The translations under genes were made by a program, and so were the position numbers. DNA of 64,000 nt from Desulfurobacteriaceae bacterium (GTDB taxonomy: Bacteria > Aquificota > Aquificia > Desulfurobacteriales > Desulfurobacteriaceae): positions 62,001 through 126,000 of the forward strand of contig JAMOTD010000006.1 in the NCBI GenBank assembly GCA_027068415.1, written 5' to 3'. The stretch's first letter is position 1. The number at the start of each line of letters is the position of its first letter. This document shows, piece after piece, positions 1 through 64,000 of this stretch. The notes beneath the pieces are model-generated. The model saw only the letters and a program-made list of their open reading frames with translations, was not told the DNA's origin and searched no databases.

Positions 1-456
1 CTTCTCGGCTATGTTAATCATAACCGGAGCCATAAATAGAACGGTGGTAACGTTATCAAGGAAGGCCGAAAAGACTGCCGTTAATAGCGAAAATATCCAG
101 AGAACTCTCGCAGGCGAGCCTTTCGTAAGCTTAACCGCCTTTGCGGCAACAAGGTGGAAGAAGCCGCTCTTACCCATAACGGTAACTATGTTCATCATTC
201 CGAAGAGGAGGAGAATCGTATTCTGGTCTATTGCCTCCCAAGCCTTTTCCGGTGTTATTACTCCTACAACGAGAACGAGAGAGGCTCCGATTAAGGCTGC
301 AATCGTCCTGTGGAAGAACTTCTCAAGGAGTATCATTGCGTAGGTAAAGATGAAGAGTAAAACGCTCAACTCGGCAAGCTCGGCCTTTGAAAGGTGTAGG
401 TGGAAAGCCGCTATGAGGCCCCCTACCGTTTCGTGTCCGCCTGCTCCGTGTGCCAT
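1..456 (-). CDS. ArsB/NhaD (SLC13-like) ion transporter, partial, runs off the left edge
   Basis: Minus-strand reading from ATG at 456: MAHGAGGHETVGGLIAAFHLHLSKAELAELSVLLFIFTYAMILLEKFFHRTIAALIGASLVLVVGVITPEKAWEAIDQNTILLLFGMMNIVTVMGKSGFF..., typical of the NhaD/ArsB permease family. Not in the supplied ORF list because it is open at the edge. Confidence 0.8.
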   Translation of the reverse strand, partial: MAHGAGGHETVGGLIAAFHLHLSKAELAELSVLLFIFTYAMILLEKFFHRTIAALIGASLVLVVGVITPEKAWEAIDQNTILLLFGMMNIVTVMGKSGFFHLVAAKAVKLTKGSPARVLWIFSLLTAVFSAFLDNVTTVLFMAPVMINIAEK

Positions 457-2018
457 CTCTCCTCCCAGCTCTTTATTAGGTCGTCGGCAGCCTTAAGGCC
501 GCCGCCGCTTACCTCTCCCGAAATCATAATTGAGAGCTCCCTTCTAAGCTCCTCTCCCTCAAGAAGCTTAACTTTAACCTCTCCTCCCTCAGCCTTTTCA
601 AGCTTAAAAACCCTGTCTGCAGCGGCAACCACCTGAGGCCAGTGGCTAACCGCTATAACCTGAGTTTTCTTTCCTATCTCTTTTAGTTTTTCGGCAACCT
701 TCCTCAGGATTTTACCCGACATCCCGCTGTCTATCTCGTCAAAGACCATTACGGTATTCTCGGGAGAGAGGATTTTGAGAACTGAGAGGAGAAACCTTGA
801 GAGCTCCCCGCCCGAGATTGCCTCTGAAAGGGGAGAAAGGGGAAGCCTCGGGTTTCCAGAAAAGAAGAACCTAACCCTCTCAAGGCCAATAGGCGAAGGC
901 TCTTCAAGGGGAATAAACTCAACTTCAAACCGGGCTTCGGAAAGGCCGAGCTCCTCAAACTCTTTCCTTAAGAGCTCCTTTAACCTTTCGGCCCCCTCTC
1001 TCCTCCTTGCCGAGAGCTCCCTCCCGAGCTTTAAGAGCTCCTCCCTCAGCCCTTTAACCCTCTCCTCTTCCTCCTTAAGCCCCTCGTCTCCCCTCTCAAG
1101 GAGCTCCAGCCTCTCTTTGGCCTTTTTAAGGAACTCCCTAACGTCTAATAAGGTAGGGCCGTACTTCCTCTTAATCCTCTCTATCCGGATGAGCCTCTCC
1201 TCTATTTCGGAAAGGCTCATCCGGGTCTCGGGGGGCTCAACCCTGCCCTCTATCTCCGAGACTACTCCCTCAAGGCCGTAGTAGATTTCCTCAAGCCTTT
1301 CCCTTATCTCGGGGAATAGGGAAAGCCCCTCAAACTCCCTGATAACCTCGGAAATGAGGGAGAGAGCCGAGGGCTCACCTTCGTAGAGGAGGTAGAGACT
1401 CTTTTCCCTCAACTGCCTCAGCTCCTCGGCCTTTGAGACGAGCTCCTTTAACTCTAAGAGCTCCTCTTCCTCCCCCTCCTTTATGTCGGCCTCTTCAATC
1501 TCAGAAATCTGGAACTTTAAAACGTCAATCTCCCTCTCCCTGTCCGAGAGCTCCTGTCTTAACTTCTCAAACCTTTCAAGGGCTTCCTTATACTTCAGGT
1601 AGAGCTCCCTGTAGCTCTTAAGGAGCTCAGCGTTTGACGAGACCTCATCAACCAGTGCAAGCTGATAGGATGGCTTTAGGAGCTCCGTCGCCAGCCTCTG
1701 GGACTGAAAGAGGATAAGGGGAGAGACAATCTCCTCAACCTTTTTTTGCGGAACTCTCATTCCGTTGAGGAAGAACCTTGAGCGGGAAGACTTTAACTCT
1801 CTCCTAACCGAGAGCTCTTCTTCCCCCAGCTTAAAGAGAGCTTCAACGAAGGTACCCTCAGAAGCTATAGGGCTCCTTTCTCCCTTAAGGAAGTTAATTG
1901 AGGAAAGCAGAAGGGATTTTCCCGTTCCGGTTTCTCCGATTATTACGTTAAGGCCGGGAGAAAAGAGGAGCTCTCCCGTTATTGCACCGAACTTAAAGAG
2001 CCTCAGCTCCTCAATCAT
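423..2018 (-). CDS. recN: DNA repair protein RecN
   Basis: N-terminal GETGTGKS Walker A, long coiled coil, C-terminal SGGELSRFLLSV and VFDEIDSGMSGK motifs. Confidence 0.95.
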   Translation of the reverse strand: MIEELRLFKFGAITGELLFSPGLNVIIGETGTGKSLLLSSINFLKGERSPIASEGTFVEALFKLGEEELSVRRELKSSRSRFFLNGMRVPQKKVEEIVSPLILFQSQRLATELLKPSYQLALVDEVSSNAELLKSYRELYLKYKEALERFEKLRQELSDREREIDVLKFQISEIEEADIKEGEEEELLELKELVSKAEELRQLREKSLYLLYEGEPSALSLISEVIREFEGLSLFPEIRERLEEIYYGLEGVVSEIEGRVEPPETRMSLSEIEERLIRIERIKRKYGPTLLDVREFLKKAKERLELLERGDEGLKEEEERVKGLREELLKLGRELSARRREGAERLKELLRKEFEELGLSEARFEVEFIPLEEPSPIGLERVRFFFSGNPRLPLSPLSEAISGGELSRFLLSVLKILSPENTVMVFDEIDSGMSGKILRKVAEKLKEIGKKTQVIAVSHWPQVVAAADRVFKLEKAEGGEVKVKLLEGEELRRELSIMISGEVSGGGLKAADDLIKSWEERWHTEQADTKR

Positions 2019-2021
2019 AAC

Positions 2022-2609
2022 CTAACTCTCTAAAAGGCGTGCCAGCTCCTTTAAGAGCCTGTCCCTCCCCTCCCTCGTCTTTGAGGAAAAAGGAATTACC
2101 TTAACCGAGTCGTCTCCCAGCCCCTTTCTTATCCTCTCCTCTAAGCTCCTCCTCTCCTTCTGCTTGAGCTTATCAACCTTCGTTGCTACAACGATGTAGG
2201 GAATTCCGTAGAAGTCAAGCCACTCTTTCATCTGAAGGTCTTTCTCGGTAGGGCCGACCTTAGAGTCAACGAGGAGAAAGACCCCCTTTAACCTATCCCT
2301 GTTCTTCAGGTAGTTCTCTATGAGCTCCCTCCACCTCTTCTGCTCGGATAGGGGAACCTTTGCAAAGCCGTAGCCGGGAAGGTCAACGAGGAAAAACTTG
2401 CCGTCTATAAGGTAGAAGTTGATTGAGCGGGTCTTTCCCGGCTGGGAGCTAACTTTGGCCAGCTTAAAGTTGTTTGCTAAAGTATTTAAGAGAGAGGACT
2501 TCCCCACGTTTGAGCGGCCCACAAAGGCCACCTCATTGTAGGGGGTCTGGGGAATATCTTCCGGCTGATAAACAGTTTTGTAGAGCTTCACATTCTTTAT
2601 CTTCATCAC
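2022..2609 (-). CDS. engB: Ribosome biogenesis GTPase YihA/EngB
   Basis: GRSNVGKSSLLN, DLPGYGFAKV, TKVDK GTPase motifs; about 195 aa. Confidence 0.94.
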   Translation of the reverse strand: MMKIKNVKLYKTVYQPEDIPQTPYNEVAFVGRSNVGKSSLLNTLANNFKLAKVSSQPGKTRSINFYLIDGKFFLVDLPGYGFAKVPLSEQKRWRELIENYLKNRDRLKGVFLLVDSKVGPTEKDLQMKEWLDFYGIPYIVVATKVDKLKQKERRSLEERIRKGLGDDSVKVIPFSSKTREGRDRLLKELARLLES

Positions 2610-3172
2610 TCTTTTATAAGCTCTGAGACTGCCCTGTCAAAGAGCTCCTTGTAAGAGGGAGCAAAGCCGACCTCATAGTACCTTACCCTGCCCTCTTTAT
2701 CAATTATGTAGGTCTGGGGAATTGAGTCAAGGCCAGTTATCCTGCCGGCGTACTCCTCCCATGCCTTCTCACTTGCCGGGCCTACAGGGTAGGTAATTCC
2801 CATCTCCTCAATGAAGGGCTTAAGCTCCTCGGGGTTCCTGCCGATGTAGTCAACGGAGAGGCCGATAACAACAACTTTCCCACCGTAGTTGTCGTAGAGC
2901 TCCTGTAAAACCGGCATCTCGGCCCTGCAGGGAGGGCAGTAAGTCCCGAAGAACTGGACTACGACGACCTTACCCCTGTAGTCGGAGAGTTTGTGGGTTT
3001 TGCCGTTAACGTCCGTGAAAGTAAAGTCGTAAGCCAGGCTCTTCCGTGTCTCTGAAGTTGCCGACTTTGTGGCCTCGTGGGAGCTCTCCTTCTGACAGCT
3101 TCCGACGGAAATCAGAGAAACGAGAAGTGCGGCGGTTAGAAGCCTCTTCATTCTCTTACTCCTTCTCTTCAA
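2606..3172 (-). CDS. TlpA/ResA-like thioredoxin-fold lipoprotein
   Basis: Lipobox-like LISVGSC; FGTYCPPCRAEMP active site. The real start may be the internal ATG at 3151. Confidence 0.88.
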   Translation of the reverse strand: MKRRSKRMKRLLTAALLVSLISVGSCQKESSHEATKSATSETRKSLAYDFTFTDVNGKTHKLSDYRGKVVVVQFFGTYCPPCRAEMPVLQELYDNYGGKVVVIGLSVDYIGRNPEELKPFIEEMGITYPVGPASEKAWEEYAGRITGLDSIPQTYIIDKEGRVRYYEVGFAPSYKELFDRAVSELIKE

Positions 3173-4079
3173 GGTATTTTGCGGCGCTCATTGCCGCCAC
3201 GGCCCCGTCTGAGGCGGCAGTAACTACCTGTCTTAGGGGTTTACTCCTGACGTCTCCTGCGGCAAAGAGGCCGGGAGTTTTGGTCTTCATCTCCTCATCT
3301 GTAATGATGAATCCGGAAGGGTCGGTATCAACAAGGTGAATTACCGGAACAACGTTGGGCTCGTTTCCTATGAAGATGAAGACGCCGTCAACGGGGAGCT
3401 CCATCCTTTCCCCTGTTTGAGTATCCTCAAGGGTTAAGCTCTCAACGAAGTCCTTGCCGTTTATAGAGACGACCACCTTATTGAGAACCGGCTCAATCTT
3501 ATCGTTCCTCTTAACCCTCTCCTGAATAATCTTTACGGCCCGGAACTTATCCCGCCTGTGAATCAGGTAAACCTTCTTCGCAAACTTGGTTAGGTAGAGG
3601 GCCTCCTCAAGTGCCGAGTCTCCTCCGCCCACAACTGCAACGACCCTATCCTTAAAAAAAGCACCATCACAGACGGCACAGTAGGAGACTCCCCTTCCGA
3701 CAAACTCGGCCTCTCCGGGAACTCCTAACTTTCTGGGGTTTGAGCCGGCAGCCCAGATTAGAGTTCTTCCCCTAAACTCGCCGTAGTCGGTCTTTACAAC
3801 GAAAACATCCCCGTCAAGAGAGACCTCGCTTACCGTATGGCCGTTCTCAATCTTTGCCCCGAACTTCTCCGCGTGCTGGCGGAACTTTTCAGAGAGCTCA
3901 AATCCGGTTATTCCCTCGTAAAAGCCCGGGTAGTTCTCAATCTCCTCCGTTATGAGGAGCTGACCGCCGGGCATTCTGTCAAGAATCAAAGTCTGGAGCT
4001 CTGAGCGGCCGGCGTAGATGCCGGCAGCAAGGCCTGCAGGCCCCGCCCCGACTATTATCACGTCCCACACTTTCATCAA
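3156..4079 (-). CDS. trxB: Thioredoxin-disulfide reductase
   Basis: GAGPAGLAAGIYAGR FAD motif, CAVC redox centre, GGGDSALEEALYL NADPH motif. Confidence 0.95.
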   Translation of the reverse strand: MMKVWDVIIVGAGPAGLAAGIYAGRSELQTLILDRMPGGQLLITEEIENYPGFYEGITGFELSEKFRQHAEKFGAKIENGHTVSEVSLDGDVFVVKTDYGEFRGRTLIWAAGSNPRKLGVPGEAEFVGRGVSYCAVCDGAFFKDRVVAVVGGGDSALEEALYLTKFAKKVYLIHRRDKFRAVKIIQERVKRNDKIEPVLNKVVVSINGKDFVESLTLEDTQTGERMELPVDGVFIFIGNEPNVVPVIHLVDTDPSGFIITDEEMKTKTPGLFAAGDVRSKPLRQVVTAASDGAVAAMSAAKYLEEKE

Positions 4080-4406
4080 TTACTCTCCTAAGACCCTCTC
4101 TATCATGTTCTCAAACACAGCCTTGGGCTGAAGGCCCACCTTTACGTCTGCAACGTCTCCGTTCACAAAGAGCATTACGGTAGGAATTCCCCTTATTCCG
4201 TACTGCATTGCAACCATGGGGAGCTCGTCGGTATTTACCTTAACCACTTTAATCTTTCCTGCGTACTCCTGTGCAAGCTCGTCAATTGTGGGAGCGAGCA
4301 TTCTGCAGGGTCCGCACCAGGGTGCCCAGAAGTCAACCAGAACCGGAATGTCAGACTGGAGAACCTCCCTTTCAAACTCCTCAACCGTTCTAATTTCCTG
4401 AGCCAT
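4080..4406 (-). CDS. trxA: Thioredoxin
   Basis: [13 protein letters not shown] active site; 108 aa. Confidence 0.96.
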
Positions 4407-4678
4407 TACTTTACCTCCTCCTTTAAAAGTTTCATTATTTTAACAACTATCGGCATCTCTATCCTATAGCAGGTCTTAACTCCCTCCTTCCTGAAGGAGA
4501 TAATCCCCGCCTCCTTCAAAATGTTTATATGCTGGGAGACGGTAGGCTGGGGAATTTCCAGCTCCTGCCATATGTCCTTCACACACTTCTCCCCTTCGCT
4601 CAAGTACTCAATAATCCTGACCCTCGTAGGGTGCCCGAGGGCCTTGAAAATTTCTGCCACCCTATCCTCTTTAGGCAC
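4406..4678 (-). CDS. ArsR-family winged-helix transcriptional regulator
   Basis: [13 protein letters not shown]...[28 protein letters not shown], typical ArsR wHTH. Confidence 0.92.
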
Positions 4679-4717
4679 TCCCGCCCTCCGAAGAAATTTA
4701 AGGGAATTCTATCATAG

Positions 4718-5524
4718 TTAATATATGATTATTCCGGCGTAGCCAACTACCTGACGGTAGTCCCCGGTTACGTCGCCGGAGGTCCTGTACATTACGAGCT
4801 CGGCTCCGGTTGCACCGAGAATTTTAACCGCAACGAGGGCAACTGTGGCCGGAATAACACCGCACATAGTTATATTGTAGGTGTGGACGCGGCGGTAGAG
4901 CTCCTCCGGATCAAGGTTTAAAATCGCATCAATTGCAAGGGAATCCAGTTTTTGAGCCTCTTCCTGACTCACGTAGTGAGAAAAGTCTGTACTCACAACT
5001 ATGAGGGAGTCCTCCCTACCGGAAAGAACTTCGGCAAGGGTCTCACCTGCCCTTACGCACTCAGAGTAGGGAACGTGTTGGAAGACAACAGGGACTATTG
5101 AGAGGTCGTCCCTGTAGCCGGAGCAGTGCTGAAGGAAGGGAACCTGAACTTCCAGAGAGTGCTCGTAGATGTGGGCGGCCGTATCGGGCTCGTAAGGTCC
5201 CTTCTCAATAAGTTCGGATGCAACCTCTTCGTTTATAGGAACCTCTCCTAAGGGAGTAAGCCAGACCCCTTCGGGGTAAACGGAAACGGGCCTTCCGAGA
5301 CCAGTATGGTTGGGCCCCATAACAACGTTTGTTGAGGGGATAACAGCCCTGCTGTAGGTTTCGCCGGCAACCTTACCGGAGTAGATGTAGCCGGCGTGGG
5401 GAACCATAATCGCCTTTGCCTTAACCTTCGGAAGGTCGCGCCTGCAGAAGCTCTCAAGGTAAGCCTTAAGCTCTGCCGGGCTTCCCGGGTAGAACTGACC
5501 AGCAACAGCCGGATACCTTACCAT
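4718..5524 (-). CDS. MEMO1 family protein (AmmeMemoRadiSam system protein B-like)
   Basis: [30 protein letters not shown] motifs. Confidence 0.9.
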
Positions 5525-5604
5525 CTCTCCCTCCGAAACTGAATTTGTTGTGTTTACACCTTAAACATATATTAAGTGGTGAATTTTTCCACGAGGGGAG
5601 ATTG

Positions 5605-5985
5605 ATGAAGAGGATTATGTTTAAGTCAAAAATCCACAGGGCTACGGTTACCGGTGCCGACCTCAACTACGAGGGAAGCATCACGATTGACAGCGAGCTC
5701 CTAAAACTTGCAGACATTCTCCCCTACGAGAAGGTTGACGTCTACAACATCACAAACGGAGAGAGGTTCTCAACTTACGTTATACCGGGCGAGCCTGGAA
5801 GCGGTGAAATCTGCCTAAACGGAGCCGCCGCAAGGAAAGTCCAGAAAGGGGACTTGGTGATAATCGTCAGCTACTGTGAGCTTTCGGACGAGGAGATTAA
5901 GGACTACTCCCCTATTGTTGTTCTGGTTGACCAGGAGAATAGGCCAGTTAAGGTGAGCCGCTCTTCGGGAGGACTTTTAGTATAG
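5605..5985 (+). CDS. panD: Aspartate 1-decarboxylase
   Basis: [29 protein letters not shown], with YEGS cleavage motif; NGAAAR. Start set to ATG 5605 inside the longer ORF. Confidence 0.95.
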
Positions 5986-5990
5986 ATATA

Positions 5991-6017
5991 GAGAGGAGGG
6001 GAGCTCCCCTACCTCTC
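5991..6017. terminator. GC-rich palindrome between convergent genes (possible bidirectional terminator)
   Basis: GAGAGGAGGGGAGCTCCCCTACCTCTC between panD (+) and the inositol-phosphate synthase gene (-). Confidence 0.5.
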
Positions 6018-7106
6018 AATCTCTCCCCTTATAAATTTTTCAACCAGCTCTTTTGCCTTCCAGTCGGGGTACTGAACCGGCGGGTGTTTCATAGTGTAGG
6101 CTGAAATTGAGTTGAGGGGCCCGGAAACTCCCCTGTCCATTGCAAGTTTTGCGCACCTTATTGCGTCTATTGCGCTTCCGGCACTGTTTGGAGAGTCCTC
6201 AACCGAGAGCTTAAGCTCAATGTACATAGGGACGTCACCAAAGAGCCTTCCCTCAAGCCTTATGTAGGCAATCTTGTTATCCTTGAGCCAGGGAACGTAG
6301 TCGCTGGGGCCGATGTGGATGTTATCCTTCTCAATGGGGTAGGGAATGAGGGAGCGGACGGCCTCGGTCTTTGAGACTTTCTTGGTCTTTAACCTCTTTC
6401 TCTCAAGCATGTTTAAGAAGTCAGTATTCCCGCCGAAGTTGAGCTGGTAAGTCCTGTCAATGGGAACGCCCCTGTCGGCCATCAAGGTTGCAAGGACCCT
6501 GTGGGTAATTGTTGCCCCAACCTGAGACTTTATGTCGTCTCCGACGATGGGAAGACCGGCCTCCTTAAACTTCTGTGCCCATTCAGAGTCTGAGGCTATA
6601 AAGACGGGAATACAGTTAACGAAGGCACATCCGGCCTCAAGAGCACACTGGGCGTAAAAGCGAGTGGCCTCTTCGGAGCCGACCGGAAGGTAGTTTACGA
6701 CAACCTCTGCGCCGCTCTCCTTTAAGACCTTAACAACGTCAACGGGCTCCTTGTCGGCAGGGACGAACCTCTGGTCTTCGGGGTAGTCAAGCATGTGCTC
6801 TGCAAAGCCGTCCATTATCGGGCCCATCTGGACTTCAACGCCCATCTCGGGAACTTCGGGACAGAAGACAGTAGTACAGTTTGGCTTCTCAAAGATTGCT
6901 TTGCTGACGTCCTTGCCGACCTTTCTGGCGTCTATGTCAAAGGCGGCAACCACTTCAATATCCCAGGGCTTATAACCTCCGATGTCGTAGTGCATTAGGC
7001 CGGAAATTTCCTCAGGGTTCTTACCCTGATAGTAGTAAATCCCCTGGACGAGAGAGCTGGCGCAGTTACCGACCCCGACTATAGCCAGTTTAACTTTCTT
7101 TGACAT
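6009..7106 (-). CDS. Inositol-3-phosphate synthase (myo-inositol-1-phosphate synthase)
   Basis: GVGNCASSLVQGIYYY N-terminus, VNYLPVGSEEATRFYA, GDDIKSQVGATITHRVLA, NFGGNTDFLNM. Confidence 0.93.
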   Translation of the reverse strand: MSKKVKLAIVGVGNCASSLVQGIYYYQGKNPEEISGLMHYDIGGYKPWDIEVVAAFDIDARKVGKDVSKAIFEKPNCTTVFCPEVPEMGVEVQMGPIMDGFAEHMLDYPEDQRFVPADKEPVDVVKVLKESGAEVVVNYLPVGSEEATRFYAQCALEAGCAFVNCIPVFIASDSEWAQKFKEAGLPIVGDDIKSQVGATITHRVLATLMADRGVPIDRTYQLNFGGNTDFLNMLERKRLKTKKVSKTEAVRSLIPYPIEKDNIHIGPSDYVPWLKDNKIAYIRLEGRLFGDVPMYIELKLSVEDSPNSAGSAIDAIRCAKLAMDRGVSGPLNSISAYTMKHPPVQYPDWKAKELVEKFIRGEIER

Positions 7107-7491
7107 CTACTTCTCCTCCCGCTCTGAACTTATCTGCGTAAAGCTTAAACTCCTTAATTTTATTCGATATGTTATCAAGGAGTTTCTCCATTTCGGCAAC
7201 AATTTGGGGGAAACTCTCAGCCAGAGAGTTAACAACCTCCTGAATCACCTTCTCCTTCTCCTCGTCGCTCATGTAGGCCTTCCTCTTTAAGGCGTCCTCA
7301 ATCAGAGCCATCTCAAGGAGGCCGAGAGTCAGAAGGAGCGGATTTAGGTTTTCGGCCTTGAAGCGCTGTTTAAGGAGCTCCACAACCTGCTGGTAGTTGC
7401 TGTCGGGCCTGCAGCGGCCGATTTCAAGGTTGAGCCACAGGTCTAAAGCCCTACAGGCAAGGCCTTTAACCGCCCTCTCGTCTATCTCCAT
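7090..7491 (-). CDS. Conserved hypothetical protein
   Basis: 133 aa intact ORF, overlaps the downstream gene; DUF1844-like appearance is only a guess. Confidence 0.7.
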   Translation of the reverse strand: MEIDERAVKGLACRALDLWLNLEIGRCRPDSNYQQVVELLKQRFKAENLNPLLLTLGLLEMALIEDALKRKAYMSDEEKEKVIQEVVNSLAESFPQIVAEMEKLLDNISNKIKEFKLYADKFRAGGEVDVKES

Positions 7492-7493
7492 GC

Positions 7494-8195
7494 CTACCTC
7501 TCAAGCTCCATAAGTTTAACCTTTGCTATCCCGGACTCAGGAGTTCCGGGGTACTTCTGAATTACCTGGTTTAAGATTTCCTTGGCCTTATCAACCTCTC
7601 CCATTCCCTTATAGCAGAGGGCAAGCTTAAGCATTGCTGCGGGAACTTTATTACCCTCAGGGTACTTATCTATAACCTGCTGGAAGTAGTTTGCAGCGGT
7701 CTCGTAGTCGTTATGGGAGTAGTAGATTTCACCAATCCAGTACAGAGCATTGTCCGCAAGGTCGCTGTCGGGGTACTGGTTAACGAGCTGCTCAAAGAGC
7801 TCCTTGGCCTTATCAAGCTCACCGGCCTCCATAGCGTTGAAGGCTTCTCTGTAGAGGTCCTTGGGGCCGTACTGAACAACGGTTTGAGGTTTTTGACTCC
7901 CTTGAGTCTCCCAAGGGCCGGGCTGAGCAGAGACGGTAATCTGGGAGAGGGTCTTCTTAATCTCCTCAAGCTCCTTTTTTACCTGGTAAATCTGCTCCTC
8001 GTTTGCCGCGGTCTTATCCTCAAGTTTTGCAACTCTCTCCTCTAAAGAGGAGACCCTCCTGTCGGTTGCGTCGGCCCTCGCGCTGAGCTCCTGAACCTTT
8101 GCCTGAATTTGGTTTACGCTGGTTGTCGCCTGCTGATTTTGAACGCAGCTGAAAGTAAGTAAACCTAAAGGAATTAAAAAAATCAGCTTCTTCAT
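7494..8195 (-). CDS. Tol-Pal system YbgF/CpoB-like protein
   Basis: Lipoprotein signal, N-terminal coiled coil, C-terminal TPR repeats (YREAFNAMEAGELDKAKELFEQLVNQYPDSDLADNALYWIGEIYY). Confidence 0.87.
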   Translation of the reverse strand: MKKLIFLIPLGLLTFSCVQNQQATTSVNQIQAKVQELSARADATDRRVSSLEERVAKLEDKTAANEEQIYQVKKELEEIKKTLSQITVSAQPGPWETQGSQKPQTVVQYGPKDLYREAFNAMEAGELDKAKELFEQLVNQYPDSDLADNALYWIGEIYYSHNDYETAANYFQQVIDKYPEGNKVPAAMLKLALCYKGMGEVDKAKEILNQVIQKYPGTPESGIAKVKLMELER

Positions 8196-9268
8196 TACTC
8201 CTCCCCGAAATTGAGGTTTTTCCGCCGGAGCTCCTCCTCACACTCCTCTACAAGCTCCTCAATGAGCTCCTTAACGGAGTACATTCTGTTAACCCTACCG
8301 ACGTTACTCCCGGAAAAGACGAGCCCCTTCTCCGTATCACCGGCGGCAGAGCGCAGAAGGACTTCAGCTATACAGTATATTGAATCCTCACCCGAACACG
8401 TCTTAAGACAGTTAAAGGGGCACTTGTGGGGAATTTTCCCCTCCTTCTCCAACCTCTCTGTAAAGGGGTTCCTTACGGCGTGGGCGGGCATTCCTACCGG
8501 GCTCTTTATGTAGATAGAGTCCTCGGCTTTTGCGTTTATTATGTAGTCTTTGAAGTTTTGATGAACGTCACACTCGTAGGTGGCGATAAAGCGGGTAGCC
8601 ATCTGAACGCCCTTAGCCCCCATTTCAAAGGCCCTTGCCATGTCTTTGCCGTCAAAAATTCCGCCGGCAGCTATTACGGGAATGTCAACGGCCTCAACAA
8701 TTTTCGGAAGAACGTCCCACAAACTCTCCATCGTTCCCAAGTGGCCTCCCGCCTCACCGCTCTCAACTATTACGGCTGCCGCGCCGAGCCTCTGAGAGAG
8801 CTTTGCCCCCTTAGGAGTTGAAACTATCTCAATTAAAGGCATGTCAAAGGTGTTGCAGATTTTAAAGACGTCCTTACCAAAACCAGCACCCTGAATGATT
8901 AGGTCGGCTCCGGCATCTATTGCCGTCATGAGGAGCTCGTAGAAGTGGGTAAGGGCGTACATTATGTTAACGCCGATTATGCCGCCCGGGGCGAGCTCCT
9001 TTGCCTTCCTGATTTCCTCAGCAAGCTCGTGGGCGTAGTGGTAGGGCTTTAAGCCAACCTCCTCAACGGGAATACCCTTACAGGTTGTCTTCATCGGCTT
9101 TGAGCGGTCTTTCTCGTGAAGGAGAACTGCAGAAATTACTCCGATTCCTCCGGCATTTGCAACGGCGGCTGCAAGCCTGTGGAGGGAGACCCGAGCTCCC
9201 ATTCCTCCCTGAATTATGGGGTACTTGGGAGTTAAGCCCTTTATGTTGAGTTTCGGAAGTCTGCTCAT
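8195..9268 (-). CDS. NPD/nitronate monooxygenase-like FMN oxidoreductase
   Basis: PIIQGGMGARVSLHRLAAAVANAGGIGVIS; VIAAGGIFDGKDMARAFEMGAKGVQMATRF. Confidence 0.88.
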   Translation of the reverse strand: MSRLPKLNIKGLTPKYPIIQGGMGARVSLHRLAAAVANAGGIGVISAVLLHEKDRSKPMKTTCKGIPVEEVGLKPYHYAHELAEEIRKAKELAPGGIIGVNIMYALTHFYELLMTAIDAGADLIIQGAGFGKDVFKICNTFDMPLIEIVSTPKGAKLSQRLGAAAVIVESGEAGGHLGTMESLWDVLPKIVEAVDIPVIAAGGIFDGKDMARAFEMGAKGVQMATRFIATYECDVHQNFKDYIINAKAEDSIYIKSPVGMPAHAVRNPFTERLEKEGKIPHKCPFNCLKTCSGEDSIYCIAEVLLRSAAGDTEKGLVFSGSNVGRVNRMYSVKELIEELVEECEEELRRKNLNFGEE

Positions 9269-9762
9269 CTAAGCTCCTTTATGAGTTTTTCAATATTTTC
9301 CTTATCTTCTGAAGATAGAATTTTAAACCCATTTGACTTTAAAAGGGCGGCTGCAACGCCCATTCCCTCTTTCAAGGAGTCGTCTGCGAATCTATAGATT
9401 TTCTTAACCCCGCAGGAGGGACTCTTCTCCTTTAAAACGCAGGCAACGAGCCTTTTTTCCAGTTTCTTTGCAGCATTCAGAGTTTCATAAGCCCCCCTCA
9501 CGAAGTTTTCGGTCACGTCAAGATGGCTTCCGTCAACGGTCATAACCTTGGCCCTTCCCTCAAGGACGGCAAAGCCGTCTCCCTCGGTTATCTTCGCCGG
9601 AGGGCGGGGAGTGGGCAGACCTCCCAACTGCTCCGGACAGACGGGAATGACAAACCCCCGGCTGAAGGCCTCCTCAAGGATTGGGCAGGAGTTGTTCCCG
9701 CCGCTGTACTTACAGTTAAAGCCGACAAGACAGGCGCTTACAAGGAGAACTCCCCTATCCAT
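9265..9762 (-). CDS. DUF523 family protein
   Basis: LVSACLVGFNCKYSGGN...PVCPEQLGGLPTPRPPAKI...LKEKSPSCGVKKIY. Confidence 0.9.
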   Translation of the reverse strand: MDRGVLLVSACLVGFNCKYSGGNNSCPILEEAFSRGFVIPVCPEQLGGLPTPRPPAKITEGDGFAVLEGRAKVMTVDGSHLDVTENFVRGAYETLNAAKKLEKRLVACVLKEKSPSCGVKKIYRFADDSLKEGMGVAAALLKSNGFKILSSEDKENIEKLIKELR

Positions 9763-10957
9763 CTTTCACTACCACCGTAAACTCAGGGCTCTGTGAGAGG
9801 CTTTCTGCTGCTTTAACGAGCTCCTCGTGAGTAGTTGAGAGAACCTCCTCAACGAACTCACCGTCGTAGCTCCACCCCTTGCCGAGAACCTCCCAGAAAC
9901 CGTAGTACCAGGCCCTCTTTGAGCGGAGCTCATGGTCAAGGAGGTAGGTCCCCCTGAAGTACTCCTTTGCCCTTTTAACCCTTTCTGGGGTTATGAAGTC
10001 GGGGAGGTTCTTAAGGATTCTGTGGAGCTCCCTCTTTACCTCCCCTTCCTTCTCCGGAGAAGTCCCTATGTAGGCAAGGAGCCTTCCGCTTCCCCTTCTA
10101 CTGGGGAAAAGGGAGCCAGTTGAGTAGGCATAGCCCCTCTTCTCCCTGAGCTCCTGAAAGAGAACGGAGCCGATTCCTTCGCCTAAGAGAGTATTAAGGA
10201 GCTTATAGGCCGGATAATCCCTATTAAAGACCGAAGGGGCGTTTAAACCGACCAGAATAAAGCTCTGCTCGGAGCCCTCTCTCTTCACAACTACTTCATC
10301 AGAGCAAGTTATGGGACAGGGAGGGAGCTCTGTTTTAACGGGCACGCTCTCAAGCTCTTCAAATTCCTTAACCGCTTCCTCCAACTCCTCAATGCGGCCG
10401 CAGAGGGAGAGAACAGCCCCCTCTTGAGGGAAGTTATCAGAAAACCACGACTTTACATCTTCAACCTCAAGGGAGGAGACGCTCTCAATAGTTCCGTAGG
10501 GGAGCTTTGAGTAAGGGTGATTGGGGTAAGTTCTCCTCATGAGCTCCTCATAGGCAAGGGCGAAGGAGCTCTCCTTCTTGGACCGGATTGAGGCTAAGAG
10601 TGAGGCCTTCTCAACCTGGAAGCTCTCCTCCCTGAAGCCGGGCTCGGTAAGGACATCAAGAAGGAGCTTAAGGTACTCCTTTCCCTTTTGGCTGACGAAC
10701 TGAAACTTAACGAGGGAGTAGTCGCATGAGACGTCGGGGACAAAGGGGGAGCCGGAGCTCTCCTGAAGTTTAAAAAACTCTTCAGGGGAGTACTTTAAAG
10801 AGCCCTTAAAGGCGGTTCTGAGGGTTAAAAGGGTTATTCCCTCAGGGCTGTCGGCTGAGCTTCCCAGCGGAAAGAAAAGGGAGCCCGCAACTATGGGGTA
10901 GCTCCCCTCGTACTTTAACAGGACTTTAAGGCCGTTTCGGAGCTCCAAAACCTCCAT
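9755..10957 (-). CDS. M16 family peptidase-like protein
   Basis: M16 fold features: GSSADSPEGITLLTLRTAFKGS..., LNTLLGEGIGSVLFQELREKRGYAYSTGS. Classical HxxEH motif not seen. Confidence 0.86.
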   Translation of the reverse strand: MEVLELRNGLKVLLKYEGSYPIVAGSLFFPLGSSADSPEGITLLTLRTAFKGSLKYSPEEFFKLQESSGSPFVPDVSCDYSLVKFQFVSQKGKEYLKLLLDVLTEPGFREESFQVEKASLLASIRSKKESSFALAYEELMRRTYPNHPYSKLPYGTIESVSSLEVEDVKSWFSDNFPQEGAVLSLCGRIEELEEAVKEFEELESVPVKTELPPCPITCSDEVVVKREGSEQSFILVGLNAPSVFNRDYPAYKLLNTLLGEGIGSVLFQELREKRGYAYSTGSLFPSRRGSGRLLAYIGTSPEKEGEVKRELHRILKNLPDFITPERVKRAKEYFRGTYLLDHELRSKRAWYYGFWEVLGKGWSYDGEFVEEVLSTTHEELVKAAESLSQSPEFTVVVKDG

Positions 10958-10958
10958 A

Positions 10959-11609
10959 TCAGAAGTCCTCTAAAGCGGGGACTACCGGGAGTTTTGAGTA
11001 GTCGGCTCCCTCAACGACAACCATCCTCCCCTCTACCCTCACCCTGTCGTCAACGAACCACTTGACTGCCTGAGGGTAAATCCTGTGCTCCCACTTTAAA
11101 ACCTTCTCAGACAGGGTTTCCGGAGTATCCTCCGGAGAAACCGGAACTGCACACTGAATAACTATCGGCCCCGTATCAACGCCCTTATCAACTATGTGAA
11201 CGGTAGCTCCGGAAATCTTCACGCCGTAGATAATGGCCTGCCAGTGGGGCCTTAAACCGGGAAAGGAGGGGAGAAGCGTAGGGTGAATGTTTAAAATCCT
11301 ATTTGGAAATGCATCAACGAAAACCGGAGTAACTATTTTCATGTAGCCTGCAAGGCAAATAAGGTCAACCTTTAGGTGTTTTAAAATTGCAACGATTTTC
11401 GCATCGTAGTCCTCACGGCTGGGAAAGGAGGAGGGGTCAACAAAGAGCCAGTTTACACCCAGCCTCTCCGCCCTCTCAATCGCGGCAATTCCCTTCCTGT
11501 CAACGATTAAAGCGACAACCTCGGCCTCTATCTTCCCCTCTTTCACAGCCCTTACTATGGCCTCAAAGTTGCTCCCCCTTCCGGAGGCCAGAACGGCTAT
11601 CCTCTTCAT
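10959..11609 (-). CDS. purN: Phosphoribosylglycinamide formyltransferase
   Basis: [40 protein letters not shown]. Confidence 0.95.
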
Positions 11610-12646
11610 CTAATTTCCACTCCCCTCTTTCCTCTCTCAATTCTACCGATTGTGTAAACCCTCTCCCCGGCCTTTTCAAGGATTTCCTTGGCCTTGGCCT
11701 CATCGCGAGGGGAAACTACTACCGTATATCCTATTCCCATGTTAAAGGTCTTAAACATCTCCTCTTCGGGAACACCGCCCTTCTTATGAATAAACTCAAA
11801 AATCGGAAGGACTTCCCAGCTATCCTTCTCAATAACGGCCTTTAAACCCTCGGGGAGAACCCTAACGAGGTTTCCGGGAATTCCCCCGCCGGTTATGTGG
11901 GCCATTCCCTTAACCCTGACCTGCTCAAGGAGGGCGAGAACGCTCCTAACGTAGATTCTCGTAGGCTCAAGGAGGAGCTGATAAACCTTTTTACCGCCGA
12001 GCTCCTCAACTACGTCGTCAACCTTAAGACCGAGTATTTCAAAGAAGAGCTTTCTGACCAGGGAGTAGCCGTTGCTGTGAATTCCGCTTGAGGCAAGACC
12101 TAAAACTACGTCTCCCTCTTCAATACCCTCTCCTGTAATGTACTCCTCTCTGTCAACTATTCCCACAACGAAGCCTGCAAGGTCGTACTCGCCTTCGGGG
12201 TAGAAGTCGGGCATCTCGGCGGTTTCGCCACCTATCAGGGAGCAGCCGGCAATTTCGCACCCTTTGGCAATTCCCTTAATAACCTCGGCGGCGGTCTCAA
12301 CGCTGAGCTTTCCGGTGGCAAAGTAGTCAAGGAAAAAGAGGGGCTTTGCCCCGACGGTCAGAATGTCGTTAACGCACATTGCAACGAGGTCTATCCCGAC
12401 TGTGTCGTGGACGTTCGCCATCTGAGCTACTTTAAGTTTTGTGCCGACCCCGTCGGTTCCAGAAACGAGAACAGGCTCTCTGTAGCCCTTGGGAATTAAG
12501 TAGCCGGCACCGAAGCCACCGATTCCCGCAAGGACGTTGGCGTCAAAAGTCCTCTTTGCGAAGGGCTTTATGAGGTCAACCAGCCTCTCTCCGGCCTCTA
12601 TGTCAACGCCGGCCTCTTTATAGGTTAGTCCCTTCTTCCTCTCCAT
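11606..12646 (-). CDS. purM: Phosphoribosylformylglycinamidine cyclo-ligase
   Basis: [52 protein letters not shown]. Confidence 0.96.
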
Positions 12647-13610
12647 AGTTCATCTCCCCGTCAAAGAAAATCGGAACTTCAAAGGCAAAGTGGCGGCGGG
12701 TCCACCCCTTTTGGCCGCCCAGCTGCTTTTCAATGAACTCCTCAAAACCTTTAACCCTTGAATCAAGGGCGTCTGCATAGGCGAGAGCAACGGCCTCAAG
12801 TGTTTTTGGCATCTTAGGTGAGCCGTGCTCGTACTTGCCGTGGTGGGCAAGTATGCAGTGGAGTAGCTTGGTCTTAAGCTCCCTCGGGAAGCCCTCAATT
12901 TCGGCAATTTTAAAGGCTACCATTTCACAGCTCATGTAGAGGTGGCCAAGGAGAAGCCCCTCGTCTGTCCTCTCAATCGTAACCTTTACCGAGTACTCGT
13001 GAACTTTTCCGACGTCGTGGAGTATTGCGGCGGTTATTAGAAGGTCTCTGTCAATACTTTTAAAGCGCTTGGCAACGGTCTCGCAAATTTCAACAACGGC
13101 CAAGGTGTGTTCTAAAAGGCCGCCTATACAGGCGTGGTGGATTGTCTTTCCCGCAGGGGTTTTCAGGAAGAGCTCAACAAACTCATCGTCGTAGAAGAAC
13201 TTTTCAAGGAGGGTTTTGAGGTAAGGGTTCTTTATGCTCTCAATTTTGTACAGGAGCTCCTCAAACTGCTCCTCTACCGGGTAGCGGCTGTGGCAGATAA
13301 ACTTATCGGGGTTATACTCCCCCTCTCCCAACTTCTTAATTTCCGTCAGCTTCGGCTGAAGGGTACCCTGAAAGTGCTCAACCCTGCCTGAAACAAAGAC
13401 AACGTCTCCCTTCTGGAACTGGGTAAGGTCGGCATCTTTCGGGGGCTTCCACCAAAGGGCGGTAAAGCTCCCGGTTTTGTCAGAGAGGATTAGTCTTAAA
13501 AAGGGCTCGCCGGTTCTGTGCTTTTTTATCTCCACGTGCTCAATTACGTAAGTTCCCGAGAAGGGAGCTCCGACGGGAAGGTTATAGAGCTCTTTAACAA
13601 GTAAGTCCAC
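12618..13610 (-). CDS. OB-fold plus HD-domain protein, YhaM-like 3'-5' exoribonuclease family
   Basis: N-terminal OB fold; [18 protein letters not shown]...[15 protein letters not shown] motif; [20 protein letters not shown]. Confidence 0.88.
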
Positions 13611-13693
13611 GCTTTCTCCCTGGGGAATTTATGGTAGGAAAATTATAGCCGAAGGGAACTCCCCTCAAAGGGGGAGCCCTATGGGAGGTGCCA

Positions 13694-15106
13694 TTAAAAT
13701 CCGACCTTTGCAGCGTAGAGGGCGGAGGCGTCAACAACGGGGTTGATGTAGATACCGAGGACAATCAGAATAACCGCCATAACTGCAAGGGGAATAACAG
13801 CCCAAACCCTGTTAACGTCGTTTACGGGCTTTTCAATTGTGGGCTCCTCAAGGTACATCTGCTTCGCAATCCAGATGTAGTAGGCAACAGAAAAGGCGCT
13901 GTTTAGAAGGCCGATTAGGGCGAGCCACGTCATTCCGGCGTCAACGGCAGCGGTAAAGACGAAGACCTTGCTGATAAAGCCGGCCATCGGGGGAACTCCG
14001 GCAAGTGAGAGGAGGAAAATCAGAAAGAGCGCTGCCAAAACGGGCTCCCTCTTGCCGAGCCCCTTGTAGTCGTCCATAGTGCGGGCTCCCCAGATGTAGA
14101 GGAGAACGGCAAATGAGAGGAAGGCCGCGGTCTTCATAAAGACGTAGGCAGCTGAGTGGTAGAGGATACCGGTAATACTGACGGGAACGGAAAGGGCAGC
14201 AAAGGCCACTAAAGTATAGCCGGCGTGGGCAACCGAGGAGTAGGCCAAAATCCTTGAGACCCTTCTCTGGGCAAGAGCAAGGAGGTTTCCTACCGTCATC
14301 GTAATCGCGGCAAGGAGTGCAAAGATAAAGGTAAAGTGGGGCGCCATAACGGGAATTGCCTCAAAGACAACCCTCATAAGAGCGATAAAGGCGGCACTCT
14401 TTGAGATACCCGTTAAGAGGGCGGCAACCCCCGGACAGGTTCCGTCGTAAACGTCGGGTCCCCAGAAGTGGAAGGGGAAAGCGGTAAGTTTAAAGCCAAA
14501 GCCAGCAAGGATAAAAATTCCGGCCAAAGCAACGAGGGGGTCTTTAAAGAGGTTCTCAACCAGAGCCTTAAATGTAAAGTCTCCCGTTAAGCCATACAAG
14601 ATTGAGACGCCGAAAAGGATAAATCCCACCGCAAGGGCACCGTTAAAGAAGTACTTAACGCCGGCCTCTAAGGACTTATCGTCAAAGGCAAAGAGGACCA
14701 TAAGGTAGGTGGGCATCGTCATGAGCTCCATCGCAATAACGAGGGAAACGAAGTTGTCGGCGCAGATTAAGAGGAGAGCTCCCGCTGTTGAAATCATTAT
14801 CGCGCCGACAAGCTCATTAACAAACTTATCCTTCTGGGTAATCCAGTAAACGACGAACATCAGCATCCACGAAGCCAACAGAACCAAAACGCCAATCAGC
14901 CGGGAAACCTCGTCGGTGGTGAAGAAGGAGTTAAGTAAGGCCCTCCCCTGGTCGGAGATGAGAACGAGGAAGAGGGCTATTAAGTAGCCGAAAGTTGAGA
15001 TTACGGCACCGAGGAGACTTGATATCCTAAAGAGCCTGTTAATTACCGGAAGGAAAGCTCCGGTAAGGGCTAAAATCATCACTGCCATCAAGAAGTTGAT
15101 ATTCAC
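13694..15106 (-). CDS. nuoN: NADH-quinone oxidoreductase subunit N
   Basis: 14-TM antiporter-like subunit; SFVSLVIAMELMTMPTYLMV, HFWGPDVYDGTCPGVAALLTGISKSAAF. Confidence 0.95.
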   Translation of the reverse strand: MNINFLMAVMILALTGAFLPVINRLFRISSLLGAVISTFGYLIALFLVLISDQGRALLNSFFTTDEVSRLIGVLVLLASWMLMFVVYWITQKDKFVNELVGAIMISTAGALLLICADNFVSLVIAMELMTMPTYLMVLFAFDDKSLEAGVKYFFNGALAVGFILFGVSILYGLTGDFTFKALVENLFKDPLVALAGIFILAGFGFKLTAFPFHFWGPDVYDGTCPGVAALLTGISKSAAFIALMRVVFEAIPVMAPHFTFIFALLAAITMTVGNLLALAQRRVSRILAYSSVAHAGYTLVAFAALSVPVSITGILYHSAAYVFMKTAAFLSFAVLLYIWGARTMDDYKGLGKREPVLAALFLIFLLSLAGVPPMAGFISKVFVFTAAVDAGMTWLALIGLLNSAFSVAYYIWIAKQMYLEEPTIEKPVNDVNRVWAVIPLAVMAVILIVLGIYINPVVDASALYAAKVGF

Positions 15107-15116
15107 CGGCTACCCC

Positions 15117-16559
15117 CTACTTAAAGAGTTGTGCAAATGTATTTACTACCGGGTTGTAGAGGTTAAAGACGATTGAGGGAACAACCCCGGTTATGATAAA
15201 GGCCGCAATGTACATTGCAAGGGGAATGTTCTCAATTAAGGGTAGTTCCGAAAGCTTGAGCTCCTTCAGGCTCTCCCTTAAGGGGCCGAAAACAGCCCTC
15301 TGGAGCATCCACATAAAGAAACCTGCAGAGAGGGCACTGGCAAGGGGAACGATAATCATAATCCACCCCCAGTAGTCAAAGGCGGCAAGCATAACGGTAA
15401 ACTCGCCGACAAACCCGGCCGTTCCAGGAAGTCCCACGGCCGCAAGAACGCCGATAACGAACATCGTCATTAAGAGGGGTATCCTCCTCATAAGGCCGCC
15501 CAGCTCAGAGATGTACCAAGTGTGGGTCTTGTGGTGGATATAGCCTGCAATCATAAAGAGGAGGGAGATAATGAGGGCGTGTCCGAGCATCTCGTAAACT
15601 GCTGCGGAAATCCCTGCGGCGGTTAAAGAGGCAAGCGCAAGGAGAACGAAGCCCATGTGGTTAATTGAGGAGTAGGCGACCATTCTCTTGATGTGGTCTT
15701 CGGCCAGAGCCCTAAAGCCTGCGTAGAAAATCGTAAGAACTGCTATAAAGGCCATCAAGGGGGCAAAGAACTTGCTTATCTCAGGGAAGACAAAAATCTC
15801 CCACCTTAAAAGACCGTAAGCACCCATCTTAAGGAGAAGCCCTGCAAGGAAGACCGAAATAGGTGAAGGTGCCTGAACGTGAGCGTCGGGAAGCCAAGTG
15901 TGGAAGGGAACGACGGGCATCTTAACGGCAAAGCCGATAAACATCAATATCCAGATTAACTTGGCAATTCCCGGCTCAAGGTTAATTCCCACCAGCTTCT
16001 CAAACTCAAAGGTGTGGGCGGTAAGGTAGAGAACAATAATTCCGAGCAGGAGAAAGACGCTCGCAAGGTGGGTATAGATAAAGAACTTCATTGCAGCGTA
16101 AATCCTGTTCTCAGCTCCCCATATACCTATGTGAAAGAACATCGGGACGAGTGTAAACTCCCAGAAGATAAAGAACCACAACAAGTTAAGTGAGGCAAAA
16201 ACTCCGACCATAGGCCCGAGGAAGAGGAGTATCAGGAAGAAGTAAGCTCCCGGCCTCTCAACGTGCCACGATGAGAGGGTTACCGTAATTGCAAGGAACG
16301 CCGTAATTCCTAAAAGCAGAAGGGATATACCGTCAACGGCAAGGTGAAGGTTAAAGTCAAAGGGAGGGTAAATCGTGTAGAACTCGTTAAAGGCAAAGCC
16401 GTTACCCGGGTACTTTATTATCAGGTAGGCCGTACAGAGGGCCAAGAAAACTCCCACAGCAAGGGAAAGGTACTTGGGAACATCCCTGTTAACCCTCTCA
16501 AGGAGCCACGCGAAGGGCGCCACTATTACGGGGAGCAATATCATGCTCAGCAAAACCAT
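15117..16559 (-). CDS. nuoM: NADH-quinone oxidoreductase subunit M
   Basis: FIFWEFTLVPMFFHIGIWG; PFHTWLPDAHVQAPSPISVFLAGLLLKMGAYG. Confidence 0.95.
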   Translation of the reverse strand: MVLLSMILLPVIVAPFAWLLERVNRDVPKYLSLAVGVFLALCTAYLIIKYPGNGFAFNEFYTIYPPFDFNLHLAVDGISLLLLGITAFLAITVTLSSWHVERPGAYFFLILLFLGPMVGVFASLNLLWFFIFWEFTLVPMFFHIGIWGAENRIYAAMKFFIYTHLASVFLLLGIIVLYLTAHTFEFEKLVGINLEPGIAKLIWILMFIGFAVKMPVVPFHTWLPDAHVQAPSPISVFLAGLLLKMGAYGLLRWEIFVFPEISKFFAPLMAFIAVLTIFYAGFRALAEDHIKRMVAYSSINHMGFVLLALASLTAAGISAAVYEMLGHALIISLLFMIAGYIHHKTHTWYISELGGLMRRIPLLMTMFVIGVLAAVGLPGTAGFVGEFTVMLAAFDYWGWIMIIVPLASALSAGFFMWMLQRAVFGPLRESLKELKLSELPLIENIPLAMYIAAFIITGVVPSIVFNLYNPVVNTFAQLFK

Positions 16560-16570
16560 CTACTCCTCCT

Positions 16571-18403
16571 CTAAACAAAAAGAGTAATGAGAACAAGGGT
16601 TATTACGCCTGCAACGAAGTAGGTAAGGTAGTCAATAAGGTCGCCGGTCTGTATCTTCCTGCACCTGTCCCAGCAGGCGAGGGAGAGCTTGGCGGTTCCG
16701 TTTACAGCACCGTCAACGATGTTCGTATCAACCCACTCAACCGCCTTGGCAATTGAGCCGTAGAAGACGTGTCTGCAGAGCCACTTAATTGCGGCATCAA
16801 CGTACCAGCCGTTGTAGAGGAAATCGTTGAGCCCCTTACCCAGGGGGTGAGCTAAGAACTTGGCGGTTGAGATAACCTTCTTGTAGTAGATGAGGAAGAC
16901 AATCCCGAAGAGGATAAACATTACAGTTAGGGTTGCAACGAGAAGGTTGAGGTATAAGGGCTCGTGGACTTCTCCTCCGGCTATGAAGTGGATAATCTTT
17001 TCCTTAAAGAAGGGAATCAGAATCGTCATAGAGGCAAGAACGTAGAGGGGAATCAGCATTATGGGGTAAGCCTCTTTGGCGTGTTTTGAGTTATCAGAGG
17101 GCTCGCCGGTAAAGACAACGAACCAGAGCCTGAAGCCGTAAGCTATACAGAGAACGGCGGCAATAAAGGTCAGCCAGAAGATTACGGGGTTTCCGTAGGA
17201 GTAAACTGCAGCAAGAACCCAGTCCTTACTGAAGAAACCGTTAAAGGGAGGAACGCCAGCAAGGGCGAGGATTCCCACCAGGAACAGGAAACCGGTCTGA
17301 GGCATGTACTTTAAAAGCCCTCCTAACTTAAAGGCGTCCTTTGTGTGGTGGGTCATGTGGATAACGGCACCTGCGGCTAAGAAGAGGAGTGCCTTAAAGA
17401 TTGCGTGGTTCATAAGGTGAAAGACTCCCGCAACCGCAGAGCCTACGCCGATTGCAACAAACATAAGGGCAAGGTGCTCCATAGTTGAGAAGGCGAGAAT
17501 TTTCTTAATTTCGGTATGAGCAAGGGCACCTGTTGCCGCAATGAAGGCCGAGATTGCACCTACAAAGGCAACGACAATCAGGGCGTGGGAGTAGTCAAAG
17601 AAGGGAAAGAGCCTTGCAACCATGTAAACGCCTGCGTTAACCATCGTAGCGGCGTGGATTAGGGCAGAAACCGTTGTGGGACCTTCCATAGCGTCAAGGA
17701 GCCACGGGAATAGGGGGAACTGGGCGGACTTACCGATTGCTCCGATGAAGAGGAGGATTGAAATAAGGAGACCGAGCTTAACGCTGAAGGCTCCGGCAAC
17801 GGCAAGGGCATTGAGCTCCTGAAACTCAATGGTCCCCAGTAAAACCCACGCAACGATTATACCCGCAAGCATAAAGACGTCGCCGAAGCGGGTCATAACG
17901 AATGCCTTTAAGGCCGCCTCTGCAGCACTCTTCTTCCAATACCAGTAGCCAATTAAGAGGTACGAGCAAAGGCCTACGCCTTCCCAGAAGATGTACAGGC
18001 CTAAAAGGTTGCTCACGAAGACCAGACCTACCATTGAGCCGATGAAGAAGAGCTTCTCAAAGTAGTACCTCTCCGGAGACTCGTCCTCCTCCATGTATCC
18101 CCTTGAGAAGACGATGTCAAGGAAGCCGATTCCGGTGGCTATCAAGGCCATCAGAATAGCCAAGTTGTCAACGTAAATCCCGAGGGGAACTTTAAAGGAA
18201 CCGAAGGAGAACCAGTTAAAGTGGTGGACGATGGGGTGCTCGTGGAGGTTTAAAGCGATGTAGCAGGAGAGGATAAAGCCGAGAAGACCGGTAGCGGCAG
18301 CAACCCAGAACGAAGCCCACTTCTCAATGTAGTGGCCTACGAGGAAGGCAAGAATGCTGCCTACGAAGAAGATTGCTATTGTCAGGTAGACGATGCTCTC
18401 CAT
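16571..18403 (-). CDS. nuoL: NADH-quinone oxidoreductase subunit L
   Basis: WEGVGLCSYLLIGYWY; FPLFPWLLDAMEGPTTVSALIHAATMVNAGVYM. Confidence 0.96.
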   Translation of the reverse strand: MESIVYLTIAIFFVGSILAFLVGHYIEKWASFWVAAATGLLGFILSCYIALNLHEHPIVHHFNWFSFGSFKVPLGIYVDNLAILMALIATGIGFLDIVFSRGYMEEDESPERYYFEKLFFIGSMVGLVFVSNLLGLYIFWEGVGLCSYLLIGYWYWKKSAAEAALKAFVMTRFGDVFMLAGIIVAWVLLGTIEFQELNALAVAGAFSVKLGLLISILLFIGAIGKSAQFPLFPWLLDAMEGPTTVSALIHAATMVNAGVYMVARLFPFFDYSHALIVVAFVGAISAFIAATGALAHTEIKKILAFSTMEHLALMFVAIGVGSAVAGVFHLMNHAIFKALLFLAAGAVIHMTHHTKDAFKLGGLLKYMPQTGFLFLVGILALAGVPPFNGFFSKDWVLAAVYSYGNPVIFWLTFIAAVLCIAYGFRLWFVVFTGEPSDNSKHAKEAYPIMLIPLYVLASMTILIPFFKEKIIHFIAGGEVHEPLYLNLLVATLTVMFILFGIVFLIYYKKVISTAKFLAHPLGKGLNDFLYNGWYVDAAIKWLCRHVFYGSIAKAVEWVDTNIVDGAVNGTAKLSLACWDRCRKIQTGDLIDYLTYFVAGVITLVLITLFV

Positions 18404-18404
18404 C

Positions 18405-18713
18405 TTACCACCTCAGGTTCCTGATTTTTGATGGAATAACTTCTCCGAAGCGCTTGTAGAAGACTATTACGATTGCAAGGCCAACGGCAGCCTCAAGGGC
18501 CGCAAGCCCTATCGTAAAGAATGTAAAGATTTCTCCGTCAACGTTCCTCTGGGCCGAGAAGATTACGAAGTTTATGTTTGCGGCGTTGATTATCATCTCA
18601 ACGGCAAAAAGCATCCTGATTACCGACTTCCTTGAAAGGAGCCCGTAAACCCCTACGGCCAAAAGGGAGAATGAGAGAAATAGGTATGCGTGAACATCTG
18701 CCTCTAAAAGCAT
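18405..18713 (-). CDS. nuoK: NADH-quinone oxidoreductase subunit K
   Basis: VIRMLFAVEMIINAANINFV; GLAALEAAVGLAIVI. Confidence 0.95.
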   Translation of the reverse strand: MLLEADVHAYLFLSFSLLAVGVYGLLSRKSVIRMLFAVEMIINAANINFVIFSAQRNVDGEIFTFFTIGLAALEAAVGLAIVIVFYKRFGEVIPSKIRNLRW

Positions 18714-18714
18714 T

Positions 18715-19197
18715 TTAGCCGGCCTCCCTCTTCTTCGTAATTATGGCGTTGGCCATGTAGAGTATTGCGGCAACTATAAAGCCGAGAACTATCGTGAAGA
18801 ATGAGTACTTCTCAACGAAGACAGTTCCAAGGAGCTCTGTAGAGTAGGTCTTGAACGGAAAGGTATCTATAGCACTTGCAAAGCTGAAGATTACTCCAAC
18901 TATGAGGAGAATAAGGCTTACGACGATAGCCCTTACAGCCTTCCCGGGAGGCTTCTTGTAGCTCTCGCCAATCATCATAATCGCAAAGAGAACCAGAATC
19001 GTTACGCCTCCTGCGTAGATTGCAAGCTGGACGCCTCCTAAAACCGGCATGTTGAGGCCGAAGTAAACAAGGGCTATCTCTGACAGAAGAACGACGAAGG
19101 AGACTGCCGCCCAGAGGAGCGATGAGGCCTCAAGGGCTATTATGGCCGATGCAATTATTATTACGTAGATAATCCAGAAGTAGATGTTCCCCGTCAT
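18715..19197 (-). CDS. nuoJ: NADH-quinone oxidoreductase subunit J
   Basis: FGLNMPVLGGVQLAIYAGGVTILVLFAIMM. Confidence 0.94.
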   Translation of the reverse strand: MTGNIYFWIIYVIIIASAIIALEASSLLWAAVSFVVLLSEIALVYFGLNMPVLGGVQLAIYAGGVTILVLFAIMMIGESYKKPPGKAVRAIVVSLILLIVGVIFSFASAIDTFPFKTYSTELLGTVFVEKYSFFTIVLGFIVAAILYMANAIITKKREAG

Positions 19198-19715
19198 TTC
19201 TCCTCCTTTTTCTTTGCGGCCGCCTGCTGTTTCTTCTTCAGGGCCTCCTGCTTTTTCTTCTCAAGGAGCTCCTCCATCTTCTTCGCCTTTTCAATCGCCT
19301 CTTCAAGGTTTTCAGGCTCAAAGATAAACTTTGACAGGTTATCCCACGTTCCGGGCTCAACAATCATTCTGTACTCGTCGGTCAGCTTTATGGCCTTTTC
19401 GGGCTTTGTGGGGCAGGCGTCCTCACACAGGCCGCAGAAGATACACTCATTTGCCCTTACTTTCGGAACGGCACGGGGCTTTTTAACACCGGTAGGAACC
19501 ATCTCTATACAGTTAACGGGGCAGGCCCTTGCACACATTGAGCAGCCGATGCACAGGTCTGCCTTTATAACGTGCTTCCCCCTGTAGCGGAGCTCCCTCC
19601 TAATCCCCTTATCCCACCAAATTTCTGTAGCCTTGGGCGCAAAGAGGGCCTTTGTCACCCTTATAACTTTCTTGGTAGCCTCTATGGGCAGTAAGAGGGT
19701 CTCCTTAATCTCCAT
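19194..19715 (-). CDS. nuoI: NADH-quinone oxidoreductase subunit I (2x[4Fe-4S])
   Basis: CIGCSMCARACP and CIFCGLCEDACP; followed by an unusual Lys/Glu/Ala-rich C-terminal tail. Confidence 0.94.
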   Translation of the reverse strand: MEIKETLLLPIEATKKVIRVTKALFAPKATEIWWDKGIRRELRYRGKHVIKADLCIGCSMCARACPVNCIEMVPTGVKKPRAVPKVRANECIFCGLCEDACPTKPEKAIKLTDEYRMIVEPGTWDNLSKFIFEPENLEEAIEKAKKMEELLEKKKQEALKKKQQAAAKKKEEK

Positions 19716-19731
19716 TACTTACCTCTCCTTT

Positions 19732-20676
19732 CTAAGAGATGAACATCTTCACAAGGATTACGAATGCAAGGTTTAAGAGCGCAAGGGGAGTTAAAACCTT
19801 CCAGCAGAACCTTAAAAGCTGGTCCATTCTGATACGGGGAGTTGAAGCCCTCACGACGAAGGTAAAGATGTAGAGGAAGGAGAGCTTTATAAAAAACCAG
19901 AGAATTCCCGGAAGAACGGGCCCCTTAAAGCCGCCAAGGAAAAGAATTACGGCAACCGAGTAGAGGGCAAAGAGCTCAACAAGTTTAGAGAGAGCAAGAA
20001 TTGCGTAGTTGAAGCCGCCGAACTCGGTCAAAAATCCGTAAACAATCTCCTGCTCGGCCTCAGGAATGTCAAAAGGGGGACGGTCAGTAACAATCAAAGT
20101 TGCCGTTATGAAAATCAGGAATGCCGGAAGGAGAATGAGGAATGAGAGGATGGAGCTCTCCTTAACAATCTCCATAAAGTTGAGGGTACCGAAGAAGACT
20201 GCAGCAGCAAGGGCTGAAAGCCAAAGGGGAATCTCTCCCGAAATCATCTGGTTAACTACCCTCAATCCTCCTATGAAGGAGTACTTACTCCTTGAGACCC
20301 AACCTGCGTAGAAGAAAACGGGGGGCATACCTGTAACAAGGGCAAGGATTATGAGAAGGTCAAAGCTGGTGCTGACGACCCAACTGCCTTCAGAGAAGGG
20401 TATGAAGGCTATCAGCATTACAACCATAATGAAGGCGACAAAGGGAATAAGGGAGTAGAGGAGCTTGTTTGCCCTCCTCTGGATGATGAACTCTTTTTGA
20501 AAAAGCTTAAAGATGTCGGCAGTTGTCTGAAGAAGACCCCACTTACCGACGTAGAAAGGCCCCGTCCTAAGGTGGGCGTCGGCCAATACCTTCCTCTCAA
20601 AGTAGAAAATCATAAGGAAGACTATCAGCAGGAAAACAAATCCCGGAAAGAAAAGGGCTTTCAGCCACGCTTCCAT
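19732..20676 (-). CDS. nuoH: NADH-quinone oxidoreductase subunit H
   Basis: LRTGPFYVGKWGLLQTTADIFKLFQKE; RPPFDIPEAEQEIVYGFLTEFGG. Confidence 0.95.
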   Translation of the reverse strand: MEAWLKALFFPGFVFLLIVFLMIFYFERKVLADAHLRTGPFYVGKWGLLQTTADIFKLFQKEFIIQRRANKLLYSLIPFVAFIMVVMLIAFIPFSEGSWVVSTSFDLLIILALVTGMPPVFFYAGWVSRSKYSFIGGLRVVNQMISGEIPLWLSALAAAVFFGTLNFMEIVKESSILSFLILLPAFLIFITATLIVTDRPPFDIPEAEQEIVYGFLTEFGGFNYAILALSKLVELFALYSVAVILFLGGFKGPVLPGILWFFIKLSFLYIFTFVVRASTPRIRMDQLLRFCWKVLTPLALLNLAFVILVKMFIS

Positions 20677-20686
20677 TTCAATCCTC

Positions 20687-21856
20687 CTACCTGTCTATGT
20701 CGCCGTGGCACATGTATAGTGATGCAAAAATCACGGGAACGTCGGCCAACTTAACGTTCTTCATCATCTCGGGTATCGCCCAGAGGTTGGCAAAGGATGG
20801 AGCTCTCATCTTGAGCCTGTAAGGCCCCGTTCCGCCGTTGCTGATAAGGTGAAAGCCGAAGCAACCTCTTGCCCACTCAACGTTAACGTAGGCCTCTCCC
20901 GCAGGTACCTTAACTGGGAACTTTGTCCTGTAATCTCCTTCGGGAAGACCTTCAATTGCCTGCCTAATAATCTTGGCAGACTCAATCAGCTCCTCCCAGA
21001 TTACGAGGTACCTTGCGTAGGCGTCCCCTTCCTCTTTGGTAATAACCTTAAAGTCAAGCTCACCGTAGGCGGCATAGGGGTAATCCTTCCTTATATCCGA
21101 GGAAACTCCCGAAGCCCTGAGGGCAGGCCCGGCAAGCCCCAGCTCAATCGCTCTCTCCTTTGAGACCTTACCTACCCCGACGCTCCTAACCTTTAAAGTG
21201 GGGTTGTCTATAAAGACCTCACCGTAGCGGGGGATAAACTCATTCTCAAGGAAGTCAACGGCCGTAACCATCTTCTCTATAAACTTTCCGGTAGGCTCGT
21301 ACCTCACGCCGCCGGGAACTATTGAGGCCGTTGCAATTCTTTGACCGGAGTAAACCTCAAAAGCATCAAGGAACTTCTCCCTGGCAATAAGAGCCCACTG
21401 CATAGGAGTGTGAACGCCGAGAACTCCGACAAAGCTACCCAGACCTATCAGGTGACTTACGATTCTCCCGCCCTCACAGAGGATAGTCCTAATGTAGTCG
21501 GCCTTCTTTGGAACCTTAACTCCGGCAATCTTCTCGGCGGCTATTGAGTAGCCGGTCATCGTTCCGAAGTTGTCTATAAAGCAAGCCCTCTCAACGTTAA
21601 CTATGGCGTTAATCCAAGTCCTGTACTCAACGAGCTTCTCAAGGAGCCTCAGAACGTAGCCTATGTCCGGGTCAACCTTAACGACCTCGTCTCCGTCAAC
21701 CCAGACCTTTAACCTCATGGGGCCGGAAGCCGGATGCTGAACACCCCAGTTAAGCTGTAATAACTTTTCCTGTAAAAGCCCCAAATCTTCGCCGGAAACC
21801 TCTTTGCTCTCCTCAACTACAAAGGTGTAGCCGGCAGTAGCTATGCTGTTTCCCAT
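20687..21856 (-). CDS. nuoD: NADH-quinone oxidoreductase subunit D-like (divergent)
   Basis: NWGVQHPASGPMRL, AEKIAGVKVP, GPALRASGVSSDIRKDYPY, RAPSFANLWAIPEMM; position in the nuo operon. Confidence 0.88.
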   Translation of the reverse strand: MGNSIATAGYTFVVEESKEVSGEDLGLLQEKLLQLNWGVQHPASGPMRLKVWVDGDEVVKVDPDIGYVLRLLEKLVEYRTWINAIVNVERACFIDNFGTMTGYSIAAEKIAGVKVPKKADYIRTILCEGGRIVSHLIGLGSFVGVLGVHTPMQWALIAREKFLDAFEVYSGQRIATASIVPGGVRYEPTGKFIEKMVTAVDFLENEFIPRYGEVFIDNPTLKVRSVGVGKVSKERAIELGLAGPALRASGVSSDIRKDYPYAAYGELDFKVITKEEGDAYARYLVIWEELIESAKIIRQAIEGLPEGDYRTKFPVKVPAGEAYVNVEWARGCFGFHLISNGGTGPYRLKMRAPSFANLWAIPEMMKNVKLADVPVIFASLYMCHGDIDR

Positions 21857-22323
21857 TACTTCTTCTCCTTAGAGGGCTTTCTGTGCTTTTTAAAGTCGTA
21901 AGACTTCCTGAGAGGAAACCAGCCCTCAGCCCACTGGGGAAGGAGCATAACTTCAAGCCTCGGGTTGCCTATAAACTCAACCCCGAACATCTCCCAAGCC
22001 TCCCTCTCGTGGGGCTGGAGGGGCGGAAAGATATCGTGAACGCTGGGGACTGTTAAGTCGTTTTCGGGAAGGTTAACCCTTACCATCACGAGCTTTTTAA
22101 GCTCAAGGTTTTCAAGGAGGTAGTTAACCTGAAATCCCTTACCCTTGGGAGTGTAGTCAACGACGGAGACAGTATGGGGGTACTTAAAGCCCTGCTCCTT
22201 CAGGAATTTGAGGAGCTCCCTAAGGGAGTTCCTCTCCCCGTGAACGAGGAGAATGTTGGTATCGTAGGGCTCACTTTCAAAACCGAACTTTTCTTTAACT
22301 TTCTCCTTTATCTCCTCAAGCAT
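21856..22323 (-). CDS. nuoC: NADH-quinone oxidoreductase subunit C
   Basis: VPSVHDIFPPLQPHEREAWEMFGVEFIGNPRLEVMLLP...FPLRKSYDFK. Confidence 0.93.
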   Translation of the reverse strand: MLEEIKEKVKEKFGFESEPYDTNILLVHGERNSLRELLKFLKEQGFKYPHTVSVVDYTPKGKGFQVNYLLENLELKKLVMVRVNLPENDLTVPSVHDIFPPLQPHEREAWEMFGVEFIGNPRLEVMLLPQWAEGWFPLRKSYDFKKHRKPSKEKK

Positions 22324-22335
22324 GGCCGGTCCTCT

Positions 22336-22806
22336 TTAGTAGGGTATCTCTTCCATACGGTTGGGGTACTTCTTGGCTGCGTTCTCCCTATCCCTGAGGA
22401 TAATCTCCTTTAGCCTCAGGAGGCCCTCTAAAGTGGCCTCGGGGTTTGGCGGGCAGCCTGCAACGAAGACGTCAAAGGGAATGTACTGGGAGACATCTAC
22501 GGCAACAAAGTCCGAATCCCAGTAGGGGCCGCCTCCTGCAGCGCAGGCGCCCATTCCGAAGACGTACCTTGGCTCGGGCATCTGCTGGTAAACCCTCAGG
22601 AGAACGGGGAGAACCTTCCTTGAAACGAGCCCCGTAACTATTATGAAGTCGGCCTGTCTGGGGCTGGGAACCATTACAAAACCGTACCTTTCCCAGTCAA
22701 ACCTTGGGCTCATGAGTGCCAGAACTTCCAAAGAACAGCAACCGCTACAGAAGTGAACTCCCCATGGGGAGTTTGAGCGGCTCCAGTCAAAGAACTTTAA
22801 AATCAT
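22336..22806 (-). CDS. nuoB: NADH-quinone oxidoreductase subunit B-like
   Basis: FCSGCCSLEVLALMSPRFDWERYG; SPRQADFIIVTGLVSRK; MGACAAGGG; VAGCPPNPEA. Confidence 0.93.
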   Translation of the reverse strand: MILKFFDWSRSNSPWGVHFCSGCCSLEVLALMSPRFDWERYGFVMVPSPRQADFIIVTGLVSRKVLPVLLRVYQQMPEPRYVFGMGACAAGGGPYWDSDFVAVDVSQYIPFDVFVAGCPPNPEATLEGLLRLKEIILRDRENAAKKYPNRMEEIPY

Positions 22807-23138
22807 CTCCTGTTTCCTCCAATCATTATGTAGGAGAGGGGAACCATCAGGAGGAGTGAGAATAGGATAAAAACCCAGCCGAACTTGGGGTCTCCCTTAC
22901 CTACGGAGTAGAGGACGAAGAAGACCCCGGCTATATCCATTGCGATAAAGATGATTGCGTAGAAGTAGTACTGGAAGTTAACGCTTGAGATAATAGGTTC
23001 AGGAGCCGGAAGACCACACTCGTAAGTATCCTCCTTAACGGGATGGGGGTTCTTGGGGGCTACGGCAACCGACATAATCCAGAGGGCAAGGCCGAGAGCA
23101 GCTATAACCGATATGAAGACAATGAAGTTGTAGAGCAT
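22803..23138 (-). CDS. nuoA: NADH-quinone oxidoreductase subunit A
   Basis: DTYECGLPAPEPI; FNFQYYFYAIIFIAMDIAGVFF-like core; first gene of the nuo operon. Confidence 0.93.
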   Translation of the reverse strand: MLYNFIVFISVIAALGLALWIMSVAVAPKNPHPVKEDTYECGLPAPEPIISSVNFQYYFYAIIFIAMDIAGVFFVLYSVGKGDPKFGWVFILFSLLLMVPLSYIMIGGNRR

Positions 23139-23179
23139 AACCCTCTCCTTTAAGTGTAGATAAAGATGATGTTATCAAA

Positions 23180-23208
23180 CTGTAAAAGAATTGTAAACAA
23201 TCTGTAAA
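23180..23208 (-). promoter_or_regulatory. Pho-box-like triple direct repeat 5' of nuoA
   Basis: CTGTAAA-N4-TTGTAAA-N4-CTGTAAA on + at 23180/23191/23202; read on the nuoA strand TTTACAG-N4-TTTACAA-N4-TTTACAG. Exact 11-bp period. Confidence 0.5.
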
Positions 23209-23296
23209 AGGTTCATCAAGGAATTTTAAGATAAGGAAAGGGAGATAGTCAAGTATTAAGAAACCCTAAAATTATGTTATCGCTATTATTTTATTT

Positions 23297-24094
23297 TTAA
23301 CCAAACCTTCCTGTGATGTAGTCTTCGGTGAGCTTGACCTTCGGGGTGATAAAGATGTCCTCGGTTCTGTTAAACTCTATCAGCTCCCCCAGGTACATGA
23401 AGGCAGTATAGTCGGAAACCCTCGCCGCCTGCTGCATGTTGTGGGTAACTATGATTATCGTCAGCTTATCTCTGAAGCTCACAACGAGCTCCTCAATCTT
23501 TGCAGTTGAAATCGGGTCAAGGGCACTGGTGGGCTCGTCAAAGAGGAGGACTTCGGGCTCAACGGCTATAGCCCTGGCTATGCAGAGCCTCTGCTGCTGA
23601 CCACCCGAAAGACCAGAGGCTGGGTCTTTAAGCCTGTCCTTAACCTCATCCCAGAGGGCTGCGTCCTTCAAAGCCTTCTCAACCCTATCCTCAAGCTCGC
23701 TCTTGTTCTTTATACCTTTTAGCCTCAAACCGTAAGCAACGTTGTCAAAGATTGACATAGGAAAGGCAGTAGGCTTCTGGAAGACCATTCCGACGCGGCT
23801 TCTGAGTTTTATGAGGTCGTAGTCCTTTTCAAGGATGTTCTCGCCGTCAAGGAGGATTCTCCCCTCGTAGCGGTTCCCTGGGTAAAGGTCGTGCATCCTG
23901 TTAAAGCACCTAAGGAGAGTAGTCTTTCCGCAACCCGAAGGACCGATTAAGGCGGTTATCCTCTTTTCGGGAACCTTGAAGGAGATGTTCTTAAGGGCGT
24001 GCTTATTCCCGTAGTAGAAGTTAAGGTTCTCTACGACTATCTTCGGGGGCTCTGCGGGCTCTATTATGAAGCGCTCTTTTGTATTAAGCTCCAT
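23297..24094 (-). CDS. pstB: Phosphate ABC transporter ATP-binding protein
   Basis: [53 protein letters not shown]. Confidence 0.97.
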
Positions 24095-24104
24095 TTAATT
24101 CCTC

Positions 24105-24947
24105 CTACTTCTTAAACTTGTAGTGGGCTACTATCCTCCCCAAGATGTTTGTCCCGAGAACTCCGAAAGTTAAGAGAATTGCCGCCGCCCAGGCAAGCTC
24201 CTGCCAGTACTTGTAAGGGCTCATCGCGTAGTCGTACATCGTAACGGTAAGGGAGGCCATAGGCTGGAGCATGTTGAGTGTGAAGAAGTTGTTGTTAAAG
24301 GAGGTAAAGAGCAACGGAGCGGTTTCTCCGCCGATTCTCGCAACCGAGAGAATTACTCCGGTTATTATCCCAGTAATTGCAGCCCTGTAGACCACGTCTT
24401 TAATTACCCTGAACTTGGTAGCTCCCAGAGCGTAGGCCGCCTCACGGAGCTCCGGAGGGACCATTCTCAGCATGTCGTCTGTAGTCCTGACTATTATCGG
24501 AATCATCATAATCGCAAGGGAGAGAGAGCCTGCAAGCCCGGAGAAGTGCCCCAAGGGCTTAACCATAAGGGCGTAGATGAAGGTACCCACCACGATTGAG
24601 GGAATGCTCATCATTATGTCGGAAAGGTCCCTGACTATATTGGCAATTCGGCTGCTTTTGCCGTACTCGGAAAGGTAGGTTCCTGCCAAAATTCCGAGGG
24701 GAATGCCTATAACCGCTGCGGTCAGAACTATCAAAGTCTGGCCGACAATTGCGTGTTTTAAACCTCCGTGGTTGTCTCCCGGGGCGGGAGGGTCTCCGAG
24801 TATAACCTCAAGGGAGAGGGAACCGAGCCCCTTATACAGGAGAGTTCCCAAAATCCAGAAGAGCCAGATTAAGCCCAAAAGGGCAGCAAGGGTTGAGAGA
24901 ACGAGAACGAAGTTATTGATAATCTTCCTCTTCTTAAAGGCGTCCAC
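24105..24947 (-). CDS. pstA: Phosphate ABC transporter permease
   Basis: PstA-type permease; AYALGATKFRVIKDVVYRAAITGIITGVILSVARIGGETAPLLFT. Confidence 0.95.
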   Translation of the reverse strand: MDAFKKRKIINNFVLVLSTLAALLGLIWLFWILGTLLYKGLGSLSLEVILGDPPAPGDNHGGLKHAIVGQTLIVLTAAVIGIPLGILAGTYLSEYGKSSRIANIVRDLSDIMMSIPSIVVGTFIYALMVKPLGHFSGLAGSLSLAIMMIPIIVRTTDDMLRMVPPELREAAYALGATKFRVIKDVVYRAAITGIITGVILSVARIGGETAPLLFTSFNNNFFTLNMLQPMASLTVTMYDYAMSPYKYWQELAWAAAILLTFGVLGTNILGRIVAHYKFKK

Positions 24948-24949
24948 CT

Positions 24950-25873
24950 TTACCTCTCTACTTTTTTAAGGAAGAGGAACTTTCCTACAACTATAACTAT
25001 AAAGCTCATAACGAAGAGGATAAGGGCTAAGTAGAAGAGGCTTGAGAGGTAGAGGTCTGTGTCGGCCTCCGTAAACTCGTTTGCGAGGGTTACGGTAATT
25101 GAGGTTGCGGGCTCTAAGAGGGACTTGGGAATTACCGGCTGGTTGCCCATAACGAAGGTAACGGCCATAGTTTCACCGAGAGCTCTGCCCAGCGAGAGAA
25201 TTATCCCACCGATTACCCCCAGCTTTGCGTAGGGAATTACGACGTCCTTCATAACGTCCCACTTTGTAGCCCCGAGGGCGTAGGCAGACTCCTTGAGAAT
25301 GTCGGGAACCATCTTGAAGGAGTCTCGGGCTATTGCGGCAGTAAAAGGCAAAATCATTATTGAGAGGACTATTGAGGCGGTTAAAAGTCCGATTCCGGGA
25401 GTGTAGCCCGAGAACCACTGGCCGATTACCGGGAACTTCCCGAGAGTTGCGTGGATTATCGGCTGGACTTTATCCCTCATGAAGGGGGCGAAGAAGAAGA
25501 GACCCCACATTCCGTAGATGATGCTGGGAATTGCCGCAAGGAGCTCTATCGCAACCCCGACGGGCGTTCTCAAGAAGTGGGGGGCAATCTCGGTTAAGAA
25601 GATTGCTATCCCTATTGCAACGGGGACGGCAATTGCTATTGAGATGATTGTGCTGACGATTGTTCCGAAGATTGCGGGAGCTCCTCCGAACTTCTCAAGG
25701 GGAGGGTTCCAGACGGTAGAGGTTACGAACTTCCACACCCCAAAGGTGCTTATCGCAAGGGAGGACTCCCTGTAAAGGACTATAAAGAGCGCAACGAGAA
25801 TAACGACTACCGCTATCGCAGAAAGGAGAGCAATCTTCCCGAAACTCCAGTCGGCTAAAAAGTCCTTCCTCAT
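24950..25873 (-). CDS. pstC: Phosphate ABC transporter permease
   Basis: ALGATKWDVMKDVVIPYAKLGVIGGIILSLGRALGETMAVTFVMGN. Confidence 0.95.
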   Translation of the reverse strand: MRKDFLADWSFGKIALLSAIAVVVILVALFIVLYRESSLAISTFGVWKFVTSTVWNPPLEKFGGAPAIFGTIVSTIISIAIAVPVAIGIAIFLTEIAPHFLRTPVGVAIELLAAIPSIIYGMWGLFFFAPFMRDKVQPIIHATLGKFPVIGQWFSGYTPGIGLLTASIVLSIMILPFTAAIARDSFKMVPDILKESAYALGATKWDVMKDVVIPYAKLGVIGGIILSLGRALGETMAVTFVMGNQPVIPKSLLEPATSITVTLANEFTEADTDLYLSSLFYLALILFVMSFIVIVVGKFLFLKKVER

Positions 25874-25990
25874 ATTATTACCTCTCCTTAACTTCGGCCA
25901 AATTCTAACAAAGGGGGGTGAGGGTGTAAACTGGTGGCAAATTTCATAATTTCCTCTTTAGCGGAAAAACCGGAAGAAAGGAGAGCTCCC

Positions 25991-28900
25991 ATGGAAACGG
26001 TAAACAGGGGCGACTTTGTCCACCTTCACCTCCACTCCCAGTACTCAATCCTTGACGGTGCAATAAAAATCAAAGACCTGGTAAAAAAGGCAAAAGACTT
26101 AGGAATGCCGGCTGTTGCGGTAACCGACCACGGGAACATGTACGCCTCCTACGAGCTGTACAAGACCTGTAAAGAGGAGGGCATAAAGCCAATAATCGGT
26201 CAGGAGTTCTACATAGCAAAGGGAAGCCGTTTTGACAGGAAGAAGAACGAGGACGGTGAGAAAGGGAGCTACCACCTGATTTTAATAGCAAAGAACGACA
26301 CCGGCCTTAAAAACCTTATGAAGCTCTCAACAATCGGCTTCACGGAGGGTTTCTACTACAAGCCCAGGATAGACAAGGAGGTCTTGGAGAAGTACTCCGA
26401 AGGTCTAATAGCCCTCTCGGCATGCATTCAGGGTGAAATACCCCTACTGTACTTAACGGGAAAAGAGAAAGAGGCTGTAGAGGCGGCAAAGTGGTACAGG
26501 GAACTCTTCGGCGAGGACTTCTATCTTGAAATCCAGTACCACGGGATAGAGGAGCAGGAGAGGGCGAACAGGTTTTTAATAGAGCTCTCCAAAAAGCTTG
26601 ACATAGAGCTGGTGGCCACCAACGACGCCCACTACCTGAACAAGGAGGACTGGGAGGCCCACGACGTCCTCCTGTGCCTCCAGACCGGAAAGAAGCTGGC
26701 CGACGAAAAGAGAATGCGATTCCCCAGCAAGGAGTTCTACTTTAAAGATGCCCGCGAGATGATGAAAGTTTTCAGGGAAGTCCCTCAGGCGATTTTCAAT
26801 ACCCTGAAGATTGCCGAAAAGGTAGAGCCGACCCTCCAGACCTTTGAGAACAAGGGCTACCTCCTCCCCAAATACCAGGTTCCCGAAGGCTACGACTACT
26901 TCAGCTACCTTAAGGAGCTCGCAGAGAAAGGTTTAGAGAGGCGCTTTAAGGAGCAGGGAATAACCGACGGCGAGACCAAAAAGAGGTACTACGAAAGGCT
27001 CTACCACGAGCTCAAAATCATAGACAACATGGGATTTCCCGGCTACTTCCTGATTGTCTGGGACTTTATAAACTGGGCAAAGAAGAACGGAATTCCGGTA
27101 GGGCCGGGAAGGGGCTCTGCAGCAGGCTCGCTGGTGGCCTACGCAATAGGAATAACCGACATAGACCCTTTAAGGTTCAACCTCCTCTTTGAGAGGTTTT
27201 TAAACCCCGAAAGGGTAACGATGCCCGACATTGACGTTGACATCTGTCAGGAGGGAAGGGACAGGGTAATTGACTACGTCCGCAGGAAGTACGGAGAGGA
27301 CAAGGTCTGCCAGATTATCACCTTCGGAACCCTGAAGACCAAGATGGTTGTAAGGGACGTCGGAAGGGTCTTAGGAATACCTCCCAAAGAGGTTGATAAG
27401 TTAGCAAAGCTCATTCCAAACGACGCAAAGAGCGTTGAGGAGGCAGTTGAGAGAGCCCCTGAAATTAAGGAGCTTGCAGAGAAAGACCCGACGATTAACA
27501 GGCTGATAACAATCGCAAAGCGCCTTCAGGGGTTAACCCGCCAGACAGGAGTCCACGCCGCGGGAGTCGTCATAGCACCCGAAACCCTAACCGACTACAT
27601 ACCCCTTGCAAAGAGCAAGGACGGAGACATCACAACCCAGTACGACATGGGACAAATTGAGTCCCTCGGCCTTTTAAAGATGGACTTCCTCGGCCTCAAA
27701 ACCCTCACGATTATTGACAGGACGATAAAGCTGATTAAGGAGAGGCACGGAGTAGAAATCGTCCCGACAAAGCTCCCCCTTGACGACGAGAAGACCTTTA
27801 AGCTCCTTCAGGAGGGCAACACAATCGGCGTCTTCCAGCTTGAATCAAGGGGAATGAGAAACCTCATGAAGAGGTTAAAGCCCAGCGTTTTTGAGGACAT
27901 AATCGCCCTGGTTGCCCTCTACCGCCCCGGCCCCTTGAACTCGGGAATGGCCGAGAGCTACATAAAGAGGAAACACGGTCAGGAGAAGGTTGACTACATC
28001 TTCCCCGAGCTTGAGCCCGTCCTTAAAGAGACCTACGGCCTCTTTATCTACCAGGAGCAGATTATGCAGATTGCAAACATCTTAGCAGGCTACTCCTTAG
28101 GAGAGGCCGACCTCTTAAGGCGGGCGATGGGTAAGAAGAAAAAGGAGATAATGGAGGAGCAGAGGGGAATATTCGTAAGCAGGGCGGTAGAGAGGGGCTA
28201 CCCGAGGGAGAAGATTGAGAAGCTCTTTGACGACATAGCAAAGTTCGCCGAGTACGGCTTCAACAAATCCCACTCGGCAGCTTACGGCTTTTTGGCCTAC
28301 GTAACTGCCTACCTGAAGGCCCACTACCCCAAAGAGCTCTTTGCAACAATGCTCTCAATTGACTACGACAAGCCAGACGAAATCGTGAAGTTCATTAAGG
28401 ACTGTAAAGAGAACGGAATAGAGGTTCTGCCGCCGGACATAAACAGGAGCGGAGCTCTCTTTAACATTGAAGGAGACTCAATCAGGTTCGGCCTTGCCGG
28501 AATTAAGGGAGTCGGCGAGAAGGCCGCCCAGCACATTGAGGAGGTAAGAAAGGAGGGGGGCGAGTTTAAGGACATCTACGACTTCTGCCAGAGGGTTGAC
28601 CTTAAAACGGTAAACAGGAAGGTAATAGAGGCCCTCATAAAAGCCGGAGCATTTGACTCAACGGGAGTTCCCCGCTCGGTCAATATGGCAGTCTTAGACA
28701 AAGCCATGGGGGTTGCCCAGAGCATCCAGAAGAGTAAGAGCAAGGGACTAATGAGCCTCTTCGGAGACGATAGCGAGGTTATAGACAAAGAGTTCCCCCA
28801 GATTGAGGAGTGGCCCGACAACGTTAAGTTAGAGTACGAGAGGCAGGCGATAGGCTTTTACCTCTCAGGACACCCCCTCCTTGAGTACAAAGACTGGATT

Positions 28901-29449
28901 GAGTTCGGGTTTAACACGAGCGCCGAAGAGGAGGAGTGGAAGGACGGACAGGAGGTAACTTTAGCAGGAGCGATTACGGAGGTGAAGGTCAGGAGAACCC
29001 AGAGGGGAGAGCTCTGGGCTACCGTGGAGCTCTCAGACCTTGAGGGAACGACATCAATCCTCATCTTCCCCAGCCTCTACAAGGAGGTTATGGAGCTCCT
29101 AACAGAAGGGAACGTTGTTCTGGTTAAGGGAGTAGTGAGGGAAGAGGAGGAGAGTAAGAGCATAATAGCCAAAGAGGTTGCCTACCTTAAGGACGAGCTC
29201 TCAAACAAGGTAAACACAATCGTTTTAAGGCTAAAGGGTGAGGAGATTACCGACGAGTTCCTTAAAGAGCTGAGGGAGTTCATAGAGAGGAACTCCTCTC
29301 CCGCCGGCAAGCCCTTGCTGGTTGAGGCGGAGCTCCCCGACTGTTTTGTAAAATTGCAAATCAACCCCGACTACCGCTTACCCGTTGACAGGGAAGTGTT
29401 AAAGGAGCTCGGCAAGTTAATACCGAAGGAGAGGATAAGAATAGCCTGA
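25991..29449 (+). CDS. dnaE: DNA polymerase III subunit alpha
   Basis: PHP domain FVHLHLHSQYSILDGA; PDIDVDICQEGRDRVIDY; C-terminal OB fold. Start set at ATG 25991 (METVNRGDFVHLHLHS); the ORF extends back to GTG 25934. Confidence 0.96.
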   Translation: METVNRGDFVHLHLHSQYSILDGAIKIKDLVKKAKDLGMPAVAVTDHGNMYASYELYKTCKEEGIKPIIGQEFYIAKGSRFDRKKNEDGEKGSYHLILIAKNDTGLKNLMKLSTIGFTEGFYYKPRIDKEVLEKYSEGLIALSACIQGEIPLLYLTGKEKEAVEAAKWYRELFGEDFYLEIQYHGIEEQERANRFLIELSKKLDIELVATNDAHYLNKEDWEAHDVLLCLQTGKKLADEKRMRFPSKEFYFKDAREMMKVFREVPQAIFNTLKIAEKVEPTLQTFENKGYLLPKYQVPEGYDYFSYLKELAEKGLERRFKEQGITDGETKKRYYERLYHELKIIDNMGFPGYFLIVWDFINWAKKNGIPVGPGRGSAAGSLVAYAIGITDIDPLRFNLLFERFLNPERVTMPDIDVDICQEGRDRVIDYVRRKYGEDKVCQIITFGTLKTKMVVRDVGRVLGIPPKEVDKLAKLIPNDAKSVEEAVERAPEIKELAEKDPTINRLITIAKRLQGLTRQTGVHAAGVVIAPETLTDYIPLAKSKDGDITTQYDMGQIESLGLLKMDFLGLKTLTIIDRTIKLIKERHGVEIVPTKLPLDDEKTFKLLQEGNTIGVFQLESRGMRNLMKRLKPSVFEDIIALVALYRPGPLNSGMAESYIKRKHGQEKVDYIFPELEPVLKETYGLFIYQEQIMQIANILAGYSLGEADLLRRAMGKKKKEIMEEQRGIFVSRAVERGYPREKIEKLFDDIAKFAEYGFNKSHSAAYGFLAYVTAYLKAHYPKELFATMLSIDYDKPDEIVKFIKDCKENGIEVLPPDINRSGALFNIEGDSIRFGLAGIKGVGEKAAQHIEEVRKEGGEFKDIYDFCQRVDLKTVNRKVIEALIKAGAFDSTGVPRSVNMAVLDKAMGVAQSIQKSKSKGLMSLFGDDSEVIDKEFPQIEEWPDNVKLEYERQAIGFYLSGHPLLEYKDWIEFGFNTSAEEEEWKDGQEVTLAGAITEVKVRRTQRGELWATVELSDLEGTTSILIFPSLYKEVMELLTEGNVVLVKGVVREEEESKSIIAKEVAYLKDELSNKVNTIVLRLKGEEITDEFLKELREFIERNSSPAGKPLLVEAELPDCFVKLQINPDYRLPVDREVLKELGKLIPKERIRIA

Positions 29450-29459
29450 GGTTGAAAAA

Positions 29460-30386
29460 ATGGAGAGACTGTTAGAGTTTGAAAGGCAGGTAGACAGGCT
29501 GAGAAAAAAGATTGAGGAACTGAAGAAGTTGGGAAAGCACGAGCCGGCACTCATTGAGGAGATAGAGAGAAAGTTCAGGAAGAAGATAGAGGAGTTCTAC
29601 AGGAACCTCTCTGCGTGGGACAAAGTCCAGCTTGCCCGCCACCCCGACAGACCCCACTCAATAGACTTTATAAGGGCGCTCTTTAAGGACTTCGTGGAGC
29701 TCCACGGAGACAGGCACTGCGGAGACGGTAAGGCGATAATAGCAGGGTTTGGAAAGTTCAACGGCCAGAGCGTCTGCGTAATTGCTCAGGAGAAGGGAAG
29801 GGAGACAAAGGAGAAGATAGCCAGAAACTTCGGAATGCCCCTTCCCGAAGATTACAGGAAGGCCTTGAGGGTAATGAAGTTAGCAGAGAAGTTTAGAAAG
29901 CCGATAATAACCCTCGTTGACACACCCGGGGCCTTCCCGGGAATTGAAGCAGAGGAGCACGGCCAGTCCGAGGCAATTGCAAGGAACCTCTTTGAGATGG
30001 CAAAGCTGAAGGTTCCGGTTGTAAGCGTGGTTATCGGGGAAGGGGGAAGCGGAGGAGCCCTTGCAATAAGCGTTGCAAACAAGCTCCTTATGTTTGAAAA
30101 CGCCGTCTACTCGGTAATCTCACCCGAAGGGTGTGCGGCAATCCTGTGGCAGTCTCAGGATAAGGTAAAGGAAGCCTCAGAGGCCTTAAAGCTCACTGCA
30201 AGAGACCTTAAAGAGCTCGGAATCGTTGACGAGATTATCCCGGAGCCCTTAGAGGGAGCCCACAGGGACTGGGAGACAACCTTTGAGAACTTTAAAGAGT
30301 ACGTATCAAAGGCCTTAAACGAGCTTAAGGGCCTCTCTCCTGAAGAGCTCGTTAAAGAAAGGTACAGGAAATTTAGAGAAGTTTAG
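29460..30386 (+). CDS. accA: Acetyl-CoA carboxylase carboxyltransferase subunit alpha
   Basis: RHPDRPHSIDFIRALFKDFVELHGDR; GEGGSGGALAISVANKLLMFENAVYSVISPEGCAAILW. Confidence 0.96.
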   Translation: MERLLEFERQVDRLRKKIEELKKLGKHEPALIEEIERKFRKKIEEFYRNLSAWDKVQLARHPDRPHSIDFIRALFKDFVELHGDRHCGDGKAIIAGFGKFNGQSVCVIAQEKGRETKEKIARNFGMPLPEDYRKALRVMKLAEKFRKPIITLVDTPGAFPGIEAEEHGQSEAIARNLFEMAKLKVPVVSVVIGEGGSGGALAISVANKLLMFENAVYSVISPEGCAAILWQSQDKVKEASEALKLTARDLKELGIVDEIIPEPLEGAHRDWETTFENFKEYVSKALNELKGLSPEELVKERYRKFREV

Positions 30387-30403
30387 GGGAGGGTTACCTC
30401 CCC
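30386..30403. terminator. Palindrome at the convergent end of accA and the DEAD helicase gene
   Basis: GGGGAGG-GTTA-CCTCCCC. Confidence 0.45.
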
Positions 30404-31650
30404 AGAAGTTCATCAATCAGAAGAGAGACGAGCTCCTCGGCATCCCTCTCGGATAGGAGCTCCTTGGCAAACTTCCTGACCCTTTCGGGAACCCTCTCGG
30501 GACTCTTCCTCTCAAGTCTTTCTTTAAGCTCCTTAAGGTCGTTAACCCTGAACCTTTCAGGCCTTATCCCCTTAAGCCCCTTAATCCTGTACATTCTCCT
30601 CTTCTCGCTCTCGGCTACGAGGCTGATTGCAGTCCCCTCTTTGCCTGCTCTTCCCGTCCTTCCGATTCTGTGAACGTAGCTCTCGGGGTTCTCGGGGAGC
30701 TCGTAATTTATAACGAGTCCGACGTCCTTAATGTCAATTCCCCTTGCGGCAACGTCGGTTGCAACTAAAACCTTAACCTTTCCCTCCTTAAAGAGCTTCA
30801 TAACCGTCTCTCTCTGTCTCTGGGAGAGGTCGCCGTGGATTGCACGGGCGTTGATGCCCCTTTTCTGGAGCTCCCTCTCAATGTCGGCGGCGTCCCTCTT
30901 GGTCTTTACGAAGACTATCGTTGAAGTATCCCTGTTCTCCTTAAGGATTTTCTCAAGAGCCTTTAGCTTATCCTCGCTCCTAACGAGCAAAATCCTCTGC
31001 TTAACTTTCGGGGTAATGAGCTGTTTACCCACCTTAACCGTCTTGTAGCCCGGCCTCAGGTAGTTATCAATCAGCTTCCTGATTTCGTAGGGCATCGTAG
31101 CAGAAAAGAGCATCGTCTGTTTATCCTGAGGGGTTTTACCGAGAATCTCCTCAATGTCCTCAATAAAGCCCATGTCAAGCATCTGGTCTGCCTCGTCAAG
31201 GACGGCAAACCTTACCCTGTCAAGCTTAAGAATACCCCTGTTTATGAGGTCTTTAATCCTTCCGGGGGTACCCACAATTATCTGGTGCCTTCCCCTCCTT
31301 AAAATGCTGGCCTGCCTGTCAATTGAGACTCCTCCGTAAATGGGATAGGCGGAGACCCCCTTGTGCTTGCCCATGAGGGAAATCTCGTGGGCAACCTGAA
31401 TCGCAAGCTCCCTCGTAGGAGTAAGAATTAGAGCCTTAACTCCTCTCTCTCTCGGGCTAATCCTCTCAACTATGGGAAGGCCGAAGGCCGCAGTCTTGCC
31501 CGTTCCCGTCTGAGCTTGACCTACAAGGTCTTCCCCCCTTAGGGCTATGGGGATTGCCTCCTTCTGAATAGGAGTAGGCTCCTCAAAGCCCATCTCCTCA
31601 AGGGATTTCTGAATTCTCTCGTCAAGCTGTTTGAAGCTGAACTCTTCCAT
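30394..31650 (-). CDS. DEAD-box ATP-dependent RNA helicase
   Basis: AQTGTGKTAAFGLP, VLDEADQMLDMGF, SATMP, HRIGRTGRAGKEG. Confidence 0.96.
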   Translation of the reverse strand: MEEFSFKQLDERIQKSLEEMGFEEPTPIQKEAIPIALRGEDLVGQAQTGTGKTAAFGLPIVERISPRERGVKALILTPTRELAIQVAHEISLMGKHKGVSAYPIYGGVSIDRQASILRRGRHQIIVGTPGRIKDLINRGILKLDRVRFAVLDEADQMLDMGFIEDIEEILGKTPQDKQTMLFSATMPYEIRKLIDNYLRPGYKTVKVGKQLITPKVKQRILLVRSEDKLKALEKILKENRDTSTIVFVKTKRDAADIERELQKRGINARAIHGDLSQRQRETVMKLFKEGKVKVLVATDVAARGIDIKDVGLVINYELPENPESYVHRIGRTGRAGKEGTAISLVAESEKRRMYRIKGLKGIRPERFRVNDLKELKERLERKSPERVPERVRKFAKELLSERDAEELVSLLIDELLGR

Positions 31651-31671
31651 ACTTCTCTCCTTTAAATAAAA

Positions 31672-31715
31672 ATTGCCACGGCCCCGCCGCCGTTTCAGAC
31701 GGAAACCGTGGCAAT
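31672..31715 (-). terminator. Intrinsic-terminator/attenuator-like hairpin between csp and the DEAD helicase gene
   Basis: ATTGCCACGG (31672-31681) pairs with CCGTGGCAAT (31706-31715); on the minus strand followed by TTTTTATTT and then the helicase RBS. Confidence 0.7.
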
Positions 31716-31741
31716 CAATTTTAGGTAATTTCAGTTAAGAC

Positions 31742-31948
31742 TTAAAGCCTTTCTACGTCTACGGCCTTAAGACCCTTCTCGCTCTCTGTTACGTTGAAGG
31801 AAACCCTCTCTCCTTCCTCAAGGGTCTTAAAACCTTCACCGGAAATTCCGGTGTAGTGGACGAAAACGTCCTGTCCGTTGTCGGCCGTGATAAAGCCGTA
31901 CCCCTTCTTTGAGTCAAACCACTTCACTGTTCCTGTGAGCTTCTCCAT
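31742..31948 (-). CDS. Cold-shock domain protein
   Basis: [35 protein letters not shown], canonical CSD. Confidence 0.97.
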
Positions 31949-31985
31949 GTGTCCTTACCTCTCTAATAAAGTCTTTAAAAGTTAA

Positions 31986-32026
31986 ATAGCCCCGGAAGAC
32001 AGAAACGGCATGCCTTCCGGGGCTAT
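31986..32026 (-). promoter_or_regulatory. Stable hairpin in the csp 5' leader
   Basis: 13-bp perfect inverted repeat ATAGCCCCGGAAG (31986-31998) / CTTCCGGGGCTAT (32014-32026). Confidence 0.65.
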
Positions 32027-32108
32027 CTGTTTCCGTCGTGCTGCCTTCCAAAACTTCTGATTCAATCTTATAGGTGCCCAGAAACTTTGTCAACCCTTAA
32101 AACTCTAC

Positions 32109-32137
32109 TTGACAAATTCGGACTCTGAATGTAAATA
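32109..32137 (+). promoter_or_regulatory. Sigma70-type promoter for the rplY-pth-rpsF operon
   Basis: TTGACA (32109-32114), 17-nt spacer, TAAATA (32132-32137), about 40 nt 5' of the rplY ATG. Confidence 0.6.
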
Positions 32138-32176
32138 TTGGCTGCTTTCCCGCAAAACAAGATTAGGAGGTAGTAG

Positions 32177-32773
32177 ATGAAAGTACTGGAAGTGCAGGCT
32201 ACCAAGAGGGAAAAGACCGGTAAGCAGGTAGCCAAGAAGCTACGCAGGGAAGGCCTTCTGCCTGCCGTTATCTACGGAGGCGGAAGACCAGAGGCAACGC
32301 ACATTGCCGTACCTGCCAAGGAGGTAAAGAGGCTCAAACACCACCACGGCCTCATCAAGCTCAACCTTGACGGTGAAGAGAGGATGTGCATCCTCAAGGA
32401 CATCCAGTACAATTGGCTGGGAGACGTTCCTATCCACCTTGACTTCCAAGAGGTAACCTTCGGAGAGACTATTGAGGTCACCGTAGAGCTTGAGTTCGTG
32501 GGAACTCCCGTCGGGGTCTCTGAAGAGGGCGGAGTTCTTGAAATCCTTAAGAGGGAAATCACGATTGAAACCCTTCCTAAGGATATCCCCGAGAAAATTA
32601 CAGTTGACATCTCAAACCTCCACGCTGGAGACGCCCTCCACGTCGGAGACATTCCCCTTCCCGAAGGGGCAAAGCTGGTTGACAGCCCCGACGAGACCGT
32701 AGCAATCGTCGCCGAGCCAGAAGAGGCTGCAGCAGAAGAGGGTGAGGAAACCGAAGAGGCCAAGGAAGAGTAA
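32177..32773 (+). CDS. rplY: 50S ribosomal protein L25/CTC
   Basis: GKQVAKKLRREGLLPAVIYGGG; HLDFQEV; acidic tail. Confidence 0.94.
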   Translation: MKVLEVQATKREKTGKQVAKKLRREGLLPAVIYGGGRPEATHIAVPAKEVKRLKHHHGLIKLNLDGEERMCILKDIQYNWLGDVPIHLDFQEVTFGETIEVTVELEFVGTPVGVSEEGGVLEILKREITIETLPKDIPEKITVDISNLHAGDALHVGDIPLPEGAKLVDSPDETVAIVAEPEEAAAEEGEETEEAKEE

Positions 32774-33348
32774 TGGTCAGGCTGGTAGTAGGTCTGGGGA
32801 ACCCGGGGAAGGAGTACGAGAAGACCCGCCACAATGTAGGCTGGTGGGTTGTTGACAGGGTTGCCGAAGAGCTCGGGCTCTCACTCTCAAGGGAGAAGTT
32901 CAGCGCCTTGTACGGAGAGTACTCCACCCCAAGGGGTAAAGTTTTCTTTATAAAGCCCCTGACCTACATGAACAGGAGCGGAGAGGCCGTAGGCCGATTT
33001 GCCCGCTTCTTTAAAATCCAGCCTTCGGAGATTCTGGTTATCTACGACGACCTTGACCTTCCCCCCGGAGCTCTGAGGCTCAGGTTAAAGGGGAGCTCCG
33101 GCGGCCACAGGGGAGTAGAGTCGGTAATTCAGGCTCTCGGAACGAAGGAGTTCCCGAGGCTCAGAGTTGGAATAGGAAGACCTCAGAGAAAGGAAGAGGT
33201 TGTTGACTTTGTCCTCTCTCCTTTTACGGAAGAAGAGCTCCCCTTGATAGAGAAGGCCGTTGAGAAGGCCACCGGCTGCGTAATTGAAGCCGTAAGAAGG
33301 GGGGAGATTGAGCAAAAACTCATAAACAAATGCAATACGGAGGTTTAA
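32773..33348 (+). CDS. pth: Peptidyl-tRNA hydrolase
   Basis: LVVGLGNPGKEYEKTRHNVGWWVVD; KPLTYMNRSGEAV; SSGGHRGVESVI. Confidence 0.96.
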   Translation: MVRLVVGLGNPGKEYEKTRHNVGWWVVDRVAEELGLSLSREKFSALYGEYSTPRGKVFFIKPLTYMNRSGEAVGRFARFFKIQPSEILVIYDDLDLPPGALRLRLKGSSGGHRGVESVIQALGTKEFPRLRVGIGRPQRKEEVVDFVLSPFTEEELPLIEKAVEKATGCVIEAVRRGEIEQKLINKCNTEV

Positions 33349-33349
33349 G

Positions 33350-33730
33350 ATGAGGGAGTACTACTACGAGATGGTTTACATACTCAGGCCTACAATGAGC
33401 GACGAGGAGACAAACGCCGCGATTGAGAAGGTGAACTCCTACGTTGAAAGGTACGGCGGAGAGGTTTTAAAGGTTGACAAGTGGGGTAAGAGACAGCTGG
33501 CCTACCCCATTAACGACTACGACAAGGGCTTCTACGTCCTTGAGTACATAAGGACAAACGACAGGAACTTTGTAAGGAACATGGAGAACTTCTTCAGAAT
33601 TAACGAAGACGTTATAAGGTTCCTCCTCTTCAGGCTCAAGCCCTCTGAAGTTAAGGAGTTAAAGGCAAAACTTGAGAGCAAAGAGGAGAAGGTTGAAGTT
33701 GCAACTAACGAGAATAAAGGAGAAGCTTAA
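33350..33730 (+). CDS. rpsF: 30S ribosomal protein S6
   Basis: YYYEMVYILRPTMSDEE; KWGKRQLAYPINDYDKGFYVLEYI. Confidence 0.96.
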   Translation: MREYYYEMVYILRPTMSDEETNAAIEKVNSYVERYGGEVLKVDKWGKRQLAYPINDYDKGFYVLEYIRTNDRNFVRNMENFFRINEDVIRFLLFRLKPSEVKELKAKLESKEEKVEVATNENKGEA

Positions 33731-34107
33731 TGGCAAGCCTTAACAGGGTTTTTCTAATCGGAAGGCTGGTGGCAGACCCCCAGCTTCAGCACACCCAGAG
33801 CGGAACCCCCTTTAGCCGTTTCAGAATCGCCGTTAACCGCCCCTACAGGGATAGAAACGGCAACTGGCAGGAGGATACCCTCTTTATTGACATCGTCGTA
33901 TGGGGCGACGCGGCCGACAGAGCGGTAAGCCGCTTCAACAAGGGAACGAGGGTTCTCGTTGAGGGAAGCTTAAGGCAATCAACGTGGGAGACCGAGAGCG
34001 GAGAGAAGAGAAGCAAAATTGAGGTAAGGGCAGACAGGGTTGTAGCCCTTGACCCCAAGAGGGAAGTTTCGGAAGAGCTTGAAGAAATTGACGACATTGA
34101 ATTTTAG
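33730..34107 (+). CDS. ssb: Single-stranded DNA-binding protein
   Basis: MASLNRVFLIGRLVADPQLQHTQSGTPFSRFRIAVNR; acidic DDIEF tail. Confidence 0.96.
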   Translation: MASLNRVFLIGRLVADPQLQHTQSGTPFSRFRIAVNRPYRDRNGNWQEDTLFIDIVVWGDAADRAVSRFNKGTRVLVEGSLRQSTWETESGEKRSKIEVRADRVVALDPKREVSEELEEIDDIEF

Positions 34108-34118
34108 GGAGGTAAGCC

Positions 34119-34361
34119 ATGGCAAACGGACTTCCTCAGAGAAGGTTCGTTAGAAGAAGAAAGTACTGCAAGTTCTGCGCCGAGAAGATAGAGAAGATTG
34201 ACTATAAGAACGTTGACCTCTTAAAGTCCTTCATCTCAGAGAGGGGAAGAATTATCCCCAGAAGGATTTCCGGAGTCTGCTCAAAGCACCAGAGACAGCT
34301 TGCAAGGGCTGTTAAGAGGGCAAGGCACTTGGCCCTTCTACCTTTCGTAAAGATTGACTAA
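34119..34361 (+). CDS. rpsR: 30S ribosomal protein S18
   Basis: [64 protein letters not shown]. Confidence 0.97.
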
Positions 34362-34366
34362 GAGCG

Positions 34367-35158
34367 ATGAAGGGTTTGAGAGCTCCAGCACTCTACGGGC
34401 TTATAACGGTTTTAGCCGGGATAACTGCCGAGAGCCCCCAGTGGCTTTTCCTCTCTATGGGGCTCTCCTTATTTATTCCGGCTCTTTTTGTTATTGCGCT
34501 AAGGGAGAGTTTGCCCGGAGCTCTCATCTCCTCTGCTGTGGCGCTGGGAGTACTGGCCATATACAGCACGAGAGCTCCCCTTGAGGTCATTCCCTTTCAG
34601 GTAATCGGAGCTCTCTTTAGTAGGTGGTACAGAAGGCCGGAAATCTCGGTTTTCAGCGCAGCCGCAATCCTCTTTGCAGCGGCGGTAATTGAGGAGCTCC
34701 TCTTCGGCCTTCCGCCGGAGGTAAAGAGCTCCCTTTTCGGAAGCTACAGGTGGGGAGTCTACTTCTTCACCGCCCTCCTCTTCGGGGAGGCAACCTACGG
34801 CGTAGCCCTGCTGTTTACGGGAAGGGGAGAGCTCTTTCTAAGATTAAAATTCGGCTTTTGGCCGGTACCCCTCTTTTTAGTTTGCGGAGCCCTAAGCCTT
34901 CTGCCGGGCTTTCCCTACAGGGAAGTGGCAGTAAACGGGCTGATAGTAGCCCTTTCACTCTTTACGGGGCAGGGGATTGCCGTAATTCTCCACCTGATAA
35001 GAAGACTCTCTCCCCTGGCAAGGTTGATAATTCTGATTGCGGTTGTAATTTTTCCACTGGGATTTTTGACGGCAGCCCTGATTTTGGGATTCCTTGATAA
35101 CTGGCTTGACTTTAGAAAACTCAATGGAGGAGGAGAAAATGGAAGTAATCCTGATTAA
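34367..35158 (+). CDS. DUF2232/YybS-like membrane protein
   Basis: Multi-TM hydrophobic protein between rpsR and rplI, a common YybS-like position. Confidence 0.7.
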   Translation: MKGLRAPALYGLITVLAGITAESPQWLFLSMGLSLFIPALFVIALRESLPGALISSAVALGVLAIYSTRAPLEVIPFQVIGALFSRWYRRPEISVFSAAAILFAAAVIEELLFGLPPEVKSSLFGSYRWGVYFFTALLFGEATYGVALLFTGRGELFLRLKFGFWPVPLFLVCGALSLLPGFPYREVAVNGLIVALSLFTGQGIAVILHLIRRLSPLARLIILIAVVIFPLGFLTAALILGFLDNWLDFRKLNGGGENGSNPD

Positions 35159-35591
35159 GGATATGGAGAACCTCGGAAAAGTAGGAGACATCGTAAAGGT
35201 TAAAGACGGATACGCAAGGAACTACCTTATACCCTCAGGGATTGCCCTTCCGGCAACAAAGTCTAACATCGCAAGGGTTAAGAATGAGCTCCAATCCTTG
35301 AGGAAGAAGGCCGAGAGGCAGATTGCAAGGTTTAAGGAGCTCGCGGAGAAGCTCAACACAACAAGGATTACAATTGAGCACGAGGCAGGAGAGGAAGGAA
35401 AGCTCTTCGGTTCGGTTACGACCTCCCAGATTGAGAAGGCCCTTCATAAGGCCGGCTTTGAGGAGATTGAGAAGAAGCAAATCGTCCTTGAAAAGCCGAT
35501 TAGGGAGACAGGAACCTACGAGGTAAAAATTCACCTCTTCAAGGACATTGACGCAACGATTACTGTTGACGTAGTTCCCCTAAAGAGATAA
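35139..35591 (+). CDS. rplI: 50S ribosomal protein L9
   Basis: MEVILIKDMENLGKVGDIVKVKDGYARNYLIPSGIAL. Start set at ATG 35139. Confidence 0.96.
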   Translation: MEVILIKDMENLGKVGDIVKVKDGYARNYLIPSGIALPATKSNIARVKNELQSLRKKAERQIARFKELAEKLNTTRITIEHEAGEEGKLFGSVTTSQIEKALHKAGFEEIEKKQIVLEKPIRETGTYEVKIHLFKDIDATITVDVVPLKR

Positions 35592-35617
35592 CCAAACCCT
35601 CTTTTCCGGAGGCCGCC

Positions 35618-36145
35618 ATGGAGTTTGTAGGAAGACACGTAATGATGGACGCAACGGTCTTTGACATAAGCCGCATCAACTCCATTCAGCCCGTTTACGA
35701 CTACATGGAGGAGCTGGCCAGGAAGCTGGACATGACCCTCGTCTACCCTCCAATTGTCGCCCGCTTCCCCTTTGCCCAATCGGAGCTTGAGCAGTTCGTT
35801 AAAAAGCTCTCAGAGGAAAACGTTAAGAGCAAGACCCTTGAGTTTATGGAGGAAACCTTAAAGAGAAGAGCAACCGAGGATAGCGGAGTCTCTGGAGTTT
35901 CTATCTGGCTTGAGAGTCACTGTACAATCCACACCTGGCCTGAGGAGAAGTTCTTCAGCCTTGACGCTTACAGCTGCAAGGACTTTAACCCCATGGACGC
36001 CTTTGAGCTCACGGTAAAGTGGTTCAAAGTTGAGTACGCATCCTTCGTTGACGTTGAGAGGTACGTAGGCGGCCCCTGCATCATTAAGGCCTATGAGTAC
36101 AAGAACGGAGAGCTAATTCCCTGCCAGCCTTCAGTTAAGCAGTAG
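35618..36145 (+). CDS. speD: S-adenosylmethionine decarboxylase-family proenzyme
   Basis: LESHCTIHTWPEEKFFSLDAYSCKDF, matching the ES|HxxIHTWPE self-cleavage motif. Confidence 0.88.
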   Translation: MEFVGRHVMMDATVFDISRINSIQPVYDYMEELARKLDMTLVYPPIVARFPFAQSELEQFVKKLSEENVKSKTLEFMEETLKRRATEDSGVSGVSIWLESHCTIHTWPEEKFFSLDAYSCKDFNPMDAFELTVKWFKVEYASFVDVERYVGGPCIIKAYEYKNGELIPCQPSVKQ

Positions 36146-36163
36146 GGGGCGCTCGCCCCCTTT
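36145..36163 (+). terminator. Terminator-like hairpin after speD
   Basis: GGGGGC-GCTC-GCCCCC-TTT directly at the stop codon. Confidence 0.65.
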
Positions 36164-36165
36164 AA

Positions 36166-36252
36166 TCAGTGTTTAACCACCTTCAGTAGCTCCTTTGCCT
36201 GCTCAACCCACCTTTTAACCTGCTTCAGGTAGGGAATTTGACGGGCTATTCG
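36166..36252 (-). pseudogene. Possible 3' remnant of a lost minus-strand gene
   Basis: Reads RIARQIPYLKQVKRWVEQAKELLKVVKH* with an upstream stop; composition is coding-like but too short to classify. Confidence 0.3.
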
Positions 36253-36303
36253 TTAGCTTCTTCAAGTTTACTTAAGTAGGATTTTAAACGCTACCTGATT
36301 CCT

Positions 36304-37161
36304 TCAATTCTTCCCCTTAAAAATCTCAAGGGCCTTTGAGTAGACCTCCCTTTTGGGAAGGTTTAACCTCTCCTTCACCTCTTTGACGGCTTCTTTCATT
36401 GAGTAGCCATCTTCCTTTAGTTTTTTTAAGAGCTCCTCAATCTCCACTTCGTCTCCCCCCCTGCTATCTTGCGAAGGGGGAAAGAGGAGAACGAACTCTC
36501 CTCTCAGCTTCCCGCCCTCTCTTAACTCCTCAAGTAGCCGGCGGGGAGAGCCGAAGAGGAAGTCCTCGTTTAGCTTTGTAAGCTCCCTCCCAATAACGAG
36601 CTCAACATCAGGGGCTATTTGAGACAGGAGCTCCAAAGTCCTCTCAATCCGGTGGGGAGATTCGTAGGCAACGACCGTAAAGGGGTACGAGATTATCTCC
36701 TCCAAGGCCGACCTTAACTTCCCCTCCTTCCTCGGAAGGAAGCCGTAGAAGAGGAACTTATCGGTGGGCAGGCCGGAGGCAGAGAGGGCAGCGATAACGG
36801 CAGAGGCTCCGGGAATGGGAACGACCTTAACTCCTTCCTCCCTCGCCCTCTTTACGAGCCTGTATCCGGGGTCGCTGATTGTAGGAGTTCCCGCATCTGA
36901 AATCAGCGCAACCGAAACTCCGTCCTTCAAAAGGTTGAGGATTTTTTCGGCAGCCTCCCTCTCGTTGTGCTCGTGGTAGGGAATTAATCTCTTTCCCGAA
37001 ATACCGTAGTGGCTCAGGAGCTTTAAAGCCCTTCTCGTATCCTCACAGGCTATAACGGGAACCTCCTTTAAAACCTCAAGGGCGCGGAGGGTTATGTCCT
37101 TTAAGTTCCCTATGGGAGTGGCAACAACAAAGAGCTCTCCTAACCCCTCACGGCTATGCAT
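36304..37161 (-). CDS. rsmI: 16S rRNA (cytidine(1402)-2'-O)-methyltransferase
   Basis: GELFVVATPIGNLKDITLRALEVLKEV; CEDTRRALKLLSHYGI; ISDAGTPTISDPGYRLV. Confidence 0.95.
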   Translation of the reverse strand: MHSREGLGELFVVATPIGNLKDITLRALEVLKEVPVIACEDTRRALKLLSHYGISGKRLIPYHEHNEREAAEKILNLLKDGVSVALISDAGTPTISDPGYRLVKRAREEGVKVVPIPGASAVIAALSASGLPTDKFLFYGFLPRKEGKLRSALEEIISYPFTVVAYESPHRIERTLELLSQIAPDVELVIGRELTKLNEDFLFGSPRRLLEELREGGKLRGEFVLLFPPSQDSRGGDEVEIEELLKKLKEDGYSMKEAVKEVKERLNLPKREVYSKALEIFKGKN

Positions 37162-37526
37162 TCAACCTCCACCTCTGCCCCCAAGGGGAGCTCCTTAACG
37201 CCCACCGTTACCCTCGCAGGCTTAACCGGACACTCTTTAAAAAACTCTTCATAAATTTCGTTAAATTCACCGAACTTTTCCAGCTTCGTAAGGTAGACAA
37301 CCACCTTTACGATACTGCACCTGCTACCTCCGGCGGCCTCAACAACCGCTTTAAGGTTGTTTAAAGCCCTCAAAACCTGCTCCCTGAACCCTCTAACCAG
37401 CTTTCCGCTCTCAGGTTCAATTCCGATTTGGCCTGAAGTAAATATAAAGTTGCCGTAGAGAATACCCTGAGAGTAAGAACCGACCGGTGAGGGAGCTCCG
37501 CTACTCCTTACCTCTCTCACCTTCAA
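37140..37526 (-). CDS. RidA/YjgF family deaminase
   Basis: APSPVGSYSQGILYGNFIFTSGQIGIEPESGKLV; RVTVGVKELPLGAEVEVECIA. Confidence 0.95.
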   Translation of the reverse strand: MKVREVRSSGAPSPVGSYSQGILYGNFIFTSGQIGIEPESGKLVRGFREQVLRALNNLKAVVEAAGGSRCSIVKVVVYLTKLEKFGEFNEIYEEFFKECPVKPARVTVGVKELPLGAEVEVECIAVRG

Positions 37527-37686
37527 AACCTCCTAATTAAATAATCCTCTTGAAAAGTGAGTTGATTAATTCTATATTAGTCTGCAATCAATTCAAGGAT
37601 TCAATTCTATTTGTTTTATATTTTAAAAGTTGCAATTTCCGTTATAGCAATATACAATTTAGAAATAAAGGCTTTCGGGAGGTAGT

Positions 37687-37998
37687 ATGGCAGAGAAGGA
37701 AAACATCATCCTTGACGACGAGAGGATTGAAGAAGGGGCAGAGTGCCTTAAAGCCCTTGCCTCACCGGTAAGGCTGAAAATCCTCTTTACTCTGAAGGAT
37801 AAGCCCATGTGCGTAACCGACCTTGAGCAGGAACTGGGAATCTCCCAATCATCCCTCTCCCAACACCTTAGAACCCTCAGGTACAAGGGAATAGTTGCAA
37901 AGACGAGGAAGGGGAATAAAGTTTATTACACGATTTCGTCCGACGCTTTCAGGGAGCTTTTGAACCTCCTTCCCCAGATTGCCTGCTTCAGAGGTTAA
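37687..37998 (+). CDS. ArsR-family transcriptional regulator
   Basis: LASPVRLKILFTLKDKPMCVTDLEQELGISQSSLSQHLRTLRYKGIV. Confidence 0.93.
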   Translation: MAEKENIILDDERIEEGAECLKALASPVRLKILFTLKDKPMCVTDLEQELGISQSSLSQHLRTLRYKGIVAKTRKGNKVYYTISSDAFRELLNLLPQIACFRG

Positions 37999-38002
37999 CT
38001 GA

Positions 38003-38845
38003 ATGCTTGAAAAGCTCTTCAGGAGGAAGAGGATTGAGGAGGCCAAGGGGAACTCCAACCTCCCCGGCGGCCTTTGGGTAAAGTGTCAGGAGTGTAAGGC
38101 GCTCCTTTTTAGGGGAGAGCTTGAGAGCGCCCTCTGGGTCTGCCCCAAGTGCGGCTACCACTTCCCCGTTCCGGCAAAGGAGCGCCTTTACATGCTCTTT
38201 GACAACGGCGAGTTTACCGAGCTTGACGCAGAGCTTGAGCCCAAAGACATCTTGGGCTTTAAAGACAGAAAGCCCTACACTCAGAGAATTGAGGAAGCTC
38301 AGGAGAAGACCGGCCTCAAAGACGCGGTAGTAAACGCCAGAGGTAAAATAGGCGGAAGGGAAGTTTTAATAAGCTGTTTTGACTTCCGCTTTATGGGCGG
38401 TAGCATGGGCCGGGTGGCCGGCGAGAAGGTAACGAGAAACATAGAAAGGGCGGCCGAGGAAAAAATCCCCTTTATCTGCATAACCGCCAGCGGCGGTGCG
38501 AGAATGCAGGAGGGGATAATTTCTCTCATGCAGATGGCAAAGACCTCCGCCGCCCTTACGCGCCTTGAGGAAAGGGGGGTGCCGTACATTTCGGTTCTGA
38601 CCCACCCGACTATGGGCGGGGTCTCGGCAAGCTTTGCCTTTCTCGGGGACGTGATTATTGCAGAGCCTAAGGCTCTAATCGGTTTCGCCGGCCCCCGGGT
38701 AATTGAACAAACAATCAGACAGAAACTCCCCAAAGGCTTTCAGAGGGCCGAGTTCCTCCTTGAGCACGGCCTTATAGACATGGTAGTTGAGCGGAAAGAG
38801 CTAAGGAGCGTAATCTCTAACCTTCTCTCCCTCTTTGGAGGTTAA
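38003..38845 (+). CDS. accD: Acetyl-CoA carboxylase carboxyltransferase subunit beta
   Basis: Zn finger CQECKALLF...WVCPKCGYHFPV; FDFRFMGGSMGRVAGEK; ASGGARMQEGI. Confidence 0.96.
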   Translation: MLEKLFRRKRIEEAKGNSNLPGGLWVKCQECKALLFRGELESALWVCPKCGYHFPVPAKERLYMLFDNGEFTELDAELEPKDILGFKDRKPYTQRIEEAQEKTGLKDAVVNARGKIGGREVLISCFDFRFMGGSMGRVAGEKVTRNIERAAEEKIPFICITASGGARMQEGIISLMQMAKTSAALTRLEERGVPYISVLTHPTMGGVSASFAFLGDVIIAEPKALIGFAGPRVIEQTIRQKLPKGFQRAEFLLEHGLIDMVVERKELRSVISNLLSLFGG

Positions 38846-38846
38846 A

Positions 38847-39089
38847 ATGGAGCCCAAGAGTAAAGCAGAAAGGCTTGCAAGAACGGTTGTTGCCGACTTC
38901 TTCCTTTACAACCCCGATAAAATTGACAAGGGCCTCCTTGACGATAACTTTTTTGAGATATTGAAGGGAGAGCTTGACGACTCAATAACCTACTTCAGGG
39001 AGCGCTCTTCCGGAGATATGACCATTTTCTGGGACACCCTCTTTAACAGGCTCATGCAGAGGGAGGCAAAACTTTTAGAGTCAAAGTAA
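38847..39089 (+). CDS. Small conserved hypothetical protein
   Basis: 81-aa ORF with good coding character filling the accD-mfd gap (MEPKSKAERLARTVVADFFLYNPDKIDKGLLDD...). Confidence 0.65.
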   Translation: MEPKSKAERLARTVVADFFLYNPDKIDKGLLDDNFFEILKGELDDSITYFRERSSGDMTIFWDTLFNRLMQREAKLLESK

Positions 39090-39094
39090 GATAA

Positions 39095-42000
39095 ATGTTT
39101 GATAGAAGCGTAAAACTCCTCACCGGTGCAATCAAGGAGGGTGAGAAGCCCTCGGCTTACGGCCTCCCCGGAGGCTCAAAGGCACTTCTCCTAAGGGAAA
39201 TTAAGAAGTTAATAGCCCCTTCGTTTATACTAATTCCAACTCCCCAGGTAGCAGGGGCACTAACCCGAGACCTTGAAAGAGCAGGCCTAAAAGCCCTATT
39301 TATCCCTCCCCTTGACGTTCCGCCCCTTGACGTTTCATCCCCCCTGTCGGCCTACCAGTACAGGAGGCTAAAAGCCCTCTACCGGGCACTGAACGAGAGC
39401 TTTGACTTCATAGTGCTTACCCCTTCCTCGCTCTTTCACAAGGTAGTTCCGCCGGAGGTCTTAATAGAGAGCTCCCTTAGCTTTAAAAAGGGGCAGGATG
39501 TTGACTACTCAAAGCTCCCCCAAAAATTAACGGCAATGGGCTTTAGAAGAGTTGAAAGCGAGCCCGAAGTCGGGGAGTTCTCACTGAAGGGGGACTTCCT
39601 ACACCTTATTACCCCCGACGAGAACGTTGAGCTCTCACTCTTCGGGGAGGAGGTTGAAGAGCTCAAAGTTAACGGAAGGGAGGTTTCGGAGTTTACCCTC
39701 GTTCCCCTCTTGGAGCTCCCTCAGGATAAAGAGGTCCTTAAGCCGATTGAGGAAGTCTACCCCGAGCTTGCAGAGAGGCACCTTCTCCTCGGGGAGCTCA
39801 GCGGAGCCGAAAAGCTCCTTCCTCTGGTCTATAAACTGGTTCCCATTACCGAGTATACGGGAAACCTCAAGGCGGTTATAGTTGAGAGCGAGCAGGTAAG
39901 GGTTCAGGGGGAGAGCTTCTTAAATCAGGTTAAGGAGGGGTGGGAGCTCCTAAAAAGAGAGGGGATACCCTCTGCAAAGCCCGAGGAGTTTGTTGAGGAA
40001 GTTAAGGTTGAGCCCCTCTTTTTCATCTACGAAAAGCCCGTGAAAGGGGGGATAGACTTCGGGATTAAAGCCCTTCCGCCGGTTGACGAGGAGAACGTTA
40101 AAGAGGTTGCAAAGGGCTTAAAGGGGTACAGGGTACGGTTAATTTACCAGAGCTCCACCCTAAAAGAGGAGGCCGAGAGGGAGCTCCGGCTGGCCGGGGC
40201 TGAGGTTGAGAGCGAGAAGGGAATCTCCTCGGGGGGCTTCAGGTTTACCGAGAGGAACCTCGCATGGCTCACCGAAAGCCAGCTCCAGATAGTCCCGAAG
40301 AAGAAGGAGGACATTACCTCCTTAGAGCCGGGCGAGCTCGTGGTTCACAGGGATTACGGAATCGGAATCTTTCAGGGAATAGTCAGCAGGGAGATTGCAG
40401 GAAAACGCTTTGACTTCATTGAGATTGAGTACGCCGGAGGGGAGAGGCTCTACGCCCCGTTTACCCAGATAGACAGGATTTACAGGTACACCGGATACAG
40501 AGGCAAAAAGCCGAAACTTGACAGGCTCGGAGGGACCTCCTGGAAGAACCTTGAGAGGAGAATTAAGGCCTCGCTGGCAAAGTTTGCAAAGGAGCTTGCC
40601 CAGCTCTACAGGGAGAGGAAGACCGCCGTAGGGGAAAGGTTAACGGGAGACGAGGCCCTCATAAGGGAGTTTGAGAGGCGCTTCCCCCACAAGCTGACCC
40701 CTGACCAGGCGAAGGCCGTTAAGGACGTCTACAGAGACATGGAATCCGAAAAGCCAATGGACAGGCTAATCTGCGGGGACGTGGGCTTCGGGAAAACGGA
40801 AGTTGCAATGAGGGCGGCAATGAAGGCCGTAAGCTCGGGGAAGCAGGTTGCCGTTATAGCCCCAACAACCGTCTTGGCAGACCAGCACTTCAGAACTTTT
40901 AAGAAGAGGTTTAAGGGCTTCCCCGTTGAGATTGAAATGCTCTCGCGTTTTAGGAAGAAAAAGGAGCAAAAGGAGATTTTAGAGAGGCTAAAAAAGGGGG
41001 AGATTGACATAATAATCGGAACCCACCGCCTCGTTCAGGACGACGTTAAGTTTAAAGACCTGGGGCTTTTAATAATAGATGAGGAGCACCGCTTCGGAGT
41101 AAAGACAAAAGAGAAGTTAACAAAACTCAAGAGCAACATTGACGTCCTCTACCTCTCCGCAACCCCGATTCCGAGAACCCTCTACTCGGCCCTTTCGGGC
41201 TTCAGGGACATCTCCCTCATAGAGACCCCTCCCGCAGGAAGGAGGGGAACGAAAGTAGTTGTAAGCAAGTACACCGACGAAATCCTGAAAGGGGCAATTG
41301 AGAGGGAGCTCGGCAGAAACGGGCAGGTCTTCGTAGTTCACAACGACATCTCGGAGCTCCCCCTCATAAAGGAGAAAATCCTCTCCTTCTTCCCCGAGGC
41401 AAAGGTTGAAATCGTCCACGGTCAGATGAAGCCTACGGAGATAGAGAAAATCATGCACGCCTTCTTTGAGGGAAAGATTGACGTACTGGTCTCAACCTCA
41501 ATAGTTGAGTCGGGGCTTGACGTTCCGTCAGCCAACACTCTGATAGTTATAGGTGCGGAGAACTTCGGCCTTTCACAGCTCTACCAGTTAAAGGGAAGGG
41601 TAGGCAGGGGAATTGAGAAGGGCTACTGCTACCTCCTTACCTCCCCGAGGGCAAAGCTGACGCCCGAGGCGGTAAAGAGGCTTGAGGCCATGAAGAAACT
41701 GGCCCCGCTGGGGGGAGGCTTCCAGCTTGCCCTCAAGGACTTAGAGATAAGGGGAGCCGGAACCCTCCTGGGGCCCAAGCAGAGCGGTTTTGTTGAGAGC
41801 GTAGGTTTAGAGCTCTACACAAAGCTCCTAAACGAAGTTATTGAGGAGAGGGAAGAGGAAGAGGACGTTAAGCTAAACCTTCCCTTTGAGGCCTTTATCC
41901 CCGACGACTTCGTTGAGGACAGGAAGGAGAAGTTTAAGCTCTACTCTCAGCTGGCCTCCGCCAAGGAGCCCGAAGAGGTTATGAAGGAGATTGAGAGGGT

Positions 42001-42268
42001 GAGGGGAGCTCTCCCTGACCCCTTAGTAAACCTCTTTAAGACGATGAAGCTCAAGAAACTTGCCAAGGAGCTCGGAGTTAAGGAGATTTCCGCCTCTCCC
42101 AGCGGAAAGGCTATAATAGTTTTCGGCCCCAACACGTCGGCCTCACCGGAAAAGCTGGTTGAGCTGGTAAAGGAAAGGGGAGCAACCTTCACGCCCGACA
42201 GAAAGCTCTACATAGAGTTTAAGGAGCTTGACGACCTTATAAAAACCCTTGAGGAGTTAAAAAGATGA
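39095..42268 (+). CDS. mfd: Transcription-repair coupling factor
   Basis: GELVVHRDYGIGIFQGI RID/CarD domain; CGDVGFGKTEVAMRAAMKAV; DEEHRFGV; QLYQLKGRVGRG; TRCF C-terminal domain. Confidence 0.96.
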   Translation: MFDRSVKLLTGAIKEGEKPSAYGLPGGSKALLLREIKKLIAPSFILIPTPQVAGALTRDLERAGLKALFIPPLDVPPLDVSSPLSAYQYRRLKALYRALNESFDFIVLTPSSLFHKVVPPEVLIESSLSFKKGQDVDYSKLPQKLTAMGFRRVESEPEVGEFSLKGDFLHLITPDENVELSLFGEEVEELKVNGREVSEFTLVPLLELPQDKEVLKPIEEVYPELAERHLLLGELSGAEKLLPLVYKLVPITEYTGNLKAVIVESEQVRVQGESFLNQVKEGWELLKREGIPSAKPEEFVEEVKVEPLFFIYEKPVKGGIDFGIKALPPVDEENVKEVAKGLKGYRVRLIYQSSTLKEEAERELRLAGAEVESEKGISSGGFRFTERNLAWLTESQLQIVPKKKEDITSLEPGELVVHRDYGIGIFQGIVSREIAGKRFDFIEIEYAGGERLYAPFTQIDRIYRYTGYRGKKPKLDRLGGTSWKNLERRIKASLAKFAKELAQLYRERKTAVGERLTGDEALIREFERRFPHKLTPDQAKAVKDVYRDMESEKPMDRLICGDVGFGKTEVAMRAAMKAVSSGKQVAVIAPTTVLADQHFRTFKKRFKGFPVEIEMLSRFRKKKEQKEILERLKKGEIDIIIGTHRLVQDDVKFKDLGLLIIDEEHRFGVKTKEKLTKLKSNIDVLYLSATPIPRTLYSALSGFRDISLIETPPAGRRGTKVVVSKYTDEILKGAIERELGRNGQVFVVHNDISELPLIKEKILSFFPEAKVEIVHGQMKPTEIEKIMHAFFEGKIDVLVSTSIVESGLDVPSANTLIVIGAENFGLSQLYQLKGRVGRGIEKGYCYLLTSPRAKLTPEAVKRLEAMKKLAPLGGGFQLALKDLEIRGAGTLLGPKQSGFVESVGLELYTKLLNEVIEEREEEEDVKLNLPFEAFIPDDFVEDRKEKFKLYSQLASAKEPEEVMKEIERVRGALPDPLVNLFKTMKLKKLAKELGVKEISASPSGKAIIVFGPNTSASPEKLVELVKERGATFTPDRKLYIEFKELDDLIKTLEELKR

Positions 42269-42957
42269 GAAGAGCACTGGCAGCTGCTCTAACCGCCGCC
42301 CTTTTAACCGGAGCTCCCGCCCTTGCAGAGAGCTCCCAACCCCAACAGCAGGTAAAGATTGACAGGAAGGTAAAGAGGGAGTTCTTCCTCGCCTTAAGGA
42401 GCGGCGACTTTAAGAAGGCAGAGGAGCTTATAGCGAGCGGCAAAGTTCCAGTTGACTTCAGGAACAAGTTCAGCCAAACCCCCCTCTACTACGCCGCAGA
42501 CGCCGACAGCGTTGAGTTTGCAAACTTCCTGATTGAGCACGGTGCAGACGTAAACGCTAAAGATTTCTTCGGAATTACTCCCCTGCACGAGGCGGTAATA
42601 AGGGGGAGCTACAGGGTCGCAAAGCTCCTGATTGAGAAGGGAGCAGACGTAAACGCCAAAGACAACTACGGCTACACCCCCCTCCACCTTGCTGCCATTT
42701 ACAACAGACCAAAAATAGCGAAGCTCCTCATTGAGCACGGAGCAAAGGTTAACGAGAAGGATAACTACGGAAATACTCCCCTCCACTACTGCGGAACAAC
42801 TTTCGGAACTGCCCCGGTTGCAAAGGTCCTCCTTGAAAATGGCGCAGACCCGACAGTAAAGAACAACAGGGGCAAAACTCCCCTCCAGCTTGCAAACGAG
42901 GTTAAGAACTACCCGGTTGCAAGGTTAATTACCAAATACCTTGAGAAGAGAAAGTAA
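42265..42957 (+). CDS. Ankyrin-repeat protein, exported
   Basis: Signal peptide; repeats TPLYYAADADSVEFANFLIEHGADVNAKD, TPLHEAVIRGSYRVAKLLIEKGADVNAKD, and so on. Confidence 0.93.
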   Translation: MRRALAAALTAALLTGAPALAESSQPQQQVKIDRKVKREFFLALRSGDFKKAEELIASGKVPVDFRNKFSQTPLYYAADADSVEFANFLIEHGADVNAKDFFGITPLHEAVIRGSYRVAKLLIEKGADVNAKDNYGYTPLHLAAIYNRPKIAKLLIEHGAKVNEKDNYGNTPLHYCGTTFGTAPVAKVLLENGADPTVKNNRGKTPLQLANEVKNYPVARLITKYLEKRK

Positions 42958-43238
42958 TGGAGATAGTTCTCATCAGCCTCGCCGTCTTCTTCTTTCTCCT
43001 GCTCTTCCTCCTCCTTCTCCTGTTCTTCTTAGGGTTTGTCTTCTCATTCTTTAACTTCATTGAAAGAAAGCTCGGCCAGCCCCTTTCAAAGCTCCTCTTC
43101 GGCCTCTCATTCGTAGCAGGACTCTACCTGCTCCTGTGGGGCTGGGGAAACCTTAACGTCCACGGGGTCTATACTGGGGCTTTTTTGGTCGTAATCTCAA
43201 CTCTCTACTTCCTCTCCGAGAGCACTCAGACCTATTAA
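42957..43238 (+). CDS. Small membrane protein, hypothetical
   Basis: 93 aa with 2-3 hydrophobic segments; ATG overlaps the previous stop. Confidence 0.65.
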   Translation: MEIVLISLAVFFFLLLFLLLLLFFLGFVFSFFNFIERKLGQPLSKLLFGLSFVAGLYLLLWGWGNLNVHGVYTGAFLVVISTLYFLSESTQTY

Positions 43239-43720
43239 ATTCCGAACTTCACCAGGATTTTCCCCTCTTCAACCTTTATGGACTTAACCAGCTCGGCCTT
43301 ACTCCCTTTCAGCCTATAAACGGGAAGCCTGCCGATGCTCTTTAAAGCCCTTGAAAGGAGCTTCCTCTCTGCCGGCCCTCCCAAGTTAAGAGGAATGAGG
43401 TCTGTAAGGTAAATAGTCTTCGTTTTCGGGTCGTAAACGACCTTCCCCTTAGCCTTTACCGTCCTCTCCTTTGGCTTCATAAGGGGAAGGGAGAGCCTGT
43501 ACTTGAGCTTCACCTGAGCCTCGTCGTTCCCCAGGAGCTTTAGAGAGGGCTCAAGGAGCTCCACCTTTGCAAGGGCGTACTCCTTCTCAACGGGGAAGCT
43601 CCGGGAGAGGTTCCTGTTAACCTGACTTTCGGTTATGGCCATCGTATAGGCACAGGAAAAGAGAAAGAGCGAAACCATTAAGAGAGCAAACTTTTTCACT
43701 TTTTTTCCCCTTTCTAACAC
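43235..43720 (-). CDS. DUF1439/YceB-like lipoprotein
   Basis: LLMVSLFLFSC lipobox; ITESQVNRNLSRSFPVEKEYALAKVELLEPSLKL resembles the YceB family. Confidence 0.72.
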   Translation of the reverse strand: MLERGKKVKKFALLMVSLFLFSCAYTMAITESQVNRNLSRSFPVEKEYALAKVELLEPSLKLLGNDEAQVKLKYRLSLPLMKPKERTVKAKGKVVYDPKTKTIYLTDLIPLNLGGPAERKLLSRALKSIGRLPVYRLKGSKAELVKSIKVEEGKILVKFGI

Positions 43721-43749
43721 TTTTTAACAATTTTCAAGTTATCTTAACA
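43715..43749 (+). promoter_or_regulatory. Pho-box-like TTAACA direct repeats 5' of the porin-pstS operon
   Basis: CTAACAC (43714), TTAACAA (43724) and TTAACAC (43744), about 10-bp register with one degenerate slot. Confidence 0.4.
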
Positions 43750-43777
43750 CTACCAAACCGATAAGCAGGGAGGAGAT

Positions 43778-44914
43778 ATGAAGAGAGTTCTACTTGGAAT
43801 CCTCACAGCAACCCTCCTTATATCACCTGTCAAGGCAGCAACCGTCTTAATTAACGGAGTACCGGTAAACAAGCTCTACGTTGACTCTGAAGGAAGGCTC
43901 TACCTCACCCCGGGCCCGGGGAGAAAGCCGGTAAAAATTGAGGTGCCGGCAGAAAAGGGGACTACTCCCGTAGTCTCAAAGGATAAAAAGATAAAAGTAG
44001 GGGGAACTGCTTACCTACACTACGACGTTGATGCGAAAAATCCCACCCACAACAACGCCTTCAAGCTGACAAGAAACTACGTTGAGCTCAGGGGCTACTT
44101 TAACGACAAAGACTTCTTTAGAACAACCCTTGACGTTAAGCAGAGTGATGCCGTTGACGGAGGCTCTTACGTAGTAAGGCTAAAGTACGCCTACGCCTAC
44201 TTTGACGGCGTCCTTCCCCACACCGGCGTTGAGGTGGGCCTGGCTCACCGCCCGTGGATAGACTGGGAGGAGCACCACGGCTGGCTCCACAGAGACCTTG
44301 AAGAGACTTTTATTGAAAACAAAAGGGGAGCCCACCTGATAAACTCTGCCGACTTCGGGCTCAACTTTAAGGGACACTACGGTATGGCCTCTTGGGAGCT
44401 GGGACTCTTTAACGGAGAGGGATACCACGGGGAAGAGGAGAGCTCCCACTTCGGTAAATCCCTTGAGGGAAGGCTCTCACTGAACCTTTTTGACGGGTTT
44501 ACCCTTTCGGGCCACACGGTCCACTCCTTTGACCACAAAGGGGAGAAGTTTGACAGGCACATCTACCAGGTTCACGCCGTTTACAACAACCCCTACTTCT
44601 TAATTGCAGCCCAGTACATCTGGGATAGGGACGACTACTACAGCAGAGACGACAAAAAGCCCCACGGCTACTCAGTTAACGGAGACCTAAAACTTAAGCC
44701 CCTCACAGGTTACCCCCTCGGAATCTTGGCAAGGTACGACAGGTGGGATACGGACAACGGCGGAGAGGACGTTAAGAAACACTTCGTTTACGGCCTCTTT
44801 TACAACCTTAACAGCCACGTGAGGCTGACGGTTGCTCAGGATAGGCTCCTTGCGGAGGATAACGCAGGGAACGACGAGAATACTGTAATGGGAGTCGCTC
44901 AGGTTAAGTGGTAA
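43778..44914 (+). CDS. OprO/OprP-like phosphate-selective outer-membrane porin
   Basis: Signal peptide, alternating beta-strand pattern (KYAYAYFDGVLPHTGVEVGLAHRPWIDWEEHHGW); ends overlapping the pstS ORF. Confidence 0.8.
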   Translation: MKRVLLGILTATLLISPVKAATVLINGVPVNKLYVDSEGRLYLTPGPGRKPVKIEVPAEKGTTPVVSKDKKIKVGGTAYLHYDVDAKNPTHNNAFKLTRNYVELRGYFNDKDFFRTTLDVKQSDAVDGGSYVVRLKYAYAYFDGVLPHTGVEVGLAHRPWIDWEEHHGWLHRDLEETFIENKRGAHLINSADFGLNFKGHYGMASWELGLFNGEGYHGEEESSHFGKSLEGRLSLNLFDGFTLSGHTVHSFDHKGEKFDRHIYQVHAVYNNPYFLIAAQYIWDRDDYYSRDDKKPHGYSVNGDLKLKPLTGYPLGILARYDRWDTDNGGEDVKKHFVYGLFYNLNSHVRLTVAQDRLLAEDNAGNDENTVMGVAQVKW

Positions 44915-44976
44915 AACTCGGCGGGCATCCCTGCCTTTTTCAGATAGAATTACGTTCAAAACCGAAGGAGGGAAAA

Positions 44977-46032
44977 ATGAAAAAATTCATAGTAGCTGCC
45001 GCACTTCCCGCAATAGTCCTCTCGGGGTGCTTCGGAGGTGGGGAGAAGAAAGAGGAGAGCTCTGCGCCCCACAAAAAGAGCTCCGCAGTAATAAACGGAG
45101 CCGGAGCCACCTTCCCTTACCCGGTTTACGTTAACTGGGCAAAGGAATATGAGAAAGCAACGGGAGTCAAGGTAAACTACCAGGGAATAGGCTCGGGAGG
45201 AGGAATAAGGCAGGTAACCGAGAGAACCGTTGACTTCGGCGGCTCGGACAAGATGCTCTCACCCCAAGAGCTTGATAAGAGAAGGCTCTACCAGTTTCCG
45301 GCAATAATAGGAAGTATAGTAGTTGTCTACAACCTTCCGGGAATCGGCGACGGAGAGCTCAAGCTCTCAAACAGAACCGCCTGCGACATCTTCATGGGAA
45401 AGGTAAACTACTGGGACGACCCGGAAGTTAAGGAGGACAACCCTAACCTTAAGCTCCCCCATCAGAGGATTACCGTAATCCACAGGGCAGAGGGCTCGGG
45501 AACCACTTGGAACTTCACCTACTGGCTCAGTCAGGTCTGCCCAGAGTGGAAGGAGAAGGTGGGCTACGGAAAAGTAGTCAACTGGCCTACCGGAATCGGA
45601 GCAAAGGGGAACGCCGGAGTAACCAACTACGTTAAGCAGACTCCCGGAGGAATCGGCTACGTTGAGTACGCCTACAAACTCCAGAACAACCTTCCGGCAG
45701 CCCAGCTTCAGAGCAAAGAGGGCAACTTCGTAAAGCCTACAGAAGAGAGCTTTAAGGCCGCAGCCTCCCACGCAAGCTGGAAGATGGAAGAGCACTTCTA
45801 CCTTCCCGGAAACCTCCTCCTTCAGTCCGGAAAGGAGAGCTGGCCTTTAACTGCCGCAAGCGTAATTCTGCTGCCAAGGGAAAAGAAGGAGAGGAACAAA
45901 CTGGTTATAGAGTTCTTTGACTGGGCATTTAAGAACGGCGACCAAATTGCAGTTAAGCTCGGATACGTACCTCTACCCGAAAGCACCAAGGAGATGGTCA
46001 GGAAGTACTGGAAAGAGGTCGTCCTGAAGTAG
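44977..46032 (+). CDS. pstS: Phosphate ABC transporter substrate-binding protein
   Basis: INGAGATFPYPVYVNWAKEYEKATGVKVNYQGIGSGGGIRQVTERTVDFGGSD; RAEGSGTTWNFTYWLS. Start set at ATG 44977, lipobox LSGC. Confidence 0.95.
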   Translation: MKKFIVAAALPAIVLSGCFGGGEKKEESSAPHKKSSAVINGAGATFPYPVYVNWAKEYEKATGVKVNYQGIGSGGGIRQVTERTVDFGGSDKMLSPQELDKRRLYQFPAIIGSIVVVYNLPGIGDGELKLSNRTACDIFMGKVNYWDDPEVKEDNPNLKLPHQRITVIHRAEGSGTTWNFTYWLSQVCPEWKEKVGYGKVVNWPTGIGAKGNAGVTNYVKQTPGGIGYVEYAYKLQNNLPAAQLQSKEGNFVKPTEESFKAAASHASWKMEEHFYLPGNLLLQSGKESWPLTAASVILLPREKKERNKLVIEFFDWAFKNGDQIAVKLGYVPLPESTKEMVRKYWKEVVLK

Positions 46033-46061
46033 GAAAGTTGAGCAATTGATAAAAACGAACG

Positions 46062-46085
46062 GCCGCCCTCTGGGCGGCTTTTCTA
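46062..46085 (+). terminator. Rho-independent terminator after pstS
   Basis: GCCGCCC-TCT-GGGCGGC-TTTTCT. Confidence 0.85.
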
Positions 46086-46195
46086 TTTGGGGAGGTGCCG
46101 GGCACGACGGACTAAAGGAAATTTTAGAAAATTAGTTTTATTTAATCAAGGTAAAATCTAAAAATAAATCTGACAGAACTCCCCCGAAGGTCTAT

Positions 46196-46226
46196 CTTTC
46201 CCCTACAAACCCTATGGTAGGGAAAG
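46196..46226 (+). promoter_or_regulatory. Hairpin overlapping the uvrA Shine-Dalgarno region
   Basis: CTTTCCC(c)TAC pairs with GTAGGGAAAG, ending at the base before the uvrA ATG (46227). Confidence 0.55.
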
Positions 46227-49034
46227 ATGAACGAGAAAATCGTAATAAAGGGAGCAAGACAGCACAACCTTAAAAACGTTGACCTTGAGATACCCAAAAA
46301 CAAACTGGTCGTAATAACGGGAGTTTCGGGCTCCGGTAAGTCCTCCTTGGCCTTTGACACCCTCTACGCCGAAGGTCAGAGGAGGTACGTTGAGAGTCTA
46401 TCGGCATACGCCCGCCAGTTCCTTGAGCTGATGGAAAAACCCGACGTTGACCTGATAGAGGGACTCTCTCCGGCAATAGCGATTGAGCAGAAAACGGTCT
46501 CAAAAAACCCCCGCTCAACGGTGGGAACGACAACGGAAATCCACGACTACCTGAGGCTCCTCTTTGCAAGGGCAGGTCAGCCCTACTGCCCCAACTGTAA
46601 AGTTCCAATTGAGCCTCAGACGGTTCAGGAAATCGTTGACAGGGTTTTAAAGAAGGATGGCAGGAGGATTTTAATAATCGCTCCCGTTGTAAGGGAGAGG
46701 AAGGGAGAGCACAGGGACTTACTTGAGAAGTTAGTAAAACAGGGATTTAGGCGCTTCATAGTTGACGGGAAGGAATACAGGGCCGAAGAGGTCTTACAGC
46801 TAAAGCTTGAGAAGAAGGTAAAGCACTCAATAGAGGTGGTAGTTGACAGGTTAAAGGTCTCGGAAAAGCAGAAGAGCAGAATTGCAGACTCGGTTGAAAC
46901 TGCCGTTAACCTCACAGACGGGCTCGTAGTAATAAAGGACTACGACACACAGGAAGAGGAGCTCCTCTCTACAAAGGGCTCCTGCCCCATATGCGGCTTT
47001 AGCTTCAGGGAAATCTCCCCCCGACTCTTCTCATTTAACAGTCCCTTGGGGGCGTGCCCCGAGTGCGGAGGCCTGGGTTTTAGGCTGGCGATTGAGCCAA
47101 ACCTCTTAATAGACTTTGAAAAGCCCCTGATAGAGGCCTTTGAGCTAACCAAGTACGCAAAGTTTGAGTACCTGACCGACCTGATAGAGGCCGGCTGCGA
47201 GCACTTAGGAATCTCTCCCTACGAGAAGGTAAAGGACATACCAAAGGACAAGCTTGAATTTCTACTTCACGCCGAAAAGCAGCCGATTAGGGTTTACGGA
47301 AGCGTCTCGTTCTACAGGGGAAACTATAAACCCTACTACTTTGAGGGGATTTTAAGACACCTTGAAAGGCGCTACAGGGAGAGCGAGTCGGAGTGGGTTA
47401 AGGAGTTAATTGAGCCCTACCTTGTTGAGGTTGAGTGTGAGGCCTGCGGCGGGAAGAGGTTAAACAGGGAGGCCCTCTCGGTAAAAGTGGGAGGGCTGAA
47501 CATCGCCCAGGTTGAGGAGATGACCGTTAAAAAGGCGTACGAGTTCTTTGAGGGGTTGGAGCTCCCGGGGAGTAAAAAAGTAATAGCCGAAAGGATTTTA
47601 AAGGAGATTAAAAACCGCCTTAAGTTCCTTATTGACGTAGGCCTTGACTACCTTACCCTTGAAAGAAGAACCTCAACTCTCTCTGGAGGAGAAAGCCAGA
47701 GGATAAGGCTCGCAACACAGGTCGGTTCAAGGCTATCAGGGGTTCTCTACGTTCTTGACGAGCCCAGCATCGGCCTTCATCAGAGGGATAACAGGAGGCT
47801 GATTGAGACCCTAAAGGGCTTAAGGGACCTGGGAAATACAGTAATCGTTGTTGAGCACGACACGGAAACCATAGAGAGCGCCGACTTTATAGTTGACATG
47901 GGGCCGGGGGCGGGAGTTCATGGAGGGGAGGTAGTAGCAACGGGAAGCCCCGAAGAGATAAAGAGGAACGAGAAATCCCTTACCGGCAAGTACCTCTCCG
48001 GAAAGCTGAAGATAGAAGTACCAAAAAAGAGGAGGAAGCCCGGAGACAAGTGGCTCAGGGTAATCGGGGCAAGGGAGCACAACCTGAAGAACATTACTGT
48101 TGAGTTCCCACTGGGTCTGTTTGTCTGCATAACGGGGGTTTCCGGTTCGGGTAAGTCAACCCTCGTAAACGAAGTACTCTACAAGGCCCTTGCGAGGGAG
48201 ATTTACGGAAGTAAAGTGATACCGGGAAAACACGAAAAAATTGAAGGCCTTGAGTTTATAGATAAAGTAATTAGGGTTGACCAGTCGCCAATAGGAAGGA
48301 CTCCCCGCTCAAACCCGGCAACCTACGTTGACATCTTTACCCCCATTAGGGAGCTCTTTGCCGCAACTCCGGAGGCCAGGGCAAGGGGCTACAAGAAGGG
48401 GAGGTTCTCGTTTAACGTCCCCGGCGGAAGGTGTGAGGCCTGTAAGGGAGACGGCGTAATAAAGATTGAGATGCACTTCCTCCCCGACGTTTACGTAACC
48501 TGTGACGTCTGCGGAGGAAAGAGGTTTAACAGGGAAACCCTTGAAATCACCTACAAGGGGAAAAACATCTACGACGTTCTTGAGATGACCGTTGAAGAGG
48601 CGATGGAGTTCTTCAAGAACCACCCGAAAATCTTTAACAAACTAAAAACTCTCTACGACGTAGGTCTGGGCTACATAAAACTGGGGCAGCCCGCAACGAC
48701 CCTTTCTGGAGGGGAGGCCCAGAGGGTTAAACTGGCAAAGGAGCTCTCAAAGAGGGCTACCGGCAAAACCGTCTACATCTTAGACGAGCCCACGACCGGC
48801 CTCCACCTCCACGACATTAAGAAACTGATTGAGGTTCTCCAGAGGCTCGTAGATAAAGGAAACACTGTAATAGTTATTGAGCACAACCTTGACCTAATAA
48901 AGTGTGCCGACTGGATTATTGACCTGGGACCCGAAGGGGGAGAGGGAGGCGGAAGGGTAGTTGCAACGGGAACGCCGGAGGAAGTTGCAAAAACCGAAAC
49001 CTGGACGGGAAAGTTTCTAAGGGAAGTCCTTTAA
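46227..49034 (+). CDS. uvrA: Excinuclease ABC subunit A
   Basis: [57 protein letters not shown]; CxxC zinc modules; two ABC domains. Confidence 0.97.
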
Positions 49035-49068
49035 AATTAAGGCCAAAACTTCCACTAAGGAGGTAAAG

Positions 49069-49425
49069 GTGAAGGTACTTTTAATTTTAAACAGACAGCC
49101 CTACGACGGAACCGACGTTACGTGGAACGCCCTGAGGTTGGCCGGAAAGCTCCTTGAGGCGGGGGCTCTCGTCAGAATTTTCCTGATGAACGACGCAGTT
49201 GACCTTGCAAGGAACGAAACGGTAAAGCCCGAAAATTACGACCAAGACCTGGTGGCAATGCTCAAAGAGCTAATAGAGAAAGGGGTGCCGGTAAAGGTCT
49301 GCGGTACCTGTATGGCAAGGTGCGGAATTCACAAGGGTAAGCCCTACTTTGAGGGAGCAGAGAAGGCAACGATGAACGACCTCGTAGAGTGGGTTCTTGA
49401 CAGCGACAAGGTCTTAACCTTTTAA
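49069..49425 (+). CDS. DsrE/DsrF-like sulfur-relay family protein
   Basis: GTG start; LLILNRQPYDGTDVTWNALRLAGKLLEAGALVRIFLMNDAVDLAR...VKVCGTCMARCGI. Confidence 0.85.
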   Translation: MKVLLILNRQPYDGTDVTWNALRLAGKLLEAGALVRIFLMNDAVDLARNETVKPENYDQDLVAMLKELIEKGVPVKVCGTCMARCGIHKGKPYFEGAEKATMNDLVEWVLDSDKVLTF

Positions 49426-49426
49426 A

Positions 49427-49448
49427 GGGAGGGGAGTTCCCCCTCTCC
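49427..49448. terminator. Palindrome between convergent dsrE-like and cytochrome-like genes
   Basis: GGGAGGGGAGTTCCCCCTCTCC. Confidence 0.45.
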
Positions 49449-49451
49449 GGG

Positions 49452-50210
49452 CTAAGAGAGCTCCTTCATTGCGGCCTCGTGGCAGATGAAACACTCCATC
49501 TTGGTCTTCTGGGTTCCCTTAACGGAAGCGGGCTTAAAGCCGCCGAAGTGGTAGGCGTTAAGGAGCTCCACGGTCTTCGCAGCCACAGAGGCGGTTAACC
49601 TTGCGCACCTCTCAGAGCGCTCCTTACTGTTGTAGAGAATCGGCCTCTTGAGGGCTACAGAGGCAATTTTGCACCACCTCTGAACCGAGACGTGGCACAG
49701 GGGCGAGTGGGAGACGCTCTTGGGGAAGTTGGGAATGTCAACCTTGCCGCAAACCTTGGGTTGGTAGGTGGGGAGCTCGGCCTTCTGGTACCACTCAAAG
49801 AGAACGTCAATCATCGGCTTAAAGTCTTTACAGGTAAGGTTGAAGATTGCCGCCGCTCCGTTGAGAGTTCCGCAGACAGTTCCCCAGCCGGCAACTCCTC
49901 CGCCGCCGTACCAGAACATTAGAGAGGGAATCCCGAGGTAAGGCCCTCCTACCTTCTCCTTAAGGGTATCAATTATTGAGCTAAATACTCCGTAGCAGCA
50001 CTCGTGGTGGAAGTAGCCCTGATAGGCTCTGTCGGCTATCTCCTCAGGGTCAAGTTTAACGTAGGGTAGCGGAAGTTTAACCTCTTCAGTTTTTGAAGCA
50101 AGGGCGGGGAGGTTTCCGGTCAAAATCCCGGCAGTTATACCAACTCCGGCAAGAAAACCATTCTTTAAGAACTTCCTCCTCTCCATGGCACCTCCTTTAT
50201 TACCATTCAT
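49452..50210 (-). CDS. Split-Soret cytochrome c / C_GCAxxG_C_C family protein, exported
   Basis: Tat-like MERRKFLKNGFLAGVGITAG; CCYGVFSSI..., GGGGVAGWGTVCGTLNGAAA; single C-terminal CFICH haem motif. Confidence 0.8.
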   Translation of the reverse strand: MNGNKGGAMERRKFLKNGFLAGVGITAGILTGNLPALASKTEEVKLPLPYVKLDPEEIADRAYQGYFHHECCYGVFSSIIDTLKEKVGGPYLGIPSLMFWYGGGGVAGWGTVCGTLNGAAAIFNLTCKDFKPMIDVLFEWYQKAELPTYQPKVCGKVDIPNFPKSVSHSPLCHVSVQRWCKIASVALKRPILYNSKERSERCARLTASVAAKTVELLNAYHFGGFKPASVKGTQKTKMECFICHEAAMKELS

Positions 50211-50246
50211 TAGTGGTGAATTTACCGCCAGTATATCATTACTTCC

Positions 50247-50933
50247 ATGGAAAGGAACGAGGTTATTGGCCTTTTAAAAAAGTTCGGGCTCAATACTTAC
50301 GAGGCCAATGCTACATTTCCCTCCTTGAAACGGAAGGGGCAACGGCGCCGGAGGTTGCCAAGAGGTCGGGGGTTCCCCCCAGAGGGTTTACGACTCCCTC
50401 TCCTCCTTAGAGGAGAAAGGATTGGTTCAGGTTGTAAATAGGAAGCCGAAGCTCTACGTTCCCCTGTCTGTAAGGGAGGCCCCTACTCAACAGGCTCTAC
50501 CAGATAAAACTTGACTTTGAGAGGAGAGCTCCCTCAAAAGCCAAAGAGAAAACAGGTAGCGAAGAGGTCTTCACCGTTGAGGGGGAGAAAGCAGTAGTCT
50601 CAACGGCCGTAAGGTTAATCTCCTCGGCTGAAAAGAGCGTTAAGATAGCCGGTATCAGACCACTCTTTGCTTTCGGGTGCAGGGGGAACCTCGGGAAGTA
50701 GCTGAAAGAGGTGGGTAGAGCTCTTAGCAGTAGGAAAGTTTGATACCCCCTGCAAGGAGGAGATTAAGAGATTAGGGGGAAGGTACTTAGAGAGGGATGT
50801 TGAGTGTACTTACCTCCTGATAGTTGACGAGAGTAAGCTCCTCTACATCTACTCGGGAGACAGGGGAACCTTTACCGAGAGCAGAGGGGTTATAACGCCC
50901 ATCCCCTCCTACTTCAGGGAGCTCTCTACTTAG
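50247..50933 (+). pseudogene. Decayed TrmB-like transcriptional regulator
   Basis: Frame-jumping translation gives MERNEVIGLLKKFGLNTYEA / QCYISLLETEGATAPEVAKRSGVP / VYDSLSSLEEKGLVQVVNRKPKLYVPLSVREA / RLYQIKLDFERRAPSKAKEKTGSEEVFTVEGEKAVVSTAVRLISSAEKSVKIAGIRPL / ...RYLERDVECTYLLIVDESKLLYIYSGDRGTFTESRGVITPIPSYFRELST*. Confidence 0.8.
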
Positions 50934-51267
50934 CGGCGGGGGCCGGCTGGCTGTCAACCGTGTACCAGCTCTCCCTTACGTGGATAACCTTGCCGTCCTT
51001 GGTTTTAACGTCGTACTCGGTCTCAGCGTTAACGGTGTGCTGGTTAACCTGGTCGCTCCCCATAACGTAGCCGAGAATTCCACCTGCAACTGCCCCGTAG
51101 ATTGCCGCGTCTTTGGCAGAGGCCTTGTAGTGCTTGTGGGTTGCAGCCCCTATTGTCGCTCCGCCGAGGGCTCCGAGCATTGCAGCGTCGGTCTTTGAAA
51201 GCTGGGTTGAGGTACATCCGGAAACGAGGAGGGCAAGAAAGCTAAGTGTCAGAATTAACTTTTTCAT
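50926..51267 (-). CDS. Glycine-zipper lipoprotein
   Basis: MKKLILTLSFLALLVSGCTSTQ lipobox; MLGALGGATIGAATHKHY / AAIYGAVAGGILGYVMG glycine zippers. Start set at ATG 51267. Confidence 0.8.
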   Translation of the reverse strand: MKKLILTLSFLALLVSGCTSTQLSKTDAAMLGALGGATIGAATHKHYKASAKDAAIYGAVAGGILGYVMGSDQVNQHTVNAETEYDVKTKDGKVIHVRESWYTVDSQPAPAAK

Positions 51268-51577
51268 CGTACTTCTCCATAATTCGTTTATACTCGTCCA
51301 AAACCTTCCTCCTGATGTGGAGGTAGAGCTCCTTCTCAAGGGGATTGACGATTGGGACGAACTCACCGGTACGGCTCTTCTTTGAAGGCATCTGGATAAA
51401 GTAGCCTTTATTTGAATATATGATTTTTATGTCCCTGATTTCTAAAACGTCGTTAATCCTTACGGTCGCAACTGCCTTTATGTTCCCGCCGATTCCCGTC
51501 GTATCAAAGGGGTAAATCTTAACGTCGGTAACCTCAAGGTTCATTACAGGCAGTCTCTCAAGCTCCTTCCTGCTCAC
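51242..51577 (-). CDS. spoVG: SpoVG family protein
   Basis: MNLEVTDVKIYPFDTTGIGGNIKAVATVRINDVLEIRDIKIIYSNKGYFIQMPSKKSRTGEFVPIVNPL. Confidence 0.92.
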   Translation of the reverse strand: MSRKELERLPVMNLEVTDVKIYPFDTTGIGGNIKAVATVRINDVLEIRDIKIIYSNKGYFIQMPSKKSRTGEFVPIVNPLEKELYLHIRRKVLDEYKRIMEKYDEKVNSDT

Positions 51578-52005
51578 AGTAGAGAAACCCCCTGGCTAAT
51601 CTGTTCGTAAACGGGGCTACCCTGCTCCCGCCAGCGCTCCAGCCTTGTGGAGCTTATAACCTGAACCGGCAGGTAGACAGAGCTCCTCTCATAAACCTTC
51701 AAGGCCTCCTCCATAACGGCCTTCAGGTCCCTTGAAGAGTCGTCGGTTATTACAAAAACCTCAAGCCCCTCGTCAGAGAGAACGGCCTTAACGTCAATGG
51801 GAGAGAGCCTCCTCTTAATCCCCTCAACAAACTCCTTGAGAGCCCTCTTCTTCTCCTCCTTAACGCTTAAAGAGCTCCACCACGCCGGGAGCTCCTCCTT
51901 AACACCTTCAACAAAGACAACGACGGCCTCACACCCCTCGGGAGGAGAGCAGGGCTCAAGGGGAACGAAAACTCCGTTTTTAAAAACTGCTCTAACGGTT
52001 TTCAT
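51574..52005 (-). CDS. Hypothetical protein
   Basis: 143 aa; N-terminus MKTVRAVFKNGVFVPLEPC resembles the AF2212/DUF104-like antitoxin fold, the rest is unknown. Confidence 0.6.
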   Translation of the reverse strand: MKTVRAVFKNGVFVPLEPCSPPEGCEAVVVFVEGVKEELPAWWSSLSVKEEKKRALKEFVEGIKRRLSPIDVKAVLSDEGLEVFVITDDSSRDLKAVMEEALKVYERSSVYLPVQVISSTRLERWREQGSPVYEQISQGVSLL

Positions 52006-52058
52006 TTAACCACTCTGCTAACATATTTGTATAAGGAATTTATTTAGAGGAGGGAGAG

Positions 52059-52727
52059 ATGGCCATATTCAGGGATAGGCTTGAGGCGGGATATCGGCTC
52101 GCCGAAAGGATAAAGCTGCCGGAAAACAGCGTAATCTTCGCAATTCCCCGGGGAGGAGTTCCGGTAGGCTACGCCCTTGCAAAGAGCTTCAGAGTTCCCC
52201 TTGACATAGTAGTCGTCAGGAAACTTCCGATTCCCTGGAACCCCGAAGCGGGGTTCGGAGCAATAACCCTTGACGGAAAAGTGGTTCTCAACCCGGAGTT
52301 TGAGGGTTATCTCTCTCCCAAAACAGTTGAGGAGATTGCAAGGGTAGTTCATCAGGAGGTTTTAAGGAGGAACGAGGTTTACAGGGGAGGAAAGGGCTAC
52401 AGGGACTTAAAGGGGAAAATTGCCGTTGTTGTTGACGACGGCTTTGCCTCGGGCTACACGGCAATCGCCGCCGCAAACTTCCTAAGGAGGTTCTCTCCCG
52501 AAAGGCTCGTTGCGATAGCCCCTGTCTGCCCCGTCCACACGAGAGAGCTCCTTGAGAACTACTTTGACGGGGTTTACTGCCTCGTTGAGAGCAGGGAGCT
52601 CCCCTTTGCCGTAGCCTCCTTTTACGACGACTTCCACGACCTAAAGGACGAGGAGGTCATAAACTTAGTAGAAGAGCTAAAGAGGGAAGGGCTCTTTTTC
52701 CCGGAGGTAAGAAGTGAAAACGGTTGA
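52059..52727 (+). CDS. Phosphoribosyltransferase-family protein
   Basis: IFAIPRGGVPVGYALAKSFRVPLDIVVVRKLPIPWNPEAGFGAI; VVVDDGFASGYTAIAAANFLRR. Confidence 0.9.
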   Translation: MAIFRDRLEAGYRLAERIKLPENSVIFAIPRGGVPVGYALAKSFRVPLDIVVVRKLPIPWNPEAGFGAITLDGKVVLNPEFEGYLSPKTVEEIARVVHQEVLRRNEVYRGGKGYRDLKGKIAVVVDDGFASGYTAIAAANFLRRFSPERLVAIAPVCPVHTRELLENYFDGVYCLVESRELPFAVASFYDDFHDLKDEEVINLVEELKREGLFFPEVRSENG

Positions 52728-53094
52728 TATGCTAAACACTGCAAAGAGGGTAATTGAGAACGCCTACGCCCCCTACTCCAAGTTCAGGGTTGCGGCAGTC
52801 CTCTACGGCGAAGAGGGCCTCTTTACCGGAGTAAACGTTGAGAACGCATCCTACGGCCTGACGGTCTGTGCAGAGAGGGTTGCAGTCTTTAAGGCAATCT
52901 CGGAGGGGAAGAGGAAGTTTGAGAAGATGTTAATCTACACGCCGGGACAGCAGAGCCTACCCTATCCCTGCGGAGCCTGCAGGCAGGTATTGGCGGAGTT
53001 CTTCCCCGAGGACTTCACGGTCATAGTTGCAAACGACAGAGAGGAGGAGCAGTTTAACCTTGGGGAGCTCCTACCCTTCAACTTCAGACTTTAA
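52714..53094 (+). CDS. cdd: Cytidine deaminase
   Basis: APYSKFRVAAVLYGEEGLFTGVNVENASYGLTVCAERVAVFKAISEG; PCGACRQVLAEF. Confidence 0.95.
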   Translation: MKTVDMLNTAKRVIENAYAPYSKFRVAAVLYGEEGLFTGVNVENASYGLTVCAERVAVFKAISEGKRKFEKMLIYTPGQQSLPYPCGACRQVLAEFFPEDFTVIVANDREEEQFNLGELLPFNFRL

Positions 53095-53104
53095 AGGAGG
53101 GAAA

Positions 53105-54906
<1,802 letters not shown>

Positions 54907-55026
54907 TTATTATGAGGCGAGAAAATCCGGTGAGGTTAAAGATAACTTTAGAAGGAGCAAAGATTCTATCCTTATTTATTACCTACCGAAATTCAGCCGG
55001 CGGAATAACAGCTGTAATTAAAAACT

Positions 55027-56286
55027 TCAGCGACTCTTTACGAATGTCTCGTAGAAGACTTTTGTATTGTGAAAGCCGCGGCGTTTGTTTCGGTTTGAGC
55101 CCCTGAAGATAACGACGTCTATTCCCAGCTGACGGCAGACCGGACAGGAGCACTCCTTCCAAATTTTGCTCTTTAGGAGGGAGAGGTAGAGCTCCGCGTA
55201 CTTTTCCTCCTTAAACTCCTCCCTGTAAAAGAGCTTATCGTAGGCTATTACCTCTTCGACCAAGGCCTCAACTTCTCTCAGGCTTCCCCTGTCGTAATCC
55301 CTCAAGCCTTTTAAAATTTTCTCTTCTCTCTCTTTAAGGCCAGAGTGCTCACCCTTTAACCTCTTTCTGAGCCTCGGATTTGAGGAGTCGGGAACTCTAA
55401 TAGAGGCGTACCACTTCCGGTCAACCCCGAGATAGTTCTCCTTTGCCTTGAGCCAAGCCTTTCTAAAGTAAGAAGCACTGTCAAAGCTGAAGATTCCGCA
55501 GGAGGCCATCTTGGGTAGGAGCTCCTCCCTTAAAACGCCCAAAAGGTGAACCTTTATACCCGAGAGGTCTATCTCCCTGTAGAGGGCCTCAAGGAGCCGG
55601 CCTATGAACTCTGTCGGTCGAGGGACGAGCCCGCCGAGGGCAACAAACCTGTAGCCCATCTTTACAAGCTTCTTAACGCTGTCAACGTAGGTCTCAACCG
55701 AGTAGCCCTGAGCCGCACCTACGGGGGTAAATGGAGCTCCCATGCTCTCTTTCAGAAACCTCTCGGCGTTCTTAAGGCTCAGCTGACGCCTCCCCTCAAG
55801 CTCCTCTTCCGAAAGGAGGAGCTTTACTTTTCCCCCTTTAACAGGTTTAACATCTTTGAACTTGAACTTCTCGGCATCCTCCTCTTTTACCGTAATTGTT
55901 TCGGCACAGATGTGGTCAACCGAGATTCCGTAGTCAAAGCCAAGCTTAGAGTAGAGCTCAACTGCGTGGGGAACTTCCATCTGAGGCTCTTTGCTTGAAA
56001 CGTAGGTAAAGGCTCCGCAGTCTCCCAGAACGGGAAAGGATGAGGGGAGTTTTAAGTATTCCTTTATGTTTTTGTAGCCCCTTATCGTCGGCCTTCCGTT
56101 AACCCTTATGAGCCTCAGCTTGAGCTCAAAGACGCCGAGGCTTACCAGAATTCCGTCGTAGGGGGGAGGGGTGAAAATCTCGTGGGCGAAGAGGGCGTTC
56201 TTAAAGCCGCCGCTACCGTAGGTATCCTTAATCGGGTCAAAGTCCCTGTGAACCCAGTCTTCCCAGTAGGGCATAAAGTACTTCAA
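55027..56286 (-). CDS. DpdA-like TGT-fold transglycosylase (putative 7-deazaguanine insertion into DNA)
   Basis: VLGDCGAFTYV and FSFDSASYFRKAW parallel the two TGT catalytic Asp motifs; FVALGGLVPRP; C-terminal CSCPVCRQLGIDVVIFRGSNRNKRRGFHN zinc site. Confidence 0.85.
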   Translation of the reverse strand: MKYFMPYWEDWVHRDFDPIKDTYGSGGFKNALFAHEIFTPPPYDGILVSLGVFELKLRLIRVNGRPTIRGYKNIKEYLKLPSSFPVLGDCGAFTYVSSKEPQMEVPHAVELYSKLGFDYGISVDHICAETITVKEEDAEKFKFKDVKPVKGGKVKLLLSEEELEGRRQLSLKNAERFLKESMGAPFTPVGAAQGYSVETYVDSVKKLVKMGYRFVALGGLVPRPTEFIGRLLEALYREIDLSGIKVHLLGVLREELLPKMASCGIFSFDSASYFRKAWLKAKENYLGVDRKWYASIRVPDSSNPRLRKRLKGEHSGLKEREEKILKGLRDYDRGSLREVEALVEEVIAYDKLFYREEFKEEKYAELYLSLLKSKIWKECSCPVCRQLGIDVVIFRGSNRNKRRGFHNTKVFYETFVKSR

Positions 56287-56322
56287 GCCGTTCTCCGGGA
56301 AAAAAGTGTGAAGGTAATTATC

Positions 56323-57228
56323 TCAAAGGGAGAGGAACTTGGGGCAGTCAAATCGGAAATCGCAGGCAAGGCAGGTTTTCTTATCAATTTGAGAGGGGAG
56401 CTCCCACCTCCCACTCTCCTTGGACTTCTCAATCTCACGGACGATTTCGGAGAACTCCCTTATAAACCCCTCAACCTCCTTAACGGTCTTTTCGTCGGTA
56501 AAGTCTATCTCGTAAACGGCCCTTGAGAGCTTCTCCTTCAAACTTTCCCCTTTTAAGAGCTCATTCATAAAGAGCAAAACTGCTCTCCTCGGGTAGCAGC
56601 CGTTCCTCTCTTTAAAGAGGTAGCCGTAAACGAACATCTGCTTGGTGTAGATTTCTATCTTCTTCCTGCCCAGGGGGGTTGAGGGCTCGGGTCTCTCCAT
56701 TCCCTTGTAGTCCCAGATTTCAAACTCCCCGCCCTCAACTTTCAGGGCGTCAACAATTCCGTAGAGGATAAAGTGGGGGAGCTCCTTTATCAGCCTGAGC
56801 TCGGCCTCCTCAATTTTGGGGATAAAGTCCCCTGCCAGAAGGCGGCAGAACTCCTTCAAAAGGGCTATTACCCTCTCCCTTACCTGAGGGGAGGAGGGCC
56901 TTACCCCTTCGGCCTCCATGGCGCTCTCAACCTTCCTAAAGAGCTCCTCAACGTCATCCTCACCTATAACCCTCTTATCAACCCTATAGACGGTGTGAGC
57001 CCTCTTTAAGAAGCGGTGAATTACGCTACCGTACCACTCCTGAGTAGGGTTTGAGGGAGCAAAGCCGTAGAAGCGGTAAAGCCCGTACTGACGGGGACAC
57101 ATTGAGTAGGAGATTATGTCGCCGGTAATCGTGTACCTCTCCTTTATCTTCTCCTTTTTACCGGAGAGCTTTTTCCCTATTCTTTTGCTGAACCTCTCTA
57201 ACCTCTCAGCTATCTCCTGAGCTCTCAC
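56323..57228 (-). CDS. PD-(D/E)XK nuclease, Cas4/AddB-C-like with Fe-S cysteines
   Basis: YSMCPRQYGLYRFYGF; YGIVDALKV...FEIWDYKGM; QMFVYGYLF; KKTCLACDFRFDCPKF. GTG 57228 proposed as start; the ORF is open to 57330. Confidence 0.82.
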   Translation of the reverse strand: MRAQEIAERLERFSKRIGKKLSGKKEKIKERYTITGDIISYSMCPRQYGLYRFYGFAPSNPTQEWYGSVIHRFLKRAHTVYRVDKRVIGEDDVEELFRKVESAMEAEGVRPSSPQVRERVIALLKEFCRLLAGDFIPKIEEAELRLIKELPHFILYGIVDALKVEGGEFEIWDYKGMERPEPSTPLGRKKIEIYTKQMFVYGYLFKERNGCYPRRAVLLFMNELLKGESLKEKLSRAVYEIDFTDEKTVKEVEGFIREFSEIVREIEKSKESGRWELPSQIDKKTCLACDFRFDCPKFLSL

Positions 57229-59452
57229 TCTCAACCTTCCTCTTAAAGGAGTTTTTAAACTTCTGCAGTTTGGCGGGGTCAAAGCCCGGAAAGGCGGCCG
57301 TTTTCCAGGGCCTATTTTCGTCGTTCTCAATTCCCTCTCCGGTCAGTATTATCAGGGCGTAGATAGCCCGGGAGTAGGCAACGAAGAAGCGCTTAACGGC
57401 CTCAACGGCACTCCTCTCCCAGGAGTTCCCCACCCTGTAGGGCAGGTACTCCTTAAAGAGCTCCTCAAGCTTTGAGAGCCTGAAGTCGGCCGAGAGGCCG
57501 TCAACCTCCCCTACGAAAACTATCGGGAACTCAAGGCCTTTGGACTGGTGAATTGTCATCAGGGGGAAGTAGCCGGAGGGGACTTGGGGGAGCTCCTCTT
57601 GGTCAACCTCGCCTCCGAGTAGGAGAGGAAGGAAGGAGCGGTAGAACTCGCAGAAGCTCTGAAGCCTGACCGCCGTTAACCTAAGCCATCTCTCCCTCTC
57701 CTCTCCGTTCAAGTCCTCCGGCTCTCCAACCTTAATTCCCAGCTTCCTGCAGAGCTCGGCAACTTTAGCCGGGAGCTCCTGCCAGCCGTCAACCTCCTTC
57801 CTTGAAAGGGCTTCAACCGAAAAGAGGAGCTGGCTGAGCCTTGCCAAATTAAACCTCTCAATCTCCCCCTTTACCTTCAGGTGGGGAATCAGCCTGTAGA
57901 AGACCTCAAGGAGGGAGATTTCACCCCTCTCAACCTCGCCCTTAAGTGCAGAGATAAGCTCTGCAGGGAAGGTTTCGGCAGCCCTCTTCCAAGGTTCAAG
58001 CTCCTTTAAGAGCTCCCCGCCGGTGTCGGAGGGAGGAGGGATAACCTTTAAAAGAGCCCCCACGGTTCTGTAAACCTCCTCCCTTTCCTTAAAGGCCTTT
58101 GAGCGGGGGTTATAAACCCCTATACCGGCAGGCTCAAAAACCTTCCTTATAAAGGCCGCAAGAGTCTTCTCTCCGCTAAAGCTCCTCTCTCTGGTACTGG
58201 GAAGGAGGAGAACGGCATCGGAGTAATCCTCAATTACTCCTCTTTCTTTTAAGGCCTTTAAGAGCTCAAAGGTAAAGCGGGCAAGGGAGCTCCTGTCTCC
58301 TTTAACTTCAAATACGGCTCCTCCCAACTCAGGGTAGGAGTCTATTCCCGAGAACCAGAGGACTTTCTTGTCGGTTGAGAGGGAGCTCCAGACCTTCTCA
58401 AACTTCCCGTAGCTCCTGTGCTTCTTCATAAAGTAGTTGATAAAGGCGACTATTGACTTATCGGAGCGGTAGTTTTCAAGGAGCTTCACCTTCTCCGGCT
58501 TTACACCAAGCTCCTTTTCACACCTACTTTCAAAGTCTATGAAACACTCAACAACGGCACCCCTGAAACGGTAGAGGGACTGGTAGTCGTCTCCTACAAC
58601 GGTAAGGTTTTTGCTCCTGCGGGCAAGGGCGAAGTAGATTTTCTCGTCCAGAGGGTTTGTATCCTGATATTCGTCAACTAAAACGGCTTTTATTCCAGGA
58701 AAGTAGTCGGTTCCGTCCCCCCTTAAAAAGAGACATCCCTCATCCTCCTGTAAAAACCGAAAGAACATCCTCTCAAGGAGGGCGTGGTCAAGAAACGATT
58801 TCTCCTTAATGAGGTTGAGGTACTTCTCGTAGAGCTCCCCCGCATCCCTTACCGCCGCTTTCGTGCTCCTCTTCAGTCTTTTGTGGGAAACTAAATTCTG
58901 AGTGAGGAAGTCAAAGAGGAAGGAAAGGAGGGAGAGTCTATCAAGGGAAGTCTGCTCCCTCTCCCCCTTAAACTCACCAAAAAAGGCCCCTCTGCCTTCC
59001 TCAATCTCCTGACGGAATTCCCTGTAGATGAAGAGCTCCCTCTCAAACTCCCCCACCAGCCTGTACCTGCCGTACCTATCGTAGTGGAACTCGTCCATAA
59101 CCCTTGCGACCAAGGAGTGGAGGGTTCCGCAGTAGAGCTCGTAGGGCTCTAAGGGGAGCTCGGAGAAGATTTCCCGAAGTTTCCCCGCGTACGAAACGAT
59201 TCTGGTTAAAAGCTCGTTTGCCGCCTTCCTCGTAAAGGAAACGAGAAAGATAGACTTGGCGGGAAAACCCTTAACGGCCATAAAGTAGAGAGCCCTCAAA
59301 ACCAGAACTTCAGTCTTCCCCGAGCCGGGGCCTGCAACGACCTTCAAGGGCTTTTCTGGAAAGGAGATTGCCCTCTTCTGGCTCTCGTTTAACCTCTTTC
59401 CCGAAATCTCCTCAACGGCAGAAAAGAACTCCTCTCTACTCAGAAGGCTCAA
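57206..59452 (-). CDS. UvrD/Rep-family (SF1A) DNA helicase
   Basis: LNESQKRAISFPEKPLKVVAGPGSGKTEVLVLRAL; VDEYQDTNPLDEKIYFAL; VVGDDYQSLYRFRGA; MTIHQSKGLEFPIVFVGEVDG. Confidence 0.93.
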   Translation of the reverse strand: MSLLSREEFFSAVEEISGKRLNESQKRAISFPEKPLKVVAGPGSGKTEVLVLRALYFMAVKGFPAKSIFLVSFTRKAANELLTRIVSYAGKLREIFSELPLEPYELYCGTLHSLVARVMDEFHYDRYGRYRLVGEFERELFIYREFRQEIEEGRGAFFGEFKGEREQTSLDRLSLLSFLFDFLTQNLVSHKRLKRSTKAAVRDAGELYEKYLNLIKEKSFLDHALLERMFFRFLQEDEGCLFLRGDGTDYFPGIKAVLVDEYQDTNPLDEKIYFALARRSKNLTVVGDDYQSLYRFRGAVVECFIDFESRCEKELGVKPEKVKLLENYRSDKSIVAFINYFMKKHRSYGKFEKVWSSLSTDKKVLWFSGIDSYPELGGAVFEVKGDRSSLARFTFELLKALKERGVIEDYSDAVLLLPSTRERSFSGEKTLAAFIRKVFEPAGIGVYNPRSKAFKEREEVYRTVGALLKVIPPPSDTGGELLKELEPWKRAAETFPAELISALKGEVERGEISLLEVFYRLIPHLKVKGEIERFNLARLSQLLFSVEALSRKEVDGWQELPAKVAELCRKLGIKVGEPEDLNGEERERWLRLTAVRLQSFCEFYRSFLPLLLGGEVDQEELPQVPSGYFPLMTIHQSKGLEFPIVFVGEVDGLSADFRLSKLEELFKEYLPYRVGNSWERSAVEAVKRFFVAYSRAIYALIILTGEGIENDENRPWKTAAFPGFDPAKLQKFKNSFKRKVESESSGDS

Positions 59453-59888
59453 ATCCGGCCTCCCTCAGCTTTTCTAAGAGCTCCTTAATTCCTCCCATAT
59501 TTCCCGTGCCGAAGGAGAGGAACTCAACCCCCGCCTCTTCTGAGGCCTCCTTCAAACACTCGTAGTACTCCCTTCTCGCCCCTCCCCTAAAGTAAACAAC
59601 GGCGTCAAACTCTTTTAAAACCTTTACTACCTGCTCTTTTAACTCCCTGCACCTCTTCCTATCCATTACGGCCTCGTAGGGCTCAATAATTTCGTCGCCC
59701 CCTACAAGGCCGTACTTTGCACTTAAGATGAAAAAGGGGACTCCGAGCTCCTTAGAGCGCCTGTAGAGGTGCCTTATTCTCGCGCTTTTATAGAGTTTAC
59801 CTGCGGCGGTGGGTTTCTCCTCTTTCTTCCCTCCGCAGGCGGTTATAAGGGCTACTTTCCTGCCCAAACCTCCCCCCTGAATCGGCAC
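59436..59888 (-). CDS. DUF6884-like protein
   Basis: VALITACGGKKEEKPTAAGKLYKSARIRHLYRRSKELGVPFFILSAKYGLVGGDEIIEPYE, matching the remembered CxxKK / A.LY / ILSAKYGL / PY pattern. Confidence 0.7.
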   Translation of the reverse strand: MPIQGGGLGRKVALITACGGKKEEKPTAAGKLYKSARIRHLYRRSKELGVPFFILSAKYGLVGGDEIIEPYEAVMDRKRCRELKEQVVKVLKEFDAVVYFRGGARREYYECLKEASEEAGVEFLSFGTGNMGGIKELLEKLREAGFEPSE

Positions 59889-60793
59889 TTCGCTCCCTGA
59901 CGGGTATCCCTCCTCTCAAACTCTCTCCTGATGGCCTCAATTACCTTCGGCTTTTCCCTCTGGGTGCACCAGGAGGGGCCGACGAGGAGTTCTGGCGGGG
60001 CCTCACCTGTAATCCTCTGAATTACTGTCTTTTCCGGAAGCCTCTCAATAAAGTCAACAACGAGCTTTGCGTACTCTTCAAGCTCAAGGAGTTTAAAGGG
60101 CTTTTCCTGGTAGATTTCGGCAAGTTTCGTTCCCCTTATAACGTGGAGGGGGTGAATTTTTACGCCGTCAAGCCTTAAAGAGGCTATAAAGTCGGCAGTC
60201 TCCAGCATGTCTTCGTAGTCTTCAGTCGGAAGGCCCAAAATCGTGTGGGCGCAGAGGTTTATCTTGGGAAATTTCCTAACTCTCAAAACCGCGTCAATAA
60301 AGTCCGAAACCCCGTGCCCCCTGTTCATAAACCTTAAGCTCTTAAAGTGGGAGCTCTCAAGCCCAAGCTCAAGCCAGACCAGGTAGTCGGAGGTGTAGGA
60401 GTTTAGGAGCTCCAGAACCTCGTCGGGAACGCAGTCAGGACGGGTTCCCACTATCAGGCCGACAACCTCCTTAAACTCTCTAATAGCGTCGTAAATGGGC
60501 TTTAAGACTTCAGGCGGAGCGTAGGTGTTGGTGTAAGCCTGAAAGTAAACGAGGAACTTCTCGGCCCCGTAGCGGCGGCGGACCCTCTCCATACCCTCCC
60601 TAATCTGCTCCCTAACGGAGAGAGCCCTCTTCTCGGGCCGGTACTCAGAGCCCGAGTAGCAGTAGATACACCCGCCCCTTCCCTTCGTTCCGTCTCTGTT
60701 GGGGCAGGTGAACCCGGCGTCAACCGTTATCCTGAAAACCTTTTCTCCGAAAGTCTCCCTGAGGTACTTTGAGTAGGAGTAGTACCTCTCCAC
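59852..60793 (-). CDS. Radical SAM protein, TIGR01212/YhcC-like
   Basis: YYSYSKYLRETFGEKVFRITVDAGFTCPNRDGTKGRGGCIYC; YFQAYTNTYAP; GTRPDCVPDEVLELL; LGLESSH. Confidence 0.9.
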   Translation of the reverse strand: MERYYSYSKYLRETFGEKVFRITVDAGFTCPNRDGTKGRGGCIYCYSGSEYRPEKRALSVREQIREGMERVRRRYGAEKFLVYFQAYTNTYAPPEVLKPIYDAIREFKEVVGLIVGTRPDCVPDEVLELLNSYTSDYLVWLELGLESSHFKSLRFMNRGHGVSDFIDAVLRVRKFPKINLCAHTILGLPTEDYEDMLETADFIASLRLDGVKIHPLHVIRGTKLAEIYQEKPFKLLELEEYAKLVVDFIERLPEKTVIQRITGEAPPELLVGPSWCTQREKPKVIEAIRREFERRDTRQGAKCRFRGEVWAGK

Positions 60794-61173
60794 TACTCCT
60801 CCTCTTCCTCCTCAAACTCAATCCCTATGGGGACAAACTCTGCAACGTCAGAGAGGCCCCACTCCTCAAACTTCCTGCTCCCCTCCTCTTCACACTCAAT
60901 AGGAACTACGAAGATAAAGCCCTCCCCCGAGCGGCGGCAGTGCTCGGCGATTGCCTTGGCCTTCTTTTCCGCCTCCTCGGTCTTTAAAGTGTTGCAGTCC
61001 TCAACCTGAACGGCTATCTGCTGCCTCTCACCTTCCTCATTCTCATAAACGGCCAAGAAGTCGGGGAGGTACTCTTCACCTTCAGCTTCGGGCTCGTAAA
61101 TCTCAAAGCCCTCTTCCTCCATCAAAATAGCCATAAGCTCCATGAGCTCTTCTTTAGTCAGTCCTTGTTCCAT
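60793..61173 (-). CDS. Small acidic protein, possible degenerate restriction-endonuclease-like fold
   Basis: 126 aa; LPDFLAVYENEEGERQQIAVQVEDCNTLKTEEAEKKAKAIAEHCRRSGEGFIFVVP; very acidic C-terminus. Overlaps the radical SAM start. Confidence 0.55.
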   Translation of the reverse strand: MEQGLTKEELMELMAILMEEEGFEIYEPEAEGEEYLPDFLAVYENEEGERQQIAVQVEDCNTLKTEEAEKKAKAIAEHCRRSGEGFIFVVPIECEEEGSRKFEEWGLSDVAEFVPIGIEFEEEEEE

Positions 61174-61273
61174 CTCTCTCCTCCCTTATCCTTTAGGCTT
61201 AACTTATTGCCGGCGGGGTCAAAATACAATAAAGGGTAATATAATTTCTCTAATCCAAACCGGCTGAAGTGAA

Positions 61274-61852
61274 ATGATAAGCTCTACAAACCTGAAAGTA
61301 AAAGCTCAAGAATTCCTAAAGCCTTTGGCGGAGAATTTAGGAAGCGTCGGGATTTCCCCAAACGCCGTAACGGTTTCGGGCTTTATTCTCTCTCTCCTCT
61401 CGGCCTTTGCAATAGGTAGCGGAGAGATTTTGGCGGGAGCTCTCCTCTTCGGCCTATCTGGACTGTGCGACACCTTAGACGGGATTTTGGCCAGAGTTTC
61501 GGGAAAGAAGAGCCGTTTCGGAGCATTCCTTGACTCATTCCTTGACCGCTACTCAGACTTCTTCCCCCTTGCCGGAATCTGCCACTTTGCCCACACAAAC
61601 GGCGACTCTCCGCTCCTTTTAGCAACCCTCTTAACAATTGCGGGCTCTTACGCAACAAGCTACGCAAGGGCAAGGGCGGAGGCGCTGGGGGTTGAGTGTA
61701 AGGTAGGTTTACTTGAAAGGCCCGAAAGGTTCTTCATTCTCCTCTTTGCCCTCCTTACAGCCTACCTCTTCCCGGCACTCCTCCTACTTGCAGTGCTGAC
61801 GAACTTTACGGCCGCCCAAAGGCTAATCTGCGCTGCAAGGGAGCTGAGTTGA
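61274..61852 (+). CDS. CDP-alcohol phosphatidyltransferase family protein (inositol-phosphate-type possible)
   Basis: LCDTLDGILARVSGKKSRFGAFLDSFLDRYSD matches DxxDGxxAR(x8)GxxxDxxxD; LLERPERFFILL. Confidence 0.88.
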   Translation: MISSTNLKVKAQEFLKPLAENLGSVGISPNAVTVSGFILSLLSAFAIGSGEILAGALLFGLSGLCDTLDGILARVSGKKSRFGAFLDSFLDRYSDFFPLAGICHFAHTNGDSPLLLATLLTIAGSYATSYARARAEALGVECKVGLLERPERFFILLFALLTAYLFPALLLLAVLTNFTAAQRLICAARELS

Positions 61853-62862
61853 AAAGGCTCCTGATAACTCTCCTTCTCCTCGTAATCGCCGCAGCAGGAG
61901 GGGGCTTCTACTTTGTAAAGAGGGAGTTAACGGAGAAAAAGCCCGTCTCCCTTCACTTTGAGGTTAAAAGGGGCGAAAGCCTAAAAGAGGTTATAAAGAG
62001 GCTCTCGGAAGAAGGAGTAGTAGGAAATCCGGAAGTCCTCTACCTCTGGGGAAGGTTTAAGAAGGTAAAGGTTAAAAGCGGGTGCTACAGGATTGAGGGG
62101 GAGCTCTCGCCGGTAGAGATTTTGAGGGAGCTCGGAAAAGGAAGCCCCTGCCTTAAGGAGTTTACAATCCTTCCCGGCTCAAACATCTTTGAGGTTGATA
62201 AAGTCCTATCCGAAAAGGGGTTCTGCAGAAAAGGTGAAGTGCTGAAGCTGGCAGGGAATAAAGAGCTCCTCAGGGAGCTGAAAGTTCCCTCCCTTGAGGG
62301 CTTCCTCTACCCCGATACCTACCTTGTAAACAGGGAGAGCTCCTGCCGGCAGGTCATAAAGGTTGCGGTAGAGAGGTTCCACAGGGTAGTTGACCCTCTC
62401 TTTAAAAACTACAACCCGCCTCCCAAAGTCAAGAAAGCCCTCAAAGAGATTACCCCCCTAAAGGTAATCACGGTCGCCTCAATAGTTGAGAAGGAGACGG
62501 GAGTTGAGAAGGAAAGACCCCTCATTGCGGCGGTAATCTACAACAGGCTGATTAGGGGAATGAAAGTCCAGTGCGACCCTACCGTTATCTACGCCCTGAG
62601 GCTAAAGGGAGTAGAGAAAGAGAGGCTCCTATACAAAGACTTAAAAGTTGACTCCCCCTACAACACCTACCTCTACAAGGGGCTTCCCCCCGCCCCAATC
62701 TGCAACCCGTCGCCGGCCTCAATCAAGGCGGCACTCTACCCGGCAGACGTAAACTACCTCTACTTCGTCGCAAACGGCAAGGGAGGCCACAACTTCAGCG
62801 AAAGCTATAATCAGCACTTAAAAGAAGTAAGGAAGCTCAGAAGATGTCAAAGAGGTTCGTAG
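61849..62862 (+). CDS. mltG: Endolytic transglycosylase MltG (YceG-like)
   Basis: TTG start; VKRGESLKEVIKRLSEEGVV; LEGFLYPDTY; ASIVEKETGVEKERPLIAAVIYNRL; MKVQCDPTVIYAL. Confidence 0.95.
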   Translation: MKRLLITLLLLVIAAAGGGFYFVKRELTEKKPVSLHFEVKRGESLKEVIKRLSEEGVVGNPEVLYLWGRFKKVKVKSGCYRIEGELSPVEILRELGKGSPCLKEFTILPGSNIFEVDKVLSEKGFCRKGEVLKLAGNKELLRELKVPSLEGFLYPDTYLVNRESSCRQVIKVAVERFHRVVDPLFKNYNPPPKVKKALKEITPLKVITVASIVEKETGVEKERPLIAAVIYNRLIRGMKVQCDPTVIYALRLKGVEKERLLYKDLKVDSPYNTYLYKGLPPAPICNPSPASIKAALYPADVNYLYFVANGKGGHNFSESYNQHLKEVRKLRRCQRGS

Positions 62863-63989
62863 TAGAGAGCTCCGGCGAAAAGTTCCCCTTCTCAAGGGGA
62901 GTTTTAGTTCGCTCCCTTACAAAGGCCGGCCTTTCCGTTGAGGACGCCTACCGGGTTGCAGACCTCGTGGCACAGCAGTTTAAGGGAACCATAACGACAG
63001 CCCAGTTAATTGAGCTGGTTTACAAAGTCTTAAAGTCCCAGTTCGGCAAAAAGGTTGCAAACCGCTACAGGAGGCTGGTTAAAGAGAAAGAGGTCTTGGT
63101 CTGTGAGGAGTGCGGAAAGTCCTTCTCTCCCTTCTCAAGGGGAATTTTAGCATCCTCAATCCGCTCGGCCGGAGTTGACACAAAAGAGGCCTACGAGATT
63201 GCAAAAGAGGTTTACGACTACTTAGTAAGAAAGGGAATTTTCAGGGTAAAGCGCTCGGAGCTCAGGGAATTAACGGCAAAGCTCTTAAAGAAGAAGTTGG
63301 GAGAGGAGTTTGCCCAGAGGTACCTCCTGTGGAGGAGGGCAAAGAAACTTGAAAAGCCGATAGTTATCCTAATCGGCGGAGCTACGGGAGTGGGCAAGTC
63401 AAGGCTCTCGGCCGAGCTTGCGGGAATTCTTGAGATAAACAGAATTGCCTCAACAGACTCAATAAGGGAAGTTATGAGGAAGATGGTTTCAAAGGAGCTC
63501 GCCCCTTCACTCCACGTCTCCTCCTATCAGGCGGGGAACGAGATTCCCTACCTTAAGGAGCTCCCCAAAGAGGAGAGGGTAATTTACGGCTTCCTTGACC
63601 AGAGCGAGAAGGTTTTAACGGGAATTGAGGCGGTAATCAACAGGGCGATTAAGGAGAACGTAAGCCTTGTGGTTGAGGGAATTCACCTAATACCGGGAAT
63701 AGCCGAGAAGTTTAAGGAGAAAGCTTACGTAGTCCACATTCTCTTAACAACCTTAGACGAGGAGATGCACAGGAGCCGGTTCAAGTCAAGGGAGAAGAGC
63801 TCCCAGAGGACGAGCAAGAAGTACCTGAAGAACTTTAAGGCCATAAGGAAAATTCAGGACTTCCTCTACCAGAAGGCAAAGGAAACCAAAACCCCGGTAA
63901 TTGACAACATTGACTTTGACCAGACCAGAGACAGGGCCCTTGAGGTGATAACCGACAGACTGGTAGAGCTTACGGGGGTTAAGGCGTGA
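62844..63989 (+). CDS. 2-phosphoglycerate kinase-like protein with two ATP-cone-like domains
   Basis: FVVESSGEKFPFSRGVLVRSLTKAGLSVEDAYRVAD and CEECGKSFSPFSRGILASSIRSAGVDTKEAYEIA repeats; IGGATGVGKSRLSAELAGILEINRIASTDSIREVMR. Confidence 0.82.
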   Translation: MSKRFVVESSGEKFPFSRGVLVRSLTKAGLSVEDAYRVADLVAQQFKGTITTAQLIELVYKVLKSQFGKKVANRYRRLVKEKEVLVCEECGKSFSPFSRGILASSIRSAGVDTKEAYEIAKEVYDYLVRKGIFRVKRSELRELTAKLLKKKLGEEFAQRYLLWRRAKKLEKPIVILIGGATGVGKSRLSAELAGILEINRIASTDSIREVMRKMVSKELAPSLHVSSYQAGNEIPYLKELPKEERVIYGFLDQSEKVLTGIEAVINRAIKENVSLVVEGIHLIPGIAEKFKEKAYVVHILLTTLDEEMHRSRFKSREKSSQRTSKKYLKNFKAIRKIQDFLYQKAKETKTPVIDNIDFDQTRDRALEVITDRLVELTGVKA

Positions 63990-64000
63990 ATACTCTAATC

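Follow-up and report, generated by a model that had tools for sequence, protein, structure and literature searches.

A four-gene module of DpdA, a DUF6884 protein and a helicase-nuclease pair in Desulfurobacteriaceae, probably a DpdB-less restriction-modification system of the Dpd type

In the genome of a thermophilic Desulfurobacteriaceae bacterium, a gene for a DpdA-like transglycosylase lies beside genes for a UvrD-like helicase and a PD-(D/E)XK nuclease, which raises the question of whether these genes form a functional unit and what such a unit would do. The window, the whole stretch of 64,000 nucleotides analysed here, contains six minus-strand open reading frames at approximately the coordinates given in a preliminary description, which had joined them into one compact modification-plus-processing module (Table 1). 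The overlaps reported there are confirmed: 1 nt between the acidic and radical SAM genes, 37 nt between the radical SAM and DUF6884 genes, 17 nt between the DUF6884 and UvrD genes, and 23-29 nt between the UvrD and nuclease genes with the likeliest nuclease start, followed by a 36-nt gap before dpdA. This nuclease start is at 57228 or 57234, with AAGAGGAAGG standing before it; the longest reading frame, from 57330, overlaps the UvrD gene by 125 nt, and the shorter start is preferred because relatives support it. The earlier domain calls (DpdA, PD-(D/E)XK, UvrD, DUF6884 and radical SAM) all score above their family cut-offs. Promoter and terminator scans gave no matches above chance level.

Table 1. 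Coordinates and best-supported assignments of the genes at the dpdA locus
Feature	Coordinates	Strand	Basis	Score (cut-off), bits
Canonical tRNA Tgt (queuosine)	53782..54888	-	TIGR00430	533 (307)
dpdA, predicted DNA 7-deazaguanine transglycosylase	55027..56286	-	NF041059, PADLOC, 7UI4 alignment	353.5 (200, NF041059)
PD-(D/E)XK nuclease with Fe-S cysteine set, AddB/Cas4/Dna2-like	56323..57234	-	PDDEXK_1	66 (22)
UvrD-like SF1 helicase, defence-associated lineage	57206..59452	-	PF00580 (N-domain)	156 (23)
DUF6884 protein, minimal DpdC-like domain	59436..59888	-	PF21818	54.7 (30)
MnmL/YtqA radical SAM tRNA-modification enzyme, neighbour only	59852..60793	-	TIGR01212	366 (180)
Small acidic protein, MnmL neighbour only	60793..61173	-	weak TnsA-N-like match (PF08722)	sub-threshold

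The six-gene operon does not hold as the unit: relatives without DpdA also carry MnmL and the acidic protein, and in four of them the two genes adjoin each other. Both are housekeeping neighbours, and the idea of a compact module survives for the last four genes only. The functional unit is these four genes, in the order DUF6884 - UvrD - PD-(D/E)XK - DpdA. Among 24 genomes of the order, 13 carry DpdA and 11 do not, and the DUF6884 gene, this UvrD and this nuclease accompany DpdA in all 13, which rules out a chance arrangement. The preliminary description had named two computable outcomes that would speak against it, a grouping of the transglycosylase with tRNA TGTs and a neighbourhood not conserved in relatives; neither came true, since the module is conserved. 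Rough dN/dS values for UvrD, the nuclease and DpdA are 0.06-0.15.

The sequence of the transglycosylase identifies it as a true DpdA, separate from the adjoining tRNA Tgt. Tested against tRNA TGT models it reaches 12 bits only, while the PADLOC DpdA model gives an E value of 5e-103. Alignment with Salmonella DpdA (7UI4; E 5.5e-80) shows conservation of the predicted catalytic aspartates D89 and D269 and of a predicted zinc site formed by C379, C381, C384 and H406 (own numbering), all invariant in 13 relatives. The canonical tgt follows dpdA as a distinct gene, 138 nt further downstream, and points to use of the preQ pathway by the cell. A supply of preQ0 is also indicated by QueC, found in 24 of 24 genomes, and by queC and queF in this genome.

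The DUF6884 protein, of 150 amino acids, carries the motifs CxxxK (C18...K22) and SAxYG and is probably a homologue of DpdC, which has the same motifs (profile comparison, E 2.7e-6, probability 88.5%); PADLOC DpdC models match it weakly. DUF6884 has been listed as a DpdC domain (PMC11888242), and DUF6884-DpdA fusions exist in cyanobacteria and Paenibacillus. Although its structure model is good (pLDDT 87), a Foldseek search of the PDB gave no convincing match and did not recover the expected resemblance to YaaA, so the link to DpdC is one of sequence. Its predicted role is base finishing or base recognition.

The nuclease and the helicase also appear intact. Across 14 homologues the nuclease keeps invariant its RecB-type residues (H105, D194, D207, K209, Q231 and Y235) and its Fe-S cysteines (C78, C320, C323 and C329), and the motor motifs of UvrD are likewise intact and invariant. 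The preliminary description had offered as a plain alternative that the two serve housekeeping repair of double-strand breaks, with DpdA as a mere passenger; in a fuller form of this view, an AddAB-like pair for end processing and repair would simply share its operon with DpdA and the DUF6884 protein. Such a view draws on the resemblance of the pair to AddAB/AdnAB, on the nuclease profile, whose only solved relative, weakly matched, is AddA, and on unfused UvrD/Cas4-like pairs outside defence contexts in Clostridiales (PMC5704561). An AddAB/RecBCD housekeeping machine should occur throughout the lineage, whether or not DpdA is present; however, orthologues of this UvrD and nuclease are confined to the DpdA-positive genomes of the order, and none of the 11 relatives that lack this DpdA has either gene, not even a congener whose genome is 99% complete (nuclease versus DpdA, Fisher p 4e-7 over 24 genomes, relatedness not corrected). 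Moreover, every genome of the order compared has a further UvrD, and in the tree the module UvrD stands apart from these housekeeping proteins. The UvrD-nuclease pair also tracks DpdA in several other phyla. On this distribution and tree we reject the housekeeping pair, which we consider very unlikely. By domains and arrangement, a pfam12705-type nuclease with UvrD fused or adjacent and beside a DNA modification gene, the pair belongs with the UvrD-Cas4-like defence proteins, and the earlier suggestion of an AddAB-like helicase-nuclease as the predicted effector is upheld.

Among close relatives the cutting part is swappable. The DUF6884 protein and DpdA are constant, while the effector consists of UvrD and the nuclease as separate proteins, of a UvrD-nuclease fusion, of NurA-HerA together with the fusion, or of NurA-HerA alone, with the NurA-HerA genes lying between DUF6884 and DpdA. 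HerA-NurA is a known end-resection machine, a point that also lends something to the repair-pair view. The genes here are of the same NurA and HerA families but are not found with Mre11-Rad50. The presence of the module is patchy, a congener having an empty site after MnmL. Its flanks vary among relatives, with CRISPR and toxin-antitoxin neighbours, and in another family it sits between cas3 and cas4/cas1. These features also bear on a further alternative, that DpdA modifies RNA, or acts on host DNA in repair or against heat, and has no part in defence. In its favour, one family of thermophiles carries the module commonly (13 of the 24 genomes of the order), and the tRNA enzymes MnmL and Tgt flank it. 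However, the patchy distribution, the varying flanks with defence neighbours and the far better match to the DNA enzyme family than to tRNA TGT models make it the least probable of the explanations considered here. The evidence favours restriction or defence rather than the genome-integrity theme first proposed.

The same association recurs outside the order. Of 26 plasmids that encode a homologue of this nuclease, 8 also encode a DpdA, against an expectation of 0.009, the closest cases being in Scytonema, Bradyrhizobium, Rhizobium and Halobaculum. On plasmids of cyanobacteria, alphaproteobacteria and haloarchaea, the same UvrD-nuclease lineage adjoins dpd clusters. In most of the plasmid clusters seen, DpdB accompanies DpdA. 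The same effector also adjoins DISARM, and elsewhere a methyltransferase. A viral origin was considered and rejected: a scan of viral contigs yielded no relative, and one distant match was found among phages.

Comparison with known systems shows the module to be a Dpd variant and not a wholly new kind, as first supposed, because UvrD-Cas4 effectors and Dpd-like hybrids have already been published. Classical Dpd, the dpdA-K cluster of the Salmonella Montevideo type, has the same DpdA active site, a DpdC-domain partner, preQ0 drawn from the queuosine pathway, and helicase and nuclease companions. Unlike it, our module comprises four genes, has a DUF6884 protein that is probably a cut-down DpdC, and lacks DpdB (DGQHR/DndB family, PF14072), which is absent from this genome, from the vicinity of the module and from 22 of the 24 genomes of the order. 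In place of DpdD-DpdK, which include an SNF2 protein, the YprA-type DpdJ and the PLD nuclease DpdK, it has UvrD with PD-(D/E)XK, or HerA-NurA; DpdD-K models were not among the matches listed for the genes scanned (for UvrD, the best 25 of 54). The earlier claim of distinctness from classical Dpd therefore stands. UvrD-Cas4-like effectors, separate or fused and near modification genes, were described in restriction-modification loci in 2017, where their partners, unlike those here, are type III restriction-modification and Dcm/Vsr genes; that paper does not mention transglycosylase, queuine, TGT or deaza (PMC5704561). BRIGADE and other Dpd-like hybrids combine 7-deazaguanine genes with other helicases and occasionally with PD-(D/E)XK nucleases, but they are defined by YprA-like helicases and have been reported from halophilic archaea only (PMC12458937). 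BRIGADE-like haloarchaeal plasmids carry the same UvrD-nuclease as our module, whereas the module itself contains no YprA-like helicase, PglZ or BrxC-like ATPase. The BRC system resembles the NurA-HerA variants in joining a HerA-type motor (HerA/FtsK) to a TGT homologue; it has PglZ, BrxC-like and STAND parts and, according to its authors, no DpdC homologue (PMC12839542), whereas the sets described here contain DUF6884 and NurA but no BREX parts.

The identities of the genes, their intact active sites and conserved linkage, the preQ0 genes, the dedicated effector lineage and the effector swapping observed here are best read as a minimal, DpdB-less restriction-modification system of the Dpd type with an AddAB/Cas4-like effector, a reading that we hold to be probable. 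In such a system, DpdA would exchange guanine in host DNA for preQ0 supplied by the cell's own queuosine pathway. The DUF6884 protein, as a short DpdC-like enzyme, would probably convert preQ0 in DNA to amido-deazaguanine (ADG) through its conserved cysteine, or may instead aid the base choice of DpdA. The helicase and the Fe-S nuclease would form an AddAB/AdnAB-like machine that reads the mark and unwinds and degrades unmarked DNA, such as that of a phage or plasmid. No specificity subunit is visible. Dpd work cited in PMC12839542 indicates that DpdB may be dispensable in some systems. The gene data could also fit cutting of the opposite DNA state, in a type IV-like scheme where the nuclease attacks 7-deazaguanine DNA or where DpdA and the DUF6884 protein tag invaders for destruction, and the DUF6884 family has been proposed to act in odd-base recognition and nucleotide flipping (PMC11701544). 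However, the host chromosome would then be marked as well unless DpdA acts on invaders only, and the Dpd islands known so far place the mark on their own DNA (PMC11888242), which leaves this scheme unlikely. Beyond the restriction-modification reading that we prefer, the sets may represent a distinct subtype of 7-deazaguanine restriction-modification, a proposal on which we are evenly balanced. It would pair a two-gene DUF6884 and DpdA writer lacking DpdB with interchangeable end-processing effectors (UvrD-PD-(D/E)XK or NurA-HerA), recombination machines that would read the modified base. It would also include sets with a shortened DpdA relative lacking the zinc site, a TGT-like protein whose kinship comes from profile comparison (E 1.6e-13) and whose structure model is of low confidence (pLDDT 58).

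Dpd systems are large, and their writer and reader parts are hard to separate. A natural four-gene version lacking DpdB, with effectors swapped at one locus among close relatives, would make both questions testable. If our reading is true, AddAB-like and HerA-NurA end-processing machines would act as restriction effectors with a modified base as their guide, and 7-deazaguanine defence would extend to Aquificota, unreported by the GATOR-GC survey, in which dpdB was required.

The minus strand between 61173 and 55027 does hold the six open frames of the preliminary description, and their products were named from Pfam, NCBIfam and PADLOC scans. The last of them encodes a DpdA, as proposed, and not a tRNA TGT: its score is 353.5 bits on the DNA-transglycosylase model, where the cut-off is 200, and about 12 on tRNA TGT models. 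Salmonella DpdA (7UI4) is the sole solved structure matched by the 13-relative DpdA profile, with the two catalytic aspartates and the Cys3His zinc site conserved between them. In the congener G022, the Tgt match at locus L043 (18268-18687) is a short fragment only.

Genes of the six-frame region and the adjacent tRNA transglycosylase
Feature	Position	Strand	Basis or remark
Small acidic protein; weak, sub-threshold TnsA-N-like match	60793-61173	minus	Pfam/NCBIfam/PADLOC scans
MnmL/YtqA, tRNA-modifying radical SAM enzyme		minus	Pfam/NCBIfam/PADLOC scans
DUF6884 protein		minus	Pfam/NCBIfam/PADLOC scans
UvrD-like helicase		minus	Pfam/NCBIfam/PADLOC scans
PDDEXK_1 nuclease		minus	Pfam/NCBIfam/PADLOC scans
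DpdA		minus	Pfam/NCBIfam/PADLOC scans; last of the six frames
Ordinary tRNA Tgt	53782-54888		just downstream of the DpdA gene

DpdA occurs in 13 of the 24 genomes of the order (some split over contigs), and its proposed neighbourhood is kept, with DUF6884 and the window-type UvrD and nuclease in all 13. Orthologues of DpdA, UvrD and the nuclease are absent from the remaining 11 genomes of the order, one of which, G017, has DUF6884, in variant set (e) below. MnmL and the acidic protein had been counted as members of the unit; both are also found in relatives without DpdA and are therefore neighbours of the cassette. The two genes adjoin in four DpdA-less relatives too, as a separate conserved pair. 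Similarity between the congener G021 and the module-bearing G022 ends where MnmL ends, and in G021 a convergent gene, presumably rlmH-like from our reading of its sequence, comes directly after MnmL. The window and G022 cease to be similar at the end of dpdA. These breaks, together with the occurrence of MnmL and the acidic protein in DpdA-less relatives, therefore delimit a sharp-edged cassette of four genes.

DUF6884 and DpdA are constant, whereas the cutting part varies. Neighbourhood comparison of individual loci reveals (a) UvrD and nuclease (window, L040-L043, L053); (b) a UvrD-nuclease fusion in one protein of ~920 aa (L044, L046, L048); (c) NurA and HerA, then this fusion (L045, L047, L054); and (d) in a second family, only NurA and HerA (L049-L051), with part of this set in the fragment L056. 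Flanking genes both upstream and downstream are common to L044, L046 and L045, so NurA-HerA gain or loss occurred within one site. In set (e), found in genomes G017, G033 and G095, DUF6884, NurA and HerA accompany a TGT-like protein of 318-338 aa; profile comparison with DpdA (E 1.6e-13) aligns both catalytic aspartates and finds no zinc site in it. DUF6884-NurA-HerA with a short DpdA-related protein lacking the zinc site is seen at L068, L069 and L135. In L050 and L051, from another family, DUF6884-NurA-HerA-DpdA is flanked by cas3 on one side and cas4/cas1 on the other. A BrnT-type toxin gene lies just upstream of the module in L044-L046 (scanned in L045, other copies by clustering). Over 530 aa, the NurA of L136 has 100% identity to the NurA of a different-family genome, which points to a misbinned contig or a recent transfer.

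In the nuclease, the full set of RecB-type catalytic residues is conserved, as are four Fe-S cysteines, among Aquificota, one cyanobacterium and two alphaproteobacteria. In the UvrD tree, the window type joins the Dpd-adjacent helicases of Scytonema, Bradyrhizobium and Rhizobium, together with a plasmid-borne haloarchaeal helicase and that of a Nostoc pair next to DISARM (98% SH-aLRT by a quick method, with some long branches); the housekeeping UvrD proteins of these genomes are separate in this tree. In a set of 72,556 plasmids, DpdA homologues occur on 26 and homologues of the window nuclease also on 26, with 8 plasmids carrying both versus 0.009 expected (hypergeometric p about 1e-22, or about 8e-8 with the pool taken as only 1000 plasmids). 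In Scytonema, a DpdA fused to DUF6884 is followed by a DGQHR (DpdB) gene, UvrD and nuclease. Bradyrhizobium has DpdC-DpdB-DpdA-DpdB-queE-queD-queC with a UvrD-nuclease pair divergent to the cluster. Halobaculum has queC, folE, queE, a queD-like gene and a DpdA fusion a few kb from the pair; the Halomicrobium, Natronococcus and Salinigranum plasmids, with about 13-38 kb between DpdA and nuclease, are weaker evidence. Beside DpdA, many plasmid dpd clusters (L087, L089, L091, L099) encode another TGT-like protein, shorter at about 310-345 aa. Window-type UvrD-nuclease also comes after DISARM drmA-drmC on a Nostoc plasmid and before a methyltransferase-helicase pair in Priestia (L133, L134).

By its sequence, DUF6884 appears to be a DpdC-type domain. 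The dpdC domain has been assigned to DUF6884 (PMC11888242), which has CxxxK and LSAxxG motifs and kinship with YaaA (PMC11701544). Matches of the Aquificota protein to DpdC models are weak; in profile comparison with plasmid DpdC proteins it gives E 2.7e-6 across 56 columns. Three of these plasmid proteins have true N-termini upstream of their annotated starts, and the re-extended N-termini contain the Thr-Cys-x-x-x-Lys motif of the DUF6884 protein. The domain is fused to the DpdA N-terminus on four cyanobacterial plasmids and one Paenibacillus plasmid, 5/5 above the Pfam cut-off. DpdC activity is hydrolysis of dPreQ0 to dADG, according to PMC12839542, and the short Aquificota protein is predicted to catalyse the same reaction.

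Several of these elements are already known. Published Dpd variants have restriction genes missing or effectors changed (PMC11888242, PMC12458937); UvrD-Cas4-like proteins were linked to restriction-modification loci in 2017 (PMC5704561); and BRC already pairs HerA with TGT (PMC12839542). In the open-licence literature, we found no description of DUF6884 and DpdA with UvrD-PD-(D/E)XK or with HerA-NurA. A DpdB homologue is missing from the window's genome, and from 22 of the order's 24 in all. The preQ0 precursor is available, since every one of the 24 genomes encodes QueC and the window's genome also encodes QueF. The best reading of the module is a putative minimal Dpd-type restriction-modification system, in which DpdA and the DUF6884 protein would place a 7-deazaguanine mark on DNA and the UvrD-nuclease pair would destroy DNA without the mark.
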